Shown here: positions 1-45,058 of the stretch, in pieces
Numbering within the stretch: position 1 is the first letter of the stretch
How the letters are laid out: every line of letters begins with the position of its first letter
DNA from: a bacterium
GTDB taxonomy: Bacteria > Verrucomicrobiota > Kiritimatiellia > CAIKKV01 > CAITUY01
Length of the DNA stretch: 45,058 nucleotides
Direction of reading: 5' to 3'
NCBI GenBank assembly: GCA_037143175.1
Contig: JBAWZF010000023.1
Location: forward strand, 1 to 45,058
Made by a program: the position numbers and the translations under genes
The notes under the pieces: model-generated
Seen by the model: only the letters and a program-made list of their open reading frames with translations
The model's database searches: none
Told to the model about the DNA's origin: nothing

Positions 1-134
1 GATTTTAATTTGGCCACAACATCAGCCTCCAATGTGCTCATGTGGTTCTTGGGTTGCAGGCCCATGGCGGTCAACTGATCCAGCAGGTCTTTACTGTGGA
101 TCCCTAATTCTTTGGCTAATTCATGAACTCTCAT
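1..134 (-). CDS. infB: Translation initiation factor IF-2, N-terminal fragment
   Basis: This is the first 44 codons of a minus-strand gene that runs off the left edge of the window. The product starts MRVHELAKELGIHSKDLL, the IF-2 N-terminal helical subdomain signature found in many bacterial IF-2 proteins. IF-2 is the GTPase that brings initiator tRNA to the 30S ribosome. The ATG lies 3 bases after the nusA stop codon, so the two genes are almost certainly co-transcribed and perhaps translationally coupled, as in the usual nusA-infB order. The G domain and everything after it lie outside the window. Confidence 0.9.
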   Translation of the reverse strand, partial: MRVHELAKELGIHSKDLLDQLTAMGLQPKNHMSTLEADVVAKLK

Positions 135-137
135 GGG

Positions 138-1409
138 CTATTCGATGTTCTCCTGTACGGCGGGCTGTGCTGCGGCCGCGGCCTCGTAAATGATTTTGGC
201 AGTTGCCTGGTCGAATTCGCCAGTTGCTTCAAGGTCAGCCACTTCTGCGGCCAAAATGCCCTCGATGTTCAGGAAACCGGCCTGAACCAATTTCTCTGCA
301 TTGGCGCGCCCAATGCCGGTGATGGCGGCAAGATCACAGACGGCCTTTGCCACCTTCTCCTCAAACGAAATATTACCTTCATCCTTCTGGACATCAATTT
401 TCCAGCCGGTCAATTTTGAGGAGAGCCGGACATTCTGTCCACGCTTTCCAATAGCGAGCGAAAGTTGATCCGCCTCGGTCGTCACATGGATGACTCGGGG
501 TTTGTCCGGGTCAATCTCAACTTTTGACAGTTTGGCAGGGGAGAGGGCGTTGCTGACATAGGTTTTGATGTCATCGCTCCACCGCACAATATCAATTTTT
601 TCGCCAGACAGTTCGCGCACGATATTTTTGACACGCGCACCCCGCATGCCGACGCAGGCCCCAACGGGGTCAACCTTCGCGTCGCGGGACACGACCGCAA
701 TTTTCGTCCGGAAGCCAGCCTCACGGGCAATTCCCTTAATTTCCACAGTGTTATCGGAGATTTCAGCCACTTCAAGTTGGAATAACCGGCGTAAAAAGTC
801 GGGGTGACTTCGTGAGAGCATGATGCAGGGGCCTGAAGCGTTATCCTGAACAGACAGCACCAAGGCGCGAACTTGATCGCCCATTTGATACATTTCAGTC
901 GAAATACGTTCTTTGGATGACAGAATTGCCTCGGCTCGGCCCAGATCGACCACAATGTCGTTCCGTTCAAAGCGGCGAATGGTTCCGCTAACAATATCAT
1001 TCACCCGGTCCCGATACTCTTCAAAAACGATATTACGTTCGGCCTGCCTGATTTTCTGTAAAATAGCCTGCTTCGCTGTTTGGGCGGCAATCCGGCCAAA
1101 GTTTTTAGGGGTTACCTCGATCTCAACGGAATCTCCAAGTTGCGCGTCTGATTTAACCCGGCGAGCTCCCGCAAGGTTGATTTCATCGTGAGGATTATCC
1201 ACCTTTTCAACGACGAGGACGGTGGCGAAAGCCTTGATATCACAGGTTTTACGATCCATGTGAATACGTATATTTTTGGCGGGCCCCACGCTTTTTCGAG
1301 AGGCTGACAACAAGGCACTTTCAACCGTGAGAAACAGCGTCTCACGGTCAATGCCACGTTCTTTTTCAAGGTAACTCAGTACCGATGATAATTCACCATT
1401 CATAGTCAC
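138..1409 (-). CDS. nusA: Transcription elongation/termination factor NusA
   Basis: The product is a 423-residue RNA polymerase-binding factor that modulates pausing, termination and antitermination. The N-terminal polymerase-binding domain covers about residues 1-130. An S1 domain follows (about 135-200), then KH1 with VGMRGARVKNIVREL and KH2 with LAIGKRGQNVRL, both carrying the GxxG loop. A short C-terminal helix-hairpin-helix segment contains ITGIGRANAEKL. The length is normal for a NusA with few C-terminal repeats. infB follows after 3 bases. The gene that commonly precedes nusA, rimP, is absent here, since the next gene upstream is an RRM protein with its own terminator. nusA therefore probably starts its own transcript between 1410 and 1535. 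Confidence 0.96.
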   Translation of the reverse strand: MTMNGELSSVLSYLEKERGIDRETLFLTVESALLSASRKSVGPAKNIRIHMDRKTCDIKAFATVLVVEKVDNPHDEINLAGARRVKSDAQLGDSVEIEVTPKNFGRIAAQTAKQAILQKIRQAERNIVFEEYRDRVNDIVSGTIRRFERNDIVVDLGRAEAILSSKERISTEMYQMGDQVRALVLSVQDNASGPCIMLSRSHPDFLRRLFQLEVAEISDNTVEIKGIAREAGFRTKIAVVSRDAKVDPVGACVGMRGARVKNIVRELSGEKIDIVRWSDDIKTYVSNALSPAKLSKVEIDPDKPRVIHVTTEADQLSLAIGKRGQNVRLSSKLTGWKIDVQKDEGNISFEEKVAKAVCDLAAITGIGRANAEKLVQAGFLNIEGILAAEVADLEATGEFDQATAKIIYEAAAAAQPAVQENIE

Positions 1410-1443
1410 ACCTCACCAAAACTTAGCGATCAACCCATACATA

Positions 1444-1468
1444 AAAGAGTGGGACATGCCCACTCTTT
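1444..1468 (-). promoter_or_regulatory. Hairpin in the nusA leader
   Basis: A perfect 10-bp inverted repeat (AAAGAGTGGG and CCCACTCTTT) with a 5-base loop lies 35 bases upstream of the nusA start. Reading the minus strand, the right-hand side is not followed by a clean T-run, so it is not a convincing terminator for the RRM gene, which has a better one at 1535-1566. It could be a leader structure for nusA autoregulation or RNA stability. The hairpin is seen directly; the role is inference. Confidence 0.5.
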
Positions 1469-1534
1469 GCATAATACCCTTTTCCACAAGCCAGCAAAAT
1501 ATAGTCCGAGAGCCAGCCGAGGTCAAGCCTTTAG

Positions 1535-1566
1535 ACAAAAAAGGCCGGGGTTTTGGCCCCGGCCTT
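1535..1566 (-). terminator. Rho-independent terminator of the RRM gene
   Basis: On the minus strand the sequence forms a perfect 10-bp GC-rich stem (AAGGCCGGGG with CCCCGGCCTT) and a 6-base loop. A run of T follows the stem in the direction of transcription. It begins 25 bases past the stop codon of the RRM protein gene, which is the right place and orientation, and it separates that gene from nusA. Confidence 0.88.
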
Positions 1567-1591
1567 AGATCACTCAACAATACTGGTTAAA

Positions 1592-1894
1592 TTACCAGCG
1601 GCGTTCACGGCTCTCGAAGCCGCCTTCGCGACCGCCACCACCACCACCTTCGGCGCGGGGACGAGCTTCGTTCACCTTCATTTTGCGACCACCCGCATCC
1701 TTGTCGTTCAAGGAATCGATTGCGTTCTGGGCAGCAGCGGCGTCGGGCATGACGACAAAGCCAAAACCTTTTGAACGGCCGGTTTCGCGATCCTGAATGA
1801 TGTTGACGGATTCTACAACCCCGTACTGTTCAAACTGGGCTTTAAGATCATCCTGAGTCGTTTGATAAGGCAGATTTCCAACGTAAATATTCAC
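1592..1894 (-). CDS. Small RRM RNA-binding protein with Gly-rich tail
   Basis: The product is a 100-residue single RNA-recognition-motif protein of the bacterial RNA-binding/cold-shock type found in cyanobacteria and other phyla. RNP2 reads IYVGNL at the N-terminus and RNP1 reads KGFGFVVM near residue 45, both with the usual aromatic residues. After the RRM the tail is rich in Gly, Arg and Glu and ends in an RGG-like segment. I chose GTG at 1894 because GGAG lies 9 bases upstream and the protein then begins directly with MNIYVGN. An in-frame TTG at 1909 would place the start before that ribosome site. The gene is monocistronic, with an AT-rich leader upstream and its own terminator. It may act as an RNA chaperone. 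Confidence 0.9.
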   Translation of the reverse strand: MNIYVGNLPYQTTQDDLKAQFEQYGVVESVNIIQDRETGRSKGFGFVVMPDAAAAQNAIDSLNDKDAGGRKMKVNEARPRAEGGGGGGREGGFESRERRW

Positions 1895-2137
1895 TTTTCT
1901 ATACTCCAAAAAATAAAAACTATTTCAAAAACACTTCTAAAACAAAAAACAATCGACAAAAACTATATATATTCGGTCACCTTCCTGCCCATTCACCTCC
2001 GTAAATCACCAGACCGCATATCGGTCCACAGCAGAAGAGGCTATAGCATTGTCCTTATGCCTGCAACATAAATTATACACATAAATTACACACTTAAATT
2101 CTGGACATGGTGGATTCCTCCAAGCAGGATACGGGAT

Positions 2138-3316
2138 ATGCGAGTTACGGAAATATGGATGGAAAATGAACTTGGGTCCCTGAAGGCGGGGGGGCTCGAA
2201 AGAAAGTTGGTTACCTACCAAAATACCGGGGTGAACATCACGGCCGGAGCGCAGATGCTTGTCAATTTCTCAAGTAACGATTATCTCGGCCTTGCCCGGA
2301 ATCCGGTGGTCCTTACCGCCATGGCAGACGCGACCCGGCGTTACGGAGCCGGATCCACGGCATCTCGGCTTGTGACAGGTACCTTGGAATGTCATGAGGA
2401 GCTGGAGACACAGTTGGCCGGGTTGAAAGGCTATCCTGCCGCACTGGTGTTCGGTAGCGGTTATGCGGCGAATGTTGGCATCATTAGCGCCTTGGTAGGC
2501 CGCGATGACCATATCTTTATCGATCGGTTGGCTCATGCCAGTTTATTGGATGCCGCGGTGCTGAGCCGGGCAAAAGTGCATCGTTTTCATCATAATGACC
2601 ATGAAGACTTCCGACGCTTGATCCGGGCGTGCGTTTCGGGCGGAAAGCGCCTGATGGTGACGGAGTCCGTATTCAGTATGGATGGGGATATCGCGCCGGT
2701 AGCAGCTTTGGCGGAAGTGGCTGAAGCGGGGGGCGCAATGGTACTGGTGGATGAGGCGCATGCAACGGGGGTATTCGGCTCGGGTGGGGCGGGGGTAGTC
2801 CGGCAGTCCAGTTCGGAGTCGCAGGTCAATTGTTCCATGGGAACCTTGAGTAAGGCTTTGGGCGGATATGGCGGGTTTGTGGCCTGTTCAGGGGACATGC
2901 GCCGGTGGCTCATTCATAAGGCGCGGTCTTTCATCTATTCAACGGCATTACCACCAGCCATGGTCGGGGCGGCACTTGGGGCCTTGCAGTGTCTGCGCAA
3001 TAATCCAGAGATGGGGTTTCAGCTTCTTGAACATTCGGCAAAATTTCGGGTACGACTGAGGGAACTGGGGCTGGATACCGGTTCCTCGGAAAGTCAGATT
3101 ATTCCGGTGATGGTAGGGGATAATGAGCGTGCGGTCCGGCTCCACCGCCGATTGGTGGAGTGGGGCATTCTGGCGGTGGCCATCCGTCCCCCGACGGTTC
3201 CCCGGGGTTCAGCCCGGTTGCGGCTCTCGGTGAGCTTGGAACATACCCCCGAGATTTTGAATCGCGTGGCTGGTGTGATCGCAGAGGCCGCACAACGTGA
3301 AGGAATTATCAAATGA
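2138..3316 (+). CDS. bioF: 8-amino-7-oxononanoate synthase
   Basis: This PLP-dependent alpha-oxoamine synthase condenses pimeloyl-thioester with L-alanine, the first committed ring-forming stage of biotin synthesis. The 392-residue length is typical. NFSSNDYLGLA near residue 45, VDEAHATGVFG near 205, and TLSKALGGYGG near 238 (which carries the lysine that binds PLP) are all present. ATG at 2138 has AGGA 8 bases upstream. A second in-frame ATG at 2159 would give MENELGSLK, close to common BioF starts, so the N-terminus could be 7 residues shorter. The stop overlaps the next start by 4 bases (ATGA), linking it to a BioC-like methyltransferase. A glycine C-acetyltransferase (Kbl) role is possible from fold alone, but the neighbour favours BioF. 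Confidence 0.9.
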   Translation: MRVTEIWMENELGSLKAGGLERKLVTYQNTGVNITAGAQMLVNFSSNDYLGLARNPVVLTAMADATRRYGAGSTASRLVTGTLECHEELETQLAGLKGYPAALVFGSGYAANVGIISALVGRDDHIFIDRLAHASLLDAAVLSRAKVHRFHHNDHEDFRRLIRACVSGGKRLMVTESVFSMDGDIAPVAALAEVAEAGGAMVLVDEAHATGVFGSGGAGVVRQSSSESQVNCSMGTLSKALGGYGGFVACSGDMRRWLIHKARSFIYSTALPPAMVGAALGALQCLRNNPEMGFQLLEHSAKFRVRLRELGLDTGSSESQIIPVMVGDNERAVRLHRRLVEWGILAVAIRPPTVPRGSARLRLSVSLEHTPEILNRVAGVIAEAAQREGIIK

Positions 3317-4095
3317 CATCTGTCGCTAATCGTTTTTCCCGTGCGGCTCAGACCTATGAACGGGGCGCTTCTTTGCACCGGCATGTGGCGGCGCGTCTGA
3401 TTGAGACCTTGCCTGAACCCGGGGAGGTGGGGAGCGGCCGTATTCTCGAGGTGGGCTGTGGTTCAGGTATTCTTACGGAGCCGCTTCGCCAGCGTTACCC
3501 TGAGGCCTCGTTTTGCGTTTTGGATGTGGCAGAGGGAATGGTCGCGGCAGTCCGATCACGATGGGGGCATGATCCCCGCATGGAGTTTGTGGTTGCAGAT
3601 GTCCGGGAGTTTTCCACCCCGCGTCCCTTTGATCTGATGGTCAGCAGTTCAGCGCTTCATTGGGCGACCCCTTTGGAAGGGACTTTTGCAAATTTAAAGC
3701 GGCATCTTTTTCCCGAGGGGAAGTGTTATGTGGCTTTGATGATAGACGGGACGCTGGCGGAGCTCCATGCGTTACGCCGGCGAGTGGCGCCCGGAAAGAT
3801 CCCGGCTGGCAGGTTATCAACAGCTGCAGAGGTTCTGGAGGCTGCAAGGGCCGCCGGGTTTACCGTTGTGACCAGCGAGGAGGAGAGCATTCAAACCCGC
3901 TACCATTCTGCCGATGACTTTTTAAGTACCATTCATGCCCAGGGGTTAACCGGAGGGGCTGTGTCGCGGGCGTCTGTGTCGCTTACGCGGACGGAGTTAA
4001 AGCGGTTACGCCGGGAATATGACGTGGCCTTTCGCGGCCAGGGGGATGGGGTCTTCGCCAGCTTCGTTGTGCAATACTTGAGTCTCCGTTTATGA
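3313..4095 (+). CDS. bioC: Malonyl-ACP O-methyltransferase
   Basis: The product is a 260-residue class I SAM-dependent methyltransferase. Motif I reads ILEVGCGSGILTEPL (about residues 44-58), an acidic residue ends strand 2 (VLDVAEG), and DVREFSTPRPFDLMVSSSALHW matches the post-I and motif II/III region of BioC-type enzymes. BioC methylates malonyl-ACP or malonyl-CoA so that the fatty-acid cycle can build a pimeloyl chain. Overlap of 4 bases with bioF upstream and 4 bases with the peptidase gene downstream indicates one operon. The N-terminal segment VANRFSRAAQTYERGASLHRHV is characteristic of BioC. No BioH-type esterase is recognisable next to it. Confidence 0.85.
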   Translation: MTSVANRFSRAAQTYERGASLHRHVAARLIETLPEPGEVGSGRILEVGCGSGILTEPLRQRYPEASFCVLDVAEGMVAAVRSRWGHDPRMEFVVADVREFSTPRPFDLMVSSSALHWATPLEGTFANLKRHLFPEGKCYVALMIDGTLAELHALRRRVAPGKIPAGRLSTAAEVLEAARAAGFTVVTSEEESIQTRYHSADDFLSTIHAQGLTGGAVSRASVSLTRTELKRLRREYDVAFRGQGDGVFASFVVQYLSLRL

Positions 4096-5696
4096 ATTTA
4101 TTCCGATGGCCGCTTCTCCCGATTCTGATCGTCATGGCCGGTCTGCCCGTTTGTGGGATCGCGCGTCCAATACTGACCTTTGTGAAGCCGACGGATTTGC
4201 CGGAGCTTGGCATCCAATTGAAATTAATGCCCGGGGCACGGGAAGTCCCCCCCGCCTCTCCCTCTGTTTGCGTTTACCAGTTTAACCGGGGTGGGGAGAC
4301 CTGGAAAGAGGATCGCTTTTCGCCTCTGGAGCTCTGGAGACAGGGGCAATATGCCGGACAATGGGTGGGGCACGACGACAATAAACTTCTTCTGGCGTTC
4401 ATGTCCCGTCTTCCACCAGACGTAGACCCCGGCCAACATGTGACCCAGGCTGTGTTCGAACAGCAGAGTCTTCTGACAACCAATGTTACCCGGTTTGCTA
4501 CCGAAGCGGATCTTACCCGCTGGGTTGCCGGATTTACCGGCTGTCCGCACCCGCTGGGTAAGCGGTTAAATAAACAATTCTCCCGCATTTCGCCTGTGTG
4601 GGTTTATCTCATGGAGGCCCACCTCCCGAATCGCGTTGCGTATGTTTTTCGTTTGGCTCGTGGCGCTGGAAAAGCCAGTGCATCCCCCTGGGTGTGTGCA
4701 CAGTTTGATCTCAATCCGGAAATTCGCATGGACACGGCGTGCGAAATTATAGAAAGAGAATTTCTGGGTTCCATTTCCACAATCACCATGACTCAGCCGG
4801 TGGTGCGTGAGACCTTGACCAAGATGGAGAAGGGGCTTGTGGACTCTGATTCCATGGCGGTTTCCCGGCAACAGGTACTTAACAGTATTCGCAATTTAAA
4901 AGGATGGTGGTATGACGTCACTCCAGACTACATCATCCTCTCGAACCTGAAAGGGGGCTCCGGTTCGCTGGTTGAGCAGCTTAAGGGCTCCATGAAAGCG
5001 ATCAGATCTGCTTACAAGCAATGCATCCCGGAGCCTGAGGCGGCAGGTATTGGAGTTATACGTATTCCGGCTACTCAGTTGGAATATCGCGAATATGTGG
5101 GGGAGGAAAGCGGTTGGACTCAGGGACTTTGGATGCCCGCCAGGAAAGAGCTTGTGATTTGTCCTGCGGCTGACCAGGGATCCCATGCTAAACGCGAATC
5201 CATTTTACGTGTGGCATTTCATGAGGGTTTTCATCAATACGCATTCTATGCCCTCGGGCAGGCGAATGCCTCCATGTGGTTCAATGAAGGTTATGCCCAA
5301 TTTTTCGAGAACGCTTCTCTGTCTAACGGACGGCTCACGATTGAGGAGTCCCCCAGGGTGCTTTCCTATCTCAACAAGATGCAGGTGGAAAACCGTATGG
5401 ATCTCCGTCGACTTTTCAAACTTACCAGGGAGGCCTTTTATGATCCCAATGAAAAAGTTCGACTTGATAATTATATCCTATCCTGGGCACTGGTTTACTA
5501 TTTGAAAAAAGACGTGTCCTGTCTCTATCCCGGTTTGCTTGATAAATACGTTGCCGCGATGCTCCGCAACGGCGGTAATGCCGAGATAGCAACGGACGAC
5601 ATGCTGGAGGGTGTTGACCTGAGAAAGCTTCAATCTGATTTTCAGAAATTCTGGCAATCCACTTCGAGGCAATCCGCTGCCCGCCGCAAAAACTAA
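4092..5696 (+). CDS. Secreted zincin-type metallopeptidase, DUF1570-like
   Basis: The product has 534 residues and starts with a hydrophobic N-terminal signal ([17 protein letters not shown]), so it is probably exported. The catalytic core is HEGFHQY at about 377-383, giving the HExxH zinc motif. NEGYAQFFE at about 398 supplies the likely third, glutamate ligand, as in gluzincin-type peptidases; DUF1570 proteins have this arrangement. About 375 residues before the motif are of unknown fold. The start overlaps bioC by 4 bases, so it is co-translated with biotin genes for no obvious reason. Its stop overlaps the convergent purL stop by 4 bases. Zinc peptidase activity is inferred from motifs only; the substrate is unknown. 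Confidence 0.72.
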
Positions 5697-8600
5697 TCAA
5701 CGAACTTGCGTGCGTTCTGGAACATGCGCAGCCAGGGGCCTTCTTCGCCCTTGAAAAGGCCTTGCGGCTTCCAGGACAACTGTACCGCACGGAAAGCCCG
5801 TTCAGGGTGGGGCATCATGATGGTGACGCGCCCGTCCAGGGTGGTGACGCCAGTGAGTCCGCCAGGAGAACTGTTCGGATTGAGTGGATAGTTTTCCGTG
5901 GGCCGTCCATAGTGATCAACAAAGCGGAGCGCGGCCAGTTTACGTGAGGCGATTTCTGCCGCAGACCCTGTTCGCTCAAAGTTGGTGAACCCTTCGCCAT
6001 GGGCGACAGGAATGGGAATGCGGGAGCCTTCCATTCCCTTAAACAGGATCGAGGGGGACGACAGAATTTCGAGCGTCGCGAAGCGGGCTTCAAACTGCTC
6101 GATCTTATTGCGGGTAAAGCGCGGCCACGCCTCGGCACCGGGAATGATGTCCTTGAGCAGAGAGACCATCTGGCAGCCATTACAGACGCCCAGGGTAAAG
6201 GAGTCCGGCCGCTGGAAAAAGGTCTGGAACATGTCGCGCAGGCGTTCATTGAAAAGAATGCTTCTCGCCCACCCGGCGCCGGCGCCCAGGACATCACCGT
6301 AAGAGAATCCGCCACAGGCGACCAGCCCTGAGAAGTTGGCCAGATTGACGCGGCTGGAGAGCAAGTCGGTCATGTGTACATCCACACTGGTGAAACCTGC
6401 CCGCTCGAACGCGGCTGCCATTTCTATGTGCCCATTAATTCCTTGCTCCCGTAAAATGGCCATCTTGGGCCTATTTCCGCCAATATTAAAGGGCTGGCAG
6501 GGATCATAGGTCAGTTTAAATGAGAGGCCGGGATCTGATTCGTCTTTGAGGGCATCGAATTCCTGGCGCGCACATTCGGCATTATCGCGGCGGGATTGCA
6601 TCTCACTGGTCAACTCCGACCAGATACGCTTGAGCTCAATGACATTACCCTGAAAAATGGAGGCATCTCCCATTTGGATGGAAAGCGATTTGTCTGCCAC
6701 GGGACTGCCCAGAATGAAGGCAAGGTCGCCGAGTTCATGGCGCTTGAGGATCTCGTTGACGTGGGCAATGTGTTGATCGGATACCTGTATGACGGCCCCG
6801 AGTTCCTCTGAGAACAAGATGGAGAAAGGTTCATCGCCAAGTTCGTCGATTTGAACCCGGAGGCCTTGATGGGCTCCAAAGGCCATCTCGGCTAAAGTCG
6901 CAAACAGTCCGCCATCCGAACGGTCATGATAGGCTAACAGGAGCCCTTCGCGAATTAATTCCTGCATCGCTCCATAGAAATTCACCATGTCCGCCGGGCA
7001 ATCCAGATTCGGTGGCGTGGCCCCCACCTGGTTGTAAACCTGGGCCAGCGCCGAGGCGCCTAACCGGTTCTGCCCTCGCCCGAGATCCAACAGGATCAGC
7101 ACGGAATCCGGAACAGGCTTGAGTTCGGCGGTAACCGTTTTACGGACATCCTGCACGGGGGAGAAGGCGCTAACGACCAGGCTGAGGGGGGCGACCTGTT
7201 TTTCGGCTTTCCCCTTTGAATCCTGCCAGGTAGTACGCATGGAGAGCGAATCCTTGCCCACCGGGATAGAGATCCCGAGTGCCGGGCACAGTTCCAGGCC
7301 CACGGCCCGGACGGTATCAAACAGGGCGGCATCCTCGCCCTTCTCGCCACAGGCGCACATCCAGTTGGCGGAGAGCTTCACATTGCCGATGGGCCCGGTG
7401 AAGGTTCCTGCAATGTTGGTCAACGCTTCGCCCACAGCCATTCTGCCTGAGGCGGGCGCATTAAGGATGGCGATGGGGGTTCTTTCGCCCATGGACATGG
7501 CTTCGCCGACATAGCCGTCAAACATGGCGGCAGTCACAGCGGCATCGGCGATGGGGGTCTGGTAGGGCCCCGTCATCTGGTCACGGGTGACCATTCCTGT
7601 TACGGACCGGTCGGTGATGGTGATGAGAAAGGTTTTGTTGGCTACTGCCGGCAGGCGGAGAACCCGCTCGACGGCTTCGTTCAAGTCAATTCCGGAGAGA
7701 TCCAGCTCGGCGTGGGTTTCCTGCCGATGTTGAACATCCCGCAGCATTTTGGGCGGCTTGCCGAAGATGACCTGCAGGTCGATATCAATGGAATTATTTT
7801 TAAAATGGGAATCATGGAGTACGAGCCGTTTGTCATCTGTGGCCTGACCAATGACAGCCGCAGGACAGCGTTCGCGCCGGCAGAGTGCCATAAAGCAATC
7901 CAGGCTTTCAGGGGCCACGGCCAGGACGTAACGTTCCTGGGCCTCACAGCACCAGATTTCCATCGGACTCATGGACATTTCTTCGTTCAGGATCTTGCGA
8001 AGTTCAAAGCGGCCCCCGGTTTCTGAGACGAGTTCGGGGCAGCCATTGGAAAGTCCGCCAGCCCCGATATCGTGGATGCTTACGATGGGATTTGCGTCAT
8101 TCAGTGCAATACAGGAATTGATAACTTCCTGACACCGGCGTTGGATTTCGGCGTTGTCGCGTTGCACGGAATCGAAATCGAGTTTCTCGGCGTTGCTGCC
8201 ACTGCCCATGGATGAAGCCGCTCCGCCACCCAGTCCAATTCGTAAGGCCGGCCCGCCTAGCTGAATGATATGGGTGCCGGTTTGGATGGGCTTTTTCAGC
8301 ACGTGCTGGCGCTTGATGTTACCCATGCCGCCCGCCACCATGATGGGCTTGTGATAGCCACGGTCACGCTCATTGTGGCGGTGTTCATACGTCCTGAAAA
8401 TACCGGTTAACTGAGGCCGTCCGAATTCGTTGCCGAACCGTGCGCCGCCCAGTGGACCATCGGTCATGATTTCGAGCGGGGTGGCGAGCCGGGTGGGGAA
8501 TTCGGCATGATCTTTTTCCCAGGGCATCACAAAGCCGGGGATCTTAAGGTTGGATACAAAGAAAGCGGAGAGCCCGGCTTTCGGGCGTCCGCCGATTCCC

Positions 8601-9583
8601 GTGGCGCCTTCATCCCGGATTTCGCCGCCGACACCGGTGGCCGCGCCGGGATAGGGTGAAATCGCCGTGGGATGATTATGGGTTTCGACTTTGATCAGGA
8701 TATCAATTTGTTCCGGCAGTCCGCCGTAGTGGTTTGAGCCGCTGGGGTGAACTTCAAACCAGTTTCCGGGAAACCCTTCCATGACCGCAGAGTTATCCTC
8801 GTACGCGACGAGAGTGCCTTGCGGGTGGTGTTGATGGGTGTTCCGGATCATATCAAAGAGACTGGTCGTCTGGGGCTGGCCATCGATGATCCAGTCAGCC
8901 TTGAAGATTTTATGGCGGCAATGTTCAGAGTTCACCTGGCCGAACATGACCAGTTCAACATCGGTGGGGTTGCGTTTGATTTTGGAGTAAACCGTGTAGA
9001 GATACCGGACTTCGTCATCCGACAGGGCCAACCCCAGGGTGACGTTGGCCGTTTGCAGCGCTGCAAGTCCGCCGCCAAGAATGTCAACGGTCACCAGAGC
9101 GGCAGGGGGAATATGGGTGAAGATATCTGAGATATCGTTGTATAGCCCCTCGGTCATGCGGTCATGGAACAGATGGAGTGCAAGCTGTAATTGCGCCACG
9201 GAGGCGTAACGGCCGTCTTTCAGCCGGACATGGAACAGAATCCCGCGTTCGACCCGTTGTACATCAGAAAGCCCGCAGTTGTGGAAAATGTCGGTTGCTT
9301 TGGAGGCCCACGGCGACAGCGTCCCTTTGCGGGGAGTCACGAAGAAGCCGTCAGTAGTGGTGGCAGGAATGTAGCAATCGGTATCCAGCAGCGCGGCCAC
9401 CCGCGGCCAGAGTTCAGCGGTGAATTGAGGGACGGTTTCCACGAGGGTGATGGTCACGGCCTCAATGGAATCGATGCTGCAATCGGGGAGTTCCGTGGTG
9501 AGATCCCGGGTGAGTTGGTGGATGCGAAAGGCCGAGAAAACTGGCCCGCCCTTGAAGATATGAAGATTATGTGGAATGGTCAT
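5693..9583 (-). CDS. purL: Phosphoribosylformylglycinamidine synthase, large fused type
   Basis: This 1296-residue enzyme makes FGAM from FGAR, glutamine and ATP in purine synthesis. The length matches the single-chain type (about 1295 residues in E. coli), which combines the PurS-like, synthetase and glutaminase parts. [20 protein letters not shown] marks the first synthetase half. The C-terminal class I glutaminase has [18 protein letters not shown], the nucleophile cysteine in [11 protein letters not shown] (about residue 1130), and the His-Glu pair in PHPERAFRA (about 1265). All key residues are visible and no frameshift is seen. The ATG overlaps the cysE stop by 4 bases, so it is the last gene of the metXW-cysE-purL run. 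Confidence 0.97.
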
Positions 9584-10509
9584 TTATGAGACTCTTTGCT
9601 GGTGATGAGCGGTTTGGGTTGTTGGTTATAAACTTTTGAATGTGGGGGGACCGAATGGGTGAGCCAGACATTGCCGCCGATTTCTGAACCGGCGCCAATG
9701 GTGGTTTCTCCGCCAAGAATGGTGGCCCCGGCATAGATGGTGACATCGTCTTCCACGGCCGGATGCCGCTTGATCCCCTTGATGGGATGGCCGTCTTTGT
9801 CCTTGGGAAAACTGAGCGCGCCCAGAGTTACGCCCTGATAAAGTTTTACGTTTTTGCCAATGGTGCTGGTTTCGCCGATCACGACGCCGGTACCGTGATC
9901 GATGAAGAAACCGGGTCCTATTTTGGCACCGGGATGAATATCGATCCCAGTTTGGGAATGGGCGTGTTCAGTCATGATGCGGGGAATCAGCGGAACCTGC
10001 GCCTGATACAGGACATGGGCGATCCGTTGAACCATGATGGCTTGAAGTCCAGGGTAGCTCATTACCACCTCCATGATGGAGCGTGCGGCGGGATCTCCTT
10101 CGTAGGCCGCCACGATGTCCTGCTGGAGGGTTTGCTTTAGATCGGCCAGGGAATCCAGCAGTCGTTTGACCGCGGCCGCTGCCTTTTCAGGGCAATCCCC
10201 GCAATCCGTACATTGATCGAACTGGCATTGATAGCGAAAGGCATGCTCGATCTGTTCGGAAAGAATGGCGTGTACAGACGCGAGTTTTGTCGCGATAAAC
10301 TCGCAGAGGAGCTTGGGTGGCATAGGTTCGCGCCCATGACAGCCGGGGAACAGGATGGCAATCAAGTCATCAAGCGCCTGATAAATGGAGTTCCGGCCCG
10401 CCAGATGAAAGCCCCGTGTGTTTTTGGCGGACGAGGAGCAGGACTCGCAGGAGCAGAGGCTTTCCGCAAGCGATTTCAGGTCAGAGGCAGTGAGGGGGGG
10501 TGTGTTCAT
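9580..10509 (-). CDS. cysE: Serine O-acetyltransferase (CysE/EpsC type)
   Basis: This enzyme acetylates serine with acetyl-CoA to give O-acetylserine, the acceptor of sulfide in cysteine synthesis. The product has 309 residues. The C-terminal half holds left-handed beta-helix hexapeptides and the catalytic region with [20 protein letters not shown] and [10 protein letters not shown], followed by [13 protein letters not shown] and [20 protein letters not shown]. It resembles the EpsC/plant-like branch, with a long N-terminal helical part. That part is unusually rich in cysteine: CSCESCSS near residue 20 and [12 protein letters not shown] near 95-105. Such clusters could bind a metal or sense redox state, which is inference. 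purL follows with a 4-base overlap. Confidence 0.92.
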
Positions 10510-10513
10510 GATT

Positions 10514-10611
10514 TAACTCTTAATCGTAATCTTAATCATAATCTTAATCGGTTCCGGGTCATTGTCGCTGAAAAAAAGAGATTACGATTACGATTAAGAT
10601 TACGATTATGA
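10514..10611. repeat. Inverted pair of hexamer (TTAATC/GATTAC) arrays
   Basis: Left arm about 10514-10546 is made of five NTAATC units; right arm about 10577-10611 is the same array reversed (GATTAN). The arms match over about 32 bases with three mismatches and enclose a spacer of about 30 bases, so the transcript or single-stranded DNA can fold into one long hairpin. The element fills the gap between metX-metW and cysE. It belongs to the short-unit arrays seen repeatedly in this window. Confidence 0.85.
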
Positions 10612-10639
10612 GATGGGGTTGGCATGGTCGTGTTCATAA

Positions 10640-12400
10640 TTAAGCCCTCGTGATGTTTACCAGGATTCGCTCGGCACCGAGATTTTCAAGCCCTGCTGCG
10701 ATCAGGAGCTTGCTGAGTCGACGTTCAGCCAGGGGAATGACCCGCTTGACCCGGATGTTGTCCTTGCGGCAAAGGTTGAGAAAGTCCTGCCAGGTGGCCA
10801 GATGAATATTGGGCGTATCGTACCATTCGAACGGTAACGCATCGGTCTTGGGCATCCGTCCGGTGACGCCCAGTCTGAGCCGGTTATGCCAGTTGGCAAA
10901 GTTCGGGAAACTGACAATCCCTTCACGAGCAATACGCAGCATCTCATGGAGGACTTCACGGGGATGTCGCACCACCTGAAGAGTCTGGCTTAATACGACG
11001 AAGTCGTAGGTCTGGTCGGGAATCATGTCGAGTTTCTGGTCAATATCACTATGGAAAACGTCGAGATTCTTACCCATGGCGGCGATCAGATGGCTCAACT
11101 CGATATCCACACCCATGCCGGAAGTTTGCCGGTTCGCAGTCAGAAGGGAGAGCAAATCGCCATCGCCACAGCCGAGATCGAGTACCCGTGAACCGGGTTC
11201 GATCAGGGAGGCAATCAGGTCGTAATCGTCACGCTTGACCGCCTTGACGGGCGCGGCACATTGAGCACAGCCGCCCAGGAAGGTGCAGATGACCTGTGAG
11301 GTCTGGTCGATATCCACCAGAAAGGCATCATGGCCATAGGGCGCCTTGAGCAGGCAATACGAGATGGGTTTTCCGATTTGGACCAGGGCTGAGGCGATTT
11401 CCAATGACTGTTCGGGCGGGAATAGCCAGTCGGAACTCAACGCCACAATCAGGAAGCGGGCTTTCACATTCTGGAAGGCGGTTTTGAGGTCGCCATAAGA
11501 TTCAGCCAGATCATAGCTGTCCATGGCCTGGGTAATGTGCAGATAGGAGTTGGAGTCGAACCGTTCGACGAATTTTTCGCCTTGATATTGAAGATAACTT
11601 TCGACCTCGAAACGGGTTCTGAAACGTTCCCCTGCCGGGTTCTCTTTTTTCTTCCGCCCGAATTTGCGAGTCATGATTTCCGGGGAAAGATAGGTGATGT
11701 GGCCCAGCATACGGGCAGCGGCCAATCCATTGCTGGGTTGTGTGCCGGTGCCATAATAATCGCCCTGCGCCCAGCCGGGGTCACTGGTGATCACTTCGCG
11801 GCCAACGATATCAAAGGCCAGCGCCTGGGCCGAAAGTGAGGCCGCGCTGGCGAGACAGATGCAGCGCTCAGGCATATCGGGGTAACGGATGCTCCACTCC
11901 AGAACTTGCATGCCCCCAAAGGAGCCGCCGATAATGGCGTAGAGCCGGTCAATTCCGAGATGGTTTAGCAGCAGATAGTGCGCGTGGACGATGTCGCCGA
12001 TGGTGATGTTCGGGAAGGCGGCGCCATAGGGGGTGCCCGTGGCCGGATTGATCGAGGCGGGGCCGGTGGTCCCCTTGCAGCCGCCCAGAATATTGGCGCA
12101 GATGACGTGGAAGCGGTTGGTATCAATCCCTTTCCCCGGGCCGATCATGGCATCCCACCAACCTTGGGTTTTCGGGTCTGCAGAATGATACCCGGCGACA
12201 TGGGCATCTCCAGTGAGGGCGTGACAGATGAAAACCACGTTGTCTTTGGCGGGATTCAATGTGCCATAGGTCTCGTAAGCAACAGTCAATTCTGGCAAAG
12301 CATTCCCGCCTTCGAGTGTGAACCCACCCGGAGGAAGCGTAATGGTGGCCAGCTTCGTCTCCACCAGCCCGACTGATTGTTCGAGATTTATCTTATCCAT
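10640..12400 (-). CDS. metX-metW: Fused homoserine O-acetyltransferase / MetW
   Basis: Two methionine proteins are joined in one 586-residue chain. The MetX half (about residues 1-375) is an alpha/beta-hydrolase-fold acyltransferase. It has the nucleophile serine in GGSFGGMQVLEW (about 158), the aspartate in LSSDWLFPPEQS (about 325) and the histidine in YGHDAFLVD (about 354). The MetW half starts near 385 with DDYDLIASLIEPGSRVLDLG and has MetW-type methyltransferase-like motifs (CGDGDLL, VVLSQTLQVVRHP, FPNFANWHNRL). MetX makes O-acetylhomoserine, and MetW is known to support MetX in several bacteria. The first ATG in frame is 12400; a TTG at 12427 would add nine residues. A CxxC-like linker (GGCAQCAAPV) sits between the halves. 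cysE follows, separated by the hexamer hairpin. Confidence 0.93.
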   Translation of the reverse strand: MDKINLEQSVGLVETKLATITLPPGGFTLEGGNALPELTVAYETYGTLNPAKDNVVFICHALTGDAHVAGYHSADPKTQGWWDAMIGPGKGIDTNRFHVICANILGGCKGTTGPASINPATGTPYGAAFPNITIGDIVHAHYLLLNHLGIDRLYAIIGGSFGGMQVLEWSIRYPDMPERCICLASAASLSAQALAFDIVGREVITSDPGWAQGDYYGTGTQPSNGLAAARMLGHITYLSPEIMTRKFGRKKKENPAGERFRTRFEVESYLQYQGEKFVERFDSNSYLHITQAMDSYDLAESYGDLKTAFQNVKARFLIVALSSDWLFPPEQSLEIASALVQIGKPISYCLLKAPYGHDAFLVDIDQTSQVICTFLGGCAQCAAPVKAVKRDDYDLIASLIEPGSRVLDLGCGDGDLLSLLTANRQTSGMGVDIELSHLIAAMGKNLDVFHSDIDQKLDMIPDQTYDFVVLSQTLQVVRHPREVLHEMLRIAREGIVSFPNFANWHNRLRLGVTGRMPKTDALPFEWYDTPNIHLATWQDFLNLCRKDNIRVKRVIPLAERRLSKLLIAAGLENLGAERILVNITRA

Positions 12401-12503
12401 GACCTGATACTTAATAACTGCATTCAAATCCGTTCCGGAAACCTTCTTATCTAGCGGTCAGAGAGCTAAAAGTCAAACACTGGCATCTTGGCGGGACGCC
12501 AAA

Positions 12504-12616
12504 GCTGAAAAAGGTGGCGTTCGACGTCCTCGGCGAACGCATTGTCCATTTAAAGTCCCCATATCGCCCAGCCGCCGGGGACGTCGGCTGCCACCTGAGC
12601 TTCGCTCTTTTTACAG
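12504..12616. repeat. Imperfect long inverted repeat with nested hairpins
   Basis: Left arm about 12504-12540 and right arm about 12570-12616 are inverted copies of a unit containing GGTGGC, a GACGTCC core and a short self-complementary stem. In the left copy the inner stem is GTTCG/CGAAC; in the right copy it is AGCCG/CGGCT. Both flank the GACGTCC core, so the stem changes are compensatory. A third copy of the unit is at about 39135-39161. It lies between cutA and metX-metW and codes for nothing visible. Confidence 0.75.
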
Positions 12617-12625
12617 CCGACAGTC

Positions 12626-12955
12626 TCAGGACCTCTTTGAGGTTTCCTGGTGGATCCAGTTGAGGTAGGGGGGGTGACCCCCGAGGATTGGGGTTACAAT
12701 GATTTCAGGGATCTCGTAAGGATGATGGGTACGGATGAAGTCCTGAAGTTCAGGAGCAAGGTTGGCCGGGGTTTTACATTGGAGGATAAACTCAGTGCCC
12801 GACTCCATTTTCCCCTGCCACCAATAGACGCTGCGAATGGGCCAGAACTGAACGCAGGCAGCCAGTCTGGTGGAGGTGATAAGTTCCGCAAGTTTCACCG
12901 CCAGGTCTTCGGTCTCAACGGTCGTTGTGACGATTACATATGAGGTGTCATCCAT
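12626..12955 (-). CDS. cutA: Divalent-cation tolerance protein CutA
   Basis: The product is a 109-residue CutA1 family protein that forms stable trimers and is tied by name to copper tolerance. The core motifs are VIVTTTVETEDLAVKLAELI at the N-terminus, RLAACVQFWPIRSVYWWQGKM in the middle, and HPYEIPEIIVTPILGGHPPYLNWI at the end, where the family usually has YPYxVPEI. I chose ATG at 12955 because it gives the normal family length. The reading frame stays open upstream to 13099, but those residues look unlike CutA. No good ribosome site is visible before the ATG. It lies divergent from the LacI hybrid gene and upstream of metX-metW. Confidence 0.88.
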   Translation of the reverse strand: MDDTSYVIVTTTVETEDLAVKLAELITSTRLAACVQFWPIRSVYWWQGKMESGTEFILQCKTPANLAPELQDFIRTHHPYEIPEIIVTPILGGHPPYLNWIHQETSKRS

Positions 12956-13101
12956 GGAAGTAAAGATACCTAATTGTGGTAGCCACGGCAAGGCGATAGC
13001 ACTTGGTTTTGGAGTGCGGCGGCTTGACCTGCGCTTTTCATCGGCGCGGCTTGACGCGCTTTCTGTTATAAATACCTCGTTGAATATTAATAACAGCAAT
13101 G

Positions 13102-13115
13102 CTAAAACGTTTTAG
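13102..13115. promoter_or_regulatory. LacI-type operator palindrome
   Basis: CTAAAACGTTTTAG is a perfect 14-bp palindrome with the central CG typical of operators bound by LacI/GalR-family proteins, whose hinge helices insert at that step. It ends one base before the likely start codon (13117) of a gene with a LacI-type DNA-binding domain, so autoregulation is likely. The divergent cutA start at 12955 is about 150 bases away. I saw no second copy in the window. Confidence 0.7.
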
Positions 13116-13116
13116 T

Positions 13117-14535
13117 ATGAATTATCGAGTGACGATAAAGGACGTTGCTGAAGCGGCGGAAGTCTCGGTTTCAACGGTCTCTCAGGTGCTCAATGGGCGG
13201 GCTGGTGAGTTACGGATAAGTAAGGAAACTCAGGCGCGAGTGCTGACGGTTATCCGCCAAACCGGTTTTGTACCTAACCGGATGGCCCGGGACATGGTGC
13301 TGGGAAGACGTTCATTTATCGGTCTCGTTCTATCCGTAACCGGGCTGGCCGAAGCGGCCATGCTGCTTCCCGAACTGGAACCATTGATCACTACGGCTGG
13401 CTACCGGCTTATTCTGGTGATGGTCCCTGCCGATCCCAATGCCGCTTCAGTTCAGGTTGCCGATCTGCTCCGTGACGGGGTCGCCGGTTTGGTGTGCAGT
13501 TCTGCCGCCATGCCGGTTGCGGTTAAGATGGCGGCTAGCAACTGTCCTGTCATTGGCCTGAGTCCGGCGGCGGGCAAAACCATACTGGCAACACTGCGTG
13601 GAGAGGTGGTAGTAGCGGGGAGCGTGGAGCAAGGAGCGCCGAGCAAGGCGGAGACTACGCCGCTGCCTGTTCCTGTGGTAACGCCACCGACTCCGGTGAC
13701 AGCGACGTCGGTCATTCCAACACCACCGCCATCACGCCCGATCGTGCCGGAACCTAAACCGTTGTCTGCCCCAGTCACGCCTATTTCTCCAGCAGGATCC
13801 GGCTCGGACGGTTTAACAGGCTTACCGCAGGCAGACAGTTCTTTGGAGAGCGAGGTTTATCCGAGCCGCGACCCAGAACCGGACTTTATGGAGCCGATCC
13901 TCGCCGTGGAACCCGGGCCGGTTCTCACGCCGTCTTCTGGTGTAGTAGCCGCTGTCCCCAGCGGCACCGGCCCCGAGCCGGCCCCTACTGTGACCCCAAC
14001 ACCGGAACCTACGCCGATAATCACTGAACCTGTTCAAGCTGATTTGGCCTACACGCCACCACCAATATCAGAGCCCCAGCCCGAACCGGTTGCCCCGGTC
14101 TTGGAACCCGAGCCAGAAATTGCTGCGCCAGTAACACCGGCACCTGAAAGCGAGCCAACGCCGGTGGTGATAACCCCGGTGGAGCCCGAACCACCGCCGC
14201 CGGAACCGGCCCCAGTCTTCATCGAGCCGACACCGATTGTGGAGCCTGGTCCGGTCATTGCTCCTGCCTCAGCCTCGACTCCCAGCAACCAGCAACCTAT
14301 CAACTCAACAACTCCTACTCCCCCTGAGCCGGAAACACAGGCACCGGCTCCTGAGCCGCCGCCAGTCGTGATAACTCCGTTGGAGAATATCCCCCCGCCA
14401 TCACCACCCGAACCAGAATCACCTGAAGTCAACACTCGGGCAGATCCCCAAACAGAAGGCATTGCCGCGGATGAGCCAGCTCCTGACGGCAAAGTCCCTG
14501 CTGATGGAGTGGGTGGTGATCAGGCACCAATGTAA
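13117..14535 (+). CDS. LacI-type DNA-binding protein fused to a Pro/Glu-rich tail
   Basis: Starting from MNYRVTIKDVAEAAEVSVST, the first 60 residues are a LacI/GalR helix-turn-helix with hinge. About 110 residues then match the start of a periplasmic-binding-type sensor domain (FIGLVLSVTGLAEAAMLLPELEPLI, LRDGVAGLVCSSAAMPVAV). The sensor stops after about residue 165, well short of the usual 330-residue protein. It gives way to roughly 300 residues dominated by Pro, Glu, Thr and Val in PEP-like runs, presumably disordered. The change coincides with a heptamer array at 13617-13653, and a second array lies at 14281-14318. An upstream in-frame ATG at 13099 is possible, but codons 2-6 would then be the operator palindrome. 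DNA binding looks intact; effector binding probably does not. A second cause of the tail cannot be told from sequence. Confidence 0.75.
   Translation: MNYRVTIKDVAEAAEVSVSTVSQVLNGRAGELRISKETQARVLTVIRQTGFVPNRMARDMVLGRRSFIGLVLSVTGLAEAAMLLPELEPLITTAGYRLILVMVPADPNAASVQVADLLRDGVAGLVCSSAAMPVAVKMAASNCPVIGLSPAAGKTILATLRGEVVVAGSVEQGAPSKAETTPLPVPVVTPPTPVTATSVIPTPPPSRPIVPEPKPLSAPVTPISPAGSGSDGLTGLPQADSSLESEVYPSRDPEPDFMEPILAVEPGPVLTPSSGVVAAVPSGTGPEPAPTVTPTPEPTPIITEPVQADLAYTPPPISEPQPEPVAPVLEPEPEIAAPVTPAPESEPTPVVITPVEPEPPPPEPAPVFIEPTPIVEPGPVIAPASASTPSNQQPINSTTPTPPEPETQAPAPEPPPVVITPLENIPPPSPPEPESPEVNTRADPQTEGIAADEPAPDGKVPADGVGGDQAPM
13617..13653. repeat. Heptamer array (GGAGC-type) inside the LacI hybrid gene
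   Basis: About four units of a 7-base NNGGAGC pattern lie in frame and encode GSVEQGAPSKAE. The array sits exactly where recognisable LacI sensor-domain sequence ends and the Pro-rich tail begins. Confidence 0.65.
14281..14318. repeat. Heptamer array (AGCAACC-type) inside the LacI hybrid gene
   Basis: Units such as AGCAACC repeated with 7-base spacing and drifting to TATCAAC encode SNQQPINSTT. This segment is unlike the surrounding Pro/Glu-rich codons, which marks it as inserted material kept in frame. Confidence 0.6.
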
Positions 14536-14753
14536 CGGCCGCGTTCATTAAAAGAAGGGTCGTTTTTTGGTGAACGCATAACTATCTTTCTGCCGCTAAA
14601 TGAGATTCTTTCTGGGAGTTGATAAACCATGACCAGAATGCTTTTCCATGAGAAAATCGAGCCACTGTTGTCGAAGACCTCGACATTCAGTTCCCGCCCG
14701 GAATCGATGAGGAAGCGAAACTGAAAGCTAATCCTTAATCTCTGGTGAAGGTT

Positions 14754-14790
14754 ATTCTGAACTGTCCGTAAAAAACGGACAGTTCAGAAT
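14754..14790. repeat. Perfect 16-bp hairpin with GTCCG core
   Basis: Arms 14754-14769 and 14775-14790 are perfectly complementary and enclose a loop of five A. The inner stem GTCCGT/ACGGAC and the A loop recur in the hairpin at 14868-14893, so the two are related elements. Neither is followed by a good T-run for a nearby gene, so a terminator role is doubtful. Confidence 0.75.
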
Positions 14791-14867
14791 GAAAGCTCCG
14801 GACGGTAAGCCGCCGCATTCCGGAAAATGATTCAGACCCTTTCTGAATCCCGCCGAACGGAAAATTT

Positions 14868-14893
14868 CAGTTGTCCGAAAAAACGGACGACTG
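14868..14893. repeat. Second GTCCG-core hairpin
   Basis: Arms 14868-14877 and 14884-14893 pair over 10 bp with one G-T wobble around a loop of six A. It shares the GTCCG/CGGAC inner stem and A-rich loop with the hairpin about 100 bases upstream. Confidence 0.65.
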
Positions 14894-14922
14894 GTGGTGA
14901 TCGTTTCTGCCAGTATACCTCC

Positions 14923-14975
14923 TGTGATTTAATAGTTAAATAAGTACTATACACATAAGTCATTTGTGATTTAAT
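14923..14975 (+). promoter_or_regulatory. Candidate operator/promoter of the TAC module
   Basis: TGTGATTTAAT occurs twice as a direct repeat (14923-14933 and 14965-14975), exactly 42 bases apart, close to four helical turns. Between them is AT-rich sequence with a TACTAT hexamer that could be a -10 box. The position, 65-120 bases before the toxin start, suits binding by the antitoxin. Spacing and repeat are seen; the role is inference. Confidence 0.4.
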
Positions 14976-15024
14976 GTGGATCTTGGATCGAAACAAAAGG
15001 CATTGAATAATGTTGCAGACATTG

Positions 15025-15036
15025 AACCTATAGGTT
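15025..15036 (+). promoter_or_regulatory. Palindrome over the toxin ribosome site
   Basis: AACCTATAGGTT is a perfect 12-bp palindrome ending 4 bases before the toxin ATG, and its AGG is the only likely ribosome-binding site. The site could be an antitoxin operator or could limit toxin translation. From memory, the operator of the M. tuberculosis HigA1 TAC also uses CCTATA/TATAGG half-sites. Confidence 0.4.
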
Positions 15037-15040
15037 AAAT

Positions 15041-15466
15041 ATGAAATTGGAGTTTCTGCTGGAAGGTTCAGCATTTACTTTGTACGCCATCGTGCAGGGA
15101 GAAAATGTGGCCGAATATCTGGAGGAATTGGAACAGCGCAATGTTCAGGCACATGACCAGATTGCGCGGAGGTTACTGCAACTGGCGGAGCGTGGATCAT
15201 CCAGAAAAAAGGATGAATTCAATGACTTGGGGCATGAGCTCTATGAGGCGAAGGCTAAGAAGGGGCCACGCGTGATTTTCTTCTACGATGACAACCGGGT
15301 TGTCATATGCGCACATGCTTTTGATAAACAGGGGCAGAAGACGCCTAAAAGGGAAATCGAAACCGCCATGAGTCGTAAACGTAGCTATTTTTCCTGTAAG
15401 GAAGCAGGTTTAGGGTTTGAAATACATCGGGATGAGAAACAAGCAGAGCCCAGGAGGCAGCCTTGA
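15041..15466 (+). CDS. HigB/RelE-type toxin (Gp49-like), TAC module
   Basis: The product is a 141-residue protein of the phage Gp49-like/HigB branch of the RelE superfamily, mRNA interferases that cut mRNA on the ribosome. The diagnostic stretch is LGHELYEAKAKKGPRVIFFY followed by NRVVICAHAFDKQGQKTPKREI, with the basic residues and the C-terminal KTPKxEI block usual for the family. About 25 extra residues trail the core. The antitoxin start TTG overlaps the toxin stop (TTGA), and the order is toxin, antitoxin, SecB-like protein, as in TAC systems. Confidence 0.82.
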   Translation: MKLEFLLEGSAFTLYAIVQGENVAEYLEELEQRNVQAHDQIARRLLQLAERGSSRKKDEFNDLGHELYEAKAKKGPRVIFFYDDNRVVICAHAFDKQGQKTPKREIETAMSRKRSYFSCKEAGLGFEIHRDEKQAEPRRQP

Positions 15467-15918
15467 ATACCATGATCGTACGAAAAAGCGGTGGATACAC
15501 TTTTGCGGAAGGATTGAAACGGGCACAGAAACACCTCGAGTTTTATGAGGAGGGCCTTGTCATTGAAGTGGCCGCACGCATTATTGATGCCATGGAAGCC
15601 TCCGGCATAACTCGCAGTGAACTGTCGCGTCGGTTAAAGGTAAGTCCTGCCTATGTGACCAAAATCTTGCGCGGTCACGCTAATCTTAGTCTGGAGAGTT
15701 TGGCGAAGCTCGCCTTCGTTCTCGACTTGAAATGGGAATGCATTCTGATTCCCAAACATGCCAGAGTGAGCCTTCTCGCGGTGACAGGCGAATCCGGCGG
15801 GTCAGCCATTCGGACGGTAGAAACGGCGACCATTGAGGGCCTGGGCGGAGATCCCACTCCGGACGAAAATGCCCAATATGCGAAAGGTACACGCTATGAA
15901 CTGCCTCTTTCGGCTTGA
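15463..15918 (+). CDS. HigA-type XRE antitoxin, TAC module
   Basis: The product is a 151-residue antitoxin. The XRE helix-turn-helix is ASGITRSELSRRLKVSPAYV followed by TKILRGHANLSLESLAKLAF (about residues 45-85). TTG at 15463 is chosen because AGGAGG lies 5 bases upstream; the ATG at 15472 would be 14 bases away. About 50 residues follow the DNA-binding domain. In TAC antitoxins such an extension is the chaperone-addiction segment that makes the antitoxin depend on a SecB-like protein, and here it ends where the SecB-like gene begins. That functional match is inference. The HTH is certain, and the assignment as antitoxin rests on gene order. Confidence 0.82.
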   Translation: MNTMIVRKSGGYTFAEGLKRAQKHLEFYEEGLVIEVAARIIDAMEASGITRSELSRRLKVSPAYVTKILRGHANLSLESLAKLAFVLDLKWECILIPKHARVSLLAVTGESGGSAIRTVETATIEGLGGDPTPDENAQYAKGTRYELPLSA

Positions 15919-16339
15919 CCATTACCAGATTGAAAGTGTTGCCGTCGCTCAGAACGAGGCGTTTGATTCCTCGTTGGTGGTTCATACGGGCGACATTTCC
16001 TCTGCGATTAACATAGCGCCACACCTGAAAGAGCCGGGTAAATATCGACTAACCCTCGAAGTTCAGGTCAAACCCAAGTCGAAAAAGGAAAAGGAATTCT
16101 TTCCCTATGGAGTCTCGATCAGGGGGCGTGCCTTTTTTTCCTTCAAGGAGCCATGTTTAGCTGACCAAGCGGAACATACGCTTCGCGTTAATGGCGCCGC
16201 CATCCTGTATGGACTGCTCCGTGCCCAGGTGGCGCAAATTACGGCACAATCCGTTCATGGTCAATTTCTACTGCCAACGATGGATTTCGTCGAACTGGCC
16301 AAATCAAAGCAGGAGGGCAAGGCCGCGAAGGGAAAATAG
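15896..16339 (+). CDS. SecB-like chaperone of a TAC module
   Basis: The product has 147 residues starting MNCLFRLDHYQIESV. ATG at 15896 has AAAGG 8 bases upstream and overlaps the antitoxin end by 23 bases, so translation is coupled. The N-terminal part alternates strand residues (LDHYQIESVAVAQNEAFDSS, YRLTLEVQVKP). The C-terminal part has a long helix and LLPTMDFVEL, the place where SecB and SecB-like proteins have a LPPxxF-type ending. There is no signal peptide. In known TACs the chaperone folds the antitoxin and shields it from proteolysis. Similarity is weak and I identify it by pattern plus position; the usual alternative is 'conserved hypothetical protein'. Confidence 0.68.
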   Translation: MNCLFRLDHYQIESVAVAQNEAFDSSLVVHTGDISSAINIAPHLKEPGKYRLTLEVQVKPKSKKEKEFFPYGVSIRGRAFFSFKEPCLADQAEHTLRVNGAAILYGLLRAQVAQITAQSVHGQFLLPTMDFVELAKSKQEGKAAKGK

Positions 16340-16365
16340 TCAGGGATTGCCCAAAGGGCAGCAAA

Positions 16366-16465
16366 GAATTCAATTGCAAAAACACTGACCCCAAAAGCGG
16401 TGGAGGCCATGAATGTGGCGATCAAAGGCGTGGTTGCGTGTGGAATTCTGAAATCACTCAATTAG
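16366..16465 (+). pseudogene. Short C-terminal gene remnant
   Basis: An open segment reading AKTLTPKAVEAMNVAIKGVV and ending ACGILKSLN before a stop has the composition of a real protein tail, but no start or upstream domain exists in frame. It may be debris left between the TAC module and the truncated PIN gene. Family unknown. Confidence 0.2.
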
Positions 16466-16484
16466 GCAATCCATCCCTTGCGAC

Positions 16485-16742
16485 TCAGTTCATCGGCAAG
16501 CAAGGTAGCGGGCAGTCCGTGACGGTAGTCATTTGTGAACTGAGGTGAAATTTCGGCTTTAGTTTCTCAAGGCTGTTTAGCAGGCCGGGTCGTTTCATTT
16601 CAACATTTCGCCGGGCTTCTTCCCAGACATGCTCATTGATTACAACCGTTGCGTGTTGGAAGAGGGCATCCAGTAAAATTCTGGTGGCATTGTTGGGATC
16701 GGCAGCCGAGAACAGAACGTTGGCATCGGCAAAGACCTTCAT
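16485..16742 (-). pseudogene. PIN-domain toxin, truncated
   Basis: The first 65 residues (MKVFADANVLFSAADPNNAT, then INEHVWEEARRNVE) match the start of a PIN-domain ribonuclease toxin, with the first acidic residue in FADANVLF and a glutamate in the following helix. The protein then ends after only 85 residues, with TVTDCPLPCLPMN unlike any PIN sequence. The later acidic residues and strand (normally to about 135-140 residues) are missing. In the next frame the same bases read NDYRHGLPATLLADELSRKG, so the end looks like a fusion to another remnant. The ATG overlaps the AbrB antitoxin stop by 4 bases. Probably inactive. Confidence 0.7.
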
Positions 16743-16972
16743 TTTTTTCGCCGTTTCAAATGTTTTGCAAGTTCGGCATCGGCAGCATCAAACTCGTCCA
16801 CCCGGGCATTGGTGTATAATTCAATGGGGAATGCTACGCCAGGGCGCAACAATATTCCTTGTTCCGATGTCTCTGCAATAATCCTTCCACCATGATCTAA
16901 ACCGAGCAGGTGCCTCATGGCCTTTGGAAGCGTTAAAGTGCCGCGGGAATTAAGTTCTAGGATCATATTCAT
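16739..16972 (-). CDS. AbrB/SpoVT-type antitoxin
   Basis: The product has 77 residues. LELNSRGTLTLPKAMRHLLG is the swapped-hairpin AbrB/MazE DNA-binding motif (normal form: vtxkGrvtlPkexRxxLgl). The C-terminal half is charged and would bind the PIN toxin. Its stop overlaps the PIN start (ATGA), the common order antitoxin then toxin. Since the toxin is truncated, this may be an orphan antitoxin. Confidence 0.82.
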   Translation of the reverse strand: MNMILELNSRGTLTLPKAMRHLLGLDHGGRIIAETSEQGILLRPGVAFPIELYTNARVDEFDAADAELAKHLKRRKK

Positions 16973-17053
16973 AAAAAAATACGGTTTTACTGAAAATCAG
17001 TAAAGATGAAATTTCAGAGGGCAGGGCTTGGCATGATAAATTTCTTCTAAACC

Positions 17054-17077
17054 TCTAACACATTAACACCCTAACAC
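17054..17077. repeat. Octamer array (TAACACNN) over the ygiQ stop codon
   Basis: Three units of TAACAC with 8-base spacing span the end of ygiQ. On the coding strand they read GTGTTAGGGTGTTAATGTG, which supplies the last residues (VLGC) and the TAA stop itself. Confidence 0.75.
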
Positions 17078-18985
17078 TTTGATCAGGTCTTCGCGGTTGG
17101 CGGCCATCAGGGCTTCGCGGGCTTTGCGGTGGAATTTGGGATCGTGGCAAAGGAGCAGGGCACGCTGCATGGCTTTGTCGTTATCGGTGCGGGCCACATA
17201 AACGGCTTCCCCAGTCATGGGGTCGTGGCCTGTATAGAACATGGCCGCAGCTACTGTCAGCGGAGCCGGATAGAAATCCTGAACCTGCTCAGCGCGGATA
17301 TTCTCTTTCTTGAGATAGAGCGCCAGTTCAATCATGTCCGCTAAGGTGCAGCCCGGATGGCCACTGACAAAGTATTCAATCACTTGTTGCGCCTTGCCAG
17401 CCGCCCGATCGGCCTCTTTGAACCGCTTTACAAATCCGCGATAAGCCTGGACGCCGGGTTTCCGCATCAGTCGCAGGACGTTGGCGGTAACATGCTCGGG
17501 CGCGATTTTCAGGCGGCCACAGACGTGATGCTGGGCCAGTTCTGCGATGTAACCGCGTGAATCCTGGGCCAACGCGAGATCGAAGCGGATGCCGCTGGTG
17601 ATGAAGACGTGGTTAACGCCCGGTAACGTGCGGGCTTCCCGCAGCAATTCCAGTTGGGCGCTCGCATCCGTGATGAGATTAGGGCAGAGATCCGGTGACA
17701 GACAGCTTGGTCGCTTGCAGTTGGCTCCATGCCGACTACAGGAGGTGCCGTACATATTGGCGGTTGGCCCTCCCAGATCACTGACCGTGCCGTGAAAGTC
17801 GGGTGACGAGGCCAGATGCCGGATTTCGTCAAGAATGCCTTTGCGGCTCCGGGAATTAATGGTTTTTCCCTGATGTGCGGCTATGGCGCAGAAGGCGCAG
17901 GAGCCGTAGCACCCGCGGTGGGTGGTCACGGAATCCTTGATCATATCATATGCGGTAATGCGTTTGCCTGCATAAGCCGGGTGTGGCTTGCGGGTAAAGG
18001 GCAGGGCGTAGAGGGTATCGAGTTCTCTGGTGTGAAGCGGGGTGGCCGGGGGATAAACAACAAGTTGCCGGTCGCCATGTGACTGCATGAACGTCTGGGG
18101 TCTGTCGGTGGCGGCGTTAAGGAGAACCTCACGCGTCATGGCATTAAAGGCGATTTTTCCTTCGGCCGTCGGGGCGGAGACGATTTCGTAGGAGGGGAGG
18201 GAGCAGAGGACAGTGGGCAGTGGGCAGTGGGCAGTTGGCAGAACGCCGCTCAGGTCGCCACGCTCAACTCTTTTAATTTCAGCAGTACCTGGGATGCCGG
18301 TGAGAGAGTCGCCTTGCTCGAGGCGGTGGGCGACTTCAGCGATGGCGCGTTCGCCCATTCCATAAACCAGCAGATCGGCCTTGGAGTCAAAAAGAATGGA
18401 GCGCTTGATGCTGTCAGTCCAATAGTCATAGTAAGGTAAACGCCGCAGCGACGCCTCAATCCCTCCAATAATGACAGGAACCTTCTGTTCACTGCCTACT
18501 GTCCTCTGCCCTCTGCCTACTGCCGACTGCCCACTGCCCACTGACTTAAACGCCTGTCTCACCCGGGTGACGTACACGATGGTGGCATTAGGTGGGCGGA
18601 GATCTCCCTCCCCTTCGGGTAGGTAGGCGTCATCCCGGCGACGCTTACGCATTACTGTCAGGCGTGCGAGCTGACTATCCAGATTCCCGGCTGTGACACC
18701 CCAGAACAGGCGGGGTGGGCCGAGGACGCGAAATGCTTCCACATCATTTGCGTCAGGTGCGGCAATAATGCCTACACGGTAGCCGCAGGACTCCAGCCAC
18801 CGTCCAAGCAGGGGTACCCCGAATGACGGATGATCCACATAGGCATCACCTGTCACCAGAATGACATCGCATTGGGACCATCCCCGCTGCTCCATTTCGC
18901 GGCGGGACATGGGGAGGGGGCGAATTGTTATTGGTGATTGGTTATTAGTTAATGGTTTTGAAAAGGAATTCTGAACTTTGGGCAT
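17063..18985 (-). CDS. ygiQ: YgiQ-family radical SAM protein
   Basis: The product is a 640-residue radical SAM protein of the UPF0313/YgiQ family; its reaction is not established. The N-terminal domain carries LPMSRREMEQRGWSQCDVIL and VTGDAYVDHPSFG. VIIGGIEASLRRLPYYDYWTD follows. The cluster motif is RGCYGSCAFCAIA (CxxxCxxC, about 355-365), then DLGGPTANMYG and KIAPEHV. Compared with E. coli YgiQ as I recall it, about 20 residues (SVGSGQSAVGRGQRTVGSEQ) are inserted before VPVIIGG. A second low-complexity patch (LPTAHCPLPTVLCSLPS) lies 75 residues later, and the first 20 residues include another (SKPLTNNQSPITI). All three are translations of heptamer arrays. If the start were at MSRRE (18909) the first array would be excluded. 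Confidence 0.93.
   Translation of the reverse strand: MPKVQNSFSKPLTNNQSPITIRPLPMSRREMEQRGWSQCDVILVTGDAYVDHPSFGVPLLGRWLESCGYRVGIIAAPDANDVEAFRVLGPPRLFWGVTAGNLDSQLARLTVMRKRRRDDAYLPEGEGDLRPPNATIVYVTRVRQAFKSVGSGQSAVGRGQRTVGSEQKVPVIIGGIEASLRRLPYYDYWTDSIKRSILFDSKADLLVYGMGERAIAEVAHRLEQGDSLTGIPGTAEIKRVERGDLSGVLPTAHCPLPTVLCSLPSYEIVSAPTAEGKIAFNAMTREVLLNAATDRPQTFMQSHGDRQLVVYPPATPLHTRELDTLYALPFTRKPHPAYAGKRITAYDMIKDSVTTHRGCYGSCAFCAIAAHQGKTINSRSRKGILDEIRHLASSPDFHGTVSDLGGPTANMYGTSCSRHGANCKRPSCLSPDLCPNLITDASAQLELLREARTLPGVNHVFITSGIRFDLALAQDSRGYIAELAQHHVCGRLKIAPEHVTANVLRLMRKPGVQAYRGFVKRFKEADRAAGKAQQVIEYFVSGHPGCTLADMIELALYLKKENIRAEQVQDFYPAPLTVAAAMFYTGHDPMTGEAVYVARTDNDKAMQRALLLCHDPKFHRKAREALMAANREDLIKVLGC
18203..18241. 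repeat. Heptamer array (CAGTGGG) in ygiQ, arm 1
   Basis: Five to six units of CAGTGGG/CAGTTGG spaced by 7 bases lie in the ygiQ frame and encode the Pro/Leu/Cys-rich patch LPTAHCPLPTVLCSLP. The array is the inverted partner of the one at 18483-18544. Confidence 0.9.
18483..18544. repeat. Heptamer array (CAGTGGG) in ygiQ, arm 2
   Basis: Eight to nine units of CTGCCNA/CTGCCCA lie in opposite orientation to the arm at 18203-18241, with about 240 bases between. On the coding strand the array reads CAGTGGG-type units and encodes SVGSGQSAVGRGQRTVGSEQ, an insertion absent from typical YgiQ proteins. Confidence 0.9.
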
Positions 18986-19028
18986 AGTGTATTCTTTCCA
19001 GTAACCAATAACAGATAACGATTAACTA
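18925..19028. repeat. Inverted pair of TTATTGG-type heptamer arrays around the ygiQ start
   Basis: The left array (18925-18955, TTATTGG/TTATTAG units) lies inside the first codons of ygiQ. The right array (18999-19028, complement GTTATTG units) starts in the DUF362 stop codon and ends 14 bases before the ygiQ ATG. They are reversed relative to each other and could pair over the ygiQ start codon at 18985. Confidence 0.8.
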
Positions 19029-20308
19029 TTTTTATTTCTCTTCTTCGCCGCAAATTCCGGCGCCTCTTTGATGCAGGTGCCGAGGATTGAGAGGGATTTC
19101 TTGAATAACTTCCAGCTATCCCGTTTCAACTCCAGCGGATCTTCCCCGACATTCGCCCAGCCGGGAGTTGTCAGGTCATCCGGGGGGATGGCCACTTTGT
19201 CCCAATTATGGAATAGCCGGCCCCAGGGACTATGCAAAATGTCATGAACCAGTTTCTGATGGGTGGGATACCAGAACGAATCGTGATAAATCACGCTTGC
19301 AATGTAAGCCCAAGGCGCCAGAACAGTCTTTAACGACCATTCGATAGGTTTGCGAAGGGGGCCCCAATAGATTTTATGCTGCATCTTGCTGGCAAATGTC
19401 ATTTTTTTGAAAGGACCGACGAAATGCCAATCTTCCTTCAATGCGTCAGGATCGCCCACAATCTCAATATCGCGAATATCCCCGCAGCCAAGCCCGGCAT
19501 CATGCGCCAATCGGATAAACTTAATGTCTTGTAAAGGGTTGAAGCCCATAAGTTTAGCGGCAACAGCATCGATCGCAACCTGATCCGATGATGCCAGAAT
19601 CACGTTTTTGACATGCGGAATCATACAACGGGGGCCGGGTCCATCCCCTGCGAACGTGCCATCCATGACGGCAAAGATGCCCGGATGGATTTTCTGCTGG
19701 ATTCTTAGCAGATCCACAAGTGTTTCGTGGATAACAGGATGCGTCCAGTGACGGTGTTCATTAAGCAGGCCGCCGAAGGCATTTTTCATGGCACCGGTTG
19801 TGGTCGTGAAAACGTGGGTTTTTACCGTGGGAAGGTGAATGATGTTCTCCCCGATAAACCGCTTCGGAATCATGAATCCATTTGGATATACCTCGTTCAG
19901 GCAGAGGAACTTATCAGCAATTGAGCCCACCGCATCCCGGACATTGATCCAAGGCTCGTTTCCCTCATAGAGATGGACATTGCGGAGCCCATGGGCTTGG
20001 ACGACGTTGAGTTGCTTGTTTTCACGTTCCCCGAGATGAGCGTCAATGACAACGGTTCGGTTATGGCAAGCATGGATATTTGAGGTCGAATAGCCGTCCT
20101 TTTTCATGGCCCGGATGACGCCATCCAATTGCCAGGGGGTGGTTGAACTTCCCGGATAGAAGAAATGCCAGCTGATATTCACTTTCAGGGCGGTGTCGGC
20201 AGTTTTGGAAATGACATTCTGGTACCCGGCCAGATTCATTACCCGGTGATAATCCGCCAGCGCGGTGGCTGGTGACGTCCTGAGGATAGCGACTTTTGAT
20301 TTGCTCAT
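19022..20308 (-). CDS. DUF362-domain protein
   Basis: The product has 428 residues. Family features are VAILRTSPATALADYHRVMN at the start, then VKVNISWHFFYPGSST-type strand-loop, NIIHLPTVKTHVFTTTTGAM (about 170-190), KNAFGGLLNEHRHW, and SSDQVAIDAVAAKLMGFNPL (about 250). DUF362 proteins are a widespread family, sometimes annotated iron-sulfur cluster proteins, but this one has no C-terminal ferredoxin cysteines. The last 150 residues (KMTFASKMQHKIYWGPLRKP and on) are a less common extension. There is no signal peptide. ygiQ follows after a heptamer array and is probably co-transcribed. Function unknown. Confidence 0.8.
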   Translation of the reverse strand: MSKSKVAILRTSPATALADYHRVMNLAGYQNVISKTADTALKVNISWHFFYPGSSTTPWQLDGVIRAMKKDGYSTSNIHACHNRTVVIDAHLGERENKQLNVVQAHGLRNVHLYEGNEPWINVRDAVGSIADKFLCLNEVYPNGFMIPKRFIGENIIHLPTVKTHVFTTTTGAMKNAFGGLLNEHRHWTHPVIHETLVDLLRIQQKIHPGIFAVMDGTFAGDGPGPRCMIPHVKNVILASSDQVAIDAVAAKLMGFNPLQDIKFIRLAHDAGLGCGDIRDIEIVGDPDALKEDWHFVGPFKKMTFASKMQHKIYWGPLRKPIEWSLKTVLAPWAYIASVIYHDSFWYPTHQKLVHDILHSPWGRLFHNWDKVAIPPDDLTTPGWANVGEDPLELKRDSWKLFKKSLSILGTCIKEAPEFAAKKRNKNS

Positions 20309-20701
20309 GGGCTATATACTATATGAATTTATTTTGATTAACAAGGGGGGGCCATAGGCCCAAATTCTCGCTTAAGGACATGTCTTCTTTGTAGTAACCC
20401 GTATTTGACACCCTGCCCACGCGGCTCACGCAAGGTTCGCCCTCCAGCAGAATGATCTTTATCTTCTCGATCTTTCTTTTTGGAGGGCGAACCTTGCGTG
20501 AGCCGCGTCCATTGTGGGGCCCAGTAGGCGTTCATAAATCGTGATCCTGCTAGTGGGCGAGGATTTGGCTATAGGGATGGGGGGGGTGCTGTCGATATTA
20601 CGTTTAATAGTCTGATTTTACTTATTGAAGATACAGATAAGTAGTGTTAAGTTCAAAAATAATTGTATCCAGATAAGATTTATTTTTTGCAAGGCGCCAC
20701 G
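20309..20701. other. 393-base intergenic region with a long hairpin
   Basis: This is the divergent region between the DUF362 gene (minus) and the M4 protease gene (plus). It holds the 27-bp perfect inverted repeat at 20420-20507 and no credible gene. The last 100 bases are AT-rich and should contain the protease promoter, but I cannot fix -35 and -10 boxes with confidence. Confidence 0.6.
20420..20507. repeat. 27-bp perfect inverted repeat
   Basis: Arms 20420-20446 and 20481-20507 are exact reverse complements; the 34-base spacer is AT-rich and has no obvious coding content. The arms contain GGCTCACGCAAGG and CGCCCTCCA. No adjacent T-run suggests termination. It looks like a small mobile hairpin, such as a MITE or REP-like element; no other copy was seen in the window. 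Confidence 0.85.
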
Positions 20702-23700
20702 ATGGAGGGCTGTTCGGTGACACTTTATGCTCGTTTGACACGTTTGCAGTTTATTCAACTCTGGATTGCGGGGTTTGTTTTTTTGGGGGCTGCCTCTCTC
20801 TCTTTCGCCCTCATGCCAGATAGTCATTCGCTTGTGATTGCGGGTGGTGACAAACCCTCTGAAACGGCGGTCGTCGCCGCACTGAAAATCAGGATGGCCG
20901 AGGCTAAGAAGAATCCCCTGCTCAGAATCAACTGGGACACCAAGCGTGGCATTCCCGCCTCGGTGCATGGGGCTGATCTTCTTCAGGGCTCGTCTGCGCC
21001 TAAAGGCAAGGGCGTGGGCGTCGCCGCAGCTCCGGACTTCAGTGCCAAGGCTGTGGACGTGATGCGTGCAGTCGCCGGGCTTTACGGGATCCAGAATGCG
21101 GGGCAGGAGTTCTCTTTTCAGTCCCTCGAGTCAAGTGCGACGGGTTACCGCCATGTCCGACTGAACCAGACCTACCAAGGGCTCCCTGTCTTTGGTGGCC
21201 AGATGGTGGTTCATTTTGATGGAAAAGGCACGGCGCGTTCGGTTAACGGGGTCTATCAGGCGATGGATCACGTTGCCATCTCGCCGGTGTTGACACCGGA
21301 TGAGGCGGCTGCTGTTGCAATGGCGGACCAAAAAGCCATGGGTAAAAATGACGGGCGGTTGACAGAAGGGCCGTCCCTTGTGATTTATGCCCGCGATGTG
21401 GTGCCTTTACTGGCATACCAGCTGGTGGTTTCTTATGGTGAACAGCAGGCTGTCGATGTGGGGCGATGGCGTTACTGGATTAATGCTCAAGATGGATCCA
21501 TTTTGTTACGCTACAACGATATTCCAGAAATAGCGGCGCCCGCTGTGGGGGTGCCGGAGGTTCTCACGGGTTATGCGTTGATCCGTGAAGGCATGGACTC
21601 AACCACTGTTCAAGGTTGGAAGGAGAGCAATGGACTCAGGTACATGTATAGTGCTGTCAACCGGTGGTATGTCAAAAATGCCGGGGGCGGGCCTTATGCT
21701 TTTGCCCCTGACGCCTTCACTTACGCCTACCGGCCGACCGCTGACTGGGCTGCTTCAGACTATGGTGAAATGTCGGCCGCAAGGGCTTTTGAAAATATTC
21801 AAAACTACTATCTCACGGTTCATGGACGTGACAGTTTTGATAATGTGGGCGGGATGGCCCGTGTGGATGTTCATTATTCTGAAAATTACGCTAACGCTTT
21901 TTGGAATGGAACCTATTTTACCTTCGGGGATGGGGATGGCAAAACTTCCCGTGAGTTGTCCGTATTGGATGTTGCTGCCCATGAGTTCCAACACGGGGTT
22001 ACCGAGCACAGCGCAAGACTGGTGTATGCTTATGAGTCCGGGGCTTTAAATGAATCCTTTTCCGATATTTTCGGGGCGTTGGTGGAGTTTGATTCCCAGC
22101 TGGATGGAGGATCTAATTACCCTGTCCGGGTAGCGGGAACGGCGGATTGGCTGATAGGTGAAGATTGCTGGCTGTCATCAACTGCTATGCGGGATATGCG
22201 TAACCCTGCCAACAGTAATACAGTCGGAGTGGCGGGAATGCAGCCGACCCGATATAAGGGAACCTTTTGGTATTCCGGAGACTTGGATTCGGGCGGAGTG
22301 CACTATAACAGCAGTGTGCAGAACTTTTTCTTCTACCTGCTCTGTGAAGGTGGGTATGGCGTTAATGATAGTGTCATTACTTACAATGTCCCTGGACTTG
22401 GCAGATCTGTAGGAGAAAAATTGGCCTATCTTGCTTTGACCGGCTACATAACCCCTCATACTGATTATACTGCCGCCAGTGAGGCGTGGTTGAACGCTGC
22501 TATGGAGACCGATGAACTCGGTGATACAACGAATGCGGTAGCTTCTGTCAAATTGGCCTGGGTTGCAGTGGGGCTTGGTACAGCGGACTATGTCATTCCT
22601 GAGGATGACTTTGGTAGCGGGGGTGATCCAGGTGGTGGTCCTTATCTTCCGAGTAATAAGGTCTATACCGTTATTAATCCGGCGGACTCAAATGTGACTT
22701 GGTCTGTCGCGACGGATAGTCCTGCTTTATGGCTGGATATTTTAACCCCTACTATCCCGCTGGTGGCGGGGGAGATGGGCTCTGTGGAGGTTTCCATCAA
22801 TCAGTCCGTGGCGGCGACTCTGACGGGGGGCATCTATCGCGCCACCTTGATTATTACTAATAACATCGGAGTGGGCAATACCACACGTCAGATTGTTTTG
22901 CGCGTGGGCAATAACTATACCATCTGTCCGATCAGTTATGATTGGGTGGATCCCGTTGCAGGGGGGCACACGCTCCTGAATGTAAGTTCCGGAGTCAGTA
23001 CTTCTCAGGCGATTCCGTTCCCTGTTCGCTACTACGACAGCCTCTACAGCAATATTTACGTGTCAGCTTATGGCATGGCCGGTTTTGTATCGAATGGTAT
23101 GGCGAGTGACAAGAATGTCGATTTGCGGAACATGGATGCGCCCAATGGTATGATTTGTCCGCTGTGGAGTGTTGTGGAGGGGGCGGCGGCCCCGGGGCAG
23201 GTCTATTATGGACTTCCCACAACCAACTTGATTTCTACCATAATAACCAATGAGGTAATCCACGGGGAGACCAATGAGGTAACTAATACAGTAATACATG
23301 TGGTCGCAAAGGAGCTTGTCGTGACTTGGCTCAATGTTCCCCACAAGACCGAGCCGACGGCCACCTTCAGTTTTCAAATACGTATCCCCTGGGATCCTTC
23401 AGTTACGAACGGAGCTAACAATGATATTGTAATACAATACAAGGATGTGGCTGAAACCAACCGAACCGTGGGATCAGGGATTGATGCCACCATCGGGATC
23501 GAGGATGAACTTGGGATATTGAACCGGAAATATTCCTTTGATGGGGAGCGATGGTTGGCTAATGAACGGGCGTTATTGTTTACGCAGTACCCGACGCTCG
23601 ATACCAAAAAGCCTGCAGGGACTCTGCGCACATGGGGTGGCTCGCGGGCGAAAGCCACCTTCGAGATTAAATTCGACGAAACCGTTGATGGACTCGACCT

Positions 23701-26539
23701 CAATCGTGACCGGATTTCATTGAGTGACTCCACGGTGAGTAATATCATTGTAGGCAATATTACTGGTGGCGGCATGCGATATTTTGTTGACGTCATCAAC
23801 CTGGCAAGCCTCGGGCGGGTCACCATGAATGTCTTGAGCGATGCCGTGGGTGATATGGTGGCGCCGGTGGCCAATTCCAATGATGCGCTTGTGGCTGCAA
23901 CTTATGTGGTGCCGATCGAGAAGGCTGATTTTACGGATAACTTTGAGCTCGGACCGGGACAATGGATTGCCTCAACCCAGGTGTTTGCCCAGTTGACTAC
24001 GCGCGCCTGGGAGTGGGGCGTTCCCTCTACTAATTATGTAGACGGACCGTCGAACACGGTCAGCGGCTCTCATTGTTGGGGGACGGTACTGACGGGTGAG
24101 TATCCCAACAGCATGGGCGCCTGGGTGATGTCTCCGCTGATTCAGGTGGGGACCGGGCCGACGCTAGATTTTTATGTGTGGCATAATTTTGAATACGTGT
24201 CGGGGCCCGCCGACTTCGGTTTCGTTGAAGTGTACAATGGGACGGCGTGGATAAATGTGACTCCGCGCGGTTACTACTCAGGAATGTCTGCGGGATGGAT
24301 CCGTCAGCAGATCGCGCTGGATGATGCCCAATTCGGCAATCGGCAAATCCGTGTGCGATTCCGTGCAACGAGCGATTCCAGTGGGGCTAGGGCGGGAATG
24401 TATGTGGACGACTTGAAGATAACGAGCCAGCGAGTTCCCGGGCTCTGGGTTAGTTCCTACACCCCGACCAATATCCCTGCAGGAACAACTACGCAGGTTG
24501 TTATCAATATCTATAATTCCAGCACAGCGGAGGTATCGAATGTGAATGGAAACGTAAGTTCGCCTGATACCAATGTCCTGGTGATTGGCGGGAACCCGCT
24601 GGTCTATGGCACGATTTTGCCTGGTGATTTTGCGACCGCGCCGATGCCGGTGCAATTGCAGGTTGCGGCCCCGGAGAACTTTCCTTCTCCCCGCGTCATC
24701 TTGTACCATCAGGGTATGATCGGGACGGTGCCCGGGAACTTAGAAGGGCTGCCCTTGATCGTTGACGGGGTTACCATCTCGGGGGGAACCAATGTGGTGA
24801 CCGTGCGCACCCTGGGCCCGATAAAGGATTGGCTGGGGCGAACGTTGCAGGGAGATGGCGGGGCGACCTCATGCCTCTTCCAGGTCATCTCTGCAGGATC
24901 CGGACGGATCAATGATGCGCCCCTGTCCAACGGCCAGGTGATGGGCGACGATGTGTTGCTTTACAGCTCGGATATGTTGCTGCCTTGGGGGCGGTTTGGG
25001 GAGGGAAGTTCGCCCGGCCTAGGCGCATTTCGTAAGAATTTTCTCCATAATCTTAGCTCCAATGACTTGATCTATGTCAGGGCTTGGGATTCGTCCTCGT
25101 TTGAATCCTCCGTGGCCTATGGGGATTCACCTCTGTTTGCCATTACCAATCCCGCCGCGCAACTCATTGATTTCGGGGTCTGGACGGTTGGGACGCCGAT
25201 TCAAACTAATCGTGATAGCAATGGTGACTCATTGCCCGATGGGTGGTGCGTGTTGAATGGGACAGATCCACGTCTACCCATTCAGTCGCTGGGAAGTCGG
25301 GTCACTTCGGCGAAGGCGGTCACAAGCTTCAATCATCCGGACCGGGTTACCGTCAGTACAAATCATGTATTCGTTGCGGATACGGAAAACTCACGGGTTC
25401 AGGTTTGGAATCGTGAGTTGACGACGCTTCTTTACAGTTTGGGCTATGAAGGTGATACCAATTTCAGCAAGCCACGCGGGGTGGCGGTGACGTTAGACGG
25501 GGCACGTCTGGCAGTGGCTGATACAGCCAATCGTCGGATTCGGGTATTCTCTGTGGCCACGAATGGGGTGCTGTCGAATTTGTTCAATTTTGCCAGTACC
25601 AACGCCGCCGTTGGTTCGTTTAAGGATCCTTTTGCGGTGGCGTTCAAGCCCACGGGCGAGATTGTTGTGGCAGACAGCCAGGAGAGCGGCTCCTGCAGCA
25701 ACCGGATCCAGATTTTCTCTGCGACCGGTATTTATCAGTCTCAATTCGGAACCGCTGGCTCCTCGGCTGGAAAATTTAATCATGTTCTGGGTGTTGGGCT
25801 GGGGAAAGATGGATCGATTTATGCAGCAGATGCCGACAATAACCGGGTTCAGAAATTTGATGGATCAGGCAGTCATAAGTGGTCTTATCCTGCGGTTGGG
25901 ACGGCATCTGGAACGGCGACGGGTTCGTTCTGGAGGGTGTGGGATGCCCAGCCTTCGGTGGGAGGCCTTGTCTATGTTGCGGACTACTACAATAACCGGA
26001 TTCAGGTGCTGGGCACGGGGGGAACCGTCCATGTGGTGGGCGTGTATTCCAATGCAGGAGCGGTATTGGGCGCTATCAGTCTTCCCCGTTGCGCGGTTCC
26101 GGGTCCTGAAGGAAAGGACTTGTACGTGGTCGACGGGCCCAATCGAGTGATGCGGTTGACGGTGACGCTGGATGGGGATGGGGATGGCATGGATGACGTC
26201 TGGGAAATCCAGCATTGGTTTAATCCTGATCTCCCCTCTGATGCTTTTGGGGATGCGGACGGGGATGGTATCTGGAATATCGGGGAATTCCGTGCCAGCA
26301 TGGATCCAGGCATCCCTTTGAGCATTCTGTCGATCGGGGTTGAGCCAGCCGTGTTAAGTTGGACTGCAGGATCGGGTTACATTTATTGCGTTCAGAGTAC
26401 GACGAATCTGGTGCAGAACAATTGGGCTGATGGCGTGACGGTGACATCGTCGATAAATGGACCTTGTTCGTTTACCAATGTGTTTGTGAACACTAATCGC
26501 TTGCAGTTCATGAGGGTAGTGTGGACCAATACCCCTTGA
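20702..26539 (+). CDS. Secreted M4 (thermolysin-type) metalloprotease, multidomain
   Basis: The product has about 1945 residues. A signal segment (LWIAGFVFLGAASLSFA) is followed by a thermolysin-type propeptide (about 110-250). The catalytic domain has HEFQH at 427-431, GALNESFSDIFG near 451 with the third zinc ligand, and GGVHYNSSVQNFFFYL near 533 matching the thermolysin active-site histidine region. C-terminal parts are a BACON-like beta-sandwich (about 652-738), a MAM/jelly-roll-like domain ending MYVDDLKI (about 1075-1243), an NHL-type propeller (about 1533-1820, ADTENSRVQVW, ADTANRRIRVF, ADADNNRVQKF, ADYYNNRIQVL), a calcium-binding TSP3 segment (DGDGDGMDDVWE), and a final sandwich. ATG 20702 has AAGG 7 bases upstream; GTG at 20717 has the stronger GGAGGG and may be the real start. 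Likely autoprocessed and surface-linked. Confidence 0.92.
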   Translation: MEGCSVTLYARLTRLQFIQLWIAGFVFLGAASLSFALMPDSHSLVIAGGDKPSETAVVAALKIRMAEAKKNPLLRINWDTKRGIPASVHGADLLQGSSAPKGKGVGVAAAPDFSAKAVDVMRAVAGLYGIQNAGQEFSFQSLESSATGYRHVRLNQTYQGLPVFGGQMVVHFDGKGTARSVNGVYQAMDHVAISPVLTPDEAAAVAMADQKAMGKNDGRLTEGPSLVIYARDVVPLLAYQLVVSYGEQQAVDVGRWRYWINAQDGSILLRYNDIPEIAAPAVGVPEVLTGYALIREGMDSTTVQGWKESNGLRYMYSAVNRWYVKNAGGGPYAFAPDAFTYAYRPTADWAASDYGEMSAARAFENIQNYYLTVHGRDSFDNVGGMARVDVHYSENYANAFWNGTYFTFGDGDGKTSRELSVLDVAAHEFQHGVTEHSARLVYAYESGALNESFSDIFGALVEFDSQLDGGSNYPVRVAGTADWLIGEDCWLSSTAMRDMRNPANSNTVGVAGMQPTRYKGTFWYSGDLDSGGVHYNSSVQNFFFYLLCEGGYGVNDSVITYNVPGLGRSVGEKLAYLALTGYITPHTDYTAASEAWLNAAMETDELGDTTNAVASVKLAWVAVGLGTADYVIPEDDFGSGGDPGGGPYLPSNKVYTVINPADSNVTWSVATDSPALWLDILTPTIPLVAGEMGSVEVSINQSVAATLTGGIYRATLIITNNIGVGNTTRQIVLRVGNNYTICPISYDWVDPVAGGHTLLNVSSGVSTSQAIPFPVRYYDSLYSNIYVSAYGMAGFVSNGMASDKNVDLRNMDAPNGMICPLWSVVEGAAAPGQVYYGLPTTNLISTIITNEVIHGETNEVTNTVIHVVAKELVVTWLNVPHKTEPTATFSFQIRIPWDPSVTNGANNDIVIQYKDVAETNRTVGSGIDATIGIEDELGILNRKYSFDGERWLANERALLFTQYPTLDTKKPAGTLRTWGGSRAKATFEIKFDETVDGLDLNRDRISLSDSTVSNIIVGNITGGGMRYFVDVINLASLGRVTMNVLSDAVGDMVAPVANSNDALVAATYVVPIEKADFTDNFELGPGQWIASTQVFAQLTTRAWEWGVPSTNYVDGPSNTVSGSHCWGTVLTGEYPNSMGAWVMSPLIQVGTGPTLDFYVWHNFEYVSGPADFGFVEVYNGTAWINVTPRGYYSGMSAGWIRQQIALDDAQFGNRQIRVRFRATSDSSGARAGMYVDDLKITSQRVPGLWVSSYTPTNIPAGTTTQVVINIYNSSTAEVSNVNGNVSSPDTNVLVIGGNPLVYGTILPGDFATAPMPVQLQVAAPENFPSPRVILYHQGMIGTVPGNLEGLPLIVDGVTISGGTNVVTVRTLGPIKDWLGRTLQGDGGATSCLFQVISAGSGRINDAPLSNGQVMGDDVLLYSSDMLLPWGRFGEGSSPGLGAFRKNFLHNLSSNDLIYVRAWDSSSFESSVAYGDSPLFAITNPAAQLIDFGVWTVGTPIQTNRDSNGDSLPDGWCVLNGTDPRLPIQSLGSRVTSAKAVTSFNHPDRVTVSTNHVFVADTENSRVQVWNRELTTLLYSLGYEGDTNFSKPRGVAVTLDGARLAVADTANRRIRVFSVATNGVLSNLFNFASTNAAVGSFKDPFAVAFKPTGEIVVADSQESGSCSNRIQIFSATGIYQSQFGTAGSSAGKFNHVLGVGLGKDGSIYAADADNNRVQKFDGSGSHKWSYPAVGTASGTATGSFWRVWDAQPSVGGLVYVADYYNNRIQVLGTGGTVHVVGVYSNAGAVLGAISLPRCAVPGPEGKDLYVVDGPNRVMRLTVTLDGDGDGMDDVWEIQHWFNPDLPSDAFGDADGDGIWNIGEFRASMDPGIPLSILSIGVEPAVLSWTAGSGYIYCVQSTTNLVQNNWADGVTVTSSINGPCSFTNVFVNTNRLQFMRVVWTNTP

Positions 26540-26647
26540 TGTTTTTACAGGAATTTGACATTAGACAATTTTAATTTTGATAAAATGGTCAACAATAAAA
26601 AGACATTACATTGCAGAAGCCGCTGTTTCCGGCGGTAAGGTGGAAGA

Positions 26648-27448
26648 ATGAAAGATAGAAAGTTATTAATGCCGTTGCGTGACACCGTTCTCGGTGCCTG
26701 TCTATTGCTCTGCCTATCCGTCTCTGTCTCTTGTTCCCGGTCAGAAAAACCGAAGGCGGTTGAAAAAAAGGCCCGGACCATTGAAATTGCCCCCACGCCG
26801 CTCCCTTCCACTGGCATGGTACAGATTGTCCGCCAGATCGACACAAATTCCCCCCACTACCGGGCGCCACAGAATTCCATCAGCACCCCGGAAAGCCAGA
26901 AGGCGGTGAGGGAAAGACAGCGGGCGTTTGCAAAGAAGGCGATTGAGCAGGAGTTGGCGCGAAAACAGGTCCCCTATGAGCAGAAGCGACTGGAATTAGA
27001 CAAGAAGGAAGTTGAAATTCGTGAAAAGGATCCGGCCGTGCGGGACGCCTATGCCAGTATGATGAATGTTCGTTCCGGATACGAGGAGACGTGTAAGAAA
27101 TCCATTTCAGGTTATGATGACGTGGTGCGTGAGGTTGACCGGACAAGGGGGCAACTGGATGATGCCCTTTCCCGCCGCAGGCAGGGGATGAACATAGCCA
27201 CACAGGATCTGGCAGTGCTTCGAAGGGATTTTAATCAAGCTTTTACCCGGTTCAATCAGATGCGGTTGGCGGCCAATCTTTCCAATGCTGCGGTGGGGCA
27301 AGCCCTGATCGAGGTGAGAGATGCCCAAGCCGCCTATGAACGATCTCTTGCGAAAAACGACGAATATCTAAAATCGAAAATGGCTGCGGATGAGGCATTG
27401 GCGATTATTAACAATTTGACCGCAATGCGGGATGATAAGAAGGAGTGA
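26648..27448 (+). CDS. Coiled-coil lipoprotein
   Basis: The product has 266 residues. A lipoprotein-type signal ends LLLCLSVSVSCSRS, with Cys near residue 29 as the likely lipidation site (the -3 residue is not the usual Leu, so this is probable rather than sure). After a Pro-rich spacer, about residues 80-260 are highly charged and predicted by eye to be long helix or coiled coil (QKRLELDKKEVEIREKDPAV, then YDDVVREVDRTRGQLDDALS). No enzyme motif is seen. AAGG and GGAAG precede the ATG. The stop lies 4 bases before the start of the giant gene, so the two are translationally linked. It could anchor or space a partner at the outer membrane, which is inference. Confidence 0.75.
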   Translation: MKDRKLLMPLRDTVLGACLLLCLSVSVSCSRSEKPKAVEKKARTIEIAPTPLPSTGMVQIVRQIDTNSPHYRAPQNSISTPESQKAVRERQRAFAKKAIEQELARKQVPYEQKRLELDKKEVEIREKDPAVRDAYASMMNVRSGYEETCKKSISGYDDVVREVDRTRGQLDDALSRRRQGMNIATQDLAVLRRDFNQAFTRFNQMRLAANLSNAAVGQALIEVRDAQAAYERSLAKNDEYLKSKMAADEALAIINNLTAMRDDKKE

Positions 27449-27452
27449 TGAT

Positions 27453-30400
27453 ATGATCTCAATCAAACTTGGTTCTATGAAAAAAATGCACACCTTTGGT
27501 GGAAGTCTGGCTCTGATGCTGATTATAACGGGTCTATTGCCTGTCCCGTCCGCTATGGCGCAGAAAAGATACAGGGTTGCTGTGTCACCGATATCTGCGG
27601 CAGGAGTGTCGATTAACAGCGTGGTGACCAATTATGTGATGGTTAATCCCGGAGATTCTTTTGATCTCGCATATGTGGCGCCTAACCCTTTGTATTATTT
27701 TAGTGCGTGGAAACTAGGATCCACAAATATTACCCTGGATCCTGGTACTTATGGAGCAGATTATACCAATGAGGCTGCTTATCTTGGTGATCAAGGGATC
27801 TCGGTAAGGATTGTTTCGACAGGCGAGGTGAATACCATTTTGGCGACAGCTATTTTTTCGAATAATATGATCCAGTTGGTCGCTTCCGCCAGTCCCTCTA
27901 ATGGCGGAACGGTGTCGATTGTTGGGACTAATGGTGCCTTTACCGCGTTTACCAACACCTATTTCAATGGCACGAGCAATCAGATTACGGCCACGGCCCA
28001 GTCCGGTTACGAATTCATAAACTGGACCGGTGATGCATCTGGGAATGCCAATCCGATTACGGTGGTCATGAGTGGACCCAGAAGAACGGTCACAGCCAAT
28101 TTCAGCAACACATGGACCATCTCGCAAGCCTTTGTGACCGGCCCATCGGATTTGAATATCGACAACTCTGTTAAGGGACTACTCAGCGGGACACAAACCA
28201 ATATATCTGTCGCAAAATTTACCGAAGAGACACCATCGCCGCCGGCTCAGACTCAGAGATCGCGTTGTGATGGGTGGGCTGGAGGTACGGGAAGTATCAA
28301 TCCAACAAATCAGTCGGGGCCTGCTTTTAACTCGGTTACTATAACGGTGAAAACCAACACTTCTCTGGATTGGAAGTGGAAGACTCAGTTTAAGGTGAGC
28401 ATAAGCCCGAACTCAAATGGTGTGACAACAGTGAGTGGGCACGATTTGGAATCCCCTGTTTGGGTTGATTCCAATGAACTCATCGTTGCGCATATGGCGG
28501 CTATCGGAAATTATGCGCCTGAAAAGTGTGTGGTCATGCCTGGTGGGGCAACTTACTATCCGTCTACCGACGGCAACGTCGATTTGATGGCGGTGACCAA
28601 TGCCTTGACCATTTACCCCTATTATGTCGCCGTCGTTGGTACCGATCCTGGATACCAGGCGTTCTTGAACCATTTTGGGTTACCCACGAGTGCGTCCGGT
28701 GCGATGGCGCCTGGCGCGGACCCGGATAACGACGGGCTTTCGAACTTCCAAGAGTATCAATTGTCCAACACCAACAATGGGTCGTACTATAATCCGATCA
28801 ATGCTGACACTGACGGCGATGGGATGGATGATGCCTATGAAGTCTATTCCGTGGATCCCACCAATCTCACTGATCAAGCCAAGGCCTCAAAAGATTATTA
28901 CCCTGCTGGCGTTGATAGTGGAATAAAATCAGTTAATAACGGCCCAAGCGGTAATCCGGATCATGACTACCATTGGAGCACCACCGATGGATATATGCAG
29001 CCCACGCAACCTCTGATGAACATCGAGGAGTATGAGGGGCCCGATGGGGTAAAGCCTTACGCATTCCTTACTGTTTCAACCAACAGTGTGTTTCCGATAG
29101 TGACGAATGGTGTGACGATTACGGAGCATCCGCTGGGCACGACCGGCTCCCGGCCTGATGTGGTTGTGCGTATTCCGTATATTGGGCCTGCCGGAGAAGT
29201 GGATTCTAATGACCAAAGCAAGGGCAACTCTGCTAACTCCGACACCGACAATTTTGACGATGGTTATGAGTACTCCTGGGATCAGTGGCAGCATTGGGGC
29301 CGTACGAATGTGAGCTGGAGCGGCGATAGCACCAATGAGGTCTACCTTGTTGGGGTAACGAATCAGGTGCCGATCTATTACACCAATGCCATTCCCGTGT
29401 GGGGTGTTTCCACTCGCGTTTTCAAGCCAAACCGGACTGACACCCTTGTCGGTGGCGGGCCCGATTATGATGTGCTGTACGATTATAAAACGGGCAAGGT
29501 TTCAGAGGACTACTATACTGCCGATCGCGAATACGGGGCTTGGCAGGCGAATGCATTTTCTCCGGGCATAGCTGCCGCCCCGCACACGATTGTGATTGAT
29601 GGTAGAGCGCCCCCCATCCCCCCTGCCTTGGCGGCCGCAGGGGTGGTTACCAAGCGTAGTTCCCATCCGTTTCTATGGGATGTTGACCAGGATGGACTTC
29701 CTGACGGCTACGAAGTGATTTTCGGGTATGATCCTTGGGGCAAGGTTACCCCGGGGCATACGCTTGCTGATGGCCTGGATAATCCCGATGGCGACTGGAT
29801 GGCGAAGTCGAATCCAACCAATGACCTCGCCTGGCGCAACCACGAAGTCTACTTGTTGAACGGTTTCGACCCCCGAGTTGCGGTGGATCAAGTCTACCCC
29901 GTTGCCTCAGACATACCTGCGAAAGGCTCAACGCCAAGTCCGAACACCGTTAAATACTCCAATCGCGAAGAATTGTGGGGACCGAACGGGATGATGCAGA
30001 TCAGCCCGGGCACTGAGGCGGATGACGCCACGAATCCGTTCAACTATGATTCCGATGGGGACGGCATCTGGGATGGCTGGGAAAACTATGTGGGCTTGGA
30101 TCCGAATTTGGCGACCGATGCCCCGCTGGATCCGGACGATGATAAAATCAGCAATTTAATAGAGTTCCAGAGTTTTTATACCTCCAGCACCAACCGTGCC
30201 GCCTTGACGCCGGTAACGGCCTGGCAGAATAAGATTTTCCCGACCGATCCCAATGGCAAGGATACGGATGGGGATGGGATCGAGGATGGCGCGGAAAAGC
30301 CACTCTTTAACGGAACGTCTTTAGCCGCCACCAATCTGGTGTTCGATGCAGACAACAATATATCCACGCAGGTTTTCGCGGTAGGCGTCTGGAATGGAGT

Positions 30401-33400
30401 ATGCTATACGGGCGGCGGGCTGAATCCCACTTCTTCTGATACGGACGAAGATACCTTGCCGGATCCCTATGAGGCATCATATGCGACGGGGCTTGATGGC
30501 ACTTTGGGTGATGCCTTTCTGGATCCAGATGGCGACCGCCTGAAGAATTATCAGGAATATTATTCCTGCGCCATCTATCACTGGCAGCATGATGTATGGA
30601 CTTATGGTCAACCTTTCTACAATAGCGCCGTTTTCTTCCAGGGCGTGCCAAAGGGTTGGGATTGGTGGCAAAAGCGTTACATCCCTCTGTTCAATCCGAA
30701 AAAGGGAATTTCGGTTCTTGCCTATTCGGGATGCCGACCAACGATGGCGGATTCGGATGAAGACAACATGGATGATTATTACGAAATCTATCATGGGTTA
30801 AATCCAACTTATGGCGTGTTTGACCTGGTAACGTCTCGCGATGTCAATGCACGCGTGTATGTAGGGGCCGTGGCGGCCGACTACCGCCTCAAGCCTTATA
30901 TTGCAGGAACACCGGAGGCGGATCCCGACGGAGATGGTCTGCCGAATACCGAGGAAGCACCGCTCTGGTACTACCAGAAACAATCCCCGCGTTATCATAC
31001 GGATCCTTCGCCGTTGTGGATGACCGATACGGGGTCTGACTCCAGTTGGGTGAACCTCTACTACAGGCCTAATGTTTCTGTTTGGCTTTGGTCTGGAAAA
31101 TTGCCTCCGCCCACTTACGCGTTTGATTTCGAGAGTAATGAGGGGTTTGATACCGATGGAGACGGACGCAGCGATTACGAGGAATTGAATGTGACCAAAA
31201 CGGATCCGATGAGTCCCGAACGTCCGGTGAAGCGGAGAGCGCTCTATCTTCCCGAAGGTCAGGATGCTTATGCTCGTACTCTGCCAGGATATGTGCCTGG
31301 CGTGACTTACCCGAAGAGCGGTTATTTGCCGGGGACATCTGTGATCGGGTATTCCGGAGATTACCTACGCAGTTTCACGGTGGAAGCATGGGTGCGGCCG
31401 CTGACTCCAAGTAACGGCACGGATCAGGTGGTGGTGGAACGTCCCATCATGCTGCCGAGTGGCAACCCGATGAGTCTTGTGCAAGGAATCCGCCTAAATT
31501 TCCGGATTGCGCTGAATGCCGATGGCTATCCCTACGCCAGTTATAATGGCAATGGAACCCAGCTTATTTTTCCGGAAGCCCGGGTCACTGGTTCGGCGAA
31601 GCTGTCCGCTACTAACTGGACGCATATTGCGGCAACCTATCAAGTGCCGGACACCATAAATCCTTTGGTGGGCGGGGTCTTTACTCTGTATGTCGATGGT
31701 AGGATCGCCCGGCAAGATATTTTCCGCGAATTACCCGCTAACGGCGTGTTTAATCCCTCCTGGCACATCTATGGCGCCCCAATTGTGGTGGGGGCGGCGG
31801 ATGCGAATCCGGATGGAAGGATAGGATCTGGATCACAGCCTCAGCCAGAGCGCTTCTTCAAGGGCTGGATTGATGAAGTCCGTATTTGGGACGGCGTCCG
31901 GGATGGTGCTCAGATCCTGGCAGGCTCGAAGATCAGGATGAAGCAGGCTGATGTGCTGGCCAGCAAATCGGCGTCAGCAAGTCTGTTCTATCTCTACAGC
32001 TTTGATGCGTTGACCGATCCTGATCATGCCGCGACCACGACGGGAACCGGCGTCGGGTTTGATTCCACCGCTACCGCCATATTCCCATCAGATTGGACAG
32101 TAGGATTCTGGGGTGCATCCTCGCAACGTTCGCAAATCTATTCCGACTACCGGATGGTGCCGTGGATTCAGAATGCCGCCGCGCATACACCGGAAATGCC
32201 GGTCACCGATATTGGCTCCACCAATGGGTATGTCTCCCTGATGAATGGCACCAATGTGATCGGGCAATATGCGAATTTCTGGAATTCATCCAATCCGTAC
32301 GGCTATCGATATTATACCGCGCCTGACGGGGTGCTTGATTTCTACGATGTGGCGAATGATTTGTTGCCGTTACGCTGGGCGCAGGCTGACGAGGATGTTC
32401 CGATGTGGGATAACGGCACCGTGCCCGCCACGACTGGCTTTGATTCTGATGGCGATGGGATGGCGGATGCCTGGGAAGAACAGTATGGATTTGATCCTCT
32501 TATTCCCGATGATGTCACCTCGGATTCCGATGGAGACGGCCTGTCGAACTTAAATGAATATTTGGTCGGGATCAATCCGTGGAGTCAGGATAGTGATGGT
32601 AATCGCGTTAAGGATATGGATGAAGATTCCGATGGCGATGGGCTCAGTAACGGAATCGAGATCAATGTCTATGGAACGGATCCCGGCGATCCGGATACGG
32701 ACGATGATGGCACGGCTGACGGCGTTGAAGTGGATCGTAACATTGCCAAAGCTGATGGTCGACGTGTGACCAGTCCGGTGGATTCCCGGAGTCCACTGAT
32801 GCCAAAGAGCATGGTCGCGAATGGGGTGGCCCAGGTTGTGCCTGCCGCCAAGTTCCAAGGGGATGCCGACCGGTTTGATATGAGGAGTTGGACCATTGAG
32901 GCATGGGTCAAGCCTCAGACATCCAACGAAACAGGTGCAGTGGTGATGCGAACACTGGGTGATGGACGAACCAATTTCGCCTTGCGCCTGGAGAATAATT
33001 ACCCGGTGGTGGAATTTTCCTCTGTTGCCGGGGCATTATACAAGGAGCGTGCAAGTGTGCCGCTGAGCACTAACAGTTGGACCTATCTGGCGGGAACCTT
33101 CAGCAGCGAATCACTTCGTTTCACGCTTTATGTAAATGGTCGCGTGGTGACGAACTTGACAGCTATCGATACCTGCGCGTCGGGCGAGGGGACGACTGCG
33201 ATGGGTGCTGGGCTCCAAGGGCTCATTGATGAAGTCAGAATCTGGAGTGTCGCCAGAACTGACTCCGAAATTCTTGACTGGTACAATAAGACGTACAGGG
33301 AACCGGTGGAGGACATCAAGAATACCATTACGGTAACGGTCTATTCGAACAGTGCAGCAAATGCGTTATTTGATGCATTCTTAGGTGAGGCTTTGCCCTC

Positions 33401-36400
33401 GGGAATTTCCGAACTGAGTGCCAGTCTTAAGGGAGCTGCTGAAGCCGCAGGTTCATTTATTGGATTCCCTGAATTACCGAATAAGATGTCTCGCCCTGGA
33501 AAAGGGGTGATCTTGAGCTCGGGTAAAGTCAAGGATGCCGAAGTAGCCAGCAACACTTCAGGTTCAAAGACAACTTCATTCGGGACAGCAGGTGATGCGG
33601 ATCTTACGACGTTGTTAGCAGGAGAGACGTCCCATGATGCCGTGTCGTTGACTCTGACGTTTAAGTCCGACTCGTCGGTTAAAGGTGTGAGCTTTGATTT
33701 CCTTTTTGGCTCGGAAGAGTTTCCTGAATGGGTGGGAACGGCGTTCAATGATGATTTTGGAGTGTTTTTGGATGGGGTGAACATCTCGTTTGACAAAAAC
33801 GATAAGCCCGTCTCAGTGAACAACAACTTCTTTGAGCTCGACAACGATGTGTGGAATCCAGCCAATCAGGCAAGTGTGGGTAAAATGCAGGTGAGTTTGC
33901 CGTTCGAATACGATGGATTGACTCCGTTGCTTACCACCAGTAAGACACTGAAGCCGGGACTTCATACGCTCAAGTTCGTGATTGCCGATACCGGTGATAC
34001 CGCATATGACAGCGTGGTCTTTTTGAGTAAACTTCGATTTAAATTGGAAACCGAGGGCACTGGAAAATCCCTGAAAACACTTAGATCCTACTATTTGTTT
34101 GACGATGGACAGAACACCACCATCACCAACAAACTTACAGGACAGGTGAAGGGTTATGGCACTGAGGACTTCGCGCAACCACTGGATTGGGCGTTTGCTC
34201 TGAAGGGGTGTGTGTTCAGCACGAATGCTGCCCCGCTCATTGAGATGAAGAACGATGCCGATGCCGATGGCATTCCTGATTGGTGGGAACTATTCTTCTT
34301 CGGTGTTGATGTCGATCCCTACGGCGATAACGATGGGGATGGCTTGAACAATCTGTATGAGTACTGGGCGAAGACGGATCCTGACGTCACAGATACTGAT
34401 CACGACGGTTTTAATGACTACGACAGTCGTACCGGTCCGGGGGCTCGCACTTATGGCGAAATCTATGATGATGGAGATGGGATGCCTGATGCTTGGGAGA
34501 ACCTCTACAAAGGGCCTTGTCTGACCACAGGCAAGCGTGGACTTGACCCGGCTTATTACGATGCCTCACTGGATCCCGATGAGGATGGATGGAGCAGTTA
34601 TGCCGAGTACCTTGCGGGAACGGACCCCATTGTTGCCAGCAGTTTCCCTCGGCCGGCAATAGAAATCCATGGAAGATACTATGGACGTTTTGGCAACACG
34701 CTTCTTGAGGCGTCGACCTCACAGGGTGCAGGCCAAAGTACCATTGTGGGAGAACCGGCGGCGACTGCTGCGGCAGGTTCTACCTATATATCCGGAATAC
34801 TCCAGACTGCGAATATCACGGCAGGTTCCTTGAAGCTTATGGTGGCTGGGGTGGCGATTGCGACCGATAACGGAAACGGTGTACTGGCTGGTACTTATAG
34901 TGGGGGCACGGTCTCCGGTGCCATTAATTATGAGACCGGGGGCTGGTATCTGACACTTGCTGGTGCAACTTTTACAGCGGCAACACCCGTTGCGGCCAAT
35001 TATACCTACACGACAGGCGGTCAGCTTAAGTTGTCGTTCTATAAGACGGCGGCTATGGATGGGTGGCCGATTGCCACCCTCGAAATGACTGGGGATTATG
35101 TGAAGACCTCTAAACTTACCTCGGGGCATCTGGTGGAGGGCAATAATTATGTGTTCGCCTATCTGGATCGGAACAGCAATAGCAAGTTTGAGCCTGATTC
35201 CGAACCAGCTGGCCTTGCGCAATTTAATCCCGTTAATGTCGGATTCGGTGCGCTCAACAACGTGGAAATCGGCATGACCGATTCGATGCCGGGTTATTCG
35301 CGGGTTACATGGGTCGCGTCCGCGACCGCGACTAAGTATATTGTGATATCAAGTAATCCTGGAATGACGAATGTTATTACTGGGCCCCGGAATTACTTGC
35401 ATGAGGGGGATTACCTGGTTAGTGGTCGTTATGGCTTCGGGCCAGTCTTTCCATCTTTTGAAGTGTATGAGAATGATCTCAATCACTTTTTAGCGGTGGT
35501 GTTGGCTACCGAAATTCCGACGGTCACGTTGAGTACACCTTCAATTGTCACGCCTCATGACACGGTGTATCAGTACGCTAAGAACGAGCTTGAATTTAAG
35601 GCTGATCTTAACGCTACAAGCTATAGATTGCAGATTGCTGCAGTTACCAATGCGGTGATTATCAATACGACTAACATTGTGCCTTACAGAGATGCTAACG
35701 GGGTTTGCAAGGTGACACTGCCCTTCTACGCCGGGGATAATTATATTCCTGTGGGAAGCAATTATGCGTCTTCGGTGTGGGCCAACTCGCGGTACTGGGT
35801 AAGGGTTCAGGCAGCTACACCTGCATTGTCGGTTTTATCCCCATGGAGTGCTTTTAATTTGGATGTCCGGTGCCCGACCAATGGTGGAAAATCCGAGATT
35901 TCCGGGGATGTGTATTATTTTGGTAAGGTTGCGCATGGGTATGGAGCAGGACTTACATCCAATCGTTTGACGATTATTGTCCAGGCCTATGAAAACAAAG
36001 GCTTCAGCGGAGTGGCTGATGGACAGGTTCAAATTACCTATTTCTGTGCGACCAATTTCCCGAACGATCCGAGTGCCGGAGCGAATTCGCGCAAAGGGGC
36101 CTACAGTATCAAGGGGCTTCATAGCCAGACCTTTTACGTTCGAGCGTTTATTGACCTAAATGGGAATCGGACGCTTGATTCATGGGAACCTGTGGGGTTT
36201 GTCCAGGAGCGGACGATGGATGGAGGGGAGGTCCCCGTTGAAATTGATGTGTCCGCTAGCATAGGCGTGCAGAAGTCTGGGATGCAGATTGTAATTAGAG
36301 ATCGTGATACCGACGACGATCAGTTACCGGACGGCTGGGAGTGGATGTATTACGGAACACTAGGAAAGGGGGCCTATGATCAAAGCTCGGCGAACCTGAC

Positions 36401-36971
36401 TTGGTGGGGTACCACAAACATACCGTTAATCCGGTGTTACGAGATTGATCCACTGGATGTTGATCCTACCGCTGTGAATGGTGATACGGATGGCGACGGG
36501 GTAAGCGACTTTGATGAAGTGTGTTATTCTGACCGTATAGCTGGTACCTCGCCGGATATTAGTGATTATAACCCCTATGCCCCCGTATTGAATCCTCTTG
36601 GGGTGGACTTGAATCCCATGAAGTGGGATACGGATGGTGATGGATTATCAGATGGATATGAGCTTAGCCATGGACTTAATCCGATTAACCCGAATGATGG
36701 GGCCTTGGAGATGTCTCGGGCGTCGGCGGCTGGAGAGGTAATCCCCGGGCTTCCATTTATATCCCGGACGGCGATTATAATGCCTTCAGAAGGGCAGTTC
36801 TCGCTGTCATGGCTTGGGAGAGTAGGCATGATCTATGAAGTCCAGTATAGTGATGATTTGAGAGTCTGGCATTCAGCAATAGGCGGTTATCGAAGTGGGC
36901 AGGGCGTACATGACTTTGTGGATCAGGCTCCTAAAGTAATGTCGCGGTTTTACCGTGTGGTCGTGAAGTAA
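27453..36971 (+). CDS. Giant secreted TSP3/LamG/choice-of-anchor-L protein
   Basis: The product has 3172 residues. ATG 27453 is set by AGGAG 7 bases upstream; an in-frame ATG at 27432 lies inside the previous gene. The signal peptide ends PSAMA. An InlB-like divergent B-repeat covers about 140-220. At least 15 thrombospondin type-3 calcium loops (DxDxDGxxDxxE) are spread from about 422 to 3075. Two LamG-like domains (about 1290-1500 and 1797-1946) each have FTVEAWV/WTIEAWV and IDEVRIW. A choice-of-anchor-L domain (about 1958-2200) has SFDFLFGSEEFPEW and DDFGVFLDG. The end is a sandwich with YEVQYSDDLRVWH, common in Verrucomicrobiota-type secreted proteins. No enzyme motif is visible. It is probably a calcium-stiffened surface or adhesion protein working with the preceding lipoprotein and protease. 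Confidence 0.88.
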   Translation: MISIKLGSMKKMHTFGGSLALMLIITGLLPVPSAMAQKRYRVAVSPISAAGVSINSVVTNYVMVNPGDSFDLAYVAPNPLYYFSAWKLGSTNITLDPGTYGADYTNEAAYLGDQGISVRIVSTGEVNTILATAIFSNNMIQLVASASPSNGGTVSIVGTNGAFTAFTNTYFNGTSNQITATAQSGYEFINWTGDASGNANPITVVMSGPRRTVTANFSNTWTISQAFVTGPSDLNIDNSVKGLLSGTQTNISVAKFTEETPSPPAQTQRSRCDGWAGGTGSINPTNQSGPAFNSVTITVKTNTSLDWKWKTQFKVSISPNSNGVTTVSGHDLESPVWVDSNELIVAHMAAIGNYAPEKCVVMPGGATYYPSTDGNVDLMAVTNALTIYPYYVAVVGTDPGYQAFLNHFGLPTSASGAMAPGADPDNDGLSNFQEYQLSNTNNGSYYNPINADTDGDGMDDAYEVYSVDPTNLTDQAKASKDYYPAGVDSGIKSVNNGPSGNPDHDYHWSTTDGYMQPTQPLMNIEEYEGPDGVKPYAFLTVSTNSVFPIVTNGVTITEHPLGTTGSRPDVVVRIPYIGPAGEVDSNDQSKGNSANSDTDNFDDGYEYSWDQWQHWGRTNVSWSGDSTNEVYLVGVTNQVPIYYTNAIPVWGVSTRVFKPNRTDTLVGGGPDYDVLYDYKTGKVSEDYYTADREYGAWQANAFSPGIAAAPHTIVIDGRAPPIPPALAAAGVVTKRSSHPFLWDVDQDGLPDGYEVIFGYDPWGKVTPGHTLADGLDNPDGDWMAKSNPTNDLAWRNHEVYLLNGFDPRVAVDQVYPVASDIPAKGSTPSPNTVKYSNREELWGPNGMMQISPGTEADDATNPFNYDSDGDGIWDGWENYVGLDPNLATDAPLDPDDDKISNLIEFQSFYTSSTNRAALTPVTAWQNKIFPTDPNGKDTDGDGIEDGAEKPLFNGTSLAATNLVFDADNNISTQVFAVGVWNGVCYTGGGLNPTSSDTDEDTLPDPYEASYATGLDGTLGDAFLDPDGDRLKNYQEYYSCAIYHWQHDVWTYGQPFYNSAVFFQGVPKGWDWWQKRYIPLFNPKKGISVLAYSGCRPTMADSDEDNMDDYYEIYHGLNPTYGVFDLVTSRDVNARVYVGAVAADYRLKPYIAGTPEADPDGDGLPNTEEAPLWYYQKQSPRYHTDPSPLWMTDTGSDSSWVNLYYRPNVSVWLWSGKLPPPTYAFDFESNEGFDTDGDGRSDYEELNVTKTDPMSPERPVKRRALYLPEGQDAYARTLPGYVPGVTYPKSGYLPGTSVIGYSGDYLRSFTVEAWVRPLTPSNGTDQVVVERPIMLPSGNPMSLVQGIRLNFRIALNADGYPYASYNGNGTQLIFPEARVTGSAKLSATNWTHIAATYQVPDTINPLVGGVFTLYVDGRIARQDIFRELPANGVFNPSWHIYGAPIVVGAADANPDGRIGSGSQPQPERFFKGWIDEVRIWDGVRDGAQILAGSKIRMKQADVLASKSASASLFYLYSFDALTDPDHAATTTGTGVGFDSTATAIFPSDWTVGFWGASSQRSQIYSDYRMVPWIQNAAAHTPEMPVTDIGSTNGYVSLMNGTNVIGQYANFWNSSNPYGYRYYTAPDGVLDFYDVANDLLPLRWAQADEDVPMWDNGTVPATTGFDSDGDGMADAWEEQYGFDPLIPDDVTSDSDGDGLSNLNEYLVGINPWSQDSDGNRVKDMDEDSDGDGLSNGIEINVYGTDPGDPDTDDDGTADGVEVDRNIAKADGRRVTSPVDSRSPLMPKSMVANGVAQVVPAAKFQGDADRFDMRSWTIEAWVKPQTSNETGAVVMRTLGDGRTNFALRLENNYPVVEFSSVAGALYKERASVPLSTNSWTYLAGTFSSESLRFTLYVNGRVVTNLTAIDTCASGEGTTAMGAGLQGLIDEVRIWSVARTDSEILDWYNKTYREPVEDIKNTITVTVYSNSAANALFDAFLGEALPSGISELSASLKGAAEAAGSFIGFPELPNKMSRPGKGVILSSGKVKDAEVASNTSGSKTTSFGTAGDADLTTLLAGETSHDAVSLTLTFKSDSSVKGVSFDFLFGSEEFPEWVGTAFNDDFGVFLDGVNISFDKNDKPVSVNNNFFELDNDVWNPANQASVGKMQVSLPFEYDGLTPLLTTSKTLKPGLHTLKFVIADTGDTAYDSVVFLSKLRFKLETEGTGKSLKTLRSYYLFDDGQNTTITNKLTGQVKGYGTEDFAQPLDWAFALKGCVFSTNAAPLIEMKNDADADGIPDWWELFFFGVDVDPYGDNDGDGLNNLYEYWAKTDPDVTDTDHDGFNDYDSRTGPGARTYGEIYDDGDGMPDAWENLYKGPCLTTGKRGLDPAYYDASLDPDEDGWSSYAEYLAGTDPIVASSFPRPAIEIHGRYYGRFGNTLLEASTSQGAGQSTIVGEPAATAAAGSTYISGILQTANITAGSLKLMVAGVAIATDNGNGVLAGTYSGGTVSGAINYETGGWYLTLAGATFTAATPVAANYTYTTGGQLKLSFYKTAAMDGWPIATLEMTGDYVKTSKLTSGHLVEGNNYVFAYLDRNSNSKFEPDSEPAGLAQFNPVNVGFGALNNVEIGMTDSMPGYSRVTWVASATATKYIVISSNPGMTNVITGPRNYLHEGDYLVSGRYGFGPVFPSFEVYENDLNHFLAVVLATEIPTVTLSTPSIVTPHDTVYQYAKNELEFKADLNATSYRLQIAAVTNAVIINTTNIVPYRDANGVCKVTLPFYAGDNYIPVGSNYASSVWANSRYWVRVQAATPALSVLSPWSAFNLDVRCPTNGGKSEISGDVYYFGKVAHGYGAGLTSNRLTIIVQAYENKGFSGVADGQVQITYFCATNFPNDPSAGANSRKGAYSIKGLHSQTFYVRAFIDLNGNRTLDSWEPVGFVQERTMDGGEVPVEIDVSASIGVQKSGMQIVIRDRDTDDDQLPDGWEWMYYGTLGKGAYDQSSANLTWWGTTNIPLIRCYEIDPLDVDPTAVNGDTDGDGVSDFDEVCYSDRIAGTSPDISDYNPYAPVLNPLGVDLNPMKWDTDGDGLSDGYELSHGLNPINPNDGALEMSRASAAGEVIPGLPFISRTAIIMPSEGQFSLSWLGRVGMIYEVQYSDDLRVWHSAIGGYRSGQGVHDFVDQAPKVMSRFYRVVVK

Positions 36972-37045
36972 TTGGGATAACCATTGACCTGTATGACACG
37001 TTTTCGTAACTTGCAAATATTCAACTAAAAAGAGGGTAGATAGAT

Positions 37046-38038
37046 ATGAAGCACCTGTTTCAAAATGCATTGGTAATAGCGATGGGCGTTGCGTTGGTTG
37101 GCTGTGAGTGGGGTGGAAGTGGGGATGAGGGTTCGTGGAATGATAGTTCGAGTATTGCTAATTTTAGCGGCTCATATCGAGGGTCAGGTGGGTACTTGGT
37201 TAGCGATTATTCGACAACCGCAAGTTCTACTCCTATAACATCATCTGGTGGTGTAACCTATAACACCTATACGGGAGAGGATGGGGGCAACACCGGCGCA
37301 AACAGAGTGTCACTTTCCGGAAAAACATCGCATGGCTCGGTTAAGCCTGGATCTTTCACGATCATTTTCGGAGGTGTTTCCGGTTCAGCCTTTGATGATG
37401 GATCTGGCGCTATGAAAGGTTCATATGTTTTAGGACCGACAAACTTTCCTGTTACTGGTGGTCATTTTGAATACGATACAGGTGTTTGGACGTTGCAGTT
37501 TGCCGCTCCAGGTCTGCCTGTTTCTCAGTCTATATCGATAAACTATAGTGCGGCGGGTGCCGCCACAAGCAGTGGGTCGAGTAGTAGCAGTGGTTCTGGT
37601 GCATCTGGTGGTGTCAGCATCTATGCTTTTAATGTTCAGCAGAGCGGCAACAAGATTTCGATTGTTGACAATAATGGCAGTGTGTATTCCGGTAGTATGG
37701 GTGATGTTAGAACGACGGGTGGGCTTTCCTCTAGTTCGACAGGTGGTACGCCTGCTAATGGAGATCAGGTCATTGCACCGTATTCGGCATCAGGAAAAAG
37801 TAAGTCCGGAATGTATGTCAATTTAGTTGGAAATTTTCAGGGGACAGTTGCAAGTGTCTCATCGGTTAGTTCAGTGAGTGGTGATTCCACAACGATTAAA
37901 ACGTCCTTTGCCTTGTCTGATCGCGTTATCCTTGGTACTTGGGTAGAAGATGGAGGTAAGACGGGGGATATTAAAGGAATAGCCGGTTCTTCTAGTACTA
38001 TAACGGTATCAAGTAGTACTTCGACCAACTCTCCGTAA
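37046..38038 (+). CDS. Ser/Gly-rich lipoprotein
   Basis: The product has 330 residues with a clear lipobox ALVGC (Cys at about residue 20) after a short hydrophobic signal. The rest is rich in Ser, Gly and Thr, with SSSSGSGASGG-type linkers and beta-strand-like stretches (VSIYAFNVQQSGNKISIVDN, KSGMYVNLVGNFQGTVASVS). GAGGG lies 7-11 bases before the ATG. It follows the giant gene by 74 bases and precedes a terminator, so it is probably the last gene of the extracellular operon. No family is recognised. Confidence 0.78.
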   Translation: MKHLFQNALVIAMGVALVGCEWGGSGDEGSWNDSSSIANFSGSYRGSGGYLVSDYSTTASSTPITSSGGVTYNTYTGEDGGNTGANRVSLSGKTSHGSVKPGSFTIIFGGVSGSAFDDGSGAMKGSYVLGPTNFPVTGGHFEYDTGVWTLQFAAPGLPVSQSISINYSAAGAATSSGSSSSSGSGASGGVSIYAFNVQQSGNKISIVDNNGSVYSGSMGDVRTTGGLSSSSTGGTPANGDQVIAPYSASGKSKSGMYVNLVGNFQGTVASVSSVSSVSGDSTTIKTSFALSDRVILGTWVEDGGKTGDIKGIAGSSSTITVSSSTSTNSP

Positions 38039-38057
38039 TTCTTAATCAGTTAGTATG

Positions 38058-38093
38058 GGGGCAGTGCGAAACAAATTCGCCCTGCCCCTTTTT
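38058..38093 (+). terminator. Rho-independent terminator of the extracellular operon
   Basis: GGGGCAG (38058-38064) pairs with CTGCCCC (38082-38088), CGAA with TTCG inside, and the loop is ACAAA. Five T follow directly. It lies 20 bases after the Ser/Gly-rich lipoprotein stop, on the coding strand. Confidence 0.9.
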
Positions 38094-38138
38094 GGTTTAT
38101 GGTAGGGCCTTTGCGAGCTGTACGAAGCAATTCTCATT

Positions 38139-39077
38139 ATGATCAACAGTCCTAATCTTGAGAAAATGAAACTGTCGCTTCGCAACCGCACCGTTGTTGG
38201 AGCCTCCAATACGTCTGAAGAGGCTGCCAATGGTGATCCCAAAGAAACGGGTGTGTCGCGTCAGGATTATTTTCCTTCGCGCATGCTGGGGGAAAAAGTA
38301 AGGCGTAAAAACAACTTTGGTACGGTGGTCGGGCAACTGTTCCTGATATTGTTGCTAATATTGATTCCTTTGGGCGTTTTTTGCTATTTCGATTTATCTG
38401 AATATCGACAATGGGTTACGGCGACTGAACTGCTGCCGGACTTGCGAAAGGCTGCTGGCGACGATGTGAGGGCTGCCGCATTGGCGCAGTTGGCGATAAC
38501 AGTAGATCCTGGAAATGTGTCCTTGAAAAGTGGGCTTTTGGGGGTTTTGGCAATCCGGAAGGTGGGTCTGGGGCAAAGAGAAGTAGGGTTGCGTAATTGC
38601 AAGCAGGTTTGTCAGCAATTCCCAACGTCATGGTTTGCAAGCCAGTTTTCTGAGGCTTCATTTTACGGTTCGTGTCCTGCCTGTGCGGCAAAGGGGTCTG
38701 TCCCAGTACCGTGTTACCGCTGTAAAGGCACCGGGGTATGCTCTCGTTGTGGGGGTTCTGGGGAATGTTCAACTTTTATGGGGAATTCAAGGCCGAGTGG
38801 TTCTGGTGGCGACATTCGGAATACTGGTAAATTTCAAGGAATGGGTGAGAAATGTCTCGACTGTAAAGGTACGATGAGGTGTCGGTATTGTGGCGGAAAA
38901 AAAACACTTTCCGGGACTTGTGCCAAGTGTGAGGGGGAGGGATGCCAGTTCTCTAAGCAAAAGGTCATCGAACAATATCGGGCCGTGATCGATTATGTGC
39001 TGGGGTTGCACCCTTCCTGGGTGGCAACGGTGGTTCGACTCCAGGCGACTGTGAAGTCATGGATTCCGTTTTTTTGA
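38139..39077 (+). CDS. Membrane-anchored DnaJ-type zinc-finger protein, copy 1
   Basis: The product has 312 residues. A polar N-terminal segment of about 65 residues is followed by one membrane helix (LFLILLLILIPLGVFCYF, about 68-85). A helical region of about 90 residues follows, then a Cys-rich zone at about 178-275 with repeated CxxC and CxGxG motifs as in the DnaJ zinc finger (CPACAAKG, CYRCKGTGVCSRCGGSGECS, CLDCKGTMRCRYCGG, CAKCEGEG). There is no J domain. The zinc region probably binds unfolded protein or partners; on which side of the membrane it lies I cannot tell. Bases 38514-39071 recur at 41610-42167 and partly at 44711-44852. The start is uncertain; ATG at 38166 is an alternative. 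Confidence 0.75.
   Translation: MINSPNLEKMKLSLRNRTVVGASNTSEEAANGDPKETGVSRQDYFPSRMLGEKVRRKNNFGTVVGQLFLILLLILIPLGVFCYFDLSEYRQWVTATELLPDLRKAAGDDVRAAALAQLAITVDPGNVSLKSGLLGVLAIRKVGLGQREVGLRNCKQVCQQFPTSWFASQFSEASFYGSCPACAAKGSVPVPCYRCKGTGVCSRCGGSGECSTFMGNSRPSGSGGDIRNTGKFQGMGEKCLDCKGTMRCRYCGGKKTLSGTCAKCEGEGCQFSKQKVIEQYRAVIDYVLGLHPSWVATVVRLQATVKSWIPFF
38514..39071 (+). repeat. Direct repeat copy 1 (558 bp) of the zinc-finger gene
   Basis: This segment matches 41610-42167 with no net insertion or deletion (constant offset of 3096 bases) and scattered substitutions. A shortened third copy is at 44711-44852. All copies are in the same orientation. Confidence 0.92.
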
Positions 39078-39400
39078 GCAAAGGCCAATCAAGAGATTTG
39101 AAAAGTATTTGCACAAAAGTCGCAAAGCACGCGAAGGTGGCAGCCGACGTCCCGGCGGCTGCATTTAGCAGCAGGAAAGATAATCCTGATCTGAATCAAA
39201 ACTGTATGCATTTTCCTAAACTCATCCCCTGCATTCAAAATCTAATCATATAAATATAACTAGATACGTTATAGTTATATTAGTATGATCGAGAGCAGTG
39301 GGTGATGGATCTCACCTGGAAAAAGTGAGGGTGGTGGAGGGGGGGGCGAGGCGCATTATTATGCGTTATCTACATCAAGAGAATTGACGGGATATAGCAT
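39078..39400. other. Intergenic region with repeat unit and AT-rich palindrome
   Basis: No gene is seen. It holds a third copy of the GACGTCC-core hairpin unit (39135-39161, stem CAGCCG/CGGCTG). At 39254-39280 there is a 9-bp inverted repeat (ATATAACTA/TAGTTATAT), which may be an operator. A TTGACG (39384-39389) with a GATACT 17 bases later (39407-39412) would start transcription just before 39422. Confidence 0.5.
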
Positions 39401-39421
39401 ATGTGCGATACTGGACACGTA

Positions 39422-39757
39422 ATGAAGAAACTGTATTCGGCGACACGGAAGGTTCGCGAATTCATCGAGACGCAGCCACCGGAGATTCAAGTCGAATACG
39501 TTAAGTTGGTCGAGCGGATCGAATCTGACGGGCATTTGGTTGAACCGTTCGGCAAGAAACTCGACCGGAATTTGTTCGAAATGCGGTTGAGGCGAGGACG
39601 CCAAGTGCGGATTGTGTATTTCTATTACATGGGTAATCGCGTGATCGGGGTGCATGCCTTTGTTAAGAAGACGCAACAGACGCCACAGCGGGAACTGTCG
39701 CAGGCACTGCGAGTCAGGCGGATAATCGAGGATGGAGACTATGACGAAGATAAATAG
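39422..39757 (+). CDS. HigB/RelE-type toxin (Gp49-like)
   Basis: The product has 111 residues starting MKKLYSATRKV. FEMRLRRGRQVRIVYFYYMG and HAFVKKTQQTPQRELSQAL are the hallmark segments of the Gp49-like HigB toxins, ribosome-dependent mRNA interferases. An in-frame ATG at 39401 would add seven residues, but a candidate promoter with its -10 at 39407-39412 makes the later start more likely. The antitoxin gene overlaps its 3' end by 26 bases. It is a different lineage from the toxin at 15041. Confidence 0.85.
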   Translation: MKKLYSATRKVREFIETQPPEIQVEYVKLVERIESDGHLVEPFGKKLDRNLFEMRLRRGRQVRIVYFYYMGNRVIGVHAFVKKTQQTPQRELSQALRVRRIIEDGDYDEDK

Positions 39758-40061
39758 GGGATTGGAACGTATGCGTGCGGCTCACGAGGCGCAGGCGGTG
39801 GGCATTCGTGCGCATCCGGACTTCCAGAGGATCTCGGACGAGTTTGACGTGGAATATGAAGTGGCGCAACAGATGCTGACGATCCGCACGCAAGCAGGGC
39901 TTACCCAGGCCGATCTGGCCCGTCGGATGCATACGACGCAGAGCGTGGTATCTCGGATTGAGTCTGGAGTAAATGTATCCGTTGAAACGTTGGCTCGTTT
40001 TGCCGCCGCTTGTGGAAGGCGCCTACAGGTGCGGATGGTTCGTGAAAGTGGAATTTCATGA
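39732..40061 (+). CDS. XRE-family antitoxin
   Basis: The product has 109 residues. A helix-turn-helix (TIRTQAGLTQADLARRMHTT, then QSVVSRIESG, about residues 50-80) of the XRE type is typical of HigA antitoxins encoded after their toxin. The N-terminal 45 residues are charged and probably contact the toxin. A second ATG at 39741 is possible. Its stop overlaps aroD by 4 bases (ATGA), so a metabolic gene is joined to the toxin-antitoxin transcript. Confidence 0.85.
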   Translation: METMTKINRGLERMRAAHEAQAVGIRAHPDFQRISDEFDVEYEVAQQMLTIRTQAGLTQADLARRMHTTQSVVSRIESGVNVSVETLARFAAACGRRLQVRMVRESGIS

Positions 40062-40765
40062 TGGCTTACCACATTGGAAAACTGGTTCTTGGAACTCCTC
40101 CGCTGGTAGTGGGAACACTTTCTTCGAGAAGCTCCCTTCCTTCTGAACGTAGTGGTGCTGACTACCCCTGCAATGTGGTGGAAGTCAGGTTGGATCAGGT
40201 CGGCACGGATACTCCTGGGTGGCTGGGAGAGTGTCTGGCGATTGAGGAGGCCGGGGTCCCGGTCCTGCTTACTCTTCGGTTAGCTTCTGAAGGGGGGAAC
40301 TGGGTCAAGCCTGATGCTGAGCGGTTACCCTTTCTCTCCTCCGCACTGAACAACCTCTCCTGTATTGACGTAGAGTTCGCCAGTGAACTTTGTGTGCCAC
40401 TCTGTCGGCAGGCTGCGGAACTCGGGAAGTGCGTGGTCGTCTCTTCGCATAATTTTCAAGAAACCCCTGATTACGCCGTATTGAAGAGAATTCTGGATAA
40501 GATCCTGGCCATCCCGAATGCGATCCCCAAAATAACGACCATGATCAATACTGAGGTCGATGTGGAGACCTTGCAAAAGCTCCTTGAGATCACCACTGTG
40601 CGACCTATCTGTATTCTCGGCATGGGAAGCCTGGGCACTAAAACAAGAACTCTTTTTCCGACCTTAGGGGCCTGTCTTGCGTATGGTTATCTTGACGTGC
40701 CCAGCGCTCCAGGACAACTGTCTTCAAGTCAACTGATGCAAGCTTTAGCTAGAAAGAACCCATGA
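40058..40765 (+). CDS. aroD: Type I 3-dehydroquinate dehydratase
   Basis: This enzyme removes water from 3-dehydroquinate in the shikimate pathway through a Schiff base. The product has 235 residues, near the family size. Visible motifs: VVEVRLDQV (substrate-binding acid and arginine), VVVSSHNFQETP with the catalytic histidine, IPKITTMINTEVDV with the Schiff-base lysine, and GMGSLGTKTRTLFPTLGACL plus SAPGQLS near the end. All catalytic positions appear intact. It overlaps the antitoxin upstream and the next gene downstream by 4 bases each. The start could be the second ATG (40061). Confidence 0.9.
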   Translation: MMAYHIGKLVLGTPPLVVGTLSSRSSLPSERSGADYPCNVVEVRLDQVGTDTPGWLGECLAIEEAGVPVLLTLRLASEGGNWVKPDAERLPFLSSALNNLSCIDVEFASELCVPLCRQAAELGKCVVVSSHNFQETPDYAVLKRILDKILAIPNAIPKITTMINTEVDVETLQKLLEITTVRPICILGMGSLGTKTRTLFPTLGACLAYGYLDVPSAPGQLSSSQLMQALARKNP

Positions 40766-41172
40766 AAACTTGTTCCATTAAAGAATCTGAGGGGATTGAA
40801 CCGCAACAGTTGGCAAACCTTCTTGATTTCATTCCTGTTTTTGAGGATCCATCATTTTGCCCCGCCGGACAGATTCCTGTTGATGAGGATAATTGGCCGG
40901 ACGAAGATTTTATGAAGTTGGTCTCCCGTTTCATGGATGCCTGCTATAAGAATGGGTTCGTCGTCCGGTTCGATTGGGAGAACTGGGAGGCGGAGGCCAT
41001 GACCTATGTCCGGGATCCTGCCTTACTTAAAGAAGCGGATCTCGTTATTCTGCGTCGCCTGTTTACCTGGCATATCCGGCAGAATCGGTTCACCAAAAAT
41101 CATGTCGCCACCATGATCGCTTCAGGCCATATCTTGCTAGTGTTAAAGTCGTTAGGAGCTTTCAGGGTGTAG
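40762..41172 (+). CDS. DUF6508-like protein
   Basis: The product has 136 residues. The segment RRLFTWHIRQNRFTKNHVAT followed by MIASGHILLVLKSL resembles the core of DUF6508, small proteins common near mobile or accessory genes and of unknown function. An acidic N-terminal half precedes it. It overlaps aroD by 4 bases and is the last gene of the toxin-antitoxin-aroD run. Confidence 0.6.
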   Translation: MKTCSIKESEGIEPQQLANLLDFIPVFEDPSFCPAGQIPVDEDNWPDEDFMKLVSRFMDACYKNGFVVRFDWENWEAEAMTYVRDPALLKEADLVILRRLFTWHIRQNRFTKNHVATMIASGHILLVLKSLGAFRV

Positions 41173-41200
41173 CCTTACTGCAATGGGGAGGAGCGGAGCC

Positions 41201-41273
41201 CAATGTGGGAGGGGCACTCCGTGCCGCGACAGGCTCGAAAGAGTCGCCGCAGGGGACTGCGCCTCCCACATTG
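41201..41273. repeat. Imperfect inverted repeat (GTGGGAGG type)
   Basis: CAATGTGGGAGG (41201-41212) and its exact complement (41262-41273) are the outer arms; the inner sequence (GCACTCC... and ...GGGGACTGC) extends the match imperfectly to about 30 bases. A partial unit (TGTGGGAGGGGC) recurs at about 43091-43102. It lies just after the DUF6508 stop and may double as a transcript end, but no T-run follows. Confidence 0.75.
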
Positions 41274-41299
41274 AAGAGGGAGTCCCTTACTTGAGCGTG

Positions 41300-41596
41300 T
41301 CATTCCGTCAGTGTAATGGGGCTAAAGACGTGGTGACGTTTCTGGCGTTCTTTTTTTGATAAACCTTCTCCCTCAATTGCGAGTCGCTTTTCGATTCGTG
41401 CATTGTACATACCCAGTTGCAGTTCGTACGCGCCTGGAGGTATTTGGTCGGGTGGTTGAAACCGGAACGGGATATTCAGCGAGCCAAGGGCGAAAGTTTG
41501 CCAGAGGGGGAAGTTGAAGGTATGCACCGTGTGTCCCTGGGCATCTAACAGGTGGATAAAGAATACGATATCGTCCAGATTTCCGGGTCTGCTCAT
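41300..41596 (-). pseudogene. C-terminal fragment of a larger protein, cut by the zinc-finger repeat
   Basis: On the minus strand about 98 residues starting MSRPGNLDDIVFFIHLLDAQ and including IPPGAYELQLGMYNARIEKR look like a genuine beta-sandwich tail, similar in style to the C-terminal domain of membrane glycosyltransferase-type proteins. I am unsure of the family. The frame continues upstream only into the antisense of the zinc-finger repeat, whose homology starts at 41610. The true N-terminal part of the gene has therefore been lost by recombination at about 41597-41610. Confidence 0.55.
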
Positions 41597-42173
41597 GATA
41601 ATGGCTAGCAATGTTTCCTTGAAAAGCGGGCTTTTGGGGGTTTTGGCAATCCGTAAGGTGGGGCTGGGGCAACGAGAAGTAGGGTATCGTAATTGCAAGC
41701 AGGTTTGTCAGCAATTTCCTGCGTCATGGTTTGCAAGCCAGTTTTCTGAGGCTTCATTTTACGGTTCGTGTCCTGCCTGTGCGGCAAAGGGGTCTGTCCC
41801 AGTACCGTGTTACCGCTGTAAAGGCACCGGGGTATGCTCTCGTTGTGGGGGTTCTGGGGAATGTTCAACTTTTATGGGGAATTCAAGGCCGAGTGGTTCT
41901 GGTGGCGATATCCGGAATACGGGGGAATTTACAGGGATGGGAGAGAAGTGTCTTGATTGCAAAGGCACGCTGAAGTGTCGAAATTGCGACGGAAAGAAAA
42001 CATTTAAGGGGACTTGTTCAAGTTGCAACGGGGAAGGCCACCAGTTCTCCCAGCAAAAAGTCACTGAACAATATCGTGCCGTGATTGATTATGTGTTGGG
42101 ACTGCACCCTTCCTGGGTGGCCACGGTGGTTCGACTCCAGGCGACTGTGAAGTCATGGATCCCGTTTTTATAG
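41595..42173 (+). pseudogene. Truncated zinc-finger gene, copy 2
   Basis: Up to 192 residues from MIMASNVSLKSGLLGVLAIR repeat the second half of the protein at 38139-39077, with all the CxxC motifs kept. The membrane helix and about 125 N-terminal residues are missing. Cysteine positions are conserved while other residues differ (for example CRNCDGKKTFKGTCSSCNGE), so it diverged under some constraint or came from a paralogue. There is no good ribosome site; if expressed it would be a soluble protein. Confidence 0.7.
41610..42167 (+). repeat. Direct repeat copy 2 (558 bp) of the zinc-finger gene
   Basis: Homologous to 38514-39071. Homology on the left begins abruptly beside the protein fragment on the minus strand. 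On the right it continues past the stop (to about 42191) only with copy 3, not with copy 1. Confidence 0.9.
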
Positions 42174-42236
42174 TCGAGACTTCTGGAATGGTGAATGATT
42201 ATACTTTGAAGACATTTGGAGACGAAAAGAATTTTT

Positions 42237-42266
42237 AGACAGAATTTACAGAATAAGACAGAATGG
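42237..42266. repeat. Short array of ACAGAAT units
   Basis: ACAGAAT occurs three times at 9-10 base spacing (AGACAGAAT, TTACAGAAT, AAGACAGAAT) in the gap before hicB. It is similar in style to the other short-unit arrays but shorter and less regular. Confidence 0.5.
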
Positions 42267-42319
42267 TGAAATTGGTGTGTGTGGGGTATTGAAAACCGCC
42301 TTCTGAATTTCTGCTTGAA

Positions 42320-42348
42320 TTGACACCCCTGCGAGAAATATGCAAAAT
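42320..42348 (+). promoter_or_regulatory. Candidate hicBA promoter
   Basis: TTGACA (42320-42325) is followed after exactly 17 bases by CAAAAT (42343-42348), giving a start near 42355, about 20 bases before the hicB ATG. AAGG at 42361-42364 would be the ribosome site. Confidence 0.5.
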
Positions 42349-42374
42349 TATTAGAGCTATAAGGAAAAGACCAA

Positions 42375-42779
42375 ATGACCACAATTCACAATGTCAGTGT
42401 GACAAGCAGGGTGTTGCTTTATCAGGAACGGGATGGGACTTATGTGGCCCATGCGCTTGAAACCGACCTGATCGGGGAGGGGAATAGCCCGAATAAGGCT
42501 ATGGCGGATCTTCGGAATGCCATGGAAGCCCAGATTACCTTCGCGATCCAGATGGGTAACACGGGAATGATTCAGCGCGAAGCTCCGGCGGACATTATTA
42601 CCCGCTGGGAGAAAGCCAATAAGCAGAGTATCAAGGATTTGACCAAGGAAGGCCATACGTTGCGCGTCAAGGCGGTCGCAAAAGTCATTGAGATTACGCC
42701 CAAGGAAGTCGCTTTGTTGCGCTCTAAGGCTAGGCGGAATGCCTTTTCCGCGTCTTCCCGGGCGGTGGCCTGTGCCTAA
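42375..42779 (+). CDS. hicB: HicB-type antitoxin
   Basis: The product has 134 residues. The N-terminal part (VLLYQERDGTYVAHALETDL, then GEGNSPNKAMADLRNAMEAQ) is the HicB fold: a degraded RNase H-like domain with the YVAHALETDLIGEG pattern. The C-terminal 50 residues are basic and lack a clear HTH. It is encoded before hicA, the reverse of the commonest order but known. The end overlaps hicA by 8 bases. It neutralises HicA and may repress the operon. Confidence 0.82.
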   Translation: MTTIHNVSVTSRVLLYQERDGTYVAHALETDLIGEGNSPNKAMADLRNAMEAQITFAIQMGNTGMIQREAPADIITRWEKANKQSIKDLTKEGHTLRVKAVAKVIEITPKEVALLRSKARRNAFSASSRAVACA

Positions 42780-43005
42780 GCCGCTCAAGTTTCACGAATT
42801 GGTTCGCAGATTGAAGGATCATAATCGGGAATTTGAGATACATGAGCGGCGAGGGAAGGGGAGCCACTGTATGCTCTACCACAAAAGCCTTGCCGGTCGT
42901 CCCGCTTCCGTACCCGTTCCCCGCCATGGTGGGCGCGATATATCGCCCCGGATCCTCTCTCAGATAATTCGGGCCTTTAATTTGCCGCATGATCTGCTTG
43001 GGTGA
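42772..43005 (+). CDS. hicA: HicA-type mRNA interferase toxin
   Basis: The product has 77 residues starting from GTG at 42772 (MPKPLKFHELVRRLKDHN). The catalytic histidine lies in KGSHCMLYH, with the GSH pattern that defines HicA, and the ending SPRILSQIIRAFNLPHDLLG is the usual C-terminal helix. The dsRBD-like fold cuts mRNA. The frame is open upstream to 42688 but inside hicB. All expected residues are present, so it should be active. Confidence 0.85.
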   Translation: MPKPLKFHELVRRLKDHNREFEIHERRGKGSHCMLYHKSLAGRPASVPVPRHGGRDISPRILSQIIRAFNLPHDLLG

Positions 43006-43117
43006 TTTGCTTTTTCATGAGGATGGTTCGCGTAAGTAGGGCCTGAGTGTTCAATCCGACCCTTTTTTGTTTATCAAGGGTGAGGGTTCTTGTGGGAGGG
43101 GCGCTATATTGAATTAT

Positions 43118-43146
43118 TTGACACAATCGCAGTTAATATATAATAT
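43118..43146 (+). promoter_or_regulatory. Candidate promoter of the Fic gene
   Basis: TTGACA (43118-43123) is followed by overlapping -10 candidates TATAAT (43139-43144, 15-base spacing) and TAATAT (43141-43146, 17-base spacing). The start would fall near 43153, about 25 bases before the Fic ATG. Confidence 0.55.
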
Positions 43147-43178
43147 TTTTGACAATTACGGCGCGGCATACGTGTATT

Positions 43179-44669
43179 ATGCGAAATATTCTACCAGAAA
43201 TAGTTTTCTCAACGTCTGACAGCACTCTGTCACAGCGTATTAGTCGGTGGGTAAAATCTGGTCGCCTCCGCAAGATTGCGCCAAAACTCTACACATCGAA
43301 CTTCACGGACAGCGACTATCAGATTGTGAAGCGGAATCTTTATCCGATTCTTGGGCATCTGTTCTCGGGTGCGCTCCTGAGTCATCGTTCAGCACTCGAA
43401 GGGCGCCCTACGGATTCTGGGGATGTATTTCTGACCTATACGTACACCCGGCATGTCGCACTACCTGGTATCCGTGTTCACTTAATGAAAGGGCCTGGAC
43501 CGGGGAGTACCGATTTACCCTTTATGAATGGTTTGTTCATTTCCTCACGGCCGCGGTCGTTTTTGGAAAATCTCCAGATCGCACGTGGGAGGTCTGGTCT
43601 TGCTAAAATCCTGTCCAAAGTGGAACTCGAAGAGAGATTGGATCGCATTTGTCTGGCGCAAGGGACAGCCGCCTTGAATACGCTGCGTGATTCGGCGCGT
43701 GAACTGGCAGGGCCGTTGCACATGGAAGAACCTTTCCGGAAACTGAATGCCCTGATTGCGGCGATCCTGCGAACACGGCCGGCCAACGTGCTCTCTTCGC
43801 CTGCGGCACGGGCAAGATCCATGGGGATGCCGTACGATTCTTTTCGGTTGGATCTCTTCAATACGTTGTTCACAGCGCTCTCCCAGGCAGAACTGCCAGT
43901 CCGCAATGAAGTCCGCACGACCGAAAGAGAACGCCAGCTTCTGGCCTTTTTCGAGGCCTATTTCTCGAACTACATTGAAGGAACCGAATTCAAGGTTTCC
44001 GAAGCCTATGACATTGTCTTTCACAATAAGGTGCCTCGAAACCGTCCCGCAGATGCACATGATGTCATGGGCACATTTCGTGTGGCCGCCAGTATTGGGC
44101 AGAGTCGGTCCGTTTCCGAAACGTTTGACGATTTTTGCCGGATTTTGAAATCTCGGCATCACGATATCATGGAAGGCCGTCCTGACAGGGCACCGGGCGA
44201 GTTCAAGGAGGATGGAAATCGTGCCGGAGAGACTGTGTTCGTGGATCCCGGTCTAGTCCAGGGCACGCTGTTAAAGGGGTTTGAAATGGCCTCCGCGATC
44301 ACGCCGGGCTTGCCGCGTGCCATCTTCATGATGTTTCTCATCGCGGAGGTTCACCCATTTGTTGACGGAAATGGACGTGTTGCCCGGTTGATGATGAACG
44401 CGGAACTGGTGCATAGGGGGCTCAGCCGAATCGTGATGCCAACCGTTTACCGCGACGATTACCTGCTGGCACTTCGTGCCCTCTCCCGCTCCAGCAACCC
44501 CGTACCCCTGGTTAGAGCTATGGATTACGTTCAGGATTTCTCGTCGCGTTTGCCAATGTCGTCTTATGATGAGGCGATCAACGCTTTGACTAACTGTAAC
44601 GCATTCAAAGACCCCGATGAGGCTCGTCTGATTATGTATTCCCCTATATCTTCCGCGCCTTCAATTTAG
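43179..44669 (+). CDS. Fic-domain protein with N-terminal winged-helix-like region
   Basis: The product has 496 residues from ATG 43179; a TTG at 43149 would add ten but lies over the promoter. The Fic core HPFVDGNGRVARLMMN (His at about 392) matches HPFxDGNGRxxR, so it should transfer AMP or a similar group onto a target. SNYIEG at about 263-268 fits the inhibitory helix (S/T)xxxE(G/N), placed before the Fic core as in class II Fic proteins, so it holds itself in check. The N-terminal 190 residues (LSQRISRWVKSGRLRKIAPK, LSHRSALEGRPT) resemble the winged-helix/AbiEi-like antitoxin region found in some toxin-antitoxin regulators. It may be a stand-alone toxin or an anti-phage module. The target is unknown. 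Confidence 0.85.
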   Translation: MRNILPEIVFSTSDSTLSQRISRWVKSGRLRKIAPKLYTSNFTDSDYQIVKRNLYPILGHLFSGALLSHRSALEGRPTDSGDVFLTYTYTRHVALPGIRVHLMKGPGPGSTDLPFMNGLFISSRPRSFLENLQIARGRSGLAKILSKVELEERLDRICLAQGTAALNTLRDSARELAGPLHMEEPFRKLNALIAAILRTRPANVLSSPAARARSMGMPYDSFRLDLFNTLFTALSQAELPVRNEVRTTERERQLLAFFEAYFSNYIEGTEFKVSEAYDIVFHNKVPRNRPADAHDVMGTFRVAASIGQSRSVSETFDDFCRILKSRHHDIMEGRPDRAPGEFKEDGNRAGETVFVDPGLVQGTLLKGFEMASAITPGLPRAIFMMFLIAEVHPFVDGNGRVARLMMNAELVHRGLSRIVMPTVYRDDYLLALRALSRSSNPVPLVRAMDYVQDFSSRLPMSSYDEAINALTNCNAFKDPDEARLIMYSPISSAPSI

Positions 44670-44710
44670 TAATTTCTCCAAAATGGCTGATGAATCAAAT
44701 CTTGATAAAA

Positions 44711-44852
44711 TGCGGCAAAGGGGTCTGTCCCAGTACCGTGTTACCGCTGTAAAAGCACCGGGGTATGCTCTCGTTGTGGGGGTTCTGGGGTCCGGCTTCA
44801 GACGTCCGTGAAATCATGGATCCCATTTTTATAGTCGAGACTTCTGGAATGG
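44711..44852 (+). pseudogene. Third, internally deleted copy of the zinc-finger gene
   Basis: Bases 44711-44790 match 41780-41859 with one visible change, and 44808-44852 match 42147-42191, including the stop region and following bases that copy 1 lacks. The 287 bases between are lost and replaced by 17 unrelated bases. It is closer to copy 2 than to copy 1. Non-functional. Confidence 0.88.
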
Positions 44853-44878
44853 GCGCATCTCTGCGTTTTGGCTCTCGT

Positions 44879-44952
44879 TGTGGGGCGGATGTCCCATCCG
44901 CCTTGTTGCCAGTTGGATCCACAGACAGGCGGATGGGGACATCCGCCCCACA
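44879..44952. repeat. Inverted repeat with GGCGGATG arms
   Basis: Arms 44879-44902 and 44928-44952 are complementary over 24-25 bases with one single-base gap; each arm itself holds GGCGGATG/CATCCGCC and can fold alone. The spacer is about 25 bases. It resembles the other intergenic hairpins in design but not in sequence. Confidence 0.8.
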
Positions 44953-45058
44953 TCAACTCTTCGTCGTGCAACCAACCGGATTGACTCGAATGCGCTTAGA
45001 AATGCAGGGCAGACGCATCTAATTTTCCTTTAATCTGGCGTTTCTGGCTCAAATACTC

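Follow-up and report, generated by a model that had tools for sequence, protein, structure and literature searches.

Judging by their sequence, the hairpin units described here are very probably REPs of the GTAG/GTGG-tagged superfamily, and two of the three units found in the window (the whole stretch of 45,058 nucleotides analysed) very probably make up a REPIN, a non-autonomous element consisting of two inverted REPs. REPs, REPINs and BIMEs are known kinds of element, and what is new is this REP family and its subfamily of RAYTs (REP-associated tyrosine transposases). Both are hereby named in a PVC-group lineage for which a search of the literature returned no REP or RAYT report beyond one survey. 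Of wider interest is one point only, that two different stems are paired almost without exception. A sequence-only reading of the same DNA had described the element as otherwise unknown, a description that has to be given up in favour of REP.

The units are laid out as a GGTGG, a stem of 6 bp, an A.G (or G.G) mismatch, a further 2 bp and a TCC(Y) loop, and two stem types were distinguished, "A" (CAGCCG/CGGCTG) and "G" (CGTTCG/CGAACG). The stem sequences AGCCG/CGGCT and GTTCG/CGAAC of the sequence-only reading are as quoted there and belong to these two types, and its three hairpin copies are present within a few bases of where it had placed them (Table 1). Folded as single-stranded DNA, the G-type half of the window pair reached -11.6 kcal/mol (z -3.6, 0 of 200 shuffles as good), the A-type half -10.2 kcal/mol (z -2.9, 2 of 200) and the single unit -11.6 kcal/mol (z -3.8, 0 of 200), each beating nearly all of its shuffles. 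Together the first two units make up an inverted pair with outward-facing GTGG ends, located in the intergenic region between the end, at 12626, of the ORF 12626-13099 (-) and the start of the ORF 10640-12427 (-). Across 55 distinct aligned rows the G5-C28 pair was absent in 30, and since this pair is often not formed, the GTGG tag is unpaired and the stem has 6 bp rather than 7. GGTGG was found in all 34 rows from the window's own genome, which were picked by that very tag. The units hence carry the unpaired 5' GTRG tetranucleotide beside a stem-loop by which REPs of the GTAG superfamily are recognised.

Table 1. Putative REP features of the window.
Feature	Position	Strand	Remarks
REP unit, G type, left half of HH pair	12513..12540	+	GGTGG tag, stem CGTTCG/CGAACG
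Spacer of window HH pair, 27 nt	12541..12567	.	
REP unit, A type, right half of HH pair	12568..12595	-	GGTGG tag, stem CAGCCG/CGGCTG
REPIN / HH heterodimer, GTGG tags outside	12513..12595	.	missing at syntenic site of G006, G008, G009, G010
Single REP unit, A type, 3-nt loop	39136..39162	+	gap after ORF ending at 39077

The units are numerous in the window's genome (G000) and in two relatives, one a sister species of the same genus (G008) and one of the same family (G006). The pattern GGTGGC-N4-GACGTCC, allowing at most one mismatch, had 43 matches in the own genome and its reversed control pattern 11, while GACGTCC alone occurred in the window at chance frequency (6 observed, 5.4 expected). 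Exact matches numbered 19, among them one at window position 20264 that is without a proper stem, and 34 units were gathered in this genome. The covariance-model search that the sequence-only reading had suggested was run with a model of 25 own-genome units and a nine-pair structure, and it yielded further copies, with strict matches amounting to at least 21 in the own genome, at least 61 in the sister species and at least 9 in G006, lower bounds because only the best candidates per genome were scored. Under the same scoring, 14 further genomes of this order had no strict match. Class-wide, strong matches were confined to 3 of 345 genomes, and a draw of the phylum, in which G006 is not listed, gave matches in 2 of 387. 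An exact-pattern scan of named genomes returned at least 80 stretches, mostly single matches; in PVC group bacterium MiH-14oct19-80 the pattern matched on several contigs, in the same places as in G006. Phage and plasmid collections held no match to the REP units. As expected of REPs, the many copies are mainly extragenic: 90 of 148 units lie outside ORFs, though ORFs, as delimited by a greedy ORF picker rather than a gene caller, take up 79% of this DNA.

The sequence-only reading had taken paired changes in the stems as a sign that structure matters, and these changes are real. Over the 55 distinct rows, 92.5% of cells were paired as compared to 80.7% after shuffling and 12-65% in slid versions, both partners had changed in four pairs, and in the 5' arm columns 7-9 covary with the columns they pair with; G-U pairs also occur in the aligned units. 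These counts lean towards structure because the alignments (A3 and A5) were built from a structure model, A3 including weak matches up to E 0.49, and the cells are not independent events because the units fall into two inherited types. Most double changes are in fact one old split into the A and G stems. Independent compensations are found beyond this split, in the separate stems CATTCG/CGAATG, ATGCCG/CGGCAT, ACGCCG/CGGCGT and CTGCCG/CGGCAG and in stems beside RAYT genes elsewhere. All six outer pairs are intact in 135 of 148 units.

Most units form inverted pairs with GTGG outside (HH): neighbours less than 150 nt apart comprised 50 HH, 9 TT and 4 HT arrangements. HH spacers measured 10-32 nt and clustered at 14-15 in G006 and at 17, 20, 22-23 and 29-32 in G008 and G000, so that dimers, HH predominant and with partners tens of nt apart, are present here as in other REPs. 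All 48 HH pairs with both units typed combined one A with one G stem (10 in G000, 6 in G006 and 32 in G008); the remaining 2 of the 50 contain an untyped unit. At homologous RAYT loci in other genomes the two stems of an HH pair were unlike in 20 of 23 cases, 15 of them by at least two bases.

The surroundings of the window pair are syntenic within the family, and in all four aligned relatives the pair is lacking at this one site. Three of them (G009, G010 and G006) have a short stretch and one (G008) unrelated sequence between the conserved flanks, in each case with no REP, and a covariance model over seven syntenic loci gave nothing above 14.2 bits. The absence of the doublet from all four syntenic sites identifies it as an insertion, and at this one site the inserted unit is the doublet, as defines a REPIN. 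Units also lie inside ORFs. One (G000:C73:3456-3483, minus strand) lies inside an open frame of 1147 codons, whose product reads RWTPTSPAASDGGKDSAIH between the conserved VDE and F(I/V)GR; a single homologue, from G004 (58% identical), was compared and has AAGGIR there, being shorter by 13 residues. Related units are located within an ORF at C7 as well. REPs inside ORFs are known from O. terrae (PMC3733652).

A candidate partner is encoded in the sister species, where a 177-aa ORF (G008:C21:3160-3693) sits in a dense REP region. It scored 82.8 bits with the NCBIfam model REP_Tyr_transpos (NF047646, cut-off 80) and its only PDB match was TnpA-REP (4er8, E=8e-9); the Pfam Y1_Tnp search did not find this gene, its score of 19 being below the cut-off of 23. 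REPs lie about 150 bp before this ORF and immediately after it, the second one overlapping the ORF end, and the paralogue at G008:C25 (71% identical) is likewise bordered by REPs on either side, so that at both loci a RAYT gene is flanked by the same REPs in the manner of a REP-RAYT system (REPtron). Some match to the C21 protein was found in 211 of the 345 genomes of the class. At the best 30 loci among these matches, tagged hairpins of the scanned shape were present on both sides in 21, only upstream in 1, only downstream in 1 and on neither side in 7; 93 of the 102 hairpins lay within about 400 bp of the gene, and single-base shuffles gave an expectation of 0.25 per set of 30 loci. Beside the nearer homologues (about 44-53% identical) GGTGG is kept and the core is CGACCTCCGGGCG, while the outer stems differ between genomes; a sequence-only pattern picked out 11 distinct stems, in which 110 of 112 outer cells pair. 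More distant homologues are accompanied by a GGTAG tag. HxH, Tyr and NPV were invariant in 9 of 9 aligned RAYTs. One RAYT subfamily with differing yet paired stems in many genomes constitutes a natural series.

No close RAYT was detected in the window's own genome (95% complete), in which the best matches, at 1.7e-6 and weaker, all belong to other groups, nor was a close member of the C21 group detected in G006 (83% complete). Without a close RAYT the copies of the own genome look like a left-over population, and they are probably relics that no longer spread. REPs remaining after the loss of a RAYT have been described (PMC3686654).

Other repeats and transposases are found in the same genomes. 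The window itself contains, at 13008-13060, a copy of a second repeat of about 52 bp (GGAGTGCGGCGGCTTGAC..) that has dozens of copies and is listed in 7 of 9 family genomes. As this repeat flanks another RAYT-like gene in the own genome (L296:1351-1935, G000:C7), it probably represents a further REP family served by a RAYT of its own. Two further RAYTs considered as partners, L205 and L206, were rejected on account of their own GTGGGAGGGGC.. repeats; the L206 gene (L206:1562-2272, G008:C15; NF047646, 107 bits) has 32-nt inverted flanks, TTGTGGGAGGGGCGCTATGCGCCGCGACTCTT, which are a further GTGG-type REP family in G008. Short tandem palindromes, GGGCAAGCCGRCAGGKGGAT (L200:3180-3330 and L212:2090-2230), follow related IS200-like genes in G008 and G006 (66% identical). 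At G008:C21 (L202:4407-8422) in-frame palindromic inserts reading 'CGVDVPIHL..RRMGTSAPQ' or 'VWGGCPHPP..ADEDIRPT' are present in several adjacent genes, among them a RAYT (5983-6753) and two ORFs resembling glycosyltransferases; this repeat is seemingly in frame within coding sequence. At G008:C33 (L209:1-5000) a cassette-like array of small genes, some of them toxin-antitoxin-like by eye, is separated by composites of about 150 nt that consist of a TT REP pair and the motif AACTCAATAGGGACACACAAATAGTT of 26 nt, which is similar over part of its length to the TIR of a 338-aa Y1 transposase group. Integron attC was dismissed for this TT array, as the palindrome does not seem to fit the features of attC sites.

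By analogy with known RAYTs, the pair would fold when single-stranded during replication or repair, and the RAYT, a Y1/HUH single-strand nuclease-transposase, would recognise the tag and the mismatched stem, cut beside the REP and then move or copy the pair. If the RAYT reads shape, tag and core, the outer stem would be free to change provided that both arms change together. In the described systems the tagged strand of a single-stranded REP is bound by TnpA-REP, which makes use of the tag together with the stem irregularity and cuts next to the REP, and REP doublets excise (PMC8266576, PMC3116915).

The strict A+G composition invites the tentative, on balance doubtful, suggestion that the two stem types, A and G, mark non-equivalent ends, IS200/IS605-like, of which the RAYT needs one each; this would account for the A+G make-up of every typed HH pair. 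The RAYT gene at G008:C25 has an A unit on one side and an inverted G unit on the other, which is what an autonomous version of the pair would show. Alternatively, identical halves may form long perfect palindromes that are then lost; the avoidance of long palindromes through unlike stems has been suggested for REP dimers (PMC3733652). Should the A and G stems be two ends, the heterodimer preference of REPs in print would gain a mechanistic cause. Given the strict A+G rule, a small protein and two short oligonucleotides would be enough to ask in vitro why REP dimers favour unlike partners.

Structured RNA elements, such as a terminator, a riboswitch or an mRNA stabiliser conserved for transcript function, would explain the paired changes by RNA folding, and both the enrichment outside ORFs (90 of 148 units against 21% non-coding DNA) and the G-U pairs would suit them. 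We regard this as quite improbable, for the Rfam scan of the window returned no family at gathering score, T-rich tails as in intrinsic terminators (at least 5 T among the 8 nt that follow the hairpin) accompany only 14 of 148 units, and inverted pairs, absence at orthologous sites and linkage to a RAYT would all be unexpected; a secondary RNA effect of the units may nevertheless exist. An even slimmer chance is given to the idea that the REPs belong to another transposase and that their linkage to the G008 RAYT is incidental. The Y1 gene at G000:C82 lies between two TT pairs (63-147 and 7063-7147), and in G008:C8 a TT pair stands 135 bp upstream of a 336-aa Y1 gene. However, the C82 and C10 genes (L009:813-1967 and L041:4434-5555) are Y1 transposases with terminal inverted repeats of their own containing GGGTCAGCCCTTA, for which C82 was dropped as a partner, members L204, L207, L208 and L040 of the 338-aa group had no REP match in the flanks covered, and REPs stand on either side of both RAYT paralogues of G008, a layout repeated by homologues elsewhere. 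The 338-aa and L200/L212 groups were likewise set aside, since they have different repeats or, for the most part, lack a nearby REP. That the units are chance hairpins in GC-rich DNA is next to inconceivable. The 7-nt core is at chance level and single pattern matches in GC-rich actinobacteria do look like chance, but the copy number together with the 43 matches against 11 in the control, the fold z-scores, the covariation and the slid controls refutes it.

The preferred reading, REPs mobilised as REPINs by a RAYT, is in line with several described systems. With GTAG-tagged REPs (PMC3733652) the units share the unpaired 5' GTRG tag, a stem-loop with a stem of mostly 6-9 bp, HH and TT dimers with heterodimers preferred, some units within ORFs and a host of the PVC superphylum. 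GTAG-20 of Opitutus terrae has a tag that is mostly GTGG in that survey (PMC3733652); the present core, CGACGTCC(Y)CGGCG with its A.G mismatch and two stems, is likened to it by description. TIR-associated Y1 transposases as in PMC3733652 are resembled by the C82 and C10 genes. CGTC-tagged REPs, which end in a CGTC tag and have no linked transposase, were discarded as a class for the units, whose CGTC is in the inner stem and loop and whose RAYT is linked. As in the REPINs of Pseudomonas fluorescens (PMC3116915), the inverted doublet would be the mobile unit, singlets would be relics and the RAYT is linked to its REPs, while here the halves differ in stem in every fully typed HH pair. The BIMEs of E. 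coli, with their y and z REPs and TnpA-REP (PMC8266576, PMC2817692), likewise combine two REP types and have a stem mismatch, a GTRG tag and a Y1 transposase; in contrast to them, the units described here have a GTGG tag, a short TCC(Y) loop and an A.G mismatch replacing the AA-GC bulge.

Follow-up and report, generated by a model that had tools for sequence, protein, structure and literature searches.

A stretch of 45,058 nucleotides from a Kiritimatiellia genome (the window) carries three overlapping genes that very probably make up a chaperone-addicted HigBA-type toxin-antitoxin-chaperone (TAC) module. The module belongs to a known kind of TAC and is not a new system, as TACs with HigBA, MqsRA, and HicAB pairs have been known in many bacteria since 2011-2016 (PMC5105189, PMC4257090). 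By analogy with characterized TACs, its main use is perhaps phage defense, a reading that we favor with modest confidence. The features of the module and its immediate surroundings are as follows.

14652-14738, + strand: hsdS 3'-end remnant, ENRATVVEDLDIQFPPGIDEEAKLKANP followed by a stop, with 88% DNA identity over 73 bp to L024 17034-17261
15023-15038, no strand assigned: candidate operator TGAACCTATAGGTTAA, 16 bp, directly upstream of the toxin start
15041-15466, + strand: Gp49/HigB-type toxin, 141 aa, ATG start, first gene
15463-15918, + strand: helix-turn-helix (HTH) antitoxin, 151 aa, TTG start, second gene
15586-15729, + strand: helix-turn-helix region of the antitoxin, residues 42-89, Pfam HTH_3 at 1.3e-9
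15745-15915, + strand: C-terminal tail of the antitoxin (residues 95-151), which ends in YAKGTRYELPLSA and is proposed to act as the chaperone-addiction (ChAD) region
15896-15918, + strand: overlap of the antitoxin end and chaperone start, 23 nt
15896-16339, + strand: SecB-like chaperone, 147 aa, ATG start, third gene

Gene layout and selection

The first protein had been taken for a HigB-like toxin, and it matched Pfam Gp49 (PF05973) at 1.7e-15 and the PDB HigB structure 6af3 at 1.7e-4. By analogy with its family, it is probably an mRNA-cleaving nuclease of the RelE/HigB type. The original prediction of a HigA-like antitoxin with an extension of about 50 residues was likewise borne out, as the HTH_3 match at residues 42-89 is followed by a tail of about 57 residues. 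The genes overlap on the + strand as had been claimed; the toxin stop and the TTG start of the antitoxin have 4 nt in common, and the last 23 nt of the antitoxin gene are also the first 23 nt of the chaperone gene. Judged by these two overlaps on one strand, the three genes are predicted to form one operon. An orthologous module (L042) encodes an antitoxin that is 65% identical and starts at an equal 4-nt overlap. Because L042 has both overlaps (4 nt and 23 nt) and a similar chaperone N-terminus (MSCLFQLDHY compared to MNCLFRLDHY in the window), the start calls in the window are supported.

The order of toxin, antitoxin, and chaperone was repeated in 11 further HigB-type modules of the phylum with a readable toxin gene. 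Omega was calculated against the congener G004 with the overlap regions included, and was 0.23 for the toxin, 0.08 for the antitoxin, and 0.10 for the chaperone; each gene is kept by purifying selection. The kept gene order and the low omega in every gene confirmed that the gene set is above chance.

The third protein

The third protein just missed the cut-off for Pfam SecB (1.2e-5, 25.6 bits; cut-off 26) and matched PADLOC PD-T4-9_C at 1.8e-11. A phmmer search with this protein against the PDB gave no match. The AlphaFold2 model, built from a two-row alignment with a mean pLDDT of 70.7, consisted of four strands and then two helices, with residues 119-147 modeled poorly. The top Foldseek match by E-value was 5mtw, the Rv1957 SecB-like chaperone (E 8.9e-6), and E. 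coli SecB was second. In VIA-align, 1qyn (E. coli SecB) scored Z 12.4 and 5mtw scored Z 12.0, compared to 5.7 for unrelated rows. The fold search and the structural alignment agreed, and the protein encoded at 15896-16339, for which a SecB-like fold had been proposed, is modeled with the fold of SecB and not a different one.

The identity of a housekeeping SecB was rejected, as scores were far below the equivalog cut-offs (15.8 bits vs 102.8 for TIGR00809 and 22 vs 143 for NF004392). No second SecB match was found in the genome of the window (G000). This agrees with the published pattern in which more than 90% of genomes with a TA-associated SecB, outside the alpha-, beta-, and gamma-proteobacteria, are without a solitary SecB (PMC4257090).

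Candidate operator

The candidate operator holds a 12-bp perfect palindrome core, AACCTATAGGTT, that occurs once in the window. Three relatives in three families (L011, L042, and L012) have an identical TGAACCTATAGGTTAA upstream of the toxin, despite other upstream DNA being unrelated between families, and near-variants are present upstream in L013, L014, L017, and L023. A different palindrome, GGTATCAATTGATACC, is common to the MqsA-type modules, and a third subgroup of HigBA modules has TTTCACATATATATGAAA. The core fits the form of the E. coli MqsA motif, AACCT(N)AGGTT, found in csgD as AACCT-TA-AGGTT (PMC4894380), and its half-sites are common with the operator motif of M. tuberculosis HigA1, ATATAGG(N6)CCTATAT (PMC8669151).

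Antitoxin tail and candidate degradation signal

The antitoxins of the window and L042 have the tail pattern RTVETAT..GLGG.P.P....YAK....YELP.xA in common. Both aromatic and basic residues occur in the tail of the window antitoxin (YAKGTRY), from which the M. tuberculosis ChAD motif, W-x-R-x3-Y, is absent. The structural model of the antitoxin was rejected as a basis for argument, being too poor (mean pLDDT 49.5, two-row alignment); a pLDDT below 50 in the tail gives at best a faint suggestion of disorder.

ClpX recognizes the Val-Ala end of M. tuberculosis HigA1 (PMC8165232) and the LAA end of CmdA (PMC11618068). The antitoxin of the window ends in Ser-Ala (LSA) and not in two aliphatic residues, and so resembles LAA or VA without being either. 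By its residues, this end is a weaker match to those that ClpX recognizes. Genes for both ClpX and ClpP are encoded in the same genome. Among the 34 TACs of the phylum, alanine was the last residue in 29 of 34 antitoxins, in 1 of 34 chaperones, and in none of 29 toxins (Fisher test of antitoxins vs toxins about 7e-13 and vs chaperones about 1e-12, with kinship shrinking the effective n). An Ala-terminated antitoxin is an already known trait of TACs.

Shared coding of the antitoxin end and chaperone start

In the window, the last antitoxin codon is GCT (15913-15915, Ala), and its last two bases plus the base that opens the stop codon are read in the other frame as CTT, which is Leu7 of the chaperone. 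Long overlaps of antitoxin and chaperone genes were present in 25 modules of the phylum and ranged from 11 to 56 nt, the commonest being 26 nt. The last antitoxin codon was GCT in 23 of these 25, and a CTT leucine near the chaperone N-terminus, made from the antitoxin end and the stop base, was present in 24. Where the overlap was at most 4 nt (9 modules), no antitoxin gene had GCT as its last codon. The pattern spans HigA and MqsA types. Both reading frames seem to be under selection at the antitoxin end, because Ala alone allows four codons and Leu alone allows four first bases. As a universal rule this was rejected, since two gammaproteobacterial/betaproteobacterial MqsA-type plasmid TACs have no overlap; their antitoxins end in EAA and ALS.

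We tentatively propose that in the hexamer GCT-TRA/TAG the Ala-stop of the antitoxin also serves as a Leu of the chaperone, so that the degron and the N-terminal strand of the chaperone would lie in the same bases. If true, loss of the degron would be tied genetically to damage of the chaperone, and chaperone addiction could be locked in across unrelated antitoxins (HigA and MqsA, with Pro in one HicB case). No mention of shared Ala/Leu coding was found in the available passages of open-access papers, and the observation may be new. It suggests a simple explanation, open to testing, for the evolutionary persistence of chaperone addiction.

Distribution and probable horizontal transfer

A profile built from TAC chaperones was used to survey genomes and had matches in 22 of the 346 Kiritimatiellia genomes and 25 of 387 genomes sampled from the phylum. 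One locus was found by a contig scan with a two-row alignment in G082, a Pontiellaceae MAG (JAFGVP010000022.1). The 34 modules, including that of the window, were 14 HigA-type, 17 MqsA-type, 1 HicAB-like, 1 CmdTA-like, and 1 DUF4258-like, with some labels resting on sequence appearance and Pfam support for a sample.

The closest relatives of the window module were in G004 (same genus) and in G218 and G082 (other families), in a clade with full support. Within the family and order of the window, most members were without the module. Synonymous divergence between the window and G004 was 0.22 for the toxin, 0.27 for the antitoxin, and 0.19 for the chaperone, compared to 0.91 for purL, the single chromosomal yardstick. 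Because the spread is patchy and synonymous divergence is far below that of purL, the module probably spread by horizontal transfer. The idea of a phage- or plasmid-borne copy was rejected; tblastn of the chaperone against a phage collection gave no match, a two-row chaperone query of viral contigs gave no match, and the only plasmid homologues were distant. A weak SecB-like match to the L050 query (29.7% over 73%) was seen in a streptococcal satellite phage, MK448383.1.

On the tree of chaperones, the TA types were strongly clustered (5 changes of type vs 13.4 in shuffles), and the idea that ChAD tail and chaperone form a cassette freely swapped between TA families was rejected as a general rule. 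At L016 (G066:C49), a SecB-like gene comes after a HicAB-like pair and overlaps it by 26 nt, and the chaperone groups with those of MqsA-type modules; by its position on the tree, this single nested HicAB case is a possible swap. One family of putative toxins, about 115-140 aa long, opens TACs that have MqsA-like antitoxins and SecB-like chaperones (L004, L018, L019, L021, L022, L040, L043, L044, L047, L049, L050, L052, and L053), and the three that were scanned (L018, L049, and L052) had no Pfam match at 0.01. L058 (G465:C4) is CmdTAC-like, with a 195-aa protein that by eye resembles an ADP-ribosyltransferase, a 119-aa protein ending in ALAA, and a SecB-like protein.

Genomic setting

The copy of the window's TAC in G004 adjoins a longer HsdS-like tail, the L024 stretch that matches the hsdS remnant of the window. 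TACs also adjoin hsdM, hsdS, or hsdR genes in G003, G026, G073, and G023. Four of 15 TACs had an HsdS/HsdM match no more than 3 kb away, for which a crude upper-bound estimate of chance is about 5e-5; such TACs neighbor type I restriction genes above chance. A distant plasmid TAC adjoins drmA of DISARM, and on Acinetobacter plasmids L069 and L070 a SecB-like gene adjoins a gene annotated as "abortive infection family protein."

Several other features of the window were recorded. A LacI-type HTH (Pfam 1.9e-15) is fused to a long Pro/Thr/Glu-rich stretch at 13099-14535, upstream of the module; in G003, too, a LacI-type gene lies ahead of the restriction genes and the TAC. Downstream, a MazE/AbrB-like antitoxin gene (16739-16972, - strand), just below the Pfam cut-off, overlaps a PIN gene (16485-16742, - strand) of 85 aa with an early stop. 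Another frame carries on as ATLLADELSRKGWIA, which suggests a frameshift or partial deletion in the PIN toxin. In a single ORF at 10640-12427 (- strand), MetW (Pfam 3.8e-63) is joined with an alpha/beta hydrolase that resembles homoserine O-acetyltransferase in sequence, and by these domains the ORF is a methionine-synthesis fusion. Near-duplicate Cys-rich (CxxCxGxG-like) proteins lie about 3 kb apart at 38139-39077 and 41514-42173, with no Pfam match at 1e-4. A repeat of 27-28 bp is common to the window (12569-12596 and 39135-39161) and the G004 contig (L024 17474-17500 and 17873-17899).

Proposed mechanism and alternatives

In the proposed mechanism, one coupled message would yield all three proteins. 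The antitoxin would bind the toxin, and its helix-turn-helix would bind the palindrome at 15023-15038 and repress its own operon. The tail would not be self-sufficient; a SecB-like tetramer would hold it and prevent both aggregation and attack by ClpXP, which would recognize the hydrophobic, Ala-ended C-terminus. When the chaperone becomes occupied, most likely by bulk phage structural protein, the antitoxin would be freed and degraded, the toxin would be released, and growth of the infected cell would stop. The need for the chaperone, degradation by ClpXP, cleavage of mRNA, and triggering by phage are inferred from characterized TACs. In E. coli C496, HigBAC is triggered by the major tail protein of lambda (Mets et al. 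2024, cited in PMC11980606), and CmdTAC is triggered by the capsid protein of T4 (PMC11618068).

It is possible, if rather doubtful, that the TAC is instead a switch for stress response or maintenance, set off by the load on protein folding or export and not by phage. This was the original model for the M. tuberculosis TAC (PMC4257090, PMC8165232), and the chaperone fold permits many clients. However, the association with type I restriction in the class points to defense, as do DISARM beside a related plasmid TAC and abortive-infection genes beside the two Acinetobacter plasmid homologues. Horizontal mobility suits defense as well, though it would also suit maintenance.

We consider it improbable that the toxin and antitoxin are an ordinary two-gene HigBA pair and that the SecB-like protein is a general or export chaperone merely co-transcribed with them. 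An export role would be vacant in G000, which has no other SecB match, and Rv1957 can act partly in export, as discussed in PMC4257090. However, with the gene in so few genomes of the class (22 of 346), the lineage exports proteins without a SecB-like chaperone. The SecB-like genes that were found almost all adjoin TA pairs, and similarity to the SecB equivalogs is far under the cut-offs. A decayed, non-functional relic of a lost restriction-modification locus is most improbable of all. The hsdS scrap and broken PIN gene nearby speak for it, but three open frames, omega of 0.08-0.23 vs the congener, and an intact candidate operator speak against it.

For the favored reading, a chaperone-addicted module, the chaperone is likely dedicated to the toxin switch because most Kiritimatiellia genomes have no recognizable SecB. 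The module is therefore a clean setting for asking what the chaperone senses. The survey also shows that Kiritimatiellia have putative chaperone-addicted TA modules, and that several of these adjoin restriction systems.

Comparison with known systems

The fold of the window chaperone is like that of the housekeeping SecB of E. coli (1qyn; Z 12.4 over 120 residues), but the two are only 13% identical and the window chaperone is TA-associated. E. coli CmdTAC/PD-T4-9 (PMC11618068) resembles the window module in the PD-T4-9_C match, the Ala-ended antitoxin, and the proposed ClpP-dependent release. Membership in CmdTAC was rejected, however, because the CmdT toxin is an mRNA ADP-ribosyltransferase, whereas that of the window is Gp49/HigB. 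The Geobacter lovleyi TAC (Glov_3492-3490, PMC5105189) is also HigBA-type, and according to the published primers its antitoxin and chaperone genes overlap in an equal relative frame; in contrast, its antitoxin ends in Gly and the overlap is shorter, at 14 nt. HigBAC of E. coli C496, compared by description, has a HigB-type toxin, a HigA antitoxin, a SecB-like chaperone, and a proposed anti-phage role as in the window; it differs in having a known trigger.

The module had been predicted to match the design of the M. tuberculosis TAC, Rv1955-Rv1956-Rv1957 (HigB1-HigA1-SecB-TA), and the likeness extends to gene order, the HigB and HigA families, the SecB fold (5mtw), the antitoxin tail, and a small hydrophobic C-terminal residue. 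Both candidate and M. tuberculosis operators are palindromic with CCTATA/TATAGG halves, although that of the window is without the 6-nt spacer. The two systems differ in that their chaperones are 10-13% identical in structural alignments, the chaperone overlaps are not alike, and the W-x-R-x3-Y of the M. tuberculosis tail is missing from the window. The original expectation that the module would extend the family therefore holds in part; it adds a member in a little-studied lineage, but the extension is modest, as HigBA, MqsRA, and HicAB TACs have long been known.

Follow-up and report, generated by a model that had tools for sequence, protein, structure and literature searches.

Probable remodelling of a toxin-antitoxin hotspot by inversion, tandem duplication, deletion and gene conversion

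Three copies of a zinc-finger (ZnF) gene enclose toxin-antitoxin (TA) genes near the end of the window, i.e., the whole stretch of 45,058 nucleotides analyzed here, which is contig C23 of a 107-contig draft genome (G000). We propose, with a probability of roughly 0.7, that the locus is a TA hotspot flanked by a lipoprotein gene on one side and a YkuD-aspS cluster on the other, and that an inversion and a tandem duplication, followed by deletions and gene conversion, have remodelled it. The ZnF copies would then be by-products of the duplication, not a frame that captures cassettes. Direct results are the pairing of contig ends through a MITE, the rearranged gene order, the comparison of TA genes between species and the conversion tract. 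The processes are ordinary and the locus is unusually readable; an apparent repeat-framed "toxin cassette array" can result from them. Since such an array can form in this ordinary way, similar layouts should not be called capture systems without comparative data.

Zinc-finger copies and the genes between them

The ZnF copies are direct repeats, all on the + strand, with similarity far above chance. Repeat alignments bore out the initial annotation, which had described a full, a 5'-truncated and an internally deleted copy in the same orientation.

38139-39077, + strand: ZnF copy 1, complete; 312-aa ORF with an N-terminal transmembrane (TM) segment and a CxxC/CxxCxGxG cysteine-rich domain
41595-42173 (start approximate), + strand: ZnF copy 2, 5'-truncated; open frame, 192 aa from the ATG at 41595
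44711-44852, + strand: ZnF copy 3, non-coding remnant with a 268-bp internal deletion; 3' flank common to copy 2

Copies 1 and 2 are 90% identical over 560 bp, with 58 mismatches (38514-39073 versus 41610-42169). Copy 2 aligns with copy 1 from codon 126 on; the ~125 codons before that, which encode the N-terminus and the TM segment, are missing, and copy 2 remains an open frame. Its cysteines were also said to have been kept despite divergence, and every CxxC motif of copy 1 is indeed present, while one additional lone Cys (EGEGC) has become His. These intact pairs and a Ka/Ks of 0.16 relative to copy 1 argue that copy 2 has been held under constraint; its product is possibly a soluble 192-aa protein devoid of a membrane anchor. 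Copy 3 begins mid-gene. Its front piece (44711-44790, 80 bp) is 99% identical to copies 1 and 2, and its tail (44789-44852, 64 bp) is 88% identical to that of copy 2, including 21 identical bp past the end of the reading frame. As the loss between the two pieces is not a multiple of 3, copy 3 is a remnant. The ZnF protein matched no family in Pfam, NCBIfam or PADLOC, and the PDB yielded nothing beyond a weak match to RtpA (E=0.5). A short GC-rich, palindrome-like sequence of REP type lies at 39135-39161 and occurs in ~10 other places of the genome.

The following genes lie between the copies, in addition to the aroD-DUF6508 pair described below.

39373-40061, + strand: higBA-type module; HigB 39401-39757 (PF05973), HigA 39732-40061 (HTH_3)
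42304-43018, + strand: hicBA block; HicB-position ORF 42375-42779, HicA 42772-43005; 95% identical to G004 at the nucleotide level
43018-43107, + strand: second higA 3'-end remnant (43018-43040) and terminator-like piece, common to G004
43179-44669, + strand: fic gene with an HPFVDGNGR motif

The gene content given by the initial annotation was confirmed, as matches above the Pfam cut-offs were obtained for Gp49/HigB toxin, HTH_3 antitoxin, type I DHQase, DUF6508, HicA and Fic. Three features are additional to that annotation: the minus-strand gene fragment next to copy 2 (41300-41591), the second higA 3'-end remnant and the MITE at the contig end. HicB is assigned by position and size only, with no Pfam family above cut-off, and a search for hicB in GTDB contigs gave no match.

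A variable toxin-antitoxin site in related genomes

The left side of the locus is anchored by a conserved gene.

37046-38038, + strand: 330-aa Ser/Gly-rich lipoprotein gene, syntenic in G004, G006, G008 and G013

The lipoprotein shows 34-56% aa identity to its counterparts in those four genomes (tblastn). In G004, which belongs to the same genus, and in G006 and G008, of the same family, the gene is followed by what we take to be a YkuD-type gene and then by aspS. Comparing the locus across relatives, the check proposed at the outset, revealed that its content differs. G006 and G008 have no such island at the corresponding position, and G004 carries a different set between the lipoprotein gene and YkuD, namely higA (82% aa identity), hicBA (95% nucleotide identity) and a vapBC-like pair, together with 49 bp left over from the start of fic. 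ZnF, aroD and DUF6508 were not found at the G004 TA site, and a promoter piece of the higBA-type module is shared with G004 along with higA. TA content thus varies between flanks that are conserved in G004, G006 and G008, the right flank having moved to contig C14 in the present genome.

Between the window and G004, synonymous divergence (Ks) of neighbouring or housekeeping genes ranges over 1.3-1.9 (aspS, 1.45; cysS, 1.9; lipoprotein gene, 1.8), versus 0.63 for higA and 0.12-0.17 for hicBA. These low values place the gain or exchange of hicBA, and less so of higA, after the split of the two species, with recent exchange of hicBA into this site in both. The two would have arrived or been exchanged separately, with no part played by the ZnF copies. 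As judged from sequence comparison, the site is a chromosomal acquisition hotspot for TA genes that is independent of the ZnF copies. Of the earlier proposal of an acquisition site, the variable hotspot stands, with hicBA far younger than the species split; the role of the ZnF copies as its frame does not.

Read cyclically, the block order of the window (hicBA-higA-fic) is that of G004 (higA-fic-hicBA). The 43018-43107 segment matches two separate places of the G004 locus L079 at 95% over 42 and 58 bp. When 43018-43107 and 43185-43233 are set against L079 3261-3967, the higA tail, the terminator piece and the fic start appear reordered, possibly by cyclic permutation.

Chromosomal TA hotspots and genomic islands in general likewise have variable TA content between the same flanks and TA genes much younger than those flanks. 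The present site differs from them in that no integrase, tRNA or attachment site was found, including by a search for tRNA/Rfam attachment features, and in that block order is permuted between two species.

A duplicated segment, an inversion and the probable contig beyond the window

Between copies 1 and 2, aroD and DUF6508 form part of a 1.5-kb paralogue of a segment of contig C42 from the same genome.

40058-41591, + strand: left arm of the duplicated segment, 90-93% identical to C42:22536-24214
40058-40765, + strand: aroD' (type I 3-dehydroquinate dehydratase), start codon at 40058
40762-41172, + strand: DUF6508', within the left arm
41201-41273: REP-like palindrome, within the left arm
41300-41591, - strand: 3' fragment of a gene for a 932-aa putative membrane protein, complete in C42
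41580-41609, no strand: duplication join point by three-way alignment, where the gene fragment runs directly into truncated ZnF copy 2

In C42, aroD and DUF6508 face the full 932-aa gene, of which the window keeps just the last ~97 codons, directly adjoining truncated ZnF copy 2. The paralogue pairs have equal Ks values (aroD, 0.345; DUF6508, 0.355; P=0.89). Neither copy is simply the parent of the other, since in C42 aroD and DUF6508 are separated by a palindromic insert that is missing in the window. The type I 3-dehydroquinate dehydratase gene, present here in two copies next to DUF6508, was not found in the 17 relatives searched. aroD' overlaps the higA stop codon by 4 bp, which makes co-transcription with the TA pair possible.

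The position of C42 can be deduced from a repeat at the end of the window.

45004-45058, + strand: left end of a ~240-bp MITE with TIR CAGGGCAGACGC..., at the C23 contig end

C23 stops 55 bp into this repeat. A complete element is present at G000 C22:28691-28933; it is palindromic, ~240 bp long, with TIR CAGGGCAGACGCATC and a 10-bp target site duplication (TSD), CTATTTTAGG being found on both sides. Six contig ends lie inside the MITE, with left halves on C23, C55 and C18 and right halves on C42, C36 and C41. The C23 and C42 ends carry opposite halves and the same 10-bp TSD, CTTAGAAATG, and the C55-C41 halves also have matching TSDs (GCTTTTCTAT); those of the third pair, C18-C36, do not match. 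The chance of a 10-bp TSD match among nine pairs is about 9e-6. TSD matching makes C23-C42 and C55-C41 joinable, and based on the shared TSD and the contig's orientation, C42 can be placed next to C23 just past the window's end. The joined order would read lipoprotein-ZnF1-higBA-aroD'-DUF6508'-gene fragment in unit 1 and, after the join, ZnF2-hicBA-fic-ZnF3-MITE-aroD-DUF6508-full 932-aa gene in unit 2.

Gene order in the relatives independently supports this placement. In the present genome, YkuD-aspS is located on C14 beside the HIT-150aa-M16 genes, which in G004 come after DUF6508 on a contig other than that of the TA site. A single inversion with breakpoints island|YkuD and DUF6508/aroD|HIT would account for the gene order. 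If HIT was joined to YkuD in this manner, the lipoprotein/TA side is predicted to be joined to the aroD-DUF6508-932-aa gene side with the same orientation as the MITE halves imply. The orientation of C42 agrees with this predicted reciprocal; the other junction, HIT|YkuD, is inside C14. That junction (L086) is an inversion breakpoint relative to G004.

We propose the following history. Comparison with relatives shows the first step, an inversion that joined HIT to YkuD on C14 in the window's lineage. As suggested by the join point, a tandem duplication would then have run from the interior of ZnF to the interior of the 932-aa gene. One such event would explain both truncations, that of the ZnF2 5' end and that of the 932-aa gene. 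If C42 follows C23, there are two collinear direct units, each with ZnF...aroD-DUF6508-gene, and the end of one is fused to the start of the next at 41580-41609. As the join has no clear long homology, illegitimate recombination is its likeliest mode. The units differ in content, so that later deletions must be assumed; small indels probably trimmed them differently, leaving higBA in unit 1 and hicBA, the higA tail, fic and the ZnF3 stump in unit 2, and the MITE would have inserted later into unit 2. Copy 3 needs an additional event in this account.

Tandem duplications in bacteria by illegitimate recombination (e.g., PMC11111574 and works cited there) similarly show direct-repeat units, a novel join of two truncated genes and little or no homology at the join. 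Unlike those, the present locus, as read from its sequence, is an old (Ks about 0.35), eroded case that contains toxin genes and signs of gene conversion. A literature search found no TA array for which both tandem duplication and gene conversion are described.

Probable exchange between copies and other possible histories

The last step of the proposed history would be gene conversion between copies 1 and 2.

38626-38812 and 41722-41908, + strand: 187-bp tract identical between copies 1 and 2, possibly lengthened artificially because assembler bulge removal can hide SNPs; probable gene conversion

Contig overlaps of 55 bp point to an assembler with k=55. Given the average divergence of the two copies, the expected probability of such an identity is about 1e-9. 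The ~190 bp that follow are strongly diverged, and Ks is 0.12 in the 5' half of ZnF versus 0.75 in the 3' half (P = 4e-6). The 80-bp piece of copy 3 falls within the tract. Part of ZnF1 and ZnF2 has thus probably been homogenized by gene conversion.

The overall ZnF Ks of 0.338 is level with those of aroD and DUF6508, its two halves deviating from it. Compared with the aroD pair, the 3' halves have diverged further (P=0.006) and appear older, so that an older ZnF paralogue may be involved. This age difference would also fit an ectopic, non-tandem insertion of an aroD-DUF6508-fragment copy from C42 between two older ZnF paralogues. We consider this unlikely, since the insert would have to stop exactly at the copy 2 truncation, and the adjacency and orientation of C42 suit a tandem copy better.

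Less probable still is the initial proposal, in which whole toxin blocks are gained or lost as cassettes when ZnF copies undergo homologous recombination with each other. The copies are direct, 187 identical bp are enough for RecA, conversion is visible and content varies between species. The recombination invoked is seen as exchange within the tract, but no genome examined has a swapped cassette or an alternative block between two copies. Nor were conserved copies with variable content between them found, as ZnF is missing in five genus-mates, including at the syntenic G004 site, where higA and hicBA are nevertheless present. No ZnF relative came up when the plasmids, phages, viral contigs and GTDB contigs covered here were searched by DNA and protein; within the class, some scattered genomes have weak homologues (about 30%). 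Block 1 had been regarded as an importable cassette, but its aroD-DUF6508 pair belongs to a local duplication, the second arm of which would be situated just beyond the window.

It seems somewhat more doubtful again that TA modules were exchanged between species through a circular or amplified intermediate, a reading suggested by the shared cyclic block order of the window and G004. In that case, looping out of the 3.1 kb that separate the two 187-bp tracts could yield a circle with higBA on it. Despite the MITE and REP-like palindromes nearby, a transposable unit consisting of ZnF and toxin genes is very improbable, as the 3.3-Mb genome contains no further ZnF copies that would make them interspersed repeats, the Pfam-annotated ORFs of the island include no transposase, and neither terminal repeats nor TSDs were seen around the copies.

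Integron gene-cassette arrays also have genes between repeated elements. The repeats here are instead pieces of one protein-coding gene and are missing at the related TA site of G004; no attC-like site accompanies the cassettes, the repeat search having returned only ZnF pieces.

The fic gene has homologues in G003 and G072 (76% nucleotide identity) in unrelated contexts; in G003 and in a distant member of the class, it forms a single module. The Fic protein has a weakly AbiEi-like N-terminal region, possibly a fused regulator.
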